From assembly GCA_913030945.1 (NCBI GenBank), contig CAJWEP010000005.1, forward strand, positions 1-43,112: DNA of 43,112 nt, read 5' to 3'. The position numbers were made by a program, and so were the translations under genes. Each line of letters starts with the position of its first letter. The first letter of the stretch is position 1. The notes beneath the pieces were generated by a model, which saw only the letters and a program-made list of their open reading frames with translations, was not told the DNA's origin and did not search any database. Source of the DNA: an uncultured Verrucomicrobiota bacterium. GTDB lineage: Bacteria; Verrucomicrobiota; Verrucomicrobiia; Limisphaerales; UBA1096. Below are positions 1 to 43,112 of this stretch, piece by piece.

Positions 1-884
1 CCAAGCGCGGTGTTGGACCGGTCGTGTTGATCGAACGCCGCGCCGAGATCGGTGGTACACCGATGGGTTACCGCAAAAAACAGGGTGGCGTGCCGACCTT
101 TGTAGAGTGGACGCGCGGCCGGGTGGTGTTTGGCGAAGAACTAGCTGGGCGCCTGGCCAAGCGTCTCGCCCATACCGACACCGCGATTCGGCTGGGCACG
201 CAGGTGACGAAAATTGATCCCGCCGAAAAACGGCTGACTCTGCTCGGGCCCGAAGGTGTGTGCGACATCACCGCCGATGCCGTCGTGCTGGCGGCCGGTG
301 CCCGCGAACAGACACCTGCCGAGAAGGGTTGGCTCGCTGGTGCGCGAACGTCGCGGATCAGTTTTACACGGCACTTGACCGGCTGGCTCGAAAGACACGG
401 GTTGCTCCCTGCGCGCAAGCCGGTGGTGATGGGCTCGGACCTGATCGCCTACTCGGCGGCGGCCAAGCTGCGTGAGGCCGGCAGCGACGAGCCGGTGATG
501 ATCGACCAGCGGCGCAGTCCCGGCGCCGGATTGTTCGAGCGGCTGTTTTTCCGCCGATGGACGCGCCCTGATTGGTCGGGCGGCGTGACGGCTGCTGAGA
601 TAAAGGGCGACCGCTCCGCTGCCGGCGTACAGTCAAGCGATGGCCAAGAGTGGCCCGGCGACGGAGTGATGGTTTGCGGGGAACTGGTGCCAAACACTGA
701 ATTGGCGCTGCTGGGCGGCTTGGCCGTCGAGCTGCCATCGCGACAACTGCAACTGGCACGTGGCCAAGCGCTGTCGCAGCCTGGCTGGTTTGCCGCCGGC
801 AACGTGCTCAGGGGGTTCCACGGCGCGCAGTGGTGCTACTTCAACGGCCGTCGCGTGGCCCGTGCAGTCTCGCGTTTTCTCTAG
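1..884 (+). CDS. FAD/NAD(P)-dependent oxidoreductase, 5' partial (HcnB/opine-oxidase alpha-like)
   Basis: The frame is open to the left edge, reading KRGVGPVVLIERR before the first possible GTG, which is the second strand of a Rossmann fold. The GxGxxG and true start therefore lie outside the window. The remainder shows VVLAAGAREQTP, then a second nucleotide-binding half, and a C-terminal VPNTELALLGG followed by GWFAAGNVLRGFHGAQWCYFNGR, the usual closing FAD motif of this family. No cysteine cluster (BFD-like domain) follows, unlike typical HcnB. Together with the DAO-family gene 78 bp downstream it resembles two-subunit amino-acid or opine dehydrogenases (HcnBC, OoxAB, archaeal proline dehydrogenase). 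The substrate cannot be read from sequence. The palindrome half-site GGCCAAGCG occurs twice inside the gene. Confidence 0.8.
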   Translation, partial: KRGVGPVVLIERRAEIGGTPMGYRKKQGGVPTFVEWTRGRVVFGEELAGRLAKRLAHTDTAIRLGTQVTKIDPAEKRLTLLGPEGVCDITADAVVLAAGAREQTPAEKGWLAGARTSRISFTRHLTGWLERHGLLPARKPVVMGSDLIAYSAAAKLREAGSDEPVMIDQRRSPGAGLFERLFFRRWTRPDWSGGVTAAEIKGDRSAAGVQSSDGQEWPGDGVMVCGELVPNTELALLGGLAVELPSRQLQLARGQALSQPGWFAAGNVLRGFHGAQWCYFNGRRVARAVSRFL

Positions 885-962
885 GATGTTGGCTGGGCAA
901 CAGGTCGACTTGACACGGGAAGAGCCCGGGATAGTTTTTCTCGCACAAGATCGAAAGGGCTG

Positions 963-2201
963 ATGAACAGGGCTTTTGACGTGATTATAATTGGTGGTGG
1001 CGCATCGGGTTGCAGCACCGCAATGCAGCTTTCGCTTCAGGGCAGGAGTGTCCTTGTATTGGACAAGGCCCAGTTTGGTTCCGGATCAACGGGACAGGCA
1101 GCCGGTTTGGGAGCTCAGTTGCGGAGCAACCCGAGCGAAACACGACTTCTCATGGAGGGCATTGAGGTGGTTGGTGAGATGGAGAGGAAACTCAATGAGA
1201 AAATCTTCACCAGGACGGGATCGCTTCACGTCGCCGCCACCGAGGATCGTGCAGGGGAGTTGAGGGACTTTGTTGAATCGGGAAAAACCATCGGGTTCGA
1301 CATCGAACTTGTGGACAGGGAGTTCGCCAAAAGTAGGTTGCCTTGCATGCGAACCGACGACCTGATCGAGTTTTGTTACTGTCCGACCGACGGGCATTTC
1401 GCGCCCAGCGAACTGTTGAACGGCTACATCAGGATTGCGCGGGATGCCGGGGCCACCTTCTTGTCCCAGACACGCGTGGAGGACATCATGATGTCGGGAG
1501 GTAGGGTCAAGGGCGTTCAAACAGCCGGTGCATCCTTCTTTGCTCCAGTTGTGGTTAACGCGGCCGGTCCGTGGTCCTATCTGGTTGCGGAGTTGACGCA
1601 GACTCCTATGGCGACCGCGACGCTGGGACATTACTACCTGGTCACGGAGCCGGTTCCTGGGGTGCAGATTTCTCCCACGGATGCGGCCATTAGGGACAGG
1701 GCCAACCGCATTTACTCGAGACCTGAGATGGGTGGGCTACTGGTTGGTTCGTATGAACAAGAGCCTGTTGAATACAGCATGGAAGCACTGCCTGAGGATT
1801 TTCAAATGTCGGAAATTCGGATTCAAAGGGACAACCTCAATGTGGCCCTGCTGATCGAGGCCGCATCGCAGCGATTCCCATTCATCAATGAACGAACACC
1901 CATGAGTGTTACAACGGGCATCATGACTTTCACTCCCGATGGCCATGCACTCTGCGGTCCGGTGCACGATGTCGAGGGACTTTACTACTGCACCGGGTTC
2001 AACGGCCGTGGTGTATTCCAGAGCACCTCGGTGGGTTTTCTTCTGGCTGACATCATATGCAAAGGACGCAGTCGCTACCAAATGGGACATCTCGACGCGG
2101 ACCGGTTTTCAGGTGAACCATGGCTTGGCGACCGTGAATCCATAAGGACTCGCTGTTGCGACCGTTATGCGAATCATTACTTGATTGCTCCCAAGAGCTG
2201 A
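963..2201 (+). CDS. DAO-family FAD-dependent oxidoreductase (HcnC/sarcosine-oxidase beta-like)
   Basis: A 412-residue protein with an N-terminal FAD-binding motif IIIGGGASGCS (residues 9-19) followed by an acidic strand end (VLVLDKAQFGSGSTG). The C-terminus has TPDGHALCGPVHDVEGLYYCTGF, the closing motif of the DAO fold (PF01266) in sarcosine oxidase beta, glycine oxidase and HcnC. GAAAGGG lies just upstream of the ATG. It probably oxidises an amine or amino acid as partner of the preceding FAD protein. No signal peptide is seen, so it is cytoplasmic or membrane-associated through a partner. The exact substrate is unknown. Confidence 0.85.
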   Translation: MNRAFDVIIIGGGASGCSTAMQLSLQGRSVLVLDKAQFGSGSTGQAAGLGAQLRSNPSETRLLMEGIEVVGEMERKLNEKIFTRTGSLHVAATEDRAGELRDFVESGKTIGFDIELVDREFAKSRLPCMRTDDLIEFCYCPTDGHFAPSELLNGYIRIARDAGATFLSQTRVEDIMMSGGRVKGVQTAGASFFAPVVVNAAGPWSYLVAELTQTPMATATLGHYYLVTEPVPGVQISPTDAAIRDRANRIYSRPEMGGLLVGSYEQEPVEYSMEALPEDFQMSEIRIQRDNLNVALLIEAASQRFPFINERTPMSVTTGIMTFTPDGHALCGPVHDVEGLYYCTGFNGRGVFQSTSVGFLLADIICKGRSRYQMGHLDADRFSGEPWLGDRESIRTRCCDRYANHYLIAPKS

Positions 2202-2332
2202 TCATGAAGATCAACCGGGTAGTTCCGTTGAGAAAAAGGCTCATTTAGCTCGGGCCGTCCGTTTGCGAACTGCCTCCGGCAGCTAAGTGCTAGGCCAAGC
2301 GGAGAGAAAATGTTGCTTGGCATTCTCCACCG

Positions 2333-3088
2333 TCAATATCCGAAGGCGGGCTTGTAGCAGGCGTTATCAGGGGCGGACTGGGTATCCTCAGCTTTTCCCG
2401 AGGGGCCGTCCGTCAGACCGAAGTGTTTGGCGCGCAGCGCGGATGCCTTGCGATACTCGGCATGGCCGTCGGACATGACGAGGTTCCCGCCCCTAAAATG
2501 CACCGAGGCGTACCAGTCTGATTTAGGGCCTCTTGAGTGATGCCAGTAAGTGTATAAGCCCTTGCCGCAGCCACCGAACGATGGGCCGTAGGAGGGGCGC
2601 AATGCCGTGTAGCTCACGAGCCGAACGGTTTCCTGAATGATTGCCACCTCGGAAGGGTTGAGTACGCGGTCCATCGACATGTCCATTACGACGCCGTTGG
2701 GCAGGTAACTGGTGGCACTGGTTTTGGTGGCGTCCGAGGCGTCACCCGGTTTTTTCGCATCCGGGCACGTGTACACCTCGGTGCTGGGTCGATCTTGTCT
2801 TTGGAGGTAGGGCGCGATGGCGTACAGGCAGTTGTTGCGCCAGTAGGAGTTGCGCTTGTTCATGAAGTCGGGCACCTGCGACGCCTTGGGCGGGTATTTC
2901 TCGAAGTCGTTCTCGTAAAGCACCAGCGCGATGCCGATCTGTTTCATGTTGCCGAGGCACTGGGTCTGCCTGGCCTTTCCCTTCGCCTTGGCCAGGGCCG
3001 GCAGCAGCAACGCCGCCAGGATGGCAATGATGGCAATGACCACCAAAAGTTCAATCAGTGTGAATGCCTGGTTTGATTTTGGTTTCAT
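2333..3088 (-). CDS. Prepilin-type N-terminal methylation / H-X9-DG domain protein
   Basis: The chosen ATG gives [20 protein letters not shown], a textbook type II pseudopilin/type IV pilin leader: a short basic leader, a FTLIE cleavage/methylation site with Glu+5, then a hydrophobic helix. An upstream TTG would add 28 residues starting inside a palindrome copy and would spoil the leader, so it was rejected. Near the C-terminus [13 protein letters not shown] contains H, nine residues, then DG, the H-X9-DG motif typical of the large pseudopilin families of Planctomycetes and Verrucomicrobia. Such proteins are processed by prepilin peptidase and anchored in the inner membrane; their role is unknown. 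About 251 residues. Confidence 0.9.
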
Positions 3089-3162
3089 TTTGAAGTGCGA
3101 GTTGTCGGGTGAACGTACCAACTCGCCCAATGCTGTCAAACGGTAATGTGCAATGGACGTGA

Positions 3163-3174
3163 GCTTGGCCAAGC
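3163..3174. repeat. Iterated palindrome copy upstream of the pseudopilin gene
   Basis: GCTTGGCCAAGC, about 75 bp upstream of the pseudopilin ATG, intergenic. It contains a TTG that falsely extends the reading frame. Confidence 0.9.
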
Positions 3175-3187
3175 GCTTCGCCTTTTA

Positions 3188-4384
3188 CTAAAACCGTCCC
3201 ACCCAATGCGCGGTTCGCTCGAGGTACCAGTTGGGATTCCGGGGTAGGTAATTCTTGTATTTGTAGCCATCAATCCGTTTGGGTATCGCCGGTTCAATTT
3301 GTGTTCCTTCATGCCATTCGTTGAATGAGGTGATCCCGATCATGTCGGGCTCAACCTTGATGGCTGCCTCAAATTCGCGATCGTAATACGAGCCATTCTC
3401 TCGGCCCCTCGTGTTGCGTCCGTTCCAGGGTCGAATCCGGGTGTCATCGTAACCGGGCGCCACGCAGGGGATAAACAGTTTGTCATTTTTTTTTGCCCAA
3501 GAGGCCAAGGATTTCCAGTTGGCCGGGGTCGAGCCGTAGGTGAATCCATCTATGGCAAAGTAGGTGTAAAAACCGTCAAAATGTCCCTTCAAGAAAAATT
3601 CACCCTCCTTTTCCTTAACCCATAGGCCGATGATGATTGAATCGTATTGAGTTCCCCGAATCGTTTGCGCTCCGTTGGGAGAAAAAACCGTGGCCCAGTC
3701 CTTGGGCTTCGTCAGGTAGGAATCATAGAGATAAAACATGGTGCGATTCCCTCGCCTGCTGTCCCGGTAAAGGGCGGGATGGGAGCCATGACGGTTCAAC
3801 AGGTAGGTGATGGCTTCACGGACTGTGCCCGGATTGCGGCCGCCTGGGCCAATGTGGGGTTCTATGTGAAAATTAATCCGGATGCCTTCCTTTTGCGCCG
3901 CATCGAAAAGCGCAGGCAGCGTGCGGTCCGTGAACGAATTTTTCCCCCACCAGGACACGCAGATGGTTCCGACCCCTGCCTGCCTGAGCTGCCTCATGTG
4001 TTTCCGGAGCGTGGCAGGGTCATTCACGCTGTAACAACCCAGGGCGGGATAGAAATTGGCCCCGATGTTCTCACCGCCTGGGTACGATTTGGGAGGACCA
4101 CTCCGTGCGGAGACGGCATGATTCCAGTGATCGTAAGCGCCATCGGTCTCTGGATTCCCAAACCAAGGATAGTAAAAGGCGTGAATCCTTCGGTTTATCC
4201 GGGTGATCCGGGGTTCGGCTTTGGTATTATCCGTGGGCTGTTTGGCCAATTTCCCCCCATCGACAATTGCGGGTGAACCGGTTTGCTCCGTTGCAGTGAA
4301 CTGCACCGGGACACCTTGAACAACGCCAATCAACAGGATTGCCCTGAGTGTCGCGCTACAAGGAAACATCAGCCCATTATTCAT
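3188..4384 (-). CDS. Secreted GH99-like glycoside hydrolase (endo-alpha-mannosidase/mannanase fold)
   Basis: A 398-residue protein with a hydrophobic N-terminal signal region. After a linker it reads IHAFYYPWFGNPETDGAYDHW, the start of the GH99-type barrel, then GANFYPALGCYS, GVGTICVSWWG, INFHIEPH and, near residues 350-360, ITSFNEWHEGTQIEPA. The NEWHEG segment carries the acidic residues associated with catalysis in family GH99. Known members cleave alpha-1,2-linked mannosides internally; bacterial relatives act on alpha-mannan. The start codon overlaps the stop of the upstream ankyrin lipoprotein by four bases (ATGA), so the two are likely translationally coupled. Substrate is inferred only from family. 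Confidence 0.82.
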   Translation of the reverse strand: MNNGLMFPCSATLRAILLIGVVQGVPVQFTATEQTGSPAIVDGGKLAKQPTDNTKAEPRITRINRRIHAFYYPWFGNPETDGAYDHWNHAVSARSGPPKSYPGGENIGANFYPALGCYSVNDPATLRKHMRQLRQAGVGTICVSWWGKNSFTDRTLPALFDAAQKEGIRINFHIEPHIGPGGRNPGTVREAITYLLNRHGSHPALYRDSRRGNRTMFYLYDSYLTKPKDWATVFSPNGAQTIRGTQYDSIIIGLWVKEKEGEFFLKGHFDGFYTYFAIDGFTYGSTPANWKSLASWAKKNDKLFIPCVAPGYDDTRIRPWNGRNTRGRENGSYYDREFEAAIKVEPDMIGITSFNEWHEGTQIEPAIPKRIDGYKYKNYLPRNPNWYLERTAHWVGRF

Positions 4385-4776
4385 TTTGATTTTTCGTCCC
4401 TTAATTCTGCGGCTGTTTTGCCGCCGTGCTTGCGGAGGAGCGCGACGATTTCGTTTTGGGAGAAGTTTTTAGCGCAATCGAGTGGCGTTTCGTTGTCGGA
4501 GTTCACCGCGTTCACGTTTGCTTTGGTTGCGATGAGCAGTTCCACGATATCCGAGTGGCCGCACCACGCCGCCCAATGCAGGGACGATGCGCCGTACTGT
4601 CCGTCCCTGGTGTTGGTATCGGTACCAGCCACCAGGTGCCGTAGGACGACTTCCCTGTTCCCTGCCTCGGCAGCAGCCCAAATGGGTGTCCCGGGCGTTG
4701 AAATGGCTGTTGGGACTGGAGTCGCACATCCCGTCAGCAGCAAGGCTGAGGTGGTTGTGAGTAGGAGTGACTTCAT
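4381..4776 (-). CDS. Ankyrin-repeat lipoprotein
   Basis: A 131-residue protein. The N-terminus MKSLLLTTTSALLLTGCATP is a lipoprotein signal with lipobox LTGC (Cys17). It is followed by about three ankyrin repeats: TPIWAAAEAGNREVVLRHLVAG, SSLHWAAWCGHSDIVELLIA and ETPLDCAKNFSQNEIVALLRKHGG. The LRKHGGKTAAEL ending is common in verrucomicrobial ankyrin proteins. It is presumably anchored to a membrane facing the periplasm and mediates protein contact. The ATGA overlap with the GH99-like gene suggests joint expression; a physical partnership is only inference. Confidence 0.88.
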   Translation of the reverse strand: MKSLLLTTTSALLLTGCATPVPTAISTPGTPIWAAAEAGNREVVLRHLVAGTDTNTRDGQYGASSLHWAAWCGHSDIVELLIATKANVNAVNSDNETPLDCAKNFSQNEIVALLRKHGGKTAAELRDEKSK

Positions 4777-4949
4777 AGGACTACTGGCTGGGAAACCTAG
4801 AAAAATGGGTGAGAATTAACAAACCCAATCCTTCAAAAACAAGTTCGGCAGGCAAGAGGCGGCTGGATGGACGAGCCCGCGAGTCCGTTATTTAGCCAAG
4901 CGTTTTCTTGATTGTCTATAAGTGTTGGGGACACAATCTGTCGCGTTCA

Positions 4950-6200
4950 ATGTATCTCTCAAGCAAACTCCATCAGCAACACCTCAACGTGACGCGGCGC
5001 TACTTCCTGCAACTGGGAGCGGTTGGTTTCGCCGCGTTGAAAGCACAGCATGTGTGGGGGGATTCGGATGAATCCATCCTCGCCGATGCAACAGCTGACC
5101 TCGAGTATTTTACGCCGCAGGATGATTTCGACACGGTTGAGCGTGGCGATCCCTTGCCGTACAAACTCCCCTTGGCCAAGCGCCTTGAGGTCGGCTTGGA
5201 AAGGGAAACCTGGAAGCTCGATGTCGTGCCGGATCCCGAGAGCAATCCGCAGATGGGCAACCCGCTATCGAGGGCGAAGGGCAACGCGCTGGATTTCAAC
5301 GGGCTCATGAAGCTCGCCGAGAAACATGCGGTGCGGTTTCTCAAGGTCATGACCTGCAACAATATGAGTGAACTGCTGGGCATGGGTTTGTGGGAGGGCG
5401 TGCCGCTCCGCGACGTCATTTGGGCCACCAAACCGACGTCGAACATTCGACGCCTGTTCTATTACGGCCACCACAACGAAGATCCCAAGCAGATGTTTCG
5501 GAGCTCACTGCCGATCGGCCGCGTGCTTGAGGATCCGCCGGGCGACAACCCGGTGATCCTCTGTTACAAGCTCAACGGCCAATGGATCACCGGCAAACGG
5601 GGTGGCCCGGTGCGGATGCTGGTGCCCGATGCCTACGGCTTCAAGTCGGTCAAGTGGCTCAAGAGCGTTGTGCTCACCAACAATTACCAGGCCAACGACA
5701 CCTATGCCGGCGGCAACAACGACATCGATAGCTGGATGAAAACCATGAGTCGGTTTCACTTCAATCCGGAAAAGGCAAAGGTCGGCGAGCCGATCCCGGT
5801 AACCGGATGGGCACAGGTCGGCGTGGGCGGTTTGAGCAAGGTGCAGATCTGGATCAACCCGAAGGACAACAAGTGGCCTGAGGACGATCCGTACTTCACC
5901 AAGGCGCCGTGGCGGGACGCGACGATCCTGCCACCGCCCACCCGTTGGGGTGGTGATCTGCCGGGCGGCAGGCTCCCGGACAACGTGCGGTTTTTTGACA
6001 GGAACGGCCGACCGAAACATTGGCCTATGCGCTACACGCTTGTCCACTGGGCGACGTTGCTGAAGGGGATCGCCCCCGGCAGTTACGATGTGCGTTGCCG
6101 GACCATTGACCTCAACGGCATCGCCCAGCCGATGCCACGCCCGTTCCGCAAGTCCGGTCGCAACGCCATCCAGAGGTTCTCGCTGACGGTTGAGGCTTAA
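4950..6200 (+). CDS. Tat-exported molybdopterin-dependent oxidoreductase (sulfite oxidase family)
   Basis: An in-frame TTG at 4908 exists, but the ATG at 4950 gives a better N-terminus with the twin-arginine signal VTRRYFLQLGAVGFAAL. The middle contains VMTCNNMSELLGMGLWEGVPLRDV, corresponding to the Moco domain (PF00174); the Cys of MTCNN is the likely molybdenum ligand. The C-terminal part (PVTGWAQVGVGGLSKVQIWINP, then YDVRCRTIDLNG near the end) matches the Mo-co dimerisation domain (PF03404). Expected location is the periplasm. The electron donor and acceptor are unknown; the di-haem-type protein encoded next could be a partner, but that is speculative. One palindrome copy is read as PLAKR. 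Confidence 0.85.
   Translation: MYLSSKLHQQHLNVTRRYFLQLGAVGFAALKAQHVWGDSDESILADATADLEYFTPQDDFDTVERGDPLPYKLPLAKRLEVGLERETWKLDVVPDPESNPQMGNPLSRAKGNALDFNGLMKLAEKHAVRFLKVMTCNNMSELLGMGLWEGVPLRDVIWATKPTSNIRRLFYYGHHNEDPKQMFRSSLPIGRVLEDPPGDNPVILCYKLNGQWITGKRGGPVRMLVPDAYGFKSVKWLKSVVLTNNYQANDTYAGGNNDIDSWMKTMSRFHFNPEKAKVGEPIPVTGWAQVGVGGLSKVQIWINPKDNKWPEDDPYFTKAPWRDATILPPPTRWGGDLPGGRLPDNVRFFDRNGRPKHWPMRYTLVHWATLLKGIAPGSYDVRCRTIDLNGIAQPMPRPFRKSGRNAIQRFSLTVEA
5171..5180. repeat. Iterated palindrome copy in the molybdopterin enzyme gene
   Basis: Exact CTTGGCCAAG core, then CG; read as PLAKR. Confidence 0.85.
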
Positions 6201-6281
6201 TCATTTTCCAACTCGCTTCAGTTGAGGTTTGAGGTGCGGCCTCATCGGGAAGGTCGCTCCACCAAATTAGGCTTGCCTGGT

Positions 6282-8666
6282 ATGTCGCTGGGTTGGAGGA
6301 TTCGTGTTGTCTTTATTGTGAGTCCATTCATTCCGTTGAATTATTGCCGCTTGGCCAAGACGACCGGCTTGGCCGGCGCATTGGCTGTCGGCTTGGTCAA
6401 GCCGGGGGCGGTGGAGATCGATTTCAACCGGGACATCCGGCCGGTGCTTTCTGGGAACTGTTTCCAATGCCACGGGCCGGACGCGGCCAAGCGCAAGGCC
6501 GGGCTGCGGCTCGACACGCGCAAGGGCGCGATCGAGGCGCGCGACGGCGTGCGGGCGATCGATCCGGCACGCTTGGCCAAGAGCGAGCTGCTGGCGCGCA
6601 TCACGGCCACCGACCCCGACACGCGGATGCCGCCGCCGGAGGCGAACAGCCGCCTGGCCCCGGAGCAGGTGAAGCTTCTGAGTGCATGGGTCAAGGCTGG
6701 CGGCGAGTACGACCGGCATTGGGCGTTCAATCAACCTGTTCGCCGGCCGCTGCCAGGCTTGGCTCCCGAGCGGCGCGCCTGGGCGAAAAACGCGGTCGAT
6801 GTTTTTGTCGCGGCAAAGCTGGCAGAGGCCGGCGTTGATCCATCGCCGGAAGCGGCCAAGGCGACTCTGCTTCGCCGGGTGAGCCTCGACCTGGTTGGTC
6901 TGCCGCCGTCGCCGGAACAGATTGCTGCGTTCGTGAATGATTCAAGCGCCGATGCATTCGAAAAGGTGGTGGATAATTTGCTGCAATCACCGCACTACGG
7001 CGAGCGTTGGGGACGCCACTGGCTGGACGCCGCGCGTTATGCCGACTCCGACGGCTACAGCCACGATGCTGCACGCTCGATGTGGCCGTACCGAGACTGG
7101 GTCATTTCCGCGGTGAACAGCGACCTGTCGTTTGACCAGTTTATCGTCGAGCAACTCGCCGGCGATTTGTTGCCGGACGCGACGTTGGCCCAGCGTGTGG
7201 CCACCGGGTTTCACCGCAACACGCAGATCAACACCGAGGGCGGGGTGGACAAAGAGCAGTTTCGCATCGACTCGATCTTCGATCGCCTTGTCACCACCGG
7301 CGAGGTGATGTTTGGGCTGACCCTTGGCTGCGCCCAGTGCCATGAGCACAAGTATGATCCGGTTTCACAGACAGAATACTACCAGCTGTTTGCCTTTTTC
7401 AACAACGCGGACGAGCCGCGCATCGAAGCGCCGACGCCCGTGGTCACGGCCAGGCGCGCCGAGCACAATGCCCGCGTGAGGCAGCTTGAGGCCAAGCTAA
7501 AATCGTTGACCAAGGAGGATGCCGGGCGCAAGTCGGTCGAAGTCAGCTTGGCCAAGCTGAAAAAGGCGCGGCCAAGCGCGGCGACAACATTGGTGATGGC
7601 CAGGCGCAAGGAGCCCCGCACCACGCGGCGGTTCGTGCAGGGCGACTTCACACGGCCGGCGGAGACCGTGCAGCCTGGCACGCCCGCGTCGCTGCATCCC
7701 CTGGCCAAGCCGACGCCGGACCGGCTCGATTTCGCCCGCTGGGTCGCCGCCCGCGACAACCCGCTGTTGGCCCGCGTGACGGTGAACCGCACTTGGCAGC
7801 ACCTGTTCGGGCGGGGCATCGTGGAGACGGAAAACGACTTTGGATCGCAGGGCATCCCGCCGACGCACCCGAAGCTGCTCGACTGGTTGGCGGTCGAATT
7901 TATGGAGAACGGATGGAGCCTAAAGCAGATTCACCGGCTGATCGTGACCTCGGCGACGTACCGACAGGCATCCTCCGTGCGGCGTGCCGATCTTGATCAG
8001 CTTGACCCGCACAACAGGCTTCTGGCCAGGCAGTCTCGTTTCCGTCTGGATGCAGAGTTGATACGCGACATGGCGCTCGTCTCGAGCGGGTTGCTCAGCG
8101 CGAAGATGGGTGGGCCTGGGGTATTCCCGCCACAACCGGACGGCTGCATGGACCTTGGCCAGCACCGCAAAACGTGGAAGGCGAGCAGCGGTGAGGATCG
8201 ATTCCGCCGAGCCGCCTACACGTACCGCTGGCGCAACACGCCGCACCCGGCGCTGAAGGTGTTCGACGCCCCGGACGGCCTGGCCACGTGCACGCGCCGC
8301 ATCCGCTCGAACACGCCGCTGCAGGCATTGACACTGATGAACGACCCAGCATTCGTCGAGTTGTCGATCGGCTTGGCCAGGCGCCTGATGGCAGAGGCGG
8401 AAAGTTCAGCGAATCGCATTCGGCTTGGCTTTCAACTTTGTCTGGGTCGTGAACCAGACGCCGAGGAATTGCGACTGATCACTGAATTGGTTGCAGGCCA
8501 GCAAACTGAATTTGCGGCACAAACTGCCGAGGCCAAGGCGGTGGTGTCCAAGGCGTCTTCGCTTGGCCAAGCGGGAAAGCCGGCCGGCAGCGATGCGGCG
8601 CTGGCGGCGTGGACGATGGCCTCGCGCGTATTGCTCAACCTCGACGAAACGATCACCCGCGAATGA
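6282..8666 (+). CDS. PSCyt1/DUF1549/DUF1553 cytochrome c-domain protein
   Basis: The ATG at 6282 is preferred over an upstream TTG; it gives a hydrophobic export signal and about 794 residues. Domain order: Planctomycete cytochrome C (PSCyt1, PF07635) with CFQCH at residues 60-64; DUF1549 (PSCyt2) with LRRVSLDLVGLPPSPEQ, HYGERWGRHWLDAARYADSDG and a second CxxCH, CAQCH, near residue 350; then DUF1553 (PSD1) with NRTWQHLFGRGIVETENDFG, NGWSLKQIHRLIV and NTPLQALTLMNDPAFVE. At under 800 residues it is shorter than many members, which carry inserted lectin-like domains. The gene overlaps the next by ATGA. These pairs are abundant in Planctomycetes and Verrucomicrobia; a role in polysaccharide or redox metabolism is suspected, not proven. 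Four exact palindrome copies lie in this gene. Confidence 0.93.
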   Translation: MSLGWRIRVVFIVSPFIPLNYCRLAKTTGLAGALAVGLVKPGAVEIDFNRDIRPVLSGNCFQCHGPDAAKRKAGLRLDTRKGAIEARDGVRAIDPARLAKSELLARITATDPDTRMPPPEANSRLAPEQVKLLSAWVKAGGEYDRHWAFNQPVRRPLPGLAPERRAWAKNAVDVFVAAKLAEAGVDPSPEAAKATLLRRVSLDLVGLPPSPEQIAAFVNDSSADAFEKVVDNLLQSPHYGERWGRHWLDAARYADSDGYSHDAARSMWPYRDWVISAVNSDLSFDQFIVEQLAGDLLPDATLAQRVATGFHRNTQINTEGGVDKEQFRIDSIFDRLVTTGEVMFGLTLGCAQCHEHKYDPVSQTEYYQLFAFFNNADEPRIEAPTPVVTARRAEHNARVRQLEAKLKSLTKEDAGRKSVEVSLAKLKKARPSAATTLVMARRKEPRTTRRFVQGDFTRPAETVQPGTPASLHPLAKPTPDRLDFARWVAARDNPLLARVTVNRTWQHLFGRGIVETENDFGSQGIPPTHPKLLDWLAVEFMENGWSLKQIHRLIVTSATYRQASSVRRADLDQLDPHNRLLARQSRFRLDAELIRDMALVSSGLLSAKMGGPGVFPPQPDGCMDLGQHRKTWKASSGEDRFRRAAYTYRWRNTPHPALKVFDAPDGLATCTRRIRSNTPLQALTLMNDPAFVELSIGLARRLMAEAESSANRIRLGFQLCLGREPDAEELRLITELVAGQQTEFAAQTAEAKAVVSKASSLGQAGKPAGSDAALAAWTMASRVLLNLDETITRE
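6350..6359. repeat. Iterated palindrome copy, signal-peptide region of the PSCyt gene
   Basis: Exact core read as RLAK, followed within 50 bp by GGCTTGGCCGG and GGCTTGGTCAAGCC, so the export-signal region is built largely from core-like sequence. Confidence 0.85.
6572..6581. repeat. Iterated palindrome copy in the PSCyt1 domain
   Basis: Exact core, preceded by CG; read as RLAKS. Confidence 0.85.
7543..7560. repeat. Iterated palindrome, 18-bp copy in the PSCyt gene
   Basis: TCAGCTTGGCCAAGCTGA is perfect over 18 bp; read as SLAKL. Its outer arms differ from other long copies, so symmetry, not arm sequence, is shared. Confidence 0.95.
8560..8573. repeat. Iterated palindrome copy near the end of the PSCyt gene
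   Basis: CGCTTGGCCAAGCG; read as SLGQAG in a Lys/Ala linker close to the C-terminus. Confidence 0.9.
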
Positions 8667-10129
8667 TGGACGCTTTGAAAGCCAGCCAGGCGCAGCAGGC
8701 GATGGATTTGCAGCAGGTCACCCGCCGGCATTTCTTCAGCCAATGCTCAATGGGCCTGGGCTCGATCGCGCTTGGTTCGCTCCTCGGCGACGGCTTGGTC
8801 AAGGCGGCGAGTGTGAATCCGTTTCAACCCGGTAAACCGCATTTCGCGCCGAAGGCGAAGAACGTCATTTACATGTTCATGGCCGGCGGCCCGTCGCAGC
8901 TGGAGTTGTACGACTGGAAGCCGGAATTAGCCCGTCGCACCGGCGGCGACATTCCCGAGGAGTTCATCAAAGGCAAGCGATTTGCCTTCATGAATAGCAG
9001 TTTCAAGGATCAAAAAAAGCTGCTCGGGCCGGTGAAAAAATTCCATCAGCACGGCCAGGGCGGCATGTGGTTCAGCGAGAATATCCCGCACATCGGCGGC
9101 ATCGCCGACGAGATGACGATGTTTCGCACGTGCAAAACGAACCTGTTCAACCACGCGCCGGCCAAGCTGTTCATGAACACCGGCACCGGGGTTTTTGGCC
9201 GGCCCAGCATGGGGTCGTGGGTGACCTACGGTATCGGCAGCGAGTCGCAGAGTCTGCCGGGATTCGTGGTGCTGCACTCCGGCCCGCGCGGTCCACGTGG
9301 CGGGGCGGCCAACTGGGGGAGTGGCTTTTTGCCGACCACCTACCAGGGGGTGCCGCTGCGGGGTTCGGGAGATCCAATTCTGAACCTGGCCAACCCGGCC
9401 GGCGTCAACCGCCAGCGACAACGCGCCTCGATCGACACCATCAACAAGCTTAACCTGAAGCGCCTGGTGGCGACAGGTGATCCGGAGATCAACACGCGCA
9501 TCGCCTCCTACGAGATGGCATACCGCATGCAGGCCAGCGCGCCGGAGTTGATTGATATTTCCGGCGAATCAAAGGCGACTCTCGACCTTTATGGCATCGA
9601 GCGGGGTAAACCGAGTTTTGCGAACAACAGTCTGCTGGCGCGTCGGCTGGTGCAGCGTGGCACGCGTTTCGTGCAGTTGTACCACACGAACTGGGACAGC
9701 CACGGCGGTCCGGGCGAGACGTTGAACAAGGATTTCGACAAGGTGACCCACGATGTCGACCGGGCCAGCGCGGCGCTGGTGAAGGATCTCAAGGCGCACG
9801 GAATGCTCGACGACACGCTGGTGATCTGGGGTGGTGAGTTTGGGCGGACACCGATGAGTGAGGCGCGGCAAACGGCAGGGCGCAACCATCACATCGACGC
9901 ATTCACCATGTGGATGGCCGGCGGCGGCATCAAGCCCGGCAACATCGTCGGCGAGACGGATGAGTTTGGGTTTGGTGCGATCGATCAGGAATGCCATGTG
10001 CACGACCTGCACGCGACGGTGCTGCACCTGCTCGGGCTCGATCACGAGCGGTTGACTTTTCGCACCCAGGGCCGCGATTACCGCCTCACGGATATCCACG
10101 GCAAATTGATTGAGGACGCATTGGCGTAG
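8663..10129 (+). CDS. DUF1501 Tat-signal protein (sulfatase-like fold)
   Basis: An ATGATG run spans the upstream stop; the first ATG at 8663 forms an ATGA overlap with the PSCyt/DUF1553 gene, giving 488 residues. The signal VTRRHFFSQCSMGLGSIALG is twin-arginine. DUF1501 (PF07394) signatures are NVIYMFMAGGPSQLELYDWKP, NWDSHGGPGETLNKDFD, WGGEFGRTPMSE, GRNHHIDAFTMWMAGGGIKPG and CHVHDLHATVLHLLGLDH. The fold is related to alkaline phosphatase and sulfatase, but the sulfatase Cys/Ser formylglycine motif is not evident. The partnership with the upstream gene is a conserved arrangement in this phylum. Function unknown. Confidence 0.93.
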   Translation: MMDALKASQAQQAMDLQQVTRRHFFSQCSMGLGSIALGSLLGDGLVKAASVNPFQPGKPHFAPKAKNVIYMFMAGGPSQLELYDWKPELARRTGGDIPEEFIKGKRFAFMNSSFKDQKKLLGPVKKFHQHGQGGMWFSENIPHIGGIADEMTMFRTCKTNLFNHAPAKLFMNTGTGVFGRPSMGSWVTYGIGSESQSLPGFVVLHSGPRGPRGGAANWGSGFLPTTYQGVPLRGSGDPILNLANPAGVNRQRQRASIDTINKLNLKRLVATGDPEINTRIASYEMAYRMQASAPELIDISGESKATLDLYGIERGKPSFANNSLLARRLVQRGTRFVQLYHTNWDSHGGPGETLNKDFDKVTHDVDRASAALVKDLKAHGMLDDTLVIWGGEFGRTPMSEARQTAGRNHHIDAFTMWMAGGGIKPGNIVGETDEFGFGAIDQECHVHDLHATVLHLLGLDHERLTFRTQGRDYRLTDIHGKLIEDALA

Positions 10130-10242
10130 AGGAGGTATGACCTCCCCGCTTAGCCAGGGACGGGTTTTCGTAACTATTTGCCTCGGAAAAACGTTTAACC
10201 TATGTTCGGGTGGTCGGTAAGGGCAGGCTTGTGGCCTTAAAA

Positions 10243-10977
10243 ATGAGCAAAGTCGTGAAAAACGGAGGAAAGTTGGTGTTGGCGGTGGCTGTCTTGGGCG
10301 TCTTTTTGTCGTCCGTTGAAACCGTGCGGTCGATCGAAAACCCGTATCTGACCATCAGTAAACGCAACGCGTTTGACCTCACCAGTGAGCCGCCGCCCGG
10401 GCCTAAAACCGCACCCGAGCCTCCGAAAAGCGAGGACATCAAGCTGACCGGGATTTATCAGCACGAGGGCGTGGAACGCGCGGCGCTGGCGCTGATCGAC
10501 ACCAAGAAAAAGGCCGACCCCCCCAGCTACCTGCAATTGGCGGCCGGCGAAAAAAAGGACGGCATCGAGATCGTTTCCATCGACAAGGCAACAGGGAAAG
10601 TCACCATCAAGGAGTTTGGTGAACTTCGAAGTCTGAATTTCAAGGAGGATGCCTTCAAGACCTCGGTGACCAAGGCGCCCCGAAAAACTTCCTCGAGAAG
10701 TTCCTCCTCCAAGTCATCCAGTGACGCTGCCAGGAAGGCGGCCGAGATCAGGGCAGCCATTGAAAAGAAACGAGCCGAGGAGGCAGCCAAGCGCTCAGGA
10801 GGGAGCGAACAATCATCGCGGGATAAATTGCGGGAGCGCTTTGCCAACATGTCGGATGCGGATCGGCAAAAGTACGCGCAACAGATGCGCGAACGTTACA
10901 GCAGCCAGAGTCGGGGTAGCGAGAGGAGTGACCGGGGCGACCGAGGCGGGAACAGCGACAGCCGTCGCGGGCGTTGA
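10243..10977 (+). CDS. Inner-membrane protein with GspC/PilP-like region and charged tail
   Basis: I do not recognise a named family. With the ATG at 10243 (a GTG at 10210 is possible) the N-terminus has a single membrane segment, GGKLVLAVAVLGVFLSSV. It is followed by NPYLTISKRNAFDLTSEPPPG and IKLTGIYQHEGVERAALALID, then LQLAAGEKKDGIEIVSIDKATGKVTIKEFG. This layout (NxFxLT, proline linker, small beta domain whose strands end in a V-x-I repeat) resembles the homology region of GspC or PilP in secretion or pilus systems. The last 90 residues are low complexity, rich in Ser, Arg, Lys, Glu and Gly (SSRSSSSKSSS; ERSDRGDRGG), with a coiled-coil stretch (AAEIRAAIEKKRAEEAAKR). The adaptor role is inference. 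Confidence 0.6.
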   Translation: MSKVVKNGGKLVLAVAVLGVFLSSVETVRSIENPYLTISKRNAFDLTSEPPPGPKTAPEPPKSEDIKLTGIYQHEGVERAALALIDTKKKADPPSYLQLAAGEKKDGIEIVSIDKATGKVTIKEFGELRSLNFKEDAFKTSVTKAPRKTSSRSSSSKSSSDAARKAAEIRAAIEKKRAEEAAKRSGGSEQSSRDKLRERFANMSDADRQKYAQQMRERYSSQSRGSERSDRGDRGGNSDSRRGR

Positions 10978-11005
10978 CGGTAGTATTCAATATAATCTTC
11001 CACCG

Positions 11006-11025
11006 GCCAAGCGCTTGGCCAAGCG
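11006..11025. repeat. Double overlapping copy of the iterated palindrome
   Basis: Two palindromes share sequence here: GGCCAAGCGCTTGGCC (11006-11021) and CGCTTGGCCAAGCG (11012-11025). It lies six bases upstream of the shared terminator hairpin, in intergenic DNA between converging genes. Confidence 0.9.
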
Positions 11026-11030
11026 ACAAA

Positions 11031-11057
11031 AAAAGCGGAGCCGCCTGGCTCCGCTTT
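11031..11057. terminator. Bidirectional intrinsic terminator between converging genes
   Basis: Inverted repeat AAAGCGGAGCC (11032-11042), loop GCCT, GGCTCCGCTTT (11047-11057), an 11-bp stem. The A-run on the left (11027-11034) provides a U-tract for the minus-strand Hsp20 transcript, and the TTT on the right, though short, closes the plus-strand transcript. It sits between the GspC-like gene and Hsp20, which converge. Confidence 0.85.
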
Positions 11058-11084
11058 GGGGATTGTCCTGATAATCAATCCAGA

Positions 11085-11522
11085 TTATTCCGCGATGGAA
11101 ACTTCGAATGGTCTGCTGGCCTCGACCTTCGGCAGCTCGACCATGAGCAGGCCGTTCTTGAACTCGGCCTTGATCTTTCCGTTCTCGATACCGCTGCCCA
11201 GTTCGAACGAGCGGCTGAACTTGCCGTAAGCCCGCTCGTAGCGGTGGCCAAACTCCTTGCTTTCGCTGTGCTCAGCCTTGCGCTCGCCGGTCAGCGTCAG
11301 CACGCCGTCCTCCACCGTCAGATTGATGTCGCCCTTGGTCAGGCCGGGCAGATCGGCGGTCAGCGTGTAGGCGTCGGTGGACTCGACGATATCCACCGCC
11401 GGGTTCCAGGTGCCGGCATGGGTGGCCTTGGCCAGACTCCCGATCGAGTCGTTGAACAGGGTGCCAAACACATCTTCAAACACATTCAACGGATTCGTGT
11501 TTCGTTTCGTACAAGTCATCAT
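11085..11522 (-). CDS. Small heat-shock protein, Hsp20/alpha-crystallin family
   Basis: About 145 residues; an ATP-independent holdase chaperone of the cytoplasm. The alpha-crystallin domain spans roughly residues 40-140: WNPAVDIVESTDAYTLTADLPG, VEDGVLTLTGERK, FSRSFELGSGIENGKIKAEFKNGLLMVELPK, with the A-x-x-x-n-G-v-L motif present as AEFKNGLLMV. Three ATGs cluster at 11528, 11522 and 11519. The Shine-Dalgarno AAAGGA (11531-11536) is only two bases from the first but eight from the second, so 11522 is chosen. A perfect sigma-54 promoter match lies about 60 bp upstream, and a strong terminator follows the stop. No CIRCE element is seen. Confidence 0.95.
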   Translation of the reverse strand: MMTCTKRNTNPLNVFEDVFGTLFNDSIGSLAKATHAGTWNPAVDIVESTDAYTLTADLPGLTKGDINLTVEDGVLTLTGERKAEHSESKEFGHRYERAYGKFSRSFELGSGIENGKIKAEFKNGLLMVELPKVEASRPFEVSIAE

Positions 11523-11582
11523 AATCATTTTCCTTTCTGTTTTCAGGTTAACGGTTTCTATCGAACCAACTGCCCCAGTTAA

Positions 11583-11598
11583 TGCAAACCGCGTGCCA
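11583..11598 (-). promoter_or_regulatory. Sigma-54 (-24/-12) promoter for hsp20
   Basis: On the minus strand the sequence reads TGGCACG, CGGT, TTGCA, an exact match to the sigma-54 consensus TGGCACG-N4-TTGCW with correct GG-to-GC spacing of 12. Predicted transcription start is near 11572, giving a leader of about 50 nt before the hsp20 start. Transcription would require an AAA+ enhancer-binding protein; none is encoded in the window and I see no clear enhancer site. Confidence 0.7.
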
Positions 11599-11657
11599 AG
11601 CGATTAAGTCAAAAAATGGTCAAATAAAGCAACAATTCGTTTGTAAATAGCAGACAA

Positions 11658-11708
11658 GGGACATTATGGCACAGTTAAAAGTAGACTAAGTTAGGGACAA
11701 TGTGTCCC
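11658..11708. repeat. Possible relic of an IS end (IS21-like terminal repeats)
   Basis: GGGACA occurs at 11658 and again at 11694; the second copy forms an inverted repeat with TGTCCC at 11703-11708 (GGGACA-ATG-TGTCCC). Between them is GGCACAGTTAAAAGTAGAC, which recalls terminal repeats of IS21-family elements from memory. No transposase or helper ATPase gene is present. Low confidence; it could simply be an operator. Confidence 0.3.
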
Positions 11709-11713
11709 AAATT

Positions 11714-11733
11714 GCCCGCTTGGCCAAGCGGGC
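11714..11733. repeat. Iterated palindrome, 20-bp perfect copy
   Basis: GCCCGCTTGGCCAAGCGGGC, a perfect 20-bp palindrome around the CTTGGCCAAG core, in intergenic DNA about 105 bp before the permease operon start. Confidence 0.95.
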
Positions 11734-11838
11734 CGGTTAGCTGCGAATTGAAGGCGGAGGTGTCACAGCGCCTCCGGCGTGGAACCATCTTGCACGGCGC
11801 TTTACAGGGTTGCGGGTCCGCGGGCATGGTATTGCCCC

Positions 11839-12807
11839 GTGAGCTTGGCCTATTTTTTGAGGCGCGTGGCGATGCTGGTGCCGTTGGTGCTGGTGATCAG
11901 TTTTCTCGCGTTTTGCCTGGTGCGCGTGGCGCCGGGCGGGCCGTTTGACAAGGAGCGCGCGCCGGCCTCGCCGGATATCGAGCGCAATCTCAAGGCCAAG
12001 TACCACCTCGACGAGCCGCTGTGGCAGCAGTATCTGCGATTTGTCGGCATCGGTTATGAAAAACGGGACGGCGAGTGGCGGGCATTTGAGGGCGGCCTTG
12101 TGCGGGGCGACTTCGGGCCGTCGCTGAAGTATCGCAACCACTCGGTCAACGACATCATCGCACAGGGGTTGCCGGTGTCGCTGTCGTTGGGGATGCTGTC
12201 GTTCTGTTTTGCGCTTGGCTTCGGGATTCCGGTGGGAGTGTGGACGGCGGTTCGCCGGGGGCGCTGGCAGGATCACGTCGGCAGTTTTTTTTCCATTCTC
12301 GCGGTGTGCATCCCGGCGTTTGTGCTGGGGCCAGTGCTGATTGTGTTACTCGGGATCAAGTGGCCGGTATTCCCGGTGGGGCTCTGGGGCGGACCGTGGC
12401 ATGTGATCCTGCCGGCGATCGCGCTGGGCACCTACTTCGCCGGAAAAGTTTCGCGGCTGACTCGTGAGGGGATGAGCCAGACGTTGCAGTCGGACTTCAT
12501 CACCACCGCGCGCGCCAAGGGGGTGAGTGAACGATCCATCATTCTGCGGCACGCGCTGCGCGAGGGCCTGCTGCCGGTTGTCACGTACAGTGGACCGCTG
12601 CTGGCCGACCTGCTGGTGGGGTCGTTCGTGGTGGAGAACCTGTTTCAGATTCCCGGCATCGGGGTGTTCCTCGTGAACAGCTCGATCAACCGCGACTACA
12701 CGATGGTGGTCGGGCTGGTGATCCTGTACTCGGTGATGTTACTGACGCTCAACCTCGTGGTCGATGCCGTCTACGGCTTGCTCGACAAACGGGTGAAATA
12801 TGGCTGA
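11839..12807 (+). CDS. ABC transporter permease, DppB/OppB type
   Basis: The GTG at 11839 gives MSLAYFLRRVAMLVPLVLVI, the classic N-terminus of DppB/OppB permeases; an upstream GTG would add 20 unrelated residues. The protein has about 322 residues and six predicted membrane segments. The coupling (EAA-type) loop is FITTARAKGVSERSIILRHALREGLLPVV, followed by VVENLFQIPGIGVFLVNSSINRDYTMV and ILYSVMLLTLNLVVDAVYGLLDKRV, both family hallmarks. The periplasmic loop after TM1 is long, as in the YejB/oligopeptide subgroup. It overlaps the next permease gene by 8 bp. The binding protein and ATPases are not in the window, so peptide substrate is inferred. Confidence 0.93.
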   Translation: MSLAYFLRRVAMLVPLVLVISFLAFCLVRVAPGGPFDKERAPASPDIERNLKAKYHLDEPLWQQYLRFVGIGYEKRDGEWRAFEGGLVRGDFGPSLKYRNHSVNDIIAQGLPVSLSLGMLSFCFALGFGIPVGVWTAVRRGRWQDHVGSFFSILAVCIPAFVLGPVLIVLLGIKWPVFPVGLWGGPWHVILPAIALGTYFAGKVSRLTREGMSQTLQSDFITTARAKGVSERSIILRHALREGLLPVVTYSGPLLADLLVGSFVVENLFQIPGIGVFLVNSSINRDYTMVVGLVILYSVMLLTLNLVVDAVYGLLDKRVKYG

Positions 12808-13759
12808 AGCAGCGCACCAATCCGGCCAGGCGCTTGGCCAAGCGCTGGAAACCGGCGAGTCGCCGAACCGCCGCGCCTGGCTGCGCTTTCGCGACAACCG
12901 ACCGGCGGTGGTGGCGACGGTGTTCCTACTTGCCCTGCTCGTGCTGGCGCTGGCCTGGCCGCTGCTCTCGAGCCAGGGCGACATGCACAGCGAGTCGCAG
13001 TTTGCCGCGCCGAGCGGCAGCCATTGGTTTGGCACGGACGTGCACGGGCGCGATCTGTTCGGGCGCGTGCTGGCTGGCACGCGGATTTCGCTGATGGTCG
13101 GCCTGGTCGGCGCGCTGGTGAGTTTGGTGATCGGTGTGCTGTGGGGCGCGACGGCCGGCTTCCTCGGCGGGCGCTGGGACAATCTGCTGATGCGCACGGT
13201 GGACATGCTCTATTCGCTGCCGTCGATTATTTTCGTGATCGTGATCATCACGACACTGGAGGAGGTCCTGCAGGGCTGGCTGCAGGCGGCCTTCGGGGGC
13301 GATGGCGGCGAGACGGCGCGGATGCTTCTGCTCTACGCCGGCTTGGGCGCGGTGTCGTGGTTGACAATGGCGCGCATCGTGCGTGGGCAGGTGCTGGCGT
13401 TGCGCGAGCGGCAGTTCGTCGAGGCAGCGAGGTCCCTTGGCCTCGGCACACGTGCGATCTTGTGGCGGCACATTCTGCCTAATGTCTTTGGCGTGGTGAT
13501 TGTTTACCTGACGTTGACGCTGCCGGCGGTGATTCTGTACGAGTCGTTTTTGAGCTACCTCGGACTCGGCATTCAGCCGCCGAGGGCGAGCTTGGGGTCG
13601 CTGATCGCGGAGGGGGCGAAGCAGATTAACCCGATCCGCGTCTACTGGTGGATGATCGTGTTTCCGGCCGGCTGCCTGGCGGCGTTGCTGATGGCGCTCA
13701 ACTTCCTCGGCGACGGTTTGCGGGATGTGTTCGACCCCAAGGCCGACAAGGAAAGTTGA
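12800..13759 (+). CDS. ABC transporter permease, DppC/OppC type
   Basis: A 319-residue partner of the upstream permease, overlapping it by 8 bp. The N-terminal cytoplasmic part (OppC_N region) is followed by LAGTRISLMVGLVGALVSLVIGV, preceded by HWFGTDVHGRDLFGRVL, a near-universal DppC/OppC motif. The coupling loop is FVEAARSLGLGTRAILWRHILPNVFGVVIV, and near the C-terminus are FLSYLGLGIQPPRASLGSLI and NFLGDGLRDVFDPK. Residues 8-15 (SGQALGQALE region) are encoded by a 16-bp copy of the iterated palindrome, suggesting the N-terminal extension tolerates it. Ends before a further palindrome copy and the tRNA; no ATPase follows. Confidence 0.94.
   Translation: MAEAAHQSGQALGQALETGESPNRRAWLRFRDNRPAVVATVFLLALLVLALAWPLLSSQGDMHSESQFAAPSGSHWFGTDVHGRDLFGRVLAGTRISLMVGLVGALVSLVIGVLWGATAGFLGGRWDNLLMRTVDMLYSLPSIIFVIVIITTLEEVLQGWLQAAFGGDGGETARMLLLYAGLGAVSWLTMARIVRGQVLALRERQFVEAARSLGLGTRAILWRHILPNVFGVVIVYLTLTLPAVILYESFLSYLGLGIQPPRASLGSLIAEGAKQINPIRVYWWMIVFPAGCLAALLMALNFLGDGLRDVFDPKADKES
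12830..12845. repeat. Iterated palindrome, 16-bp copy inside dppC-like gene
   Basis: GCGCTTGGCCAAGCGC, perfect, read in the protein as LGQAL. It is preceded by GCCAG; the same GCCAGG lead-in is found at the copy just after this gene. Confidence 0.95.
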
Positions 13760-13768
13760 CCAGCCAGG

Positions 13769-13782
13769 CGCTTGGCCAAGCG
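13769..13782. repeat. Iterated palindrome copy after the permease operon
   Basis: CGCTTGGCCAAGCG, ten bases after the dppC-like stop codon and about 30 bp before the tRNA 3' end. Followed by GTCTTTTG, so it could also act as a weak hairpin terminator for the operon. Confidence 0.9.
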
Positions 13783-13813
13783 GTCTTTTGAGGCAGGCGT
13801 GAACAGATGAAAA

Positions 13814-13890
13814 TGGTCGGGACGGCGGGATTTGAACCCGCGACCTCCTAGTCCCGAACCAGGCGCGCTACCAAGCTGCGCCACGTCCCG
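13814..13890 (-). tRNA. tRNA-Pro (anticodon CGG)
   Basis: On the minus strand the 7-bp acceptor CGGGACG pairs with CGTCCCG, with discriminator A and an encoded CCA (13814-13816). The D arm contains GGCGCAGCTTGGTAGCGC; the anticodon loop TTCGGGA gives anticodon CGG between CCTGG and CTAGG (one G-U pair); the T arm is CGCGGGTTCAAATCCCGC. All arms close normally. It decodes CCG proline codons. No integrase or direct repeat marks an attachment site here. Confidence 0.97.
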
Positions 13891-14014
13891 ACCAAGGGGC
13901 CGCGCAGTCTGCCGATGGCTTGATCGCTTGGCAAACCGTTTTTCACGAACGTTAACCAGCCGTTTTTTCCATTGGAGACAGCGCGATCATTGACCCGGCA
14001 CGGGGAAGCGGGTA

Positions 14015-14761
14015 ATGATGTCCGGCCCTATGAACGAGGATATCCGCCAACTGCTGGTTTTACAGGATCGCGACGCGAAGGCCAGCCGGCTTGAGGCCGA
14101 GGTGGAATCGATCGATCCCGAGCGCGAAAAAACGAGGCGGGACAGCCTTCGGGCCCAGCAGGTGGTGGAGCAGGCCAAGCAGGATCATATGCAGCTGGAG
14201 GTTCGTCGGAAGGACCTGGAGAATGAGGCGGAGTCCAAAAGGGAGCAGATTCTCAAATACTCCCAGCAGCAACTCGAGACCAAGAAGAACGAGGAGTATC
14301 AGGCGCTGGCCCGGGAAATCGAGCACGTCCGTCAGGCGATCTCGGAACTCGAGGACCGGGAACTGGAATTGATGGAGGAGCAGGAAGCCTTCAAGGCAAA
14401 GCTCGCGGAGGCCAATCGGATGGCCGAGGAGTCCAAGGCGTCCGAGGCTCGAACGCTCTCCGAGTTCGACGAGCGCGAGAAAAACATCGAGAAGGAACTT
14501 GACGAACTGGATGACGAGCGCGAGGAGCTCGTCAAGACAATCAGCAAAAAAACGTTCGCACACTACGAGCGACTGCTCGACACCAAGGAGGGCAGGGTAA
14601 TCGTGGGCGTGGATCACGGCAGTTGCGGCGGCTGCCACATGAAGCTTCAGACGCAGGAAATCGTCAACGCCAAGAGCGGGCGGGAGATGGTCACCTGCGC
14701 CAACTGCGGCCGGCTCATCTACTACACGCGTGAGATGGTCATGGCTGATGAGTTGGATTGA
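14015..14761 (+). CDS. Coiled-coil C4 zinc-ribbon protein (CT398/CdsZ-like, PF02591)
   Basis: A 248-residue protein. Residues about 8-190 form a long charged alpha-helical hairpin (for example ESKREQILKYSQQQLETKKN and DEREKNIEKELDELDDEREE). The C-terminus has a zinc ribbon with CGGC at 204-207 and CANCGR at 228-233. This is the architecture of the widely conserved C4-type zinc-ribbon family; the chlamydial member CT398/CdsZ binds sigma-54 and type III secretion components. An ATG pair at 14015/14018 or ATG 14030 (MNEDIRQLLVLQDRD) may be the true start. Given the sigma-54 site 2.4 kb away, a link to sigma-54 is attractive but only inference. Confidence 0.85.
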   Translation: MMSGPMNEDIRQLLVLQDRDAKASRLEAEVESIDPEREKTRRDSLRAQQVVEQAKQDHMQLEVRRKDLENEAESKREQILKYSQQQLETKKNEEYQALAREIEHVRQAISELEDRELELMEEQEAFKAKLAEANRMAEESKASEARTLSEFDEREKNIEKELDELDDEREELVKTISKKTFAHYERLLDTKEGRVIVGVDHGSCGGCHMKLQTQEIVNAKSGREMVTCANCGRLIYYTREMVMADELD

Positions 14762-14862
14762 TGGGGACTGGCCCCTGGCAAAGTTGTAACCAACCCCATT
14801 TCACGAACGACTAGTCAAGCACCCGGCAGCATGGCTGGGATGGGAAAACAAAAAATAACATT

Positions 14863-15366
14863 ATGAAACTAAAGACGATAATAGCAATGACGGCTGCCCT
14901 GATGATCGGTGCAGGAGGAACAACGACTGTTGAGGCGAAGGGGGATCGCGATCGTGGCTCACGCCAAGAAGTTTACAAAAAAAAGAACAGCGACAAAAGA
15001 GCACAGGCCCGACGCGATCAGGGTTCCCGTGGCCCGCAGTTCCGTGGTGGGTTTGGTGGTCCTCGCGGTCCGATGGCATCACGCGGTCACCAAGGTTCGG
15101 GTGGTCCAAAGGGTCCTCATGTCCGAGGTGGCCAAAAGGGTCAGCCGCGTGGAAATAAAGCGCGCCGTAAAGGCCAAGGTACGGGTGGTCCGAAGAGTCC
15201 CCATGTTCGCTTGGGTGGCCACAAAGGTAAGCCACACGGAGATAAAGCTCGCCATGGGGACCAAGGTCGATCCGGTTTAAACTCTAAGGCTCGCAGTGGC
15301 AAACGTGGCAGTGATAAGCGTCGTGGTGGCAGAAAGGGTCACCAAAAGAACCGCCAACGTCGCTAG
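14863..15366 (+). CDS. Secreted, extremely basic Gly/Lys/Arg repeat protein
   Basis: A 167-residue protein of no family I recognise. MKLKTIIAMTAALMIGAGG..VEA is a Sec signal. The mature part is almost wholly Gly, Arg, Lys, Gln, Pro, His and Ser with very few acidic or large hydrophobic residues. Two imperfect repeats of about 28 residues are visible, one starting GGPKGPHVRGGQKGQ and one GGPKSPHVRLGGHKGK, each running to a KAR motif. Wobble bases differ between repeats, suggesting the protein rather than the DNA is kept. Probably disordered and polyanion-binding (nucleic acid, polysaccharide or cell surface); this is inference. A terminator hairpin follows about 60 bp downstream. Confidence 0.65.
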   Translation: MKLKTIIAMTAALMIGAGGTTTVEAKGDRDRGSRQEVYKKKNSDKRAQARRDQGSRGPQFRGGFGGPRGPMASRGHQGSGGPKGPHVRGGQKGQPRGNKARRKGQGTGGPKSPHVRLGGHKGKPHGDKARHGDQGRSGLNSKARSGKRGSDKRRGGRKGHQKNRQRR

Positions 15367-15425
15367 ATTTTAATCCTTATGGTTTACTGTCGTACGACGC
15401 TTTCCCAGTTTTGATTTACTTGAGG

Positions 15426-15459
15426 GTGGGCATGTTTAAAGCATGCCCGCTCTTTCTTT
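15426..15459 (+). terminator. Intrinsic terminator
   Basis: A 9-bp stem GTGGGCATG / CATGCCCGC (one G-T pair) with loop TTTAAAG, followed by TCTTTCTTT. Lies 60 bp after the basic-protein stop. The rest of the gap up to 15627 is AT-rich and shows no other feature. Confidence 0.75.
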
Positions 15460-15627
15460 GTGTGGGGGCGGATATTCCCGAGTGCGGCAGGACCACACAT
15501 CTGATCATCGATTTTCTAGTAAAAAAGACCCAAATGAACTGTTTTCCTGGTTGGTATTGCCATTGCTATAGATAATTGTTAACTGGAGCATCTGATAATC
15601 AGTGAGTTGCGTAAAATAAATCATCCG

Positions 15628-17736
15628 ATGCATTTCATGGGAATCCATATGCGTTTGGCCATGGCGTTGCTGGTGTTTGGTATGATCGAATCGATCGTGC
15701 TGCGCCCAGCCAAGGCGGAGGAGGGACCTTGGCGCTGGTCCAACCCTCGGCCGCATGGCAACTCGATCCGTGCGATCGCTGAGGGCGTCGACTTCTCGAT
15801 CGAGGTCGGCGACAACGGCTCGATCCACACCAGCCAAAACATGGTGCAGTGGTTCCCTCGCGAGAGCGGCGTGGAACTTACACTGCGTGCCGCCGTGTTC
15901 TTCAAGGAACAAGCAATTGTGGTCGGTGACGACGGCACGCTGCTTTACAGCGAGAGCGAGGAGCAGTTCGAGTCGGGTGAACTGGACAAGCAGACAAGTG
16001 GGAACTTTCGCGCTCTGGCGGCCTCGGACAAAACCATCCTTGCCGCCGGCGATGACGGCATGCTCTATACCAGCACCGACGGCCGGAAGTGGCGCAAGCG
16101 AACCTTTGGGTACAGCAACCACATTCACGCACTGGTCTGGACGGAAAAATATTTCGTCGCTGTGGGCGAGGGCGGCCTTGTAGCCACCAGCACAGACGGC
16201 AGTTCGTGGACCAAGCGCCAGAGCCGAACCAACCGTGATCTCAATGCGCTGGCCTACATTAATAAACGTCTCTGGACCGTCGGCGAAGATGGTGTCGTGC
16301 TGCTCAGTTACAACGAGGGTGTGTCGTGGCTTGCGGCGCACACCGGCACCGACAAGAATCTGAACGCTGTCACCGGAACGGCGTCAGAGGTGATCGTTGC
16401 CGGTGAGAACGTCGTGCGAAAGGGTGTGCTCGATTTCTTCATGTACTGGGTGGATCTGCTCGCGGACGACGAGGGTGCAAACCCCTCACCGCCGCCTGAT
16501 TGGACCTATTATTGCGCCATCGAGGTGGAGGGCAAATATCTGCTCGGCGGCCGCACAGGCATGCTGGTGGACAGCGTGCGCGACGAGGAGGATGACGAGT
16601 ACCTGTACTGGTTCAGCGCCGACGACTCGGTGCGCAACTGGCTTTGGGACATAAACCGGGTCGGCGACCTGATGGTTACTGTGGGCGACCATGCCACGGT
16701 GCTGACCAGCCACGACGGCGCCTCGTGGAACCTTGAGGTCGTGCCCGAGCCGGCGACTGAATCGATCCTACTCGGCGTCGGCGGAACCACAAATCTGCTC
16801 GTCGCCGTCGGCAACCACGGTCGACTGCTGACCAGCCACAACTCGTGGACCAATGTCGTGACGAAAAACGACCTTGGCCAGGCGGTGACCAACCGCGTCA
16901 ACACGCTGGGCGTTCTCTGGGAGGCGGTTAATCCAAAGCCGACCGTGAATGATTTGCAGGGTGTGGCTGCGCTTGGGGAGATATGGGTCGTCACCGGCGG
17001 CAAGGGCACGGTGTTGACGACGAGCGACGGGAAGCAATGGGCCAAGCACCAGGCGCCCACCACTGGTATCCTGACCAGCGTCGAGGCCTTCAAGAGCCGC
17101 TTTGTTGCTACTGGAGAGGATGGAGTCATTCTCACATCTCCCAACGGCGCCGACTGGACTGAGCAAAGCTCCGGAACAACCGAATGGGTTTATCGCGTTC
17201 GTGCGTTTGAAGATCAACTCGTTGCTGTTGGCCAAGCAGGAACCCTCCTCACCAGTGGCGATGGAGAAAACTGGACTGGGCACGCAAGTGGCACAGACCA
17301 GTGGCTCAACGATGTGACACGGGTCGGTGATGCGTGGTACGTCGTCGGCGCGAACGGCACGGTGCTGACGAGCCCAGATCTCGAGTCGTGGCAGGCCAAG
17401 GGCGCGATCACCGGTTTGTCGCTTTACGGTGCCTTGGCCAACGACGGCCAGCTGCTTGCTGTCGGGCTCGAGGGGATTATTTTGCGGAAGGAAATCATAC
17501 CGCGCAGCAGCCCGATTCTGATCCGCTGGGAGCGCGCTATTGCCACCGACGGCGAGATCACGAACCACTTCGGCTTTCGCGGCTTCCCCGGCCAGCGGTT
17601 TTCGCTCGATCGCAGCGCGGACCTGAAGACGTGGGAGCCAGGGCCGGATCTGGAACTGCTCGACGGCTCCGGCGTATTCGAGTACTCGAACACCACTCGC
17701 GCAGAGTGGGAGTTTTATCGCGCAAAACTGCGCTGA
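15628..17736 (+). CDS. Secreted beta-propeller protein with Ycf48/BNR-like repeats
   Basis: ATGs at 15628, 15637 and 15649 are possible; a TTG at 15607 is less likely. MRLAMALLVFGMIES with AKA-EE is the signal peptide. The mature protein holds at least ten repeats of about 40-50 residues with the pattern VAVGxxGxxxTSxDGxxW, e.g. FVAVGEGGLVATSTDGSSW and VVTGGKGTVLTTSDGKQW. These match the propeller blades of Ycf48/BNR-type sialidase-like folds. The last 75 residues, RFSLDRSADLKTWEPG to the end, are a separate beta domain seen at the C-termini of many verrucomicrobial secreted proteins. Function unknown; probably extracellular binding. Its stop codon directly abuts that of the next, opposite-strand gene. 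Confidence 0.8.
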   Translation: MHFMGIHMRLAMALLVFGMIESIVLRPAKAEEGPWRWSNPRPHGNSIRAIAEGVDFSIEVGDNGSIHTSQNMVQWFPRESGVELTLRAAVFFKEQAIVVGDDGTLLYSESEEQFESGELDKQTSGNFRALAASDKTILAAGDDGMLYTSTDGRKWRKRTFGYSNHIHALVWTEKYFVAVGEGGLVATSTDGSSWTKRQSRTNRDLNALAYINKRLWTVGEDGVVLLSYNEGVSWLAAHTGTDKNLNAVTGTASEVIVAGENVVRKGVLDFFMYWVDLLADDEGANPSPPPDWTYYCAIEVEGKYLLGGRTGMLVDSVRDEEDDEYLYWFSADDSVRNWLWDINRVGDLMVTVGDHATVLTSHDGASWNLEVVPEPATESILLGVGGTTNLLVAVGNHGRLLTSHNSWTNVVTKNDLGQAVTNRVNTLGVLWEAVNPKPTVNDLQGVAALGEIWVVTGGKGTVLTTSDGKQWAKHQAPTTGILTSVEAFKSRFVATGEDGVILTSPNGADWTEQSSGTTEWVYRVRAFEDQLVAVGQAGTLLTSGDGENWTGHASGTDQWLNDVTRVGDAWYVVGANGTVLTSPDLESWQAKGAITGLSLYGALANDGQLLAVGLEGIILRKEIIPRSSPILIRWERAIATDGEITNHFGFRGFPGQRFSLDRSADLKTWEPGPDLELLDGSGVFEYSNTTRAEWEFYRAKLR

Positions 17737-19071
17737 TTACCCGCCCGGCGTCACGTCGGTCAGCAGCACCTCCATCAGCACCACTGAGTGCGCCGGCACG
17801 CGCGCAGAAAAGAAGCCGAGCTTGCCGTAGGCCAGCTCCGGCGGAATGTATAGCATCGCGTGGCCGCCTTTTTTCATCAGCTTCATTCCCTCGGCGGTGC
17901 CCGGCAGCATTATCGCCAACTCCTTCATTGTTATTTTCAACGGCGCGGGCTGGGGATTCACCGAGTCGGCAAAGATACGGCCAAACTCATTCGCCTCGGA
18001 GATCAGTTCCGCGATAAAATGAAACGTGACCGTGTCAGTATCCTCCACAAGCTCGCCGGTTCCGGGCTTGAGTTCTTCATAAATGAGCCCTGAGTCGGTC
18101 GGCTCGATTTTCAACACCTCCTGAATTTCCTTCATCTGTCTCGCGGCGATATCGCGCAGCATCTGGTCGATCGACGCTTCGGTCGCCTCGAATGCCTCCG
18201 CTTTTGCCCCCACGCGAATGATACGGACACTCTCGATGATAACGTCCATCTTGGGTTTGTTGGGACCGCTGACGGCGACGTCGGCGATCGCGTCTACGAC
18301 ATCCATCCCTTCGACCACCCTGCCGAACACCGAGTGGTTCCCGGCCCGGGTGTCGGTGAAGTCTAGCCATGGCGTTGCGGCGTGCGTAATGAAAAACTGG
18401 CTGCCGTTCGTGTGCTCACCGGAGTTGGCCATCGAGAGAATGCCCGACTCGTCGTGCTTGAGGTCGGGATGGAACTGGTCTGGCAGCCAGTAGCTGGGAT
18501 TGCCGGTGCCGTTGCTCAGCGGGCAGCCGCCCTGGATCATGAAGTCCTTGATCACGCGATGAAAAATCAGCCCGTCATAATACGGCTTGCCTTCTGGGTC
18601 GGTCGGGAACGCCTGCGGATCCTTGCTGTAAAACTTGGTGCCTTCGGCCAGGCCGATGAAGTTGGCAACGATGAGTGGAACTTTTTCGTATTCCAACTTG
18701 GCCAGCATTGACCCGTGGTTGGTGGTGATCCGGGCGTAGATCCCGTCCCCCAGTGTGTCGGTCGGCGGATCGACTTTCACGCGGAAAAAGTAGGGTGAAG
18801 CGGCGATGGGATGTTGCAGTTCCCAAAGGGTGGGTGTTTTCCCGGCGATCACTTGGCCAAGCGCCTCCCAGTTGGCCAAGTCGGCCGAGCCCTGAATGTA
18901 CAGAATCGAGCCGGCCTCGGCTTCGTTGATGGAGAGTGAGACCGTCTGGTTGACGCTGCTGCGGGGGATGGGCTTGAGGGTGATCGAGTCGATTCGCGCC
19001 TGGCCAAGTGCGGCAGCCGACCATGAGCCGAGCGCCAGTGCGGTGAGGATGCGGAGGAAAAGTCTCGTCAT
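17737..19071 (-). CDS. Exported cyclophilin-FKBP fusion peptidyl-prolyl isomerase
   Basis: The ATG at 19071 gives a Sec signal (MTRLFLRILTALALGSWSAA) and 444 residues; an upstream start adds a basic extension. After an 80-residue beta domain (SINEAEAGSILYIQGSADLANWEALG) comes a cyclophilin domain (about 95-305) with FHRVIKDFMIQGGCP and GSQFFITHA, the active-site motifs. A linker helix (ASIDQMLRDIAARQMKEIQEVL) leads to an FKBP domain (about 330-444) with GTGELVEDTDTVTFHF, LPGTAEGMKLMKKGG and YIPPELAYG. Two unrelated prolyl-isomerase folds in one chain make this a dual-family immunophilin, in cyclophilin-first order. Likely a periplasmic folding catalyst. The signal-peptide end ALGQAR is made by a palindrome variant. 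Confidence 0.92.
   Translation of the reverse strand: MTRLFLRILTALALGSWSAAALGQARIDSITLKPIPRSSVNQTVSLSINEAEAGSILYIQGSADLANWEALGQVIAGKTPTLWELQHPIAASPYFFRVKVDPPTDTLGDGIYARITTNHGSMLAKLEYEKVPLIVANFIGLAEGTKFYSKDPQAFPTDPEGKPYYDGLIFHRVIKDFMIQGGCPLSNGTGNPSYWLPDQFHPDLKHDESGILSMANSGEHTNGSQFFITHAATPWLDFTDTRAGNHSVFGRVVEGMDVVDAIADVAVSGPNKPKMDVIIESVRIIRVGAKAEAFEATEASIDQMLRDIAARQMKEIQEVLKIEPTDSGLIYEELKPGTGELVEDTDTVTFHFIAELISEANEFGRIFADSVNPQPAPLKITMKELAIMLPGTAEGMKLMKKGGHAMLYIPPELAYGKLGFFSARVPAHSVVLMEVLLTDVTPGG
18852..18861. repeat. Iterated palindrome copy in the cyclophilin-FKBP gene
   Basis: Exact core followed by CGC, with a second TTGGCCAAG 18 bp further on; read on the minus strand as ALGQV. Confidence 0.85.
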
Positions 19072-19221
19072 CTTTGCTGGGCGGAGTGTTGCGGTTGCAG
19101 GGTGGAGGCGCGACTTTTTTCGCCTGGCCAATTTTAGTTGCCGTTTTGGCTTCGGTCAGTAAAATTCCCGGAGCCGCCTGCGACTTGCCCGTGATGGGCT
19201 ATCGCTTGGCCTGTTCCTGAC

Positions 19222-22200
19222 ATGAGATTCGATTTTATAAAACTCTTTGTGTTGCCGCTGGCATCCCTGGGCCTGATTCAATCCGCTGCCGCTCTCTCTC
19301 TCGAAGCGAAGATCGACAAAAAGACCGGCACGATCACGATTCACCGCGAAGGCTTGGCCAAGCCGCTCGTCACGCAGCACGCTGCCGCTGATCACCGGCC
19401 GTACCTGCACCCGATCATCGGGCCGAACGGCAAGGGGGTCTTCACCGAATACAGCCCTGGACACCACAAACACCAGACTGGCTTGTACTTCGGTTTCACG
19501 CATGTCAATGGCCGCAACTATTTCCATCATCCGGCCGACAATTACTGGAGGCGCAAAGCCGTGAACGTGCTCGAGGCCAAGGGCGAGTTGGTGAGGTGGG
19601 AGACAGTATACGATTTGCTCGATGCCGAAGGTAATGCGGTGCTGACCGAGACGCAACGCTGGGCAATGCACTCCGACAACAACCGCCACATTCTCGACCT
19701 CGAATGGCGCGGTCTGGGGCAGACCGATGTCACCATCGGCAGATACGATTATGGCGGACTGTTCCTGCGCATGCCGTGGAAACCCGGGATCAAAGGCGAG
19801 GCCGTCAATGCCGCTCGGAACATCAATGCCGCAGCGGAAGGTAGGCGTGCCACGTGGCTCGACGTCGGGATGGAGGTCGAAGGCCGGGATGACTGGGGGC
19901 ACATCGCGATTTTTGATCACCCGAAAAACGGCGGCTATCCGCAGCCTTGGCGTGTCGATGGCCAGCTCGGTGTTGGCCCGGTACGCGCCCGTCTTGGCGA
20001 CTGGAAAATTGGCAAGGGCAAAACCGAAACCATTCGCCACCAGATTCACGTTTATGGCGGCAAACTGAATGACAAGGATCTCACGCAACATTGGATGCGT
20101 TACACCGGCCAGCGCGGCACGGGCGTGCTTTGGGGGTTGGCCCAGCGTGAGGGGCGCGAGGCCAAGTTTCTCACGCCTGAGGCGGCGGTGAAAAACTCGA
20201 CCATCGAGCCCGGATTTGCAGTCAACTCATGGGCCAACGAGCCGATGATCACCCAGCCTATGGCGTTCTGCTGGGATGATCGCGGTCGGATGTGGGTGGC
20301 TGAAAACCGGGACTACGAATCCCGTGGGCGAGGCTTTTCGGCTTTCGGCGACAGTCGAATTTTAATCTTGGAGGATACCGATCGCGACGGTGTGGCGGAC
20401 AAGCGCTCGGTGTTTCTCGAGGGCATCCCGTTTCCGTCCGCGGTGGCCGTCGGCCTGGGCGGACTATGGCTCGGTGCGCCGCCGAACCTGCTGTTCGTTC
20501 CGGATCGCAATGGCGACGACAAGGCGGATGTCGATGACATCGAGGTGCGCCTGACCGGCTGGGGCATCCGCGACCGGCACGAGGTGGTCAACAGTCTGCA
20601 CTGGGGGCCGGACGGCTGGCTTTACGGCTGTCAGGGCTTATTCACGCCATCGGTTGTTGGCAAGCCAAAAGGAGAAGGTCGTATTTACAAACCGGGAGAG
20701 GCGTACCCCAAAAAGGTTGAGTTCGACGGCGAAGGCACACAGATCAACGGTGGCGTTTGGCGTTATCACCCGGTTAAGGATCGCTTCGAGGTGGTTGCGC
20801 ACGGCTTCAGCAATCCGTGGGGCATCGACTACGACGCGAAGGGACAATTCTTCATCAGTGCATGCGTGATCCCGCATCTGTGGCATGTCATTCCTGGCGG
20901 CGTTTTCCATCGTCAAGGTGGTCGCCACTTTAATCCTTATGTTTACAGTGACATTCGCACGATCGCCGACCACCGCCATCGCTCGGCCCACGGCGGGGCG
21001 CGAGTTTATTTATCTGATGCGTTTCCTGACGAGTATCAGGGTAAAATTTTCATGGCCAATATCCATGAGCATGCCGTGTTGACGGATGAACTGGTGCCAA
21101 GTGGCTCCGGTTTCATTGGCAAACACCACAAGGATTTCATGAAGGCCAATAATGCGCAGTGGATCGGCTTCAGCATGGAGATCGGCCCGGGCGGCGACGT
21201 GTATGTGCTCGACTGGCACGATGCCGACATTTGCGGCAAGGACGTGCTGCAAAAGGACACTGGCCGCATCTTTCGCCTCTCGCCAAAAGAGAGCTTGGCC
21301 AAGGACTGGGCAGGCCGATACGCCGATGTGGCCAAGCTCAATGATGCCAAACTGGTCGACTACCAAACCAGCGCCAGCGCCTGGCACGCCCGCCGCGCAC
21401 GCGTCGTCCTGCAGGACAGGGCGATCAAAGGTAAATTGGCCAAAGGCACCCATCGCGCCTTGGAAAAAATGTTCTTCAAAAACAAAAACGCCGATCATCG
21501 TCTGCGCGCTCTTTGGGCGTTGCATGTCACGGGTGGCTTGAGCGAATCCAAGCTGCTGAAAAACCTCGGTGACAAAGACGTGCACATTCGCGCCTGGTCG
21601 ATTCAGCTGCTCTGTGAAGACAATAATCCATCCAGCGACGCGCTCCGAAAATTTGCCTCCATGGCCAAGCGCGACTCGTCGCCGGTTGTGCGGCTTTACC
21701 TTGCTTCGGCACTGCAGCGGATGTCGTTTGGCGATCGTTGGGCCATCGCTGCTGGTCTGGTTGCGCACGATGAGGATGCTGGCGACCACAATTTGCCAAA
21801 GCTGATCTGGTACGGCATCGAGCCAATGGTGCCGGCGGATCCTGCCCGCGCGATGGAGTTGGCGCGGGCCAGCCGCTTGCCGCTCGTCACAGAGTACATC
21901 GCACGCCGCGCTGTCGATGCCGGCCAGTTGGAAGCCGTTTCCGCTGCGCTTGGCCAAGCGCAGGGCGACGACACGATCTCCGGCCTGCTCCGCGGTTTCA
22001 GCGCTGGCTTGAGGGGACTGCGCGATGTGAAGGCACCGCCGAGTTGGGGCGCGACCTACGCCAAGCTATACGGCACGCCGTTGGCGACGCAGATTGCGCA
22101 AATCCTCGGCGACACCGGCGCGGCGACCGCCATGCTCGCCACACTCGACAACAAAAAAGCCGGGGTTGTCGTCCGTCGTAACGCATTGCGCGGCTTGGCG

Positions 22201-23016
22201 TCACAGGAACACGACGCGTTGAAAGGCCGACTTGTTGAGTTGCTCGACGATGACTCGCTGCGGCTGGAGTCCATCCGCGCCATGGCGGCTTACGATGAGA
22301 AAAATTACCCGCGCGCATTGCTCAAGCGCTACGCCAAGTTTGATGCTGGCGACAAAACGGCGGCGATCCAGATGCTCGCTTCGCGTTCGTCCTATGGCAA
22401 CGAACTCACGGTGGCGATCAAGTCGGGAGCGGTGCCGCGTCGCGACGTCCCGGCGTATGTCGTCCGGCAACTGCGCCGTGTCGTTGGCCCAAGCTTCGTC
22501 GATGCGTGGGGTGCGGTGGAGTCGCTCTCCGCCGACAAGGAGGCTGCGTTTGCCAAGTACCGCGCGCTGCTCACCGGCGACGCCTTGGCCAAGGGGAACC
22601 TCCAAAACGGCCGCGCGATTTTCGAACGCACCTGCACCGTCTGTCACAAATTGTACGGCAACGGCGGCGAGATCGGCCCGGACATCACCGGCTCGAACCG
22701 CGCGAACCTCGACTACATTCTCGACAACATCCTCAATCCCAGCGGCGAGATTCCGGAGGGCTACCAGTTGCTGCTCGTCACCACGCGCGGCGGCCAGACT
22801 CTGGCCGGGACGTTGGCCAGTGAGAACGAGCAGCAGCTTGTTTTGCGCGTTGTCGGCCTGCCCCCGGTGACCGTGGCCAAGTCGGAGATTCAGTCGCGCG
22901 AAACCATCCCAACGTCGATGATGCCGGAGGGCCTGCTGGCTTCCCTCCGAGACGAGGATGTGATAGATTTGATCGGTTACCTGCGAACCACCCAGCAGGT
23001 GGCCAAGCCTGAGTAA
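19222..23016 (+). CDS. DUF6807 - membrane-bound-dehydrogenase - HEAT - haem c fusion protein
   Basis: A 1264-residue exported protein. After a signal (residues 1-25) the first 290 residues match DUF6807/PmoA: HPIIGPNGKGVFTEYSPGHH, HQTGLYFGFTHVNGRNYFHH. From about 310 to 690 follows a PVC-type dehydrogenase/PQQ-GDH-like propeller (TIGR02604-like): FCWDDRGRMWVAENRDY, DTDRDGVADKRSVFLEG, NSLHWGPDGWLYGCQG. Then come HEAT-like repeats (about 700-1100) and a C-terminal haem domain with CTVCH at 1138-1142 and IGPDITGSNRANLDYILDNILNP, typical of TIGR02603. It is expected to oxidise a sugar or other polyol in the periplasm and pass electrons through haem c. The DUF6807 fusion suggests carbohydrate context. 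Three exact palindrome copies occur within, including a 20-bp one. Confidence 0.9.
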   Translation: MRFDFIKLFVLPLASLGLIQSAAALSLEAKIDKKTGTITIHREGLAKPLVTQHAAADHRPYLHPIIGPNGKGVFTEYSPGHHKHQTGLYFGFTHVNGRNYFHHPADNYWRRKAVNVLEAKGELVRWETVYDLLDAEGNAVLTETQRWAMHSDNNRHILDLEWRGLGQTDVTIGRYDYGGLFLRMPWKPGIKGEAVNAARNINAAAEGRRATWLDVGMEVEGRDDWGHIAIFDHPKNGGYPQPWRVDGQLGVGPVRARLGDWKIGKGKTETIRHQIHVYGGKLNDKDLTQHWMRYTGQRGTGVLWGLAQREGREAKFLTPEAAVKNSTIEPGFAVNSWANEPMITQPMAFCWDDRGRMWVAENRDYESRGRGFSAFGDSRILILEDTDRDGVADKRSVFLEGIPFPSAVAVGLGGLWLGAPPNLLFVPDRNGDDKADVDDIEVRLTGWGIRDRHEVVNSLHWGPDGWLYGCQGLFTPSVVGKPKGEGRIYKPGEAYPKKVEFDGEGTQINGGVWRYHPVKDRFEVVAHGFSNPWGIDYDAKGQFFISACVIPHLWHVIPGGVFHRQGGRHFNPYVYSDIRTIADHRHRSAHGGARVYLSDAFPDEYQGKIFMANIHEHAVLTDELVPSGSGFIGKHHKDFMKANNAQWIGFSMEIGPGGDVYVLDWHDADICGKDVLQKDTGRIFRLSPKESLAKDWAGRYADVAKLNDAKLVDYQTSASAWHARRARVVLQDRAIKGKLAKGTHRALEKMFFKNKNADHRLRALWALHVTGGLSESKLLKNLGDKDVHIRAWSIQLLCEDNNPSSDALRKFASMAKRDSSPVVRLYLASALQRMSFGDRWAIAAGLVAHDEDAGDHNLPKLIWYGIEPMVPADPARAMELARASRLPLVTEYIARRAVDAGQLEAVSAALGQAQGDDTISGLLRGFSAGLRGLRDVKAPPSWGATYAKLYGTPLATQIAQILGDTGAATAMLATLDNKKAGVVVRRNALRGLASQEHDALKGRLVELLDDDSLRLESIRAMAAYDEKNYPRALLKRYAKFDAGDKTAAIQMLASRSSYGNELTVAIKSGAVPRRDVPAYVVRQLRRVVGPSFVDAWGAVESLSADKEAAFAKYRALLTGDALAKGNLQNGRAIFERTCTVCHKLYGNGGEIGPDITGSNRANLDYILDNILNPSGEIPEGYQLLLVTTRGGQTLAGTLASENEQQLVLRVVGLPPVTVAKSEIQSRETIPTSMMPEGLLASLRDEDVIDLIGYLRTTQQVAKPE
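19351..19364. repeat. Iterated palindrome copy in the DUF6807 domain
   Basis: GGCTTGGCCAAGCC, perfect over 14 bp; read as GLAKP. Confidence 0.9.
21294..21303. repeat. Iterated palindrome copy in the haem fusion gene
   Basis: Exact core; read as SLAKD in the linker between propeller and HEAT parts. Confidence 0.85.
21944..21963. repeat. Iterated palindrome, 20-bp perfect copy in the haem fusion gene
   Basis: CTGCGCTTGGCCAAGCGCAG, perfect over 20 bp within the HEAT region; read as ALGQAQ. Outer arms differ from the 20-bp intergenic copy at 11714. Confidence 0.95.
22583..22594. repeat. Iterated palindrome copy before the haem domain
   Basis: CCTTGGCCAAGG, perfect over 12 bp; read as ALAKG at the start of the haem domain linker. 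Confidence 0.9.
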
Positions 23017-23028
23017 AACGACAGCACC

Positions 23029-23193
23029 ATGCCTGAAGCAACACCAGAGGAAGTTCAAGCTCCCGCCAAGCGCCCACAGCGGCCGAAAGACAACGTCGCC
23101 CGGGTGCTGGGTTACTGGATCGTCGCCGGCGTCATCGTCGAGACCTCCGCCGATCAGATCATCCACTTCCTTCGCGTCCTCACCTCCACTTGA
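23029..23193 (+). CDS. 54-residue single-span membrane micro-protein
   Basis: A short gene in the gap after the haem fusion protein. It starts with ATG 12 bp past that stop and ends with TGA eight bases before the larE ATG. The predicted protein starts MPEATPEEVQAPAKRPQRPK, a charged, proline-rich cytoplasmic end, then a probable membrane helix, VLGYWIVAGVIVETSADQII, and a short tail HFLRVLTST. The tight packing on both sides and the tidy topology argue that it is real. No family recognised; a small partner of the haem protein is one possibility. Confidence 0.6.
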   Translation: MPEATPEEVQAPAKRPQRPKDNVARVLGYWIVAGVIVETSADQIIHFLRVLTST

Positions 23194-23201
23194 TCGTCCG
23201 C

Positions 23202-24038
23202 ATGGCGGCGGACAAACTCAACCGACTGCGCGACATTCTGTGCGGGTACGAATCCTGTTTGGTGGCGTACTCCGGTGGGGTGGATTCGGTGCTGCTGGCA
23301 CATGTCGCCCACGAGGTGCTGGGTGACCGGATGCTCGCGGTGCTCGCCGACTCGCCGAGTTTGCCGCGCCGAGAATTGGCGGAGGCCCGCGAGATCGCCG
23401 AGTCGCACGGCTTTCCGCTGCGGATTGTCCACACGCGGGAGTTTGCCAACCCGGACTACACCGACAACCCGGTCAACCGATGCTACTACTGCAAGCACGA
23501 ATTGTTCACCCGACTAGAGCCGGTCGCGCTCGAGGGAGGCTTCGCCGTGCTGGCCTACGGCGAAAATGCCAGCGACATCGGCGATCACCGGCCCGGTGCC
23601 GAGGCGGCCAAGCAGTTCGCAGTTCGCGCCCCGCTGAAGGAGGCCGGCTTGGCCAAGAGGGACATCCGCGCGCTCTCCACCGCGCTTGGCCTTTCCACCG
23701 CCGACAAGCCGCAGATGCCCTGCCTCAGCTCCCGCATTCCGTACGGCCAGGCCGTCACGCTGGAAAAGTTGGCGATGATCGAGCAGGCCGAGGGCGTGTT
23801 GCGCGACGCCGGTTTTCGCGAGGTGCGCGTGCGGCATCACGAACAGCCCGGCGGCGCTCTAGCCAGGCTTGAGCTTGGCCAAGCGGAGATGGAACGCTTT
23901 GTTGCGGAGGAAATGATGAGCGCCGTTACCCCTCAAATCCGGGAGGCCGGTTTCACCGAAGTCACACTCGACACGAAAGGCTACCGGCGCGGAAGCCTCA
24001 ACGAGGGCGTCCCGGAAGCAAGCTTGGCCAGGGGCTGA
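23202..24038 (+). CDS. larE: ATP-dependent sacrificial sulfur transferase LarE
   Basis: A 278-residue protein of the PP-loop family. SGGVDS at residues 24-29 binds ATP; NRCYYCKHELF gives Cys94 and Cys97; PQMPCLSSRIPYG gives Cys174, equivalent to the sacrificial cysteine of Lactobacillus LarE. In LarE proteins that carry all three cysteines, these can hold a [4Fe-4S] cluster that makes sulfur transfer catalytic. LarE inserts sulfur into the nickel-pincer nucleotide cofactor of lactate racemase and related enzymes. ATG 23202 is preferred to TTG 23190, which overlaps the micro-protein stop. No larA, larB or larC is nearby. Two palindrome copies are read as GLAKR and ELGQA. Confidence 0.92.
   Translation: MAADKLNRLRDILCGYESCLVAYSGGVDSVLLAHVAHEVLGDRMLAVLADSPSLPRRELAEAREIAESHGFPLRIVHTREFANPDYTDNPVNRCYYCKHELFTRLEPVALEGGFAVLAYGENASDIGDHRPGAEAAKQFAVRAPLKEAGLAKRDIRALSTALGLSTADKPQMPCLSSRIPYGQAVTLEKLAMIEQAEGVLRDAGFREVRVRHHEQPGGALARLELGQAEMERFVAEEMMSAVTPQIREAGFTEVTLDTKGYRRGSLNEGVPEASLARG
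23648..23657. repeat. Iterated palindrome copy in larE (first)
   Basis: Exact core, preceded by GG; read as GLAKR. Confidence 0.85.
23873..23884. repeat. Iterated palindrome copy in larE (second)
   Basis: GCTTGGCCAAGC; read as ELGQAE. A half-copy, AGCTTGGCCAGG, follows at the gene's last codons. Confidence 0.9.
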
Positions 24039-24139
24039 TGCGAAAAAAACTGGTCAGGCTCGACGACCTGCCCGAGGGGACGACTAGGCAATTCTCCTTA
24101 TTAATTGATAGCTGCGCGACATCACGATCTCTTCTCTGA
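24038..24139 (+). pseudogene. Short reading frame coupled to larE, possibly a truncated Rieske-like gene
   Basis: ATG at 24038 overlaps the larE stop (TGATG), a normal arrangement for a coupled downstream gene. The product begins MRKKLVRLDDLPEGTTRQF, which resembles the first strand of Rieske/NirD-type small ferredoxins (V-x-L-x-D-L-P-E-G), but after ten more residues it stops (33 residues in all) with no CxH motifs. Most simply, the start of a lost gene. It may instead be a chance frame. Confidence 0.35.
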
Positions 24140-24201
24140 CTCTATCTCTATTTGGCCGGTTGTAACCTTTGGCTAGCATTAGTAGTATGGATTAGTTCCT
24201 A

Positions 24202-25884
24202 ATGGTTCGTTTTTACTCATTAATTTTTTTTGCTTCGGCGTTGTCGCTTGGCCAGGCGCTTGGTCAGGGGGAGAAGCCGTCTGCCGGGCCGGAGTCGCTC
24301 TTTGGCCTGGACAACGTCATCGATGTCCATATTCGGATCGAACCGGAGGAATGGGCCAAGTTGCAACCACCCAAGGGGACGAAAATGGATTTTGGTGTGG
24401 CAATCCAAGGTCTGATGGCGGACGCCTTGACCGGTGGGCATTTTCGCAGTGAGAAATCGACACGGCCTGGGCTGGCCGGCTATCTGGGTGTCGATCACCA
24501 GTATGGTAAAGCGGAGATCACGATCGACGGCGAAACGGTTAAAGGGATCGGCCTGCGCTACAAGGGGAACGGGACATTCCTCGAATATGTTGAGGGGGAT
24601 GTGACAAGGCGATTGTCGTTCAAGATCGATTTCAACGAATACGATGATGAACTGGAGTTCCGCGGCCTAACCAAGGTCAACCTCAACAATAACAGCACTG
24701 ACCCGTCCCTGATGCGTGAACCATTGTCATACGAGTTATTTCGTGAGGCGGGGATTCACTGTTCCCGGGTCGGATATGCGAAAGTCAGTCTGACCATTCC
24801 TGGCAAGATTGATCGTCAACCGCACGGGCTCTACACGGTGATTGAGCAGGTGGACAAGCGATTCCTCAAGGACCGTTACGGCTCGGCGAAGGGACTGTTG
24901 ATGAAGCCGAGCACCTTTGGTGCTTTCCGGTATTTTGGGGAGGAATGGGATAAGTACGAGATCGGCTTTGTCCCAAAAACCGAGGCAACCGAGGAGCAAA
25001 AACAGCGTGTCATCGAATTCGCAAGGTTGATCCACAAGTCCGAGGATGATGCGTTTGAAGAAAAGGTGAAGGATTATCTCGACGTGGATCAGTTCCTGCG
25101 GTTTCTGGCTGTAAATGTGTTACTCACCAACCTCGACAGTTTTCTTGGCGGTTCCCAGAACCACTATATTTATCTTGAGCCAGAATCGAACAAGTTTCAG
25201 TTTTTTCCATGGGACATGGATATCTCGTTTGGCGTGTTCCCTTTCAATGGAACGCCGGAGACGCGCCGTAAGATGAGCATTGATCATCCCGGCGGAAAGG
25301 GGCACACACTGATTGAGCGCGTGTTGAACATCCCGCGACATAAGCAGACATATCACGATTATCTGGACACCTATCTGGACACCATCTTTGCTGAGGAAAA
25401 AATGCACCAGCAGATTAGACGGGTCGGAGCCTTTGTTCGGCCGCTGGTCAAGATTAATGGCCGTAAAGCAACCGATGGTTTTGACGCGGTACTGGCCGAA
25501 AGGCCGAAGGATTGGGAACAGCATCCGTTGAAGTATTTTGTGACCGAGCGGCGAGCGTCAGTACGCCGGCAGCTTGATGGTGAGTCGGAGGGCCATATTC
25601 TTTTTGATAAGCCGCCGAATTGGCCGGAAATAATTGGTTGGGGTATCGCGATACTGTCGGTCTTGTTGCTCAACTTTTCCGGGTGGCTTTGGGGCGTTGT
25701 AGCCGGCTTTCGTGGCAGTGTTTTGTGGGGTTTTTTAAACATGTTTTTCTATCCGCTTACTCCTGTCATCTACGGTTTTGGGGTTCGCAAAGAACTGGGT
25801 CGCCGTTCGGCCATTTGGTCGATATTCTGCGCCGCATGTTTTGTGGCGTTGATCGTGACAGCGATCGCTATGGGATCCAAGTGA
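24202..25884 (+). CDS. CotH-kinase-domain protein with C-terminal membrane spans
   Basis: A 560-residue protein. The signal peptide MVRFYSLIFFASALSLGQALGQG ends in a tandem palindrome-derived segment. The CotH domain (PF08757), roughly residues 35-430, has IRYKGN-like GIGLRYKGNGTFLEY, FKIDFNEYD, KVNLNNNSTDPSLMREPLSYELFREAG, GLYTVIEQVDKRFLKDRYG, NLDSFLGGSQNHYIYLEP and FFPWDMDISFG (about 334-344). The last contains the probable metal-binding Asp of this atypical kinase fold. Three membrane helices follow (about 475-555). CotH kinases phosphorylate spore-coat or secreted proteins; here it is exported and membrane-anchored, substrate unknown. Confidence 0.88.
   Translation: MVRFYSLIFFASALSLGQALGQGEKPSAGPESLFGLDNVIDVHIRIEPEEWAKLQPPKGTKMDFGVAIQGLMADALTGGHFRSEKSTRPGLAGYLGVDHQYGKAEITIDGETVKGIGLRYKGNGTFLEYVEGDVTRRLSFKIDFNEYDDELEFRGLTKVNLNNNSTDPSLMREPLSYELFREAGIHCSRVGYAKVSLTIPGKIDRQPHGLYTVIEQVDKRFLKDRYGSAKGLLMKPSTFGAFRYFGEEWDKYEIGFVPKTEATEEQKQRVIEFARLIHKSEDDAFEEKVKDYLDVDQFLRFLAVNVLLTNLDSFLGGSQNHYIYLEPESNKFQFFPWDMDISFGVFPFNGTPETRRKMSIDHPGGKGHTLIERVLNIPRHKQTYHDYLDTYLDTIFAEEKMHQQIRRVGAFVRPLVKINGRKATDGFDAVLAERPKDWEQHPLKYFVTERRASVRRQLDGESEGHILFDKPPNWPEIIGWGIAILSVLLLNFSGWLWGVVAGFRGSVLWGFLNMFFYPLTPVIYGFGVRKELGRRSAIWSIFCAACFVALIVTAIAMGSK
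24246..24270. repeat. Degenerate tandem of the iterated palindrome in a signal peptide
   Basis: GCTTGGCCAGGC is followed at once by GCTTGGTCAGG; together they encode SLGQALGQG at the end of the CotH signal peptide. Each unit is one or two changes from the core. Confidence 0.75.
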
Positions 25885-25931
25885 CAGAGTCGGCATGCAA
25901 AATGCGCGGAAGTATTGATATTAAATATACT

Positions 25932-26993
25932 ATGAAACAGTTCTCTATATTGCTGGGTGCGTCAGTCGTGATCACGCTTGGTCAAGCGCAGGCACAGGAA
26001 TCGATTGAACCTAAGGAGGCGGATCATAAGTTGGTCGCGTACGGAAAGGAGGAGCGGCAGGTATTGCACCTTTGGCTACCGAAAACCAAGGCTCCCGCAC
26101 CGCTGGTGTTGCATTACCACGGCGGCGGTTTTGTGGTTGGGGATATCCGCGAAAAGACGCACAATCGAACGGCTGCGATGTGCAATGCCGTCGGGATCGC
26201 GTATGCCGACGTGGAGTACCGGTTGCTGAACCAGGCGATGTTGCACGAGATCATGAATGACTGTTCACGGGCAGTGCAGTTCCTCCGATACAACGCAAAG
26301 AAATACAACCTGGACAAAAATCGTGTGGCCTCTTATGGCGAATCGGCTGGTGCCAGCGCGAGTCTTTGGATGGCGACTATTGACGATCAAGCGGATCCGA
26401 AGGCCAAGGACCCGGTGTTGCGTGAGTCGACTCGCCTGGCTGCTGCCGGGGGTTTTGGGGTTCAGGCAACATTTGATGTCATCCAATGGCCGAAGATTCT
26501 CGGTTTACCTGAGGACAAAACACCGTACTGGGGTATGATTAAATCTGCAAAAGCTCGGCTTGGTGAAAAGCGTTTCAACGAACTGCGCAAGCACATGGAT
26601 ATGCTCCACAATATGGATAAGAACGATTCTCCCATGCACTTTTCACCTGGAAAGGAAGGGCAGGGCGTTCATAGCCAACGTTTTGTTGATGTTCTGGAAA
26701 AGCGGGCCAAGGAGGTTGGTGCAAGTTTGATCATTAAGCCTGGGAGACAATCGCTTATCCAATTTCTCACCGGTAAACTCAAGACCAAGCCGAAGCCAGC
26801 GTCTGGCCAACGGCCGGGAGGCAAGCAGGCGCGCAAGCCTTTTCCGAAACACTGGGGCGATCCGCCGGCAGATCAAACCAGCGATTACCGCAAGCTTCCT
26901 GGCGACTACGGCTTTGGCAGCGGCACCTTGGCCAATTGGATTCAAAAGCATCTTGAGAGAGATGCCGAGCAGAAGCCGAAAGACGAAAAATGA
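25932..26993 (+). CDS. Secreted alpha/beta hydrolase (esterase/lipase, HGGG type)
   Basis: The ATG at 25932 gives a signal peptide ending TLGQAQAQE, built by a near-copy of the iterated palindrome. The mature protein has the oxyanion motif LHYHGGGFVVGD (near residue 62) and nucleophile elbow YGESAGASASLW (Ser near 136), typical of the hormone-sensitive-lipase/BD-FAE group. NDSPMHFSPG and GVHSQRFV probably supply Asp and His. The C-terminal 80 residues are Lys/Pro-rich. Total 353 residues. An ester or acetyl substrate, perhaps on polysaccharide, is inferred. Confidence 0.85.
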   Translation: MKQFSILLGASVVITLGQAQAQESIEPKEADHKLVAYGKEERQVLHLWLPKTKAPAPLVLHYHGGGFVVGDIREKTHNRTAAMCNAVGIAYADVEYRLLNQAMLHEIMNDCSRAVQFLRYNAKKYNLDKNRVASYGESAGASASLWMATIDDQADPKAKDPVLRESTRLAAAGGFGVQATFDVIQWPKILGLPEDKTPYWGMIKSAKARLGEKRFNELRKHMDMLHNMDKNDSPMHFSPGKEGQGVHSQRFVDVLEKRAKEVGASLIIKPGRQSLIQFLTGKLKTKPKPASGQRPGGKQARKPFPKHWGDPPADQTSDYRKLPGDYGFGSGTLANWIQKHLERDAEQKPKDEK

Positions 26994-27076
26994 TTCAGAC
27001 TTTTTTGCAGATGTTTAGAATCGATGCGCTTGGTTCACTTTGAAGAAACTTCCTTTTTATTATTTAGTTTTTAGCC

Positions 27077-28240
27077 ATGAGTAGCGGATTGACGTTTGTT
27101 CTCGGTGGTGTCCCCGCCACCAATATGAATGTGCGGCATCGCATCCAGTTTACGGTTGGTGATGCGGTGTTTTATATTAGTTTGCCGAAGCCGGACGGCA
27201 GTTCCCGATCCATCCTGCTGGTGCGTGATATCGAGATGGGGCTCGCCCGGAAACACGCCCGCGCTGATGAGATCGGTTGTGCCGCTGACTACGAACCGGA
27301 GGGTGGCTTGTCCGGTGACCGCGACACCGCGCTCGCCCAGGCCGGCGCCGAGTGCCTGCGCCGCAACGGCATTGATCGGGTGCGTACGGATGGTTCGTTG
27401 CCAATGATCTTCACCGCGCATCTTCGCGATACCGGAATCGAGGTTGAGTACGATCCACAGTTGGCTGTTCTGGACCGGCGCACCAAGTCAGAGGAGGAGT
27501 TGGCACACTTGCGCCGGGCGCAGTCGGTCACCGAGGAGGCGATGGAGTTTGCATGTCGGATGATTTGCGCGGCGACACCGGATGCAGACGGGGTGTTGCG
27601 CGACAGCGACACGACATTGACCTCGGAGCTGGTGCGTCAACGAATCACGAGTTTCTTAATCGACAAAAACTTTTCCAACCATCACGACTCGATTGTCGTC
27701 ACAGTGCCGCACGTGGCCGACTGCCATCATCACGGCACCGGCCCGCTCCAGACAGGTCTACCGGTGATCATCGACATTTTCCCGCGCAACAATGAAACTG
27801 GTTACTGGGGCGATTGCACGCGCACGGCGGTGAACGGCGGGCCGTCGCCGGAGTTGGCGCAAATGCATGCCGCGGTGGTGAAGGCCAGGGTCGAGGCCAT
27901 CGCCGCGCTCCGGGTGGGCACGACCGGTGCCGCGGTGCACCGGGCGACTGTTTCGTCAATCAGCGGCAGCGGCTACGCCATGGGGTTGCCGCCGGAGGAT
28001 GCGGACGATGGATTCATCTCGATGCGCCACGGCACCGGCCACGGGATCGGGCTGGATGTCCACGAGCCAATTTTGTTGTCGGATGGCGGCGGCGAAATCC
28101 TGGCCAACGAGGTGTTCACCGTGGAGCCGGGCCTGTACTCGGCCAGGTTTGGCGGCGTACGCGTCGAAGACATGGTGGCGATCACGCTCGACGGCCCGGA
28201 GAACTTCAACCGCCTGCCAGATCACCTCGACTGGCGTTAG
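27077..28240 (+). CDS. M24 metallopeptidase (Xaa-Pro aminopeptidase-like)
   Basis: A 387-residue cytoplasmic protein. The N-terminal creatinase-like domain (1-150) precedes a pita-bread fold with all five metal ligands: Asp in VIIDIFPR (about 231), Asp in GDCTRT (about 245), His in GTGHGIGLDVHE (about 320), Glu in VEPGLY (about 349) and Glu in VRVEDMVAI (about 363). It should be a dinuclear aminopeptidase of the PepP/PepQ group cleaving N-terminal residues before proline. A palindrome copy begins directly after its stop codon. Confidence 0.92.
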   Translation: MSSGLTFVLGGVPATNMNVRHRIQFTVGDAVFYISLPKPDGSSRSILLVRDIEMGLARKHARADEIGCAADYEPEGGLSGDRDTALAQAGAECLRRNGIDRVRTDGSLPMIFTAHLRDTGIEVEYDPQLAVLDRRTKSEEELAHLRRAQSVTEEAMEFACRMICAATPDADGVLRDSDTTLTSELVRQRITSFLIDKNFSNHHDSIVVTVPHVADCHHHGTGPLQTGLPVIIDIFPRNNETGYWGDCTRTAVNGGPSPELAQMHAAVVKARVEAIAALRVGTTGAAVHRATVSSISGSGYAMGLPPEDADDGFISMRHGTGHGIGLDVHEPILLSDGGGEILANEVFTVEPGLYSARFGGVRVEDMVAITLDGPENFNRLPDHLDWR

Positions 28241-28242
28241 TC

Positions 28243-28252
28243 CTTGGCCAAG
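28243..28252. repeat. Iterated palindrome copy after the M24 peptidase stop
   Basis: Exact core beginning two bases past the stop codon, then CGC; intergenic, before the methyltransferase start. Confidence 0.88.
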
Positions 28253-28263
28253 CGCCTGACCAA

Positions 28264-28920
28264 GTGCCTTCGTTCACCGGAAACAAAGGTGACAGCAAAT
28301 CGATTCGCCGATACTCTTTCCCGGTGGAATTTACTCAGGATTGGTTCGTCCAAAATATGGATGTTTGGCCTACGTTTTTTCGGAGGCACAGTTGGAATGC
28401 GGAAGAGCCCAAGTCAATTCTGGAGATCGGATGTTTTGAAGGCTTGTCCACTTGCTGGATGCTCAACAACCTGCTGAAGCATTCCGATAGCAAGATCGTT
28501 TGCATTGATACGTTCGAGGGGGGGATTGAGCATGTTCACGATGCAATAAACATGACTCATGTTCGCGAAATTTTTTTTAGCAATGTCGAGAAAACCGGTC
28601 GGATGGACTCCGTCAGGGTTTTGGAGGAACGATCCGACACGGGGCTGTTGCAGCTGCTCCAGGAAAACCACGAGTCCTTCGATTTCATTTACGTGGACGG
28701 GTCGCACTATGCGACGGATGTGTTGGCGGACCTGGTCCTGAGTTTCCGGATGCTGAAAGTCGGGGGGCTGTGCATTTGCGATGATTATCTGTGGGAGGGT
28801 CAATCTGATCCAAGACATTCTCCCAAGATGGCGATTGACGCGTTTACTTCCATTTTCTCGGAGCAGGTTCAGTTCGTGCCGGTTATTAACACTCAGTTTG
28901 CCTTCAAGCGAATCCAGTAA
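28264..28920 (+). CDS. Class I SAM-dependent methyltransferase (Methyltransf_24)
   Basis: No ATG lies in the right place, and the open frame extends back through the M24 gene in another phase; GTG 28264 (MPSFTGNKGDSK) or GTG 28324 is the likely start. The core has ILEIGCFEGLSTCWML (motif I), KIVCIDTFEGG, FDFIYVDGSHYATDVLADL and GGLCICDDYLW, the Methyltransf_24 pattern. About 218 residues. Such enzymes often modify sugars or natural products; the substrate is unknown. Confidence 0.8.
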   Translation: MPSFTGNKGDSKSIRRYSFPVEFTQDWFVQNMDVWPTFFRRHSWNAEEPKSILEIGCFEGLSTCWMLNNLLKHSDSKIVCIDTFEGGIEHVHDAINMTHVREIFFSNVEKTGRMDSVRVLEERSDTGLLQLLQENHESFDFIYVDGSHYATDVLADLVLSFRMLKVGGLCICDDYLWEGQSDPRHSPKMAIDAFTSIFSEQVQFVPVINTQFAFKRIQ

Positions 28921-29005
28921 AGTGCTTGGACAAGCGGTGGGCGGTCGATTTCGGCATTGAACCGGTGGCGTGGTTTCCGTAGGTTCGCCCCTCACAGAGT
29001 CTATT

Positions 29006-29851
29006 ATGAGATTTGGCATTAATTCATTTCTGTTCGTGTCGCCGTTCGTGACACAGAGTACCCGGCTGTTTTCCAAGTTCAAGAAGTGGGGTTTTGACAC
29101 CGTCGAGCTTCCCATCGAGGCTCCCGAGCACATCGACTCGGTGAAGGTCAAAAAGGCGCTCGATCGCGCCGGCTTGGCATGCGGTTCGGTCTGCGCCTGC
29201 ATGGGGCCGGGGCGCGATTTCCGTGGCTCGGCTAGGGATCAGCGCGAGGCGATGAAGTACTGCAAGGCGCTCATCGACCACATGGTCAACCTCGATTGCC
29301 CGTCCTTGATTGGTCCGGTTTACTCCGTGGTCGGCAAGGCCGATGCCGTGGACCCGAAGGATCAAAAAAAGGAATTCGCTCTCGTGGTGAAGAACCTCAA
29401 GATACTCGCCGCCTACGCCGAGAAGAAGGGTGTGCAGATTTGCGTCGAGCCGCTGAATCGCTTCGAGACCGACTTTCTCAATACCTGCGAGAAAGGAATA
29501 CGCCTCATCAAGGCAGTTGGCAGCCCGGCACTCAAGCTGCACCTCGACACGTTCCACATGAACATCGAGGAGAAAAACCAAGGCAAGGCCATCCGCGCCG
29601 CCGGCAAACACCTCGCTCATTTCCACGCCTGCGGTAGCGACCGCGGTACGCCGGGCAACGACCACATCGACTGGAAGCCGATCGTCGCCGCGCTCAAGGC
29701 GGTCAAGTACAAGGGCGACATCGTGATCGAGTCGTTCACGACCGACGTGAAGGTGATCGCCCGGGCGGCAGCCATTTGGCGCAAGATGGAGCCGACGCGC
29801 GAGGAGATCGCGACCAAGGGACTTAAGTTCCTGAAAAGGGCGTTCAAGTAA
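29006..29851 (+). CDS. Sugar epimerase/isomerase (DTE/xylose-isomerase-like TIM barrel)
   Basis: The ATG at 29006 gives MRFGINSFLFVSPF, the expected first strand; 281 residues. Ligands match the D-tagatose/psicose 3-epimerase family: Glu in CVEPLNRFETDFLNT (about 147), Asp in LKLHLDTFHMNIEE (about 180), His in HFHACGSDRGTPGNDHIDW (about 205) and Glu in DIVIESF (about 241). It acts on keto-sugars or related C3-oxidised sugars using a divalent metal. It is followed by DUF1080 and ThuA genes, as in 3-keto-glycoside catabolic clusters, so a 3-keto-sugar substrate is plausible. Confidence 0.87.
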   Translation: MRFGINSFLFVSPFVTQSTRLFSKFKKWGFDTVELPIEAPEHIDSVKVKKALDRAGLACGSVCACMGPGRDFRGSARDQREAMKYCKALIDHMVNLDCPSLIGPVYSVVGKADAVDPKDQKKEFALVVKNLKILAAYAEKKGVQICVEPLNRFETDFLNTCEKGIRLIKAVGSPALKLHLDTFHMNIEEKNQGKAIRAAGKHLAHFHACGSDRGTPGNDHIDWKPIVAALKAVKYKGDIVIESFTTDVKVIARAAAIWRKMEPTREEIATKGLKFLKRAFK

Positions 29852-29929
29852 ACTGAATTTTAGGGGATGGCGGCGCGTCTGTTCCTCCCATTTTTTGTCT
29901 CTTAAAACTTACTTTTTCCAAACACGATT

Positions 29930-30697
29930 ATGAAAAAAAACATGACCATACTGGGCTTGACGGCGCTGGGTTTTGCCTTCGCCGGCCAGGCACTCGCTGC
30001 TGATGTCGGGAAGGGCTTTAAGTCCATCTTTGACGGGAAAACTCTCAAGGGCTGGAACGGCGATCCGAAATTCTGGAGCGTCCAGAACGGGGCCATCACC
30101 GGTAAGACGACCAAGGAAAATCCGACCAAGGGCAACACCTTCATCATTTGGGAAGGAAAGACCGGCAACTTCGATCTGCGTATCGACTACAAGATCATCG
30201 GCGGCAACAGCGGCATCCAATACCGCAGTTTCAAGGCCGATGGCCCCGACGAGTGGCGCATCGGTGGCTATCAGGCCGACTTTGAGGCGGGCGACACCTT
30301 CTCCGGTATCTGCTACGGCGAACGTTTTCGCGGTATCCTTTCGCTTCGTGGCAAAAAGACCACCCTCACAGTTGGTGACGACGGCAAGTTGAAGAAAGAA
30401 GTCGAGGAATTCGCCAAGGACGCCGACATCGCCAAGGCGATCAAAAAGGAGGAATGGAACAGTTACCGCATTGTTGCGCGTAATTTCAGTCTGACCCACT
30501 TCATCAACGACGTGAAGACCACCCAGGTGATCGATCGCGACAAAAAGACTCGCCGCGCTGACGGTCTGCTCGCGTTGCAATTGCACGCCGGTCCGCCGAT
30601 GACGGTTCAATTCAAGAACATCCGCATCAAGGAATTGCCCAAGCGCGTACGCAAGGCGGGCAATGCCAAGAAAGGCAGCAACAATAAGAATAAGTAG
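29930..30697 (+). CDS. DUF1080 (3-keto-disaccharide hydrolase) secreted protein
   Basis: A 255-residue protein. MKKNMTILGLTALGFAFAGQALAAD is a signal peptide cut after ALA. The single jelly-roll domain (PF06439) carries FKSIFDGKTLKGWNGD, FWSVQNGAITGKTT, FDLRIDYKIIGGNSGIQYRS, WRIGGYQADFE, HFINDVKTTQVIDRD and LLALQLHAGPPMTVQFKNIRIKEL, an almost ideal family fit. Members act on 3-keto-glycosides. The tail is Lys/Asn-rich. Located between an epimerase and a ThuA-like protein. Confidence 0.93.
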   Translation: MKKNMTILGLTALGFAFAGQALAADVGKGFKSIFDGKTLKGWNGDPKFWSVQNGAITGKTTKENPTKGNTFIIWEGKTGNFDLRIDYKIIGGNSGIQYRSFKADGPDEWRIGGYQADFEAGDTFSGICYGERFRGILSLRGKKTTLTVGDDGKLKKEVEEFAKDADIAKAIKKEEWNSYRIVARNFSLTHFINDVKTTQVIDRDKKTRRADGLLALQLHAGPPMTVQFKNIRIKELPKRVRKAGNAKKGSNNKNK

Positions 30698-30707
30698 CCA
30701 CTCCACC

Positions 30708-30712
30708 AGGAG
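30708..30712 (+). promoter_or_regulatory. Shine-Dalgarno for the ThuA-like gene
   Basis: AGGAG ends nine bases before ATG 30722 and therefore selects that start over the TTG at 30713, which it almost touches. Confidence 0.75.
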
Positions 30713-30721
30713 TTGAATGAC

Positions 30722-31639
30722 ATGAAAACATTTCTCGCATTAACCTGTGTGGTTGGCTTGGCCGCCGGTGCCATGGCTGCGCCGAAAAAGGTCGTGATGA
30801 TCGCTGGCAAGCCAAGCCACGGGCCGCTCTCGCACGAGCACAACGCCGGTATCCAGCTCTTGGCCAAGTGCCTGAAGGAAGGCGCTGCCGATGCCGTGAC
30901 GCCGGCAGTCACGCTCAACGGTTGGCCAAGTGACGAGTCGATCTTCAAGGATGCTGACGCGGTGGTGATCTACAGCGACGGGGGCGGTGGACATCCGGCC
31001 GTCAGGGGAGACAACTTGGCCAAGCTCGGGAAGTTGATGGACAAGGGTGTCGGCTTTTTGACCATTCATTACGCCGTCGAGCCGACCACCGCCAAGGGCA
31101 ACAGGGAGTTCCTCGATTGGCAGGGAGGTTGTTTCGAGACACACTGGTCGGTGAACCCGCACTGGACCGCGAACTTCAGCAAGCTGCCGAAGCATCCCAT
31201 CACGCGGGGCGTGAAGCCGTTCAAGGCAAACGACGAGTGGTATTTCCACATGCGGTTCAGAGACGATAACCAGGGCAAACTGATCCCGATCCTCAGCGAC
31301 GTGCCGCCGAAGGAAACCATGAAGCGCGGTGACGGAGCCCATAGCGGTAACCCGACCGTTCGCAAGGCGGTTGCCGCCGGCAAAGCTCAGCATGTTGCCT
31401 GGGCTTACCGGCGCGAGGACGGCGGCCGGGGCTTCGGCTTCACCGGCGGACACAACCACCTGAATTGGCGCAACGACGACTTCCGCAAGACAGTGCTCAA
31501 CGCCATCCTCTGGGTGGCCAAGGCCAAGGTGCCGAAGGAGGGTGTCTCGTCGAAGCTCACCGAGGACGATCTCTACGCCAACCTCGACCCCAAACGCGGC
31601 CAAAAACCCCGCCCAAAGTCATCCCCCAAGAAAAAGTAA
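30722..31639 (+). CDS. Secreted ThuA-like domain protein
   Basis: A 305-residue protein with signal MKTFLALTCVVGLAAGAMAA. The ThuA fold (PF06283, glutamine-amidotransferase-like) shows KKVVMIAGKPSHGPLSHEHNAG, ADAVVIYSDGGGGHP, GVGFLTIHYAVEP, HPITRGVKPFKANDEWYFHMRF and GGRGFGFTGGHNHLNW. Members lie in trehalose or 3-keto-sugar utilisation clusters; the molecular activity is unsettled. It is the last gene of the epimerase-DUF1080-ThuA run and converges with the RND operon, 27 bp apart with no visible hairpin. Two exact palindrome copies lie within (LLAK, NLAKL). Confidence 0.92.
   Translation: MKTFLALTCVVGLAAGAMAAPKKVVMIAGKPSHGPLSHEHNAGIQLLAKCLKEGAADAVTPAVTLNGWPSDESIFKDADAVVIYSDGGGGHPAVRGDNLAKLGKLMDKGVGFLTIHYAVEPTTAKGNREFLDWQGGCFETHWSVNPHWTANFSKLPKHPITRGVKPFKANDEWYFHMRFRDDNQGKLIPILSDVPPKETMKRGDGAHSGNPTVRKAVAAGKAQHVAWAYRREDGGRGFGFTGGHNHLNWRNDDFRKTVLNAILWVAKAKVPKEGVSSKLTEDDLYANLDPKRGQKPRPKSSPKKK
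30859..30868. repeat. Iterated palindrome copy in the ThuA-like gene (first)
   Basis: Exact core; read as LLAK. A related TTGGCCAAG follows 60 bp later. Confidence 0.85.
31015..31024. repeat. Iterated palindrome copy in the ThuA-like gene (second); last in window
   Basis: Exact core followed by CTC; read as NLAKL. No exact 10-mer was found to the right of this point. Confidence 0.85.
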
Positions 31640-31666
31640 GCAGCCACTTATCCTAGCGGGGTTGTA

Positions 31667-34600
31667 TTACTTGACTACGCTTGGCTTAGCCTGGGGGTGC
31701 ATGACGCTGGCCAAGGTGTTTCGGACGGCCAACTGAGCGTCGTCTAACAGGGTGTAAAACACGGGAACGACGAGCAAGGTCAGAAGGGTGCCTGAGATCA
31801 TGCCACCAATGAGTGTTAGGCCGAAACTGTTGTAGTTCATCCCCATGTCACTAGATTTGCTCAAGGTTAGGGGGATCATGCCGATGATGGTGGTCAGCGC
31901 GGTGATTGCGATCGGGCGAAACCGATGATTGGAGGCTAGGAGCAGGGCTTTAGTGCGATCCATGCCGGTCTGCCGAAGACGGTTGGCATAATCGATCAGT
32001 ACAATGCCGTTGTTCACAACCACCCCGACGAGTAGCACGCAACCGACGATTCCAAGAAAATCCATTTCCTTTCCGGCTATGAGATGTATCCACACTGAAC
32101 CGATTGCGGCTAGGGGGATGCTCAGAACAATCGAAATAGGCATTATCACGCTCTCGAACAGAAAAGCCATGAGGAGGTAAATGAAAGTGATGGCCAACAT
32201 TAGTGCAAAAATACCGTTGAAGATTTCCTTTATGTCGAATCGCTCTTTTATTTCGCTGAAGGAGATCCCTTCCGGCAGGTCGATACTATCCTGTAGTGAC
32301 TTGATTGCTTTGCGGGTCTCTTCTTCTTTACCACTTTCAAGTTCTAGGCCGAAGGTGTGGCTGACACTTTTATCGGTGCGCCTTATATAGCGAGGGCTAT
32401 TGAGCATGGCCGGGCGTGTGAGTGTGCCGATGGAGCTGAACCGGCCATCCTCGGTGGGCACACGGAAGTTGTTCAAGTCCGCCAATTCGGCCCGGTTCTC
32501 TTCGCTATAGCGCAGACGGACCGGGATCTGTCGGCCATCGCTATTGAATCTAGGAAGCGTGCTGCCGCGCAAGGCGTAGCCTACCATGCCGGCCAGGGTG
32601 GTGGGGTTCACGCCGATGGAGTTGGCGCGGTCGCGATCGATGATAAGTGCTAGCTCGTTGGGGGTTTCATCCTGCCGTTGTTTCAAGGCGATAACTCCGG
32701 GGATATTGAGGAAGGTCGGCTTGAGTTGATTGGACAATTCTTCAAGTTGCTCCGGATCTTGACCCTTTAATCGAATGTAGTGCTGCCCTTTTTTGTCCTG
32801 TTTTTCCCCACCCTCGCCCATTCGTTGGTATTCAATTCTTAGGCCGGGAATCTTTGGGAGTTTCTTATAAATTCGCTCGGCAACTTCCCGGGCGGGGATG
32901 GTTCCTTTTCGGTCTCGTGCGAACCAACCTTCAAGTTCGCCGAACCAAGCGCTGTAAAAAATGATGAACCCATCAAGTTCATAGTCATCTTTACTTTTGT
33001 TTAGTTGTTGCTCGACCTGCTTGAAATACTTGGTTCGTTCGTCAAAGTTGAACCGGCTTGGGAAACGGAACGACAAGTTAAATGACGCCATATTTCTCTC
33101 CTGCTGAACCGAGAATCCTACCTTTTCAAACACAAAGGAAGTTGCGGCCAGAAGGGCTAACAGGATGAAGGCCAGATCAAGCCGACGTTTCAGGAAGAAG
33201 CCAAGCGCTTGGTTGTACCAGCGATTAAACCTGCCAAAAGAGGCATCATACATTTTTTCCAGAAAAACTTGGATTGTCTTAGTTCGTGGCCTTGGTTGAG
33301 TGGTGGGGATGTTCTCTCTTTGGGAGAGGGTGAGGTACACGCATAGCGGGATGAACACCAGTGCTACACCAAGGGAGGCAAGTAGCGCTACCACTACCGG
33401 CAATGCTAAGCGCATCATGAAAAAGCGCATTTCACCCTCCACGAGTAATGCTGGTAGAAATACAATAACGGTCGTGAAGGTGGATGTGGTAATGGCAAGG
33501 CCAATTTCCTGGACGCCCTTGATGCAGGCTTCGCTCCGTCGCATGCCGCTTTGAAAATGTCGTTGGATATTCTCAGCGACTACCACGGAGTTGTCCACCA
33601 GCAGTCCGACGCACAGTACCAGGCCCAGGATGGTTAGCAGGTTCAGGCTCTCGCCGGCGAAGTACATTGTGGCGATGGCGATGAATAGGCACAGCGGGAT
33701 GGCTCCAGCTATAATCAGAGTTATCCTGGTGCGTCGCAAAAAGAAATAGAGAACAAGGGCTGCAAAAAAAGCACCGATACCTCCGTTATTAAACAAGGTG
33801 TTGAGTTGTTCCGTCACAATCCCACCCTGGTTCATGTGAATCTCCAGATCGAAGCCGTTGAGCGCCGGATTTTTTTTAATTCTCTCCACTTCGGCTACGA
33901 TTCGATCGCAAACTTCAATCGTGTTGGCTTCGCTTTCCTTGACCACCGTGACCATCATTGCATTCTTCCCGTTTACCCTTGCTTTGAAGCGCCTTTCCTC
34001 CGGTTCATACTTCAGAACGGCAATATCCTTCAGGATTACATTGGTGCTGATCGGTAGATTTTGAAGCTCATCCATTGTCTGAAATCTGTTGGAGGATTTT
34101 AAGAGGAATTTTTTGCCTCCATTCCGGACATTACCGCTGGCCAGGGAGAAGTTATCACCCTGCATTTGGCGAGAAAGTTGATAGATGTTCAGGCCGTATG
34201 CCTCAGTGCGGTCCTTGTCTACCTCTATAATGATCTCCTTCTCTTTCAGACCTTTCGTATCGATATTAGCTACGCCATCGATACGTGAGAGCGGCATGAT
34301 GATATGCTTGTTGACTAAGTCGTAAAGATCGCCGTCGGTCTCATAGGCAACGCCAATCATGCAAACCGGAATGCCCGACATATCCATTTTTTGGACATAT
34401 GCATGCTCGACATCGTCAGGAAACCGTAGCTTGGCACGTTCCAAACGATCCCGCACTTCGCGGTAGGCGATGTCCATGTCTGTTCCCTGTTTGAAGCCCA
34501 GGTTAACATATGCGCCTCCTGAGGTGCATGAGGAACTTATTGAGTCCAAGCCTCGGACCGTGCTTAATTCTTCCTCAAGCGGCAACGCGAGTTTCTCCAT

Positions 34601-34801
34601 CACCTCCTGGGGTACAGCGGCATTCCACGGCACACGCACCGAAAGTGAACTCCCCTCAAACCCTTTGGGAAAGAGTTCCAGCTTGAGTCTGTTCGTGGCA
34701 ATCAGGCCGACGATGATAATTGTAAGAAATAGAACAAACATAGTAACCCTTCGATTGAGGGACAATCGGGTAATCTGGGTCGCTAGTTTGTTGGATTCCA
34801 T
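31667..34801 (-). CDS. RND-family transporter permease (fourth gene of operon)
   Basis: 1044 residues, normal for a full RND pump with 12 membrane helices and two periplasmic loops. N-terminus MESNKLATQITRLSLNRRVTMFVLFL; TM4 reads CVGLLVDNSVVVAENIQRH (Asp about 403), where the second of the usual Asp pair is Asn; TM10 reads LLVGVVVNNGIVLIDYANRLR, where AcrB has a Lys. Both changes recur in many non-AcrB subfamilies. C-terminus is GTLLTLLVVPVFYTLLDDAQLAVRNTLAS. It probably exports hydrophobic compounds by proton antiport, with a membrane-fusion protein and TolC-like channel encoded elsewhere. Starts 30 bp after the previous RND stop. Confidence 0.93.
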   Translation of the reverse strand: MESNKLATQITRLSLNRRVTMFVLFLTIIIVGLIATNRLKLELFPKGFEGSSLSVRVPWNAAVPQEVMEKLALPLEEELSTVRGLDSISSSCTSGGAYVNLGFKQGTDMDIAYREVRDRLERAKLRFPDDVEHAYVQKMDMSGIPVCMIGVAYETDGDLYDLVNKHIIMPLSRIDGVANIDTKGLKEKEIIIEVDKDRTEAYGLNIYQLSRQMQGDNFSLASGNVRNGGKKFLLKSSNRFQTMDELQNLPISTNVILKDIAVLKYEPEERRFKARVNGKNAMMVTVVKESEANTIEVCDRIVAEVERIKKNPALNGFDLEIHMNQGGIVTEQLNTLFNNGGIGAFFAALVLYFFLRRTRITLIIAGAIPLCLFIAIATMYFAGESLNLLTILGLVLCVGLLVDNSVVVAENIQRHFQSGMRRSEACIKGVQEIGLAITTSTFTTVIVFLPALLVEGEMRFFMMRLALPVVVALLASLGVALVFIPLCVYLTLSQRENIPTTQPRPRTKTIQVFLEKMYDASFGRFNRWYNQALGFFLKRRLDLAFILLALLAATSFVFEKVGFSVQQERNMASFNLSFRFPSRFNFDERTKYFKQVEQQLNKSKDDYELDGFIIFYSAWFGELEGWFARDRKGTIPAREVAERIYKKLPKIPGLRIEYQRMGEGGEKQDKKGQHYIRLKGQDPEQLEELSNQLKPTFLNIPGVIALKQRQDETPNELALIIDRDRANSIGVNPTTLAGMVGYALRGSTLPRFNSDGRQIPVRLRYSEENRAELADLNNFRVPTEDGRFSSIGTLTRPAMLNSPRYIRRTDKSVSHTFGLELESGKEEETRKAIKSLQDSIDLPEGISFSEIKERFDIKEIFNGIFALMLAITFIYLLMAFLFESVIMPISIVLSIPLAAIGSVWIHLIAGKEMDFLGIVGCVLLVGVVVNNGIVLIDYANRLRQTGMDRTKALLLASNHRFRPIAITALTTIIGMIPLTLSKSSDMGMNYNSFGLTLIGGMISGTLLTLLVVPVFYTLLDDAQLAVRNTLASVMHPQAKPSVVK

Positions 34802-34831
34802 TTATTTTAACACTTGGCCAACTGGTGAAAG

Positions 34832-37800
34832 TTAATTGGCAGGTGTTGCCTTAGGCGAACCATCAAAAACAGTCGCTAAGATATTTCGCAATGCCTTTTG
34901 AGCATCATCGATCAGGGTGTAAAAAACGGGAACAGCCAGAAGAGTAAAGAGGGTTGCGGAGGTCATTCCACCAATCAGCATGAAACCGAAACTCTTAAAA
35001 CTCATCCCCATTTCGCTCTCAGAAGCCAATGTCAGTGGGATCATCCCAAAGATGGTCGTCAAGGCAGTCATGATGATAGGCCGAAAACGATGCTTTGTTG
35101 CGAGTAGCAAGGCCTCCGTACGCTCCATGCCGGTTTTGCGAAGACGGTTGACATAGTCAATGAGAACGATTCCATTATTAACTACAATGCCCAAAAGAAG
35201 AATTGCACCAACGATTCCCATCTGATCCATGGTGGTTCCGGTGTACGATCGAAACCCGGGGATGCCGTAATGAATCCATACCGCGCCAATAGCCGCCAAA
35301 GGGATCGTGAGCACTATTGATAACGGCATCAGGATGCTTTCGAACAGAAATGCAATGAGCATATAAATAAAGACAATTGAAAGTCCAAGGGCAATCAGAC
35401 TGGTGTCCACCTCGTCATCATCAAAAGTGAGTTTGATTTCACGGAAAGAAACACCCTCAGGCAGGTCGATGTTTTTCTGAGCGTTGTAAATGGCTCGACG
35501 GGCTTCTTTTTCCTCGCCGCTCTTGAGTTTCATTCCGATGTAGGTGCTCACTTTTTTATCGTGTCGACGAATGTATGTTTCGCTCTTAAGCATGGCCGGC
35601 GTGGTGATCGATCCTATCGAGCTATAACGTCCGTCATCGGCTCGAACGAGAAAGTTGTTTAAATCGTCCAGTTCAGCGCGATCTTCTTCACTAAATCGCA
35701 TGCGGACAGGAATTTGCCTTCCTTTCCCATTAAACTTGGGCAGTGAACTTCCACGAATGGCGCTGCTGACCACCCCGGCGATCGAGTCGGGATTGATGCC
35801 GATAGAGCTGGCGAGATCCCGATCTACGATCAAGGCCATCTCATTTGGTGCTTCGTCGGAATCTCTGTCCATCAACGAAATTACGCCGGGCAGTGCTTCG
35901 AAGGTTGGTTTAAGATTTTCCGCGACGGATTCAAGCAGTTGAGGGTCATCGCCAACCAAGCGGACAAATTGCTCTGATTTTTTGTCGTTTCGCACCTCGC
36001 CTCGATCCTGTCCGCTGTAGTAGACTCGCAGGCCGGGAATCTCAGGGAATATGTTATATAATTGTTCCGCAACTTCCTCCCGTGGGGTTTGGCTGTTTCT
36101 CGTTTCTCCAAAATTTCCCTCGAATGATCCGGAGTGCTTCGAGTAGCGAATTGAGTAGCTGCTAATTCCATATTCAACCTTGTTGGTTTCAACAATATTT
36201 TCGATCGTCTCAAAATAGCTGTCCCGTTCTTCGAGTGTAAATTGATCAGGAAATCGAAAGGACATATTAAACTCTTCGATTTGTTCATCTCGACGGCCTG
36301 AAAAGTCTACTTCTTTGAAGGCGTAAAAATAAGTAGAGGACAATAGAACAATCAAGATAAAGGCCAAATCAAGCCGGCGCCTTAAAAAGTAGCCAAGCGT
36401 TCTGTTATACCAAAGGTTAAATCTGGTGAATGTCATTTGGTAAACATTAAATAGTAATGTCTTGATGGAATGGTCGGGCCTGATGTCTTGTTGCTTGGGC
36501 CTTGATGGAAGGGTGATATAGACGCAGATAGGAATAAATATAATCGCGGTGCCAAGCGAGGCGAGCAATGCTGAAACCACCGGCAATGCGAGGCGATAAA
36601 GCATGAACCGCATTTCGCCATCAATCAGCAGGGAAGGGAGAAAAACGATGATGGTAGTCAGTGTGGCTGTTGTTACCGCAAGGCTGATTTCGCCAACGCC
36701 TCTGATGCAGGCATCACTCCTGGACATTCCATTTTGGTGATGACGATAAATATTTTCAGCGACAACAACTGAGTTATCTACAAGTAGACCAACACAGATC
36801 ACCAAGCCGAGAATGGTTGTTGTGTTAAGGCTTTCACCGGCAAAAAACATCATCATCATTGAAATGAGTAAACATAGAGGTATGGCTAGGGCGATAATCG
36901 CCGTCATCCGAAATTGGCGGAGGAAAAAAAAGAGAACCAATGCGGCGAATATTGCGCCTAACATCCCGTTGTTGCGAAGTGTCTTGAGTCGGCCTTTGAT
37001 GATATCGCCGTAGTTACGATAGAGCTTGATCTGGTAATTTGATAATGCCGGATTGTTGTTCATCTTTTGTACCGTTGCGGCAACCATAGCGCTTACATCC
37101 ACTGTATTGGCCTCACTCTCTTTTCTGATTGAAACAGTTGCTGACGCTTTACCGTTCCATCGTTCGGTGTGGTGGTGTGGATCCTCAACCTCGTACTTTA
37201 AAGTGGCAATGTCCTTGAGTTCAACCGTCTCGTTTATTGGTATATTCCTCAGCTCATCCATTGTATGGAATGTGCTTGATGATTTAAGGAGATATTTCTT
37301 GCCTCCATCCCGAACGCTGCCGCTGGACATGGTGAAGTTATCCCCCCGCAACCTGCGGGAGAGACGGTGGATGCTCAGCCCATAAGCCTCGGCTCGGTCT
37401 TTGTCGACCTCAATTTGAATCTCCTTCTGGCGTATGCCGATATCCACATCGGCTACACCATCGATACGCTGAAGTGGTTTTATGATATGCCGTTCAATTA
37501 CAGCATAGTGGTCAGCATCGGCATCGTAACCGATGACCATTCTGCCCACTGTGGTGCTGGTCCCTCCTCCACGTTTGCTAATCCTGTAAGGATTAGTTCC
37601 TTCAGGGAATCTAAGTGAAGCTCTCTCCATTCGATCACGCACTTCACGGTAGGCCACATCCATGTCGGTGCCCCTCTTGAATCTCAAATTCACACGTGCG
37701 GAGGTTTGTGAGCAGGTGGTGTCCATGGAGTCGATACCTCGAACAGTGCTTAGTTCTTCCTCCATCGGGAGGCCCAGTTTTTCCATCGACTCCTGTGCAA

Positions 37801-37987
37801 CACCCGAACTCCAGCCGGTGCGGATTTCCATCGAATGGCCTTCCTGTCCCTTGGGGTACATTTCAACAGGGAGGCGGCTGGTGGCGATGAGACCGACCGC
37901 AAGAATGCTTAGGAACAGGACAAACACAGTGACCCTCCGACTGAGGGACAGTCGGGTTATTCGAGTCGTAAGTTCGTGCGTTTCCAT
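34832..37987 (-). CDS. RND-family transporter permease (third gene of operon)
   Basis: 1051 residues, close paralogue of its two neighbours: METHELTTRITRLSLSRRVTVFVLFL at the start, SMEKLGLPMEEELSTVRGIDSM, KRGTDMDVAYREVRDRMERASLRFP and, at TM4, CVGLLVDNSVVVAENIYRHH. It differs by RISKRGGGTSTTVGR in the first periplasmic loop and by a short insertion GIPGFRSYTGTTMDQMG after TM9. Base composition is AT-richer than the genes left of 31.6 kb, with many wobble A/T, and no exact palindrome copy. Gap to the preceding gene is 108 bp with no clear feature. Confidence 0.93.
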   Translation of the reverse strand: METHELTTRITRLSLSRRVTVFVLFLSILAVGLIATSRLPVEMYPKGQEGHSMEIRTGWSSGVAQESMEKLGLPMEEELSTVRGIDSMDTTCSQTSARVNLRFKRGTDMDVAYREVRDRMERASLRFPEGTNPYRISKRGGGTSTTVGRMVIGYDADADHYAVIERHIIKPLQRIDGVADVDIGIRQKEIQIEVDKDRAEAYGLSIHRLSRRLRGDNFTMSSGSVRDGGKKYLLKSSSTFHTMDELRNIPINETVELKDIATLKYEVEDPHHHTERWNGKASATVSIRKESEANTVDVSAMVAATVQKMNNNPALSNYQIKLYRNYGDIIKGRLKTLRNNGMLGAIFAALVLFFFLRQFRMTAIIALAIPLCLLISMMMMFFAGESLNTTTILGLVICVGLLVDNSVVVAENIYRHHQNGMSRSDACIRGVGEISLAVTTATLTTIIVFLPSLLIDGEMRFMLYRLALPVVSALLASLGTAIIFIPICVYITLPSRPKQQDIRPDHSIKTLLFNVYQMTFTRFNLWYNRTLGYFLRRRLDLAFILIVLLSSTYFYAFKEVDFSGRRDEQIEEFNMSFRFPDQFTLEERDSYFETIENIVETNKVEYGISSYSIRYSKHSGSFEGNFGETRNSQTPREEVAEQLYNIFPEIPGLRVYYSGQDRGEVRNDKKSEQFVRLVGDDPQLLESVAENLKPTFEALPGVISLMDRDSDEAPNEMALIVDRDLASSIGINPDSIAGVVSSAIRGSSLPKFNGKGRQIPVRMRFSEEDRAELDDLNNFLVRADDGRYSSIGSITTPAMLKSETYIRRHDKKVSTYIGMKLKSGEEKEARRAIYNAQKNIDLPEGVSFREIKLTFDDDEVDTSLIALGLSIVFIYMLIAFLFESILMPLSIVLTIPLAAIGAVWIHYGIPGFRSYTGTTMDQMGIVGAILLLGIVVNNGIVLIDYVNRLRKTGMERTEALLLATKHRFRPIIMTALTTIFGMIPLTLASESEMGMSFKSFGFMLIGGMTSATLFTLLAVPVFYTLIDDAQKALRNILATVFDGSPKATPAN

Positions 37988-38095
37988 TTAGTCAGAGGTT
38001 GATTTCTGAGGGCTAAATCACGTTGCACCTATTGTTGCAGTTGCGCAATTTACCATAAAGAATGTTTAGTCGTTAAATCTTAGTTTTAAAGGCAG

Positions 38096-41000
38096 TTATT
38101 TACTTGCTAGTTTTTGAGTGGTTCCGTGGTCGAAGACGGTAGCCAAAGTGTTGCGCAAGGCGATTTGGGCATCGTCAATCAGCGTGTAAAAGACGGGCAC
38201 CGCCAGAAGCGTGAAGAGGGTGGCACATGTCATTCCACCAATGAGCGTGTATCCAAAGCTTTGATAATTTACGCCCATTTCATTGGATGAACTAAAGGTC
38301 AGTGGAATCATCCCACAGATCGTGGTCATGGCGGTCATAAACACAGGCCTAAAACGAACTCGTGATGCCTCCAACATGGCAGCTGTTCTTTCCATGCCGG
38401 ATTGCCGTAACTGGTTGGCATAGTTCACTAGAACGATTCCATTATTTACCACAATGCCGACAAGTAGTATGGCGCCGACCAGCCCCATTCTGTCCATGCT
38501 TGTTTGGGTAAGGTAATGAATCCATATTGAACCCATGGCTGCCAATGGGATTGTTAAAATAATGGATAGAGGCAGGAGCATGCTTTCAAAAAGAAAAGCA
38601 ATGAGCATGTAGATAAAGAGAATCGCGATATAAACAACGAATTCTCCGTTTTCCTGGTCCTTGTCATCAAAGGATTTCCTGATTTCACCGAATGAAACGC
38701 CTTCAGGTAAATCAATGTTTTGCGTTGCATTGTTTATGTTGGCCTTAGCGGTTTTTTCCTCACCCTGTTTGAGTTTCATTCCAAAGGTGTAACTGAGCTT
38801 CCTGTTTGTTCGCTTTATATAATCTTCACTCTTTAACATTGTAGGTTTGGTTATTGTCCCGATAGAAGTAAATCGGCCATCTTCGGTGGGGATGAGCATG
38901 TTGTTCAAATCATCCAGTTTGGCACGGTCCTCCTCGCCGAGCCTCAAGCGAACCGGAATTTGACGTCCCTTACTATTAAATCTTGGAAGATCGCTGCCGC
39001 GCACTGCGGTGCTTATTGTCCCAGCCACGACTGAGGGATTAACACCAATGGAGTTGGCGCGATCTCGGTTGATGATCAGTGCCATTTCATTTGGCCCCTC
39101 ATCGTCGTCTTTATTTTCCAAGGAAAGCACACCCGGCAGCTTTTCAAACTGCGGCCTTAGGCTTTCGGCAACGGTCTGAAGCAATGTAGGATCATCACCA
39201 ATTAATCGGACGTATTGCCTAGATTTATGGTTATTTCGCTCCTCTCCTCCATTCATGCCTCTGTAGTGGATTCTCACCCCAGGTACTTCAGGGAAGTTCT
39301 TATAAACCTCCTCTGCGGCTTCTTCAGTTGAAAATTTACTGACACGGTCATAAGAAAAATGCCCCTCGAACTCTGCATACCACGGTGAGAAATGAGCTTC
39401 GTATGATTTTATCCCTAGTTCTTCCTTCCTTTCTTCAACGTATTTTTCGATCCGCTTTATATATGCGCTACGCTCTTCGGTTGTATATCGGTCCGGAAAG
39501 TCAATGTTGATCTCGAATTCATTCCTCTGGTTATTCATGTCATCCGAAAACTCTATATTTTTATATCCAAAGCTGTAGGAGATTATAAATAATACGATTA
39601 CGATGACAACGAGGTCGAGTCTTCGGTTAAGGTAGTAGCCTAGTGCGCTGTTGTACCAAAGGTTGAACTTCTCGAAACTCACACTGTATATTCTGGCAAG
39701 GGGTGTGCAGATAAACTCAGTCACCGCAGTGAAGAATCTGGTTTTACCCATTGCTGAGTAGGACAAGGTTAGATGGACGCAGAGTGGAATAAAAACCAAG
39801 GCGACGACCAGGGAGGCAAGGAGCGCAGACATGACAGGCAGAGCCAAGCCGGAAAGCGCGAAACGCATGCCTCCATCAATAAATAGCATGGGGACAAAAA
39901 CAATCATGGTTGTCAGGGTTGCAGTGGTTATTGCCAAACCAATCTCATTGACTCCCTTAATACAGGCATCGCGTCTGGACATGCCGTTGTTGAATTGGCG
40001 TTGAATGTTTTCTGCAACCACCACTGAATTATCCACAAGCAGCCCAATGCAAATCATCAAACCCACCATGTTAAGGGCATTCAGGCTATGGTCCGCGAAG
40101 TACATGGAGGTTAATGAAATCAACAAACAAAGGGGGATTGCCATTGCAATAATCAGCGTCATTCGAAAACGACGCAGGAAAAAGAACAAGACAACTGCGG
40201 CAAGAAAGGCGCCGTACAAGCCGTTATTAACAAGGTGATTTAATCGTTTGTGTATATCATTGCCCTGATTGCGGTAAACACGAAGTTTATATCCGCTCAA
40301 TGCCGGGTTGTTGTTGATTTTTTCAACCTGTTGCATGACCCTCCGGCTTACCTCCACGGTGTTTGCTTCACTTTCCTTATTCACGTGAATGCCATAGGAC
40401 TCATTTCCGTTATACCGGAAAAATCGGTCGTCCATATCAGGTTCGTATTTTATTTCTGCGATGTCCTTGAGGGACACATTTTCGTTTATAGGTGCATTTT
40501 TTATTTCGTCAAAGGTATGAAATGAACTGGTAGACTTGAGAACATATTTTTTGCCTCCGTCAATTACCGTTCCACTAGCCAACGTGAAATTGTCCCCTCG
40601 CAAGCGCCTTGATAGGTTTTCCAGATTAAGGCCGTAGGCTTCTGCGCGGTCTTTATCAACTTCAATCATTATTTCCTTTTCCTCAATGTGAAACTCCACA
40701 TCTGCAACCCCGTCAATCCGCATAAGCGGGGCAATAACATTTTTGTTAATCAAATTATAATCAGGCACGTGCTGTTTAGAGCCGATCGTCATCCTGACAA
40801 TTGGCTCCGGTTCTGAGTCGCGTTTGTAGAGTCGTGGTTTTTCTGTTCCCTTTGGGAAGCGCACCCTGGCTCGTTCCATGCGATCCCGCACTTCACGATA
40901 GGCTACATCCATGTCGGTTCCCTGCTTGAATCTTAAATCCACCGAGGCAGAACCTGTGCTGCAGCGCGTATACATTGAGTCCAGGCCTCGAACGGTGCTA

Positions 41001-41236
41001 AGCTCCTCTTCCATGGGAATACCGATTTTTTCCATGGATTCCAGGGGAACTCCGGATCTCCACGATGTTCTTACGTAGATTCCGTGGCCCTCCGCACCTT
41101 TGGGTTCCATTTCAAGAGGGAGGCGATTGGTCGCAATAAGTCCAATTGCGAGGATGGTCAGGAACAAAACGAGCACAGTAACCTTTCGGCTGAGAGACAA
41201 CCGAGTAATTTTGGCCGCCAAGTCGTTTGTTTCCAT
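38096..41236 (-). CDS. RND-family transporter permease (second gene of operon)
   Basis: 1046 residues; the same family as the two downstream genes. METNDLAAKITRLSLSRKVTVLVLFL opens it; TM4 has CIGLLVDNSVVVAENIQRQF; TM10 has LLVGIVVNNGIVLVNYANQLR, where the usual Asp of VLVDY is Asn; the C-terminus has LFTLLAVPVFYTLIDDAQIALRNTLATVF. It begins two bases after the stop of the upstream RND gene with a ribosome site overlapping that stop, so the two are translationally coupled. The most AT-rich gene in the window by eye. Confidence 0.93.
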   Translation of the reverse strand: METNDLAAKITRLSLSRKVTVLVLFLTILAIGLIATNRLPLEMEPKGAEGHGIYVRTSWRSGVPLESMEKIGIPMEEELSTVRGLDSMYTRCSTGSASVDLRFKQGTDMDVAYREVRDRMERARVRFPKGTEKPRLYKRDSEPEPIVRMTIGSKQHVPDYNLINKNVIAPLMRIDGVADVEFHIEEKEIMIEVDKDRAEAYGLNLENLSRRLRGDNFTLASGTVIDGGKKYVLKSTSSFHTFDEIKNAPINENVSLKDIAEIKYEPDMDDRFFRYNGNESYGIHVNKESEANTVEVSRRVMQQVEKINNNPALSGYKLRVYRNQGNDIHKRLNHLVNNGLYGAFLAAVVLFFFLRRFRMTLIIAMAIPLCLLISLTSMYFADHSLNALNMVGLMICIGLLVDNSVVVAENIQRQFNNGMSRRDACIKGVNEIGLAITTATLTTMIVFVPMLFIDGGMRFALSGLALPVMSALLASLVVALVFIPLCVHLTLSYSAMGKTRFFTAVTEFICTPLARIYSVSFEKFNLWYNSALGYYLNRRLDLVVIVIVLFIISYSFGYKNIEFSDDMNNQRNEFEINIDFPDRYTTEERSAYIKRIEKYVEERKEELGIKSYEAHFSPWYAEFEGHFSYDRVSKFSTEEAAEEVYKNFPEVPGVRIHYRGMNGGEERNNHKSRQYVRLIGDDPTLLQTVAESLRPQFEKLPGVLSLENKDDDEGPNEMALIINRDRANSIGVNPSVVAGTISTAVRGSDLPRFNSKGRQIPVRLRLGEEDRAKLDDLNNMLIPTEDGRFTSIGTITKPTMLKSEDYIKRTNRKLSYTFGMKLKQGEEKTAKANINNATQNIDLPEGVSFGEIRKSFDDKDQENGEFVVYIAILFIYMLIAFLFESMLLPLSIILTIPLAAMGSIWIHYLTQTSMDRMGLVGAILLVGIVVNNGIVLVNYANQLRQSGMERTAAMLEASRVRFRPVFMTAMTTICGMIPLTFSSSNEMGVNYQSFGYTLIGGMTCATLFTLLAVPVFYTLIDDAQIALRNTLATVFDHGTTQKLASK

Positions 41237-41238
41237 GG

Positions 41239-43112
41239 CTATTCCTCTTTGACTTTAAATAGACGTTCACCTGCGAGGCCGAACAGGTAATAGATGGTTG
41301 GGATGACCAGTAACGTCAGGAAGGTTGATGTCAAAAGTCCGCAGATTACTGCGACCGCCATTGGTGTGCGGATTTCTGCGCCATCTCCGAGGCCAATCGC
41401 CATCGGCAAAAGGCCAAGTACGGTGGTGGCCGTTGTCATTAAAATGGGTCGAAGTCTAATGCAGCCGGCCTGTACGATCGCTTCCTTTAAGGCCAAGCCC
41501 CGACTGCGTAATGTGTTGGCATAATCCACCAGGACGATGGCATTGTTTACCACGATGCCGGCAAGCATGATCATCCCGAGAAACACCACCACCGAAAGGT
41601 TGATGCCAAGTATCTTCAGGCCAAGCACGGTGCCGACGAAGGCCATCGGTATGGTGAACATGATAATGAGCGGTTGCACCATCGATTCGAACTGCGATGC
41701 CATGATCACGTAGACGAGAAAAAGGCTCAAGCCAAGCGCGAGGTACAGGCTTGAGCGGCTGCGCTCCCATTCTTTGTTTTGTCCGGTAATAAAGAAGTCC
41801 ATGTATCCAGGCCAATCAATCTCTTGGCCTAGGATTCGGTCTGCCGTTTCAACCGCCGATCCAAGTGATCTGTCGCCAATATTTGCCTGCACCAAGGCAA
41901 CGCGCTTACCGTCGATCCGGCGAATCTCACTCGGCCCCTCGCCGACTGTAAGTTTTGCTATTGAGTTCAGCGGTATTGGTGTGTCGCCGCCCGGATTGAT
42001 GGTCAGTTTACCAACGTCGGCCACCTGCTCTCGATCTTTTTCGGCCAAGCGCACCACAATCGGCACGCGGCGGTCGCGGCGGTTGAACCTGGTGGCTTCC
42101 GAGCCCTTGACCATGTCGCGAACCTGGTTTGCCACCGTGTTGAGGTTCAATCCGTGGCGGATGATCTGCTGACGGTCGTAGGTGATTTGCACTTCCGGTG
42201 CGCCGCTGCGGAGGGTCGGTTCCACATCAGCCAAGTCCAACTCCTTTGAAAGTAGGGCGGTGGCTTCGTCGGAATATCGTTTTAACTCGGGCAGTTCCTC
42301 ACCGTTTATCTGAACAACCACTGGTTTCTTCGAGCTAAACAAAACCGGGCGTGTTACACGTGTGGTGATATCTGGAACCTCCTGGAACATTAAACGTAGC
42401 CTGTCGATGACTACTTCCTCGGTTTGTTTGGGGTTCTGCGAAGGCTTGAGCAGTACCTTGAACCGGGTCGAGTGTTCGCCTTCATCGGATCGTTTCATGT
42501 TGGTGGTGTCAAAGCCGTACATCACCAATAGCGTATCAATTTTGCCCAGATCACTTATTCTCTCCCAAGCCTTCTTGGTAAACTTTTCGCTGAAAAAAAG
42601 TTCGGTGTCGACTGATGTCAGTGACTGAATAACCTCCTCTTGGCTTGGCATATTAAGCCGCATTTCTTGGGTTATTGTGGAGAACTCTGACAGCAATTTC
42701 TCCAGCTTCAAACGTGCCTCTTTCTCTGTTTTTGAAGCGGTGCTGGATAAGTCCTCTTTCGCTTTTTCAATGGCTTCAATCTTTGACTTAATTTCCTTGT
42801 CTTTGAGGATGTCTTGTTCGATGCCGTCCAGGATTGAGACTGTTTGATCAAGGGGTGTGCCAACCGGCAGGGCAACTTCAAAGGTAAACTCACTTTGATG
42901 CACTTCCGGTAGCAGTTCTGTTTCGAGTTGCCTGCCCACCCAGTAGGTCAAGGCAAAACAGGATGCCGTCAAAACGATCATTGTAGTGGGGCTGGCCAAG
43001 GCCCAACGGATGAGTTTTGAATATAACCCTGTACGTGTGTCGATGGTTTCTTCACCGGTTTTTGAGGTGCCTAAGGATTTTCCAAAGACTAGCGTAAGCA
43101 GGGATCCTAACC
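41239..43112 (-). CDS. RND-family transporter permease, C-terminal half, 5' end beyond window
   Basis: The frame is open from the window edge: before the first TTG it reads LGSLLTLVFGKSLG..LYSKLIRWALASPTTM, the TM6-TM7 linker and TM7, so about 623 residues of the second half are present. PC-type periplasmic domain, then VYVIMASQFESMVQPLIIMFTIPMAFVG (TM8-9), MIMLAGIVVNNAIVLVDYANTLRSRG (TM10) and LRPILMTTATTVLGLLPMAIG. An extra charged helical segment sits in the domain after TM7 (about 42504-42786). It is less like the other three and less AT-rich. Confidence 0.92.
   Translation of the reverse strand, partial: LGSLLTLVFGKSLGTSKTGEETIDTRTGLYSKLIRWALASPTTMIVLTASCFALTYWVGRQLETELLPEVHQSEFTFEVALPVGTPLDQTVSILDGIEQDILKDKEIKSKIEAIEKAKEDLSSTASKTEKEARLKLEKLLSEFSTITQEMRLNMPSQEEVIQSLTSVDTELFFSEKFTKKAWERISDLGKIDTLLVMYGFDTTNMKRSDEGEHSTRFKVLLKPSQNPKQTEEVVIDRLRLMFQEVPDITTRVTRPVLFSSKKPVVVQINGEELPELKRYSDEATALLSKELDLADVEPTLRSGAPEVQITYDRQQIIRHGLNLNTVANQVRDMVKGSEATRFNRRDRRVPIVVRLAEKDREQVADVGKLTINPGGDTPIPLNSIAKLTVGEGPSEIRRIDGKRVALVQANIGDRSLGSAVETADRILGQEIDWPGYMDFFITGQNKEWERSRSSLYLALGLSLFLVYVIMASQFESMVQPLIIMFTIPMAFVGTVLGLKILGINLSVVVFLGMIMLAGIVVNNAIVLVDYANTLRSRGLALKEAIVQAGCIRLRPILMTTATTVLGLLPMAIGLGDGAEIRTPMAVAVICGLLTSTFLTLLVIPTIYYLFGLAGERLFKVKEE
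41243..41250 (-). promoter_or_regulatory. Shine-Dalgarno overlapping the upstream RND stop
   Basis: AAAGAGGA on the minus strand lies six bases from ATG 41236 and precedes the TAG stop of the first RND gene by one base, supporting translational coupling. Confidence 0.75.

Follow-up and report, generated by a model that had tools for sequence, protein, structure and literature searches.

Chaperone genes of bacteria are generally described as being under the control of sigma-32, a sigma-70-type factor, or of repressors such as HrcA. Sigma-54 promoters have also been reported at such genes. In E. coli, ibpB belongs to a sigma-32 operon that carries an additional sigma-54 promoter (PMC4316790, PMC4370416). 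In Chlamydia, the hrcA-grpE-dnaK operon is served by sigma-66 and sigma-54 promoters in tandem, and CtcC is an AtoC-like two-component activator devoid of a DNA-binding domain (PMC7482065, PMC8762339). In Myxococcus xanthus, the HsfB-HsfA pair includes an NtrC-like two-component activator of lonD, a heat-shock gene (PMC9109919, with reference to Ueki and Inouye 2002), and a survey from 2025 predicted sigma-54 promoters at the genes for GroEL, IbpA, DnaK and GrpE in Planctomycetota and Bacteroidota (PMC12316311). The locus considered here, a small heat-shock gene in a window of 43,112 nt (the whole stretch of DNA analysed) from an uncultured Verrucomicrobiota bacterium, very probably represents a two-component, sigma-54-dependent chaperone regulon, with hsp20 as one target and a PAS kinase and a response regulator (C181) as the predicted switch.

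The hsp20 gene (11085..11528, minus strand) encodes a small heat-shock protein (Pfam HSP20, E=7e-23) with 16 orthologues in the genus, whose proteins were 75–100 % identical, and is followed by a predicted intrinsic terminator (11032..11057, minus strand; an 11-bp GC-rich stem and then a T run). Its predicted sigma-54 promoter (11583..11598, minus strand), read from 11598 to 11583 as TGGCACGCGGTTTGCA, is an exact match to TGGCACGNNNNTTGCW (TGGCACG-CGGT-TTGCA), with the GG at -24, the GC at -12 and the fixed spacing of the sigma-54 class. The distance from the promoter to the listed start of hsp20 (11528) is 55 nt, but the conserved start is more probably the ATG of the third codon, at 11522, because orthologues L024–L026 align only from 11522 onward. 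With transcription predicted from the promoter position to start at about 11572, the 5′ leader of the mRNA (11523..11572, minus strand) would be about 50 nt long. Thus, the perfect TGGCACG-N4-TTGCA with ideal spacing, followed by a leader of about 50 nt, that an initial annotation had described ahead of hsp20 was found again. A stretch of the leader, AGTTGGTT-N7-AAACC, was almost invariant in the 16 orthologues, and the spacer ahead of the promoter was less well kept.

Taken alone, the string is weak evidence for a promoter, since its two exact copies in the 3.41-Mb genome equal the two copies of a reversed control pattern; the second exact copy (C36) was set aside as it lies inside a sulfatase-like reading frame. 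At one mismatch, 0.62 matches to the consensus were expected in the window by chance. Comparison with the orthologues was more informative. When these were anchored on the -24 element, each of the eight core positions (TGGCA-N7-TGC) was conserved in 16 of 16, and the promoter was positioned at -67 to -70 relative to the start codon; the motif that the initial annotation proposed to look for upstream of orthologues was therefore present throughout the genus. In the 40 nt just upstream of the promoter, on the other hand, an average of 10 of the 16 sequences agreed per position, only four positions were invariant and the median pairwise identity was 0.475. Because the core is invariant whilst the adjoining spacer is only about 48 % identical, the promoter is taken to be real and, as judged from this alignment, is under selection as a predicted sigma-54 promoter. 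Most hsp20 genes elsewhere in the order (35–50 % identity) were without a convincing sigma-54 site, so conservation of the promoter is confined to the genus and scattered relatives.

Two further suggestions concerning the neighbourhood were not borne out. The perfect palindrome CTTGGCCAAG, which often takes the form CGCTTGGCCAAGCG, turns up repeatedly in coding and non-coding DNA, with 36 copies in 74 kb of the genome against 0.09 expected from base composition, and 20 exact copies in the window (for example at 8562, 11014, 11719, 12833, 13771 and 21949). In this it resembles other dispersed octamer palindromes, of which cyanobacterial HIP1 is an example. The overlap of the -24 element with a half-site of this palindrome had been remarked upon earlier, but the half-site is kept in only 7–12 of 16 orthologues per base, and the overlap was rejected as functional and put down to coincidence, the palindrome being a dispersed repeat. 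The nearby CT398/CdsZ-like gene (14015-14761, plus strand) was confirmed to encode a coiled coil and a C4 zinc ribbon (Pfam CT398_CC and zinc ribbon), and its chlamydial relative is reported to bind sigma-54 holoenzyme (paper cited in PMC7482065). No link between this gene and the hsp20 circuit was found, and the proposed local sigma-54 theme around it gained no support, the theme being genome- and phylum-wide.

Upstream of the hsp20 promoter are two conserved boxes of 15–17 nt (GNGNCAWWWTGTCYC) that the initial annotation did not contain. The first predicted enhancer box (11692..11710) is a perfect 6+6 inverted repeat, GGGACA-CAT-TGTCCC, with matrix scores of 17.2 on one strand and 19.2 on the other, and the second (11656..11672, minus strand), GTGCCATAATGTCCCTT (also written GTGCCATAATGTCCC), has a matrix score of 22.3; the matrix, which was built from chaperone promoters, reads GNGNCAWWWTGTCYCNY. 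Both boxes were also present in the aligned orthologues of the genus. Their centres, separated by 36 nt, lie about 130 nt (box 1) and 94 nt (box 2) ahead of the predicted transcription start, and enhancer sites of NtrC-type sigma-54 activators are usually found at such upstream distances. On this evidence the boxes are the predicted enhancer sites of hsp20 and the key to the putative circuit. The two predicted boxes were accompanied by four PF00158 proteins in the genome, corresponding to the enhancer sites and the AAA+ activator that typify the sigma-54 class.

A box-plus-promoter pattern was then searched for in 388 Verrucomicrobiota genomes, with the reversed pattern as control, giving 28 matches compared with none in the control; a looser box plus promoter gave 47 matches compared with five. 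Strict-pattern matches were found in 46 of the 388 genomes, and the frequencies in the phylum are lower bounds since the patterns were strict. The genes downstream were examined at 50 places, many of them from related species and representing few lineages, and comprised dnaK (33), hsp20 (11, including the present gene) and unrelated genes or noise (six). The first box in promoters selected with the pattern is present by construction, whereas additional boxes fall outside it, and a second or third box was found in 28 of 46 promoters compared with 0.023 expected per upstream region from shuffled sequence.

The dnaK gene of the same genome, which was found separately and is followed by groES and then groEL, has a promoter (TGGCATCTGGGTTGCT) 35 nt before its start codon and a single, weaker box (15.8 bits) at the right distance. 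Promoter and box were both present at all 11 of the dnaK genes scored in the genus and both absent from the second Hsp70 paralogue. A search of the genome with tight box–promoter spacing retrieved only hsp20 and one C132 site, the latter judged to be a chance match; dnaK was missed because its box is asymmetric. The sigma-54 theme predicted from these sites is genome- and phylum-wide, covering dnaK and hsp20, rather than local to the neighbourhood of hsp20.

The genome encodes sigma-54 itself (PF04552, E=3e-58; C212), so that rpoN, whose absence had been named beforehand as an argument against the promoter, is present. It also encodes four clear sigma-54 activators (PF00158) and is 93.6 % complete. 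Activators were gathered from 13 genomes, comprising eleven with a match to the pattern and two further members of the same genus, and a tree of 52 proteins contained just one clade with exactly one member from each of the 13 genomes. This universal clade consists of a receiver-AAA+-Fis response regulator and was still monophyletic after the addition of outgroup proteins (support 0.86). Three of the 13 genomes had just two activators, of which the second was a NifA-like GAF type that is absent from the present genome. The candidate NtrC-family response regulator (C181, L202:2866-4236; PF00072, PF00158 and PF02954) has the receiver, the AAA+ domain with GAFTGA in its sequence, the Fis-type helix–turn–helix and the partner kinase that characterize the family. 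A gene for a soluble PAS-HisKA-HATPase histidine kinase (L202:4236-5474) directly precedes that of the regulator in the operon, and a soluble PAS histidine kinase adjoined the clade regulator at the loci where the upstream neighbour was read. In this genome and genus the operon is headed by a corA-like Mg2+ transporter gene (L202:5483-6481, minus strand), which hints that the stress circuit is tied to metal uptake.

The box matrix, derived from chaperone promoters only, was applied to DNA tracts no longer than 8.5 kb at the 13 regulator loci and around 20 other activators. Boxes were detected upstream of the kinase-regulator operon at seven of the 13 loci (the present genus, the g109 genus, G212 and G324) and around none of the 20 other activators in 161 kb, a difference (Fisher p=0.0004) for which the loci with boxes come from four independent lineages; a strong box was absent from the remaining six kinase-regulator loci in the scan. 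The two boxes of the present genome lie on the flanks of a sigma-70-like promoter (TTGCAT-N16-TAGAAT), and that of the g109 genus immediately before TATATA, so that boxes at these operons adjoin sigma-70-like and not sigma-54 promoters. NtrC is known to act on a sigma-70 promoter of its own operon. From the boxes adjoining sigma-70-like sequences in the present genome and the g109 genus, self-regulation of the regulator therefore probably acts on a sigma-70 promoter. The C181 regulator would thus appear to be the activator on the basis of co-occurrence, elimination and self-regulatory boxes.

In the proposed circuit, the promoter, the boxes, their conservation, the targets, the universal regulator clade, the operon boxes and the absence of HrcA are established at the level of sequence; we infer that the regulator binds DNA and is phosphorylated and that heat or protein damage induces the circuit. 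The kinase would sense a signal, presumably heat or protein damage, and, as is usual for its family, would phosphorylate the regulator, which would then bind one to three GNGNCAWWWTGTCYC boxes about 80–160 nt upstream of its targets. Oligomerizing on paired boxes, it would loop to the sigma-54 polymerase at -24/-12 and remodel and open this by ATP hydrolysis, a family trait of such activators, giving rise to hsp20 and dnaK-groES-groEL mRNA. The regulator would also bind the regulatory region of its own operon, thereby feeding back on itself.

Several other explanations were considered. That the sigma-54-like string is a functionless chance match would agree with its being no commoner in the genome than the reversed control, but is scarcely credible given an invariant core at a fixed distance in all 16 diverged orthologues and the recurrence, in distant Verrucomicrobiota, of the box–promoter pair ahead of dnaK and hsp20. 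Alternatively, sigma-54 might serve a side promoter only, while the main control of hsp20 lay with sigma-70 or a different sigma factor, with a repressor or with an RNA thermometer in the leader. The striking conservation of the leader would fit this, as would a sigma-70-like match (9/12) overlapping the start region, although one such match was found where 0.5 were expected, and E. coli ibpB offers a precedent for a sigma-54 promoter besides sigma-32 control (PMC4316790, PMC4370416). Against it, the fold of the leader was no better than that of shuffled RNA (z=0.53) and matched no Rfam family, no CIRCE operator was found in the window with up to three mismatches allowed, and HrcA was detected in none of 35 Verrucomicrobiota genomes compared with seven of 14 control genomes. 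Predominant control of hsp20 by such other means is thus considered quite unlikely. The choice of sigma-54 over HrcA or a thermosensor in the initial annotation agrees with these negative results, and its proposal that sigma-54 controls hsp20 is well backed by promoter conservation in 16 of 16 orthologues, by the upstream boxes and by the presence of rpoN and activators.

It is also conceivable that the sigma-54 chaperone regulon is real and that its activator is another enhancer-binding protein, either one of the other three in the genome or one missing from the draft. The presence of four clear activators in a genome that is 93.6 % complete leaves room for this, as do the six of 13 candidate operons without a strong box; since no other activator clade spans all 13 genomes, and the 161 kb around the 20 other activators were free of boxes, we regard it as unlikely. 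That the circuit is otherwise correct but responds to a different signal, such as redox state, metal or starvation, and has chaperones among its outputs is a possibility to be taken more seriously, albeit a doubtful one. PAS domains are often redox or ligand sensors. The PAS domain of the kinase, the corA-like Mg2+ transporter gene at the head of the operon in the genus and the broader sigma-54 regulons that are common elsewhere all point in this direction, but, noise aside, the targets across the phylum were all dnaK and hsp20, which are classic protein-damage genes, as are groES and groEL behind dnaK in the present genome.

With the kinase-regulator pair as the preferred activator, the circuit probably does in Verrucomicrobiota the work of HrcA/CIRCE elsewhere. 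The wider proposal, that this pair together with sigma-54 constitutes the main cytosolic heat-shock control of the Verrucomicrobiota, replacing HrcA and sigma-32, and is possibly shared with some Spirochaetales, is one towards which we lean only slightly. A Spirochaetales hsp20 gene (L038) that had been chosen solely for the similarity of its protein was likewise preceded by a perfect promoter and two boxes; the same genome encodes a regulator with the best outgroup score (590 bits) and an adjoining PAS kinase whose N-terminus resembles those of the Verrucomicrobiota kinases, the placement of the regulator in the universal clade having a tree support of 0.20. Upstream of a Poribacteria hsp20 gene (L036) there are two good sigma-54 strings, TGGCACGCAATTTGCT and TGGCATAGAAATTGCT (L036:4850-4910). 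No box was seen in this upstream sequence and the best regulator match was distant (432 bits), which suggests separate sigma-54 control; without a box or a close regulator, this gene was not counted as part of the same circuit.

Transcription from sigma-54 promoters requires, to our knowledge, an activator driven by ATP, and the chaperone response would therefore depend wholly on a signalling kinase, which would differ from sigma-32 titration or HrcA folding. If the wider proposal above is true, sigma-54 kinase-regulator control would add one more general type to the known modes of heat-shock regulation in bacteria. A search of the open-access literature for heat shock and sigma-54 in Verrucomicrobia and Akkermansia returned nothing direct, and no earlier description of the control of DnaK, GroEL and Hsp20 in these HrcA-less bacteria was found there. 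The present analysis supplies a testable wiring diagram of kinase, regulator, operator sequence, promoter and targets. The passages cited above on sigma-54 and chaperone control likewise describe no circuit of kinase, regulator and boxes; the link of sigma-54 to chaperones is already known, and it is the predicted wiring and reach of the circuit that are new.

The domain layout of the kinase and regulator is shared with AtoS-AtoC, ZraS-ZraR and NtrB-NtrC. AtoC and AtoS were the closest curated models, yet the regulator scored far below the cut-offs for AtoC (461 vs 714 bits), ZraR (408 vs 760) and NtrC (395 vs 559 bits), and the kinase below that for AtoS (255 vs 646). E. coli ibpB resembles the present hsp20 in that both encode a small heat-shock protein and have a sigma-54 promoter; in ibpB, as described in the passages concerned, this promoter is additional to sigma-32, whereas in hsp20 it is the sole recognizable promoter and its predicted enhancers are shared with dnaK. 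Chlamydia, from a related phylum, likewise combines a sigma-54 promoter on a chaperone operon with an AtoC-like two-component activator. According to the accounts cited, however, it retains HrcA/CIRCE, in contrast to the 35 Verrucomicrobiota genomes examined, and CtcC has no DNA-binding domain, whereas the regulator here has one of Fis type, with conserved boxes. HsfB-HsfA, as outlined in the citing paper, is similarly a two-component system with an NtrC-like response regulator and a heat-shock target, but HsfB is a hybrid kinase, whereas the present kinase is PAS-HisKA-HATPase only, without a receiver, and the targets named for HsfBA are lonD and secondary metabolism rather than the dnaK, groESL and hsp20 predicted here. 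The 2025 survey, in common with this work, connects sigma-54 computationally with the main chaperones; its passage on chaperones deals with promoters only, names neither an activator nor an enhancer motif and omits Verrucomicrobiota from the chaperone group, whereas the analysis presented here adds a candidate activator and its predicted boxes.
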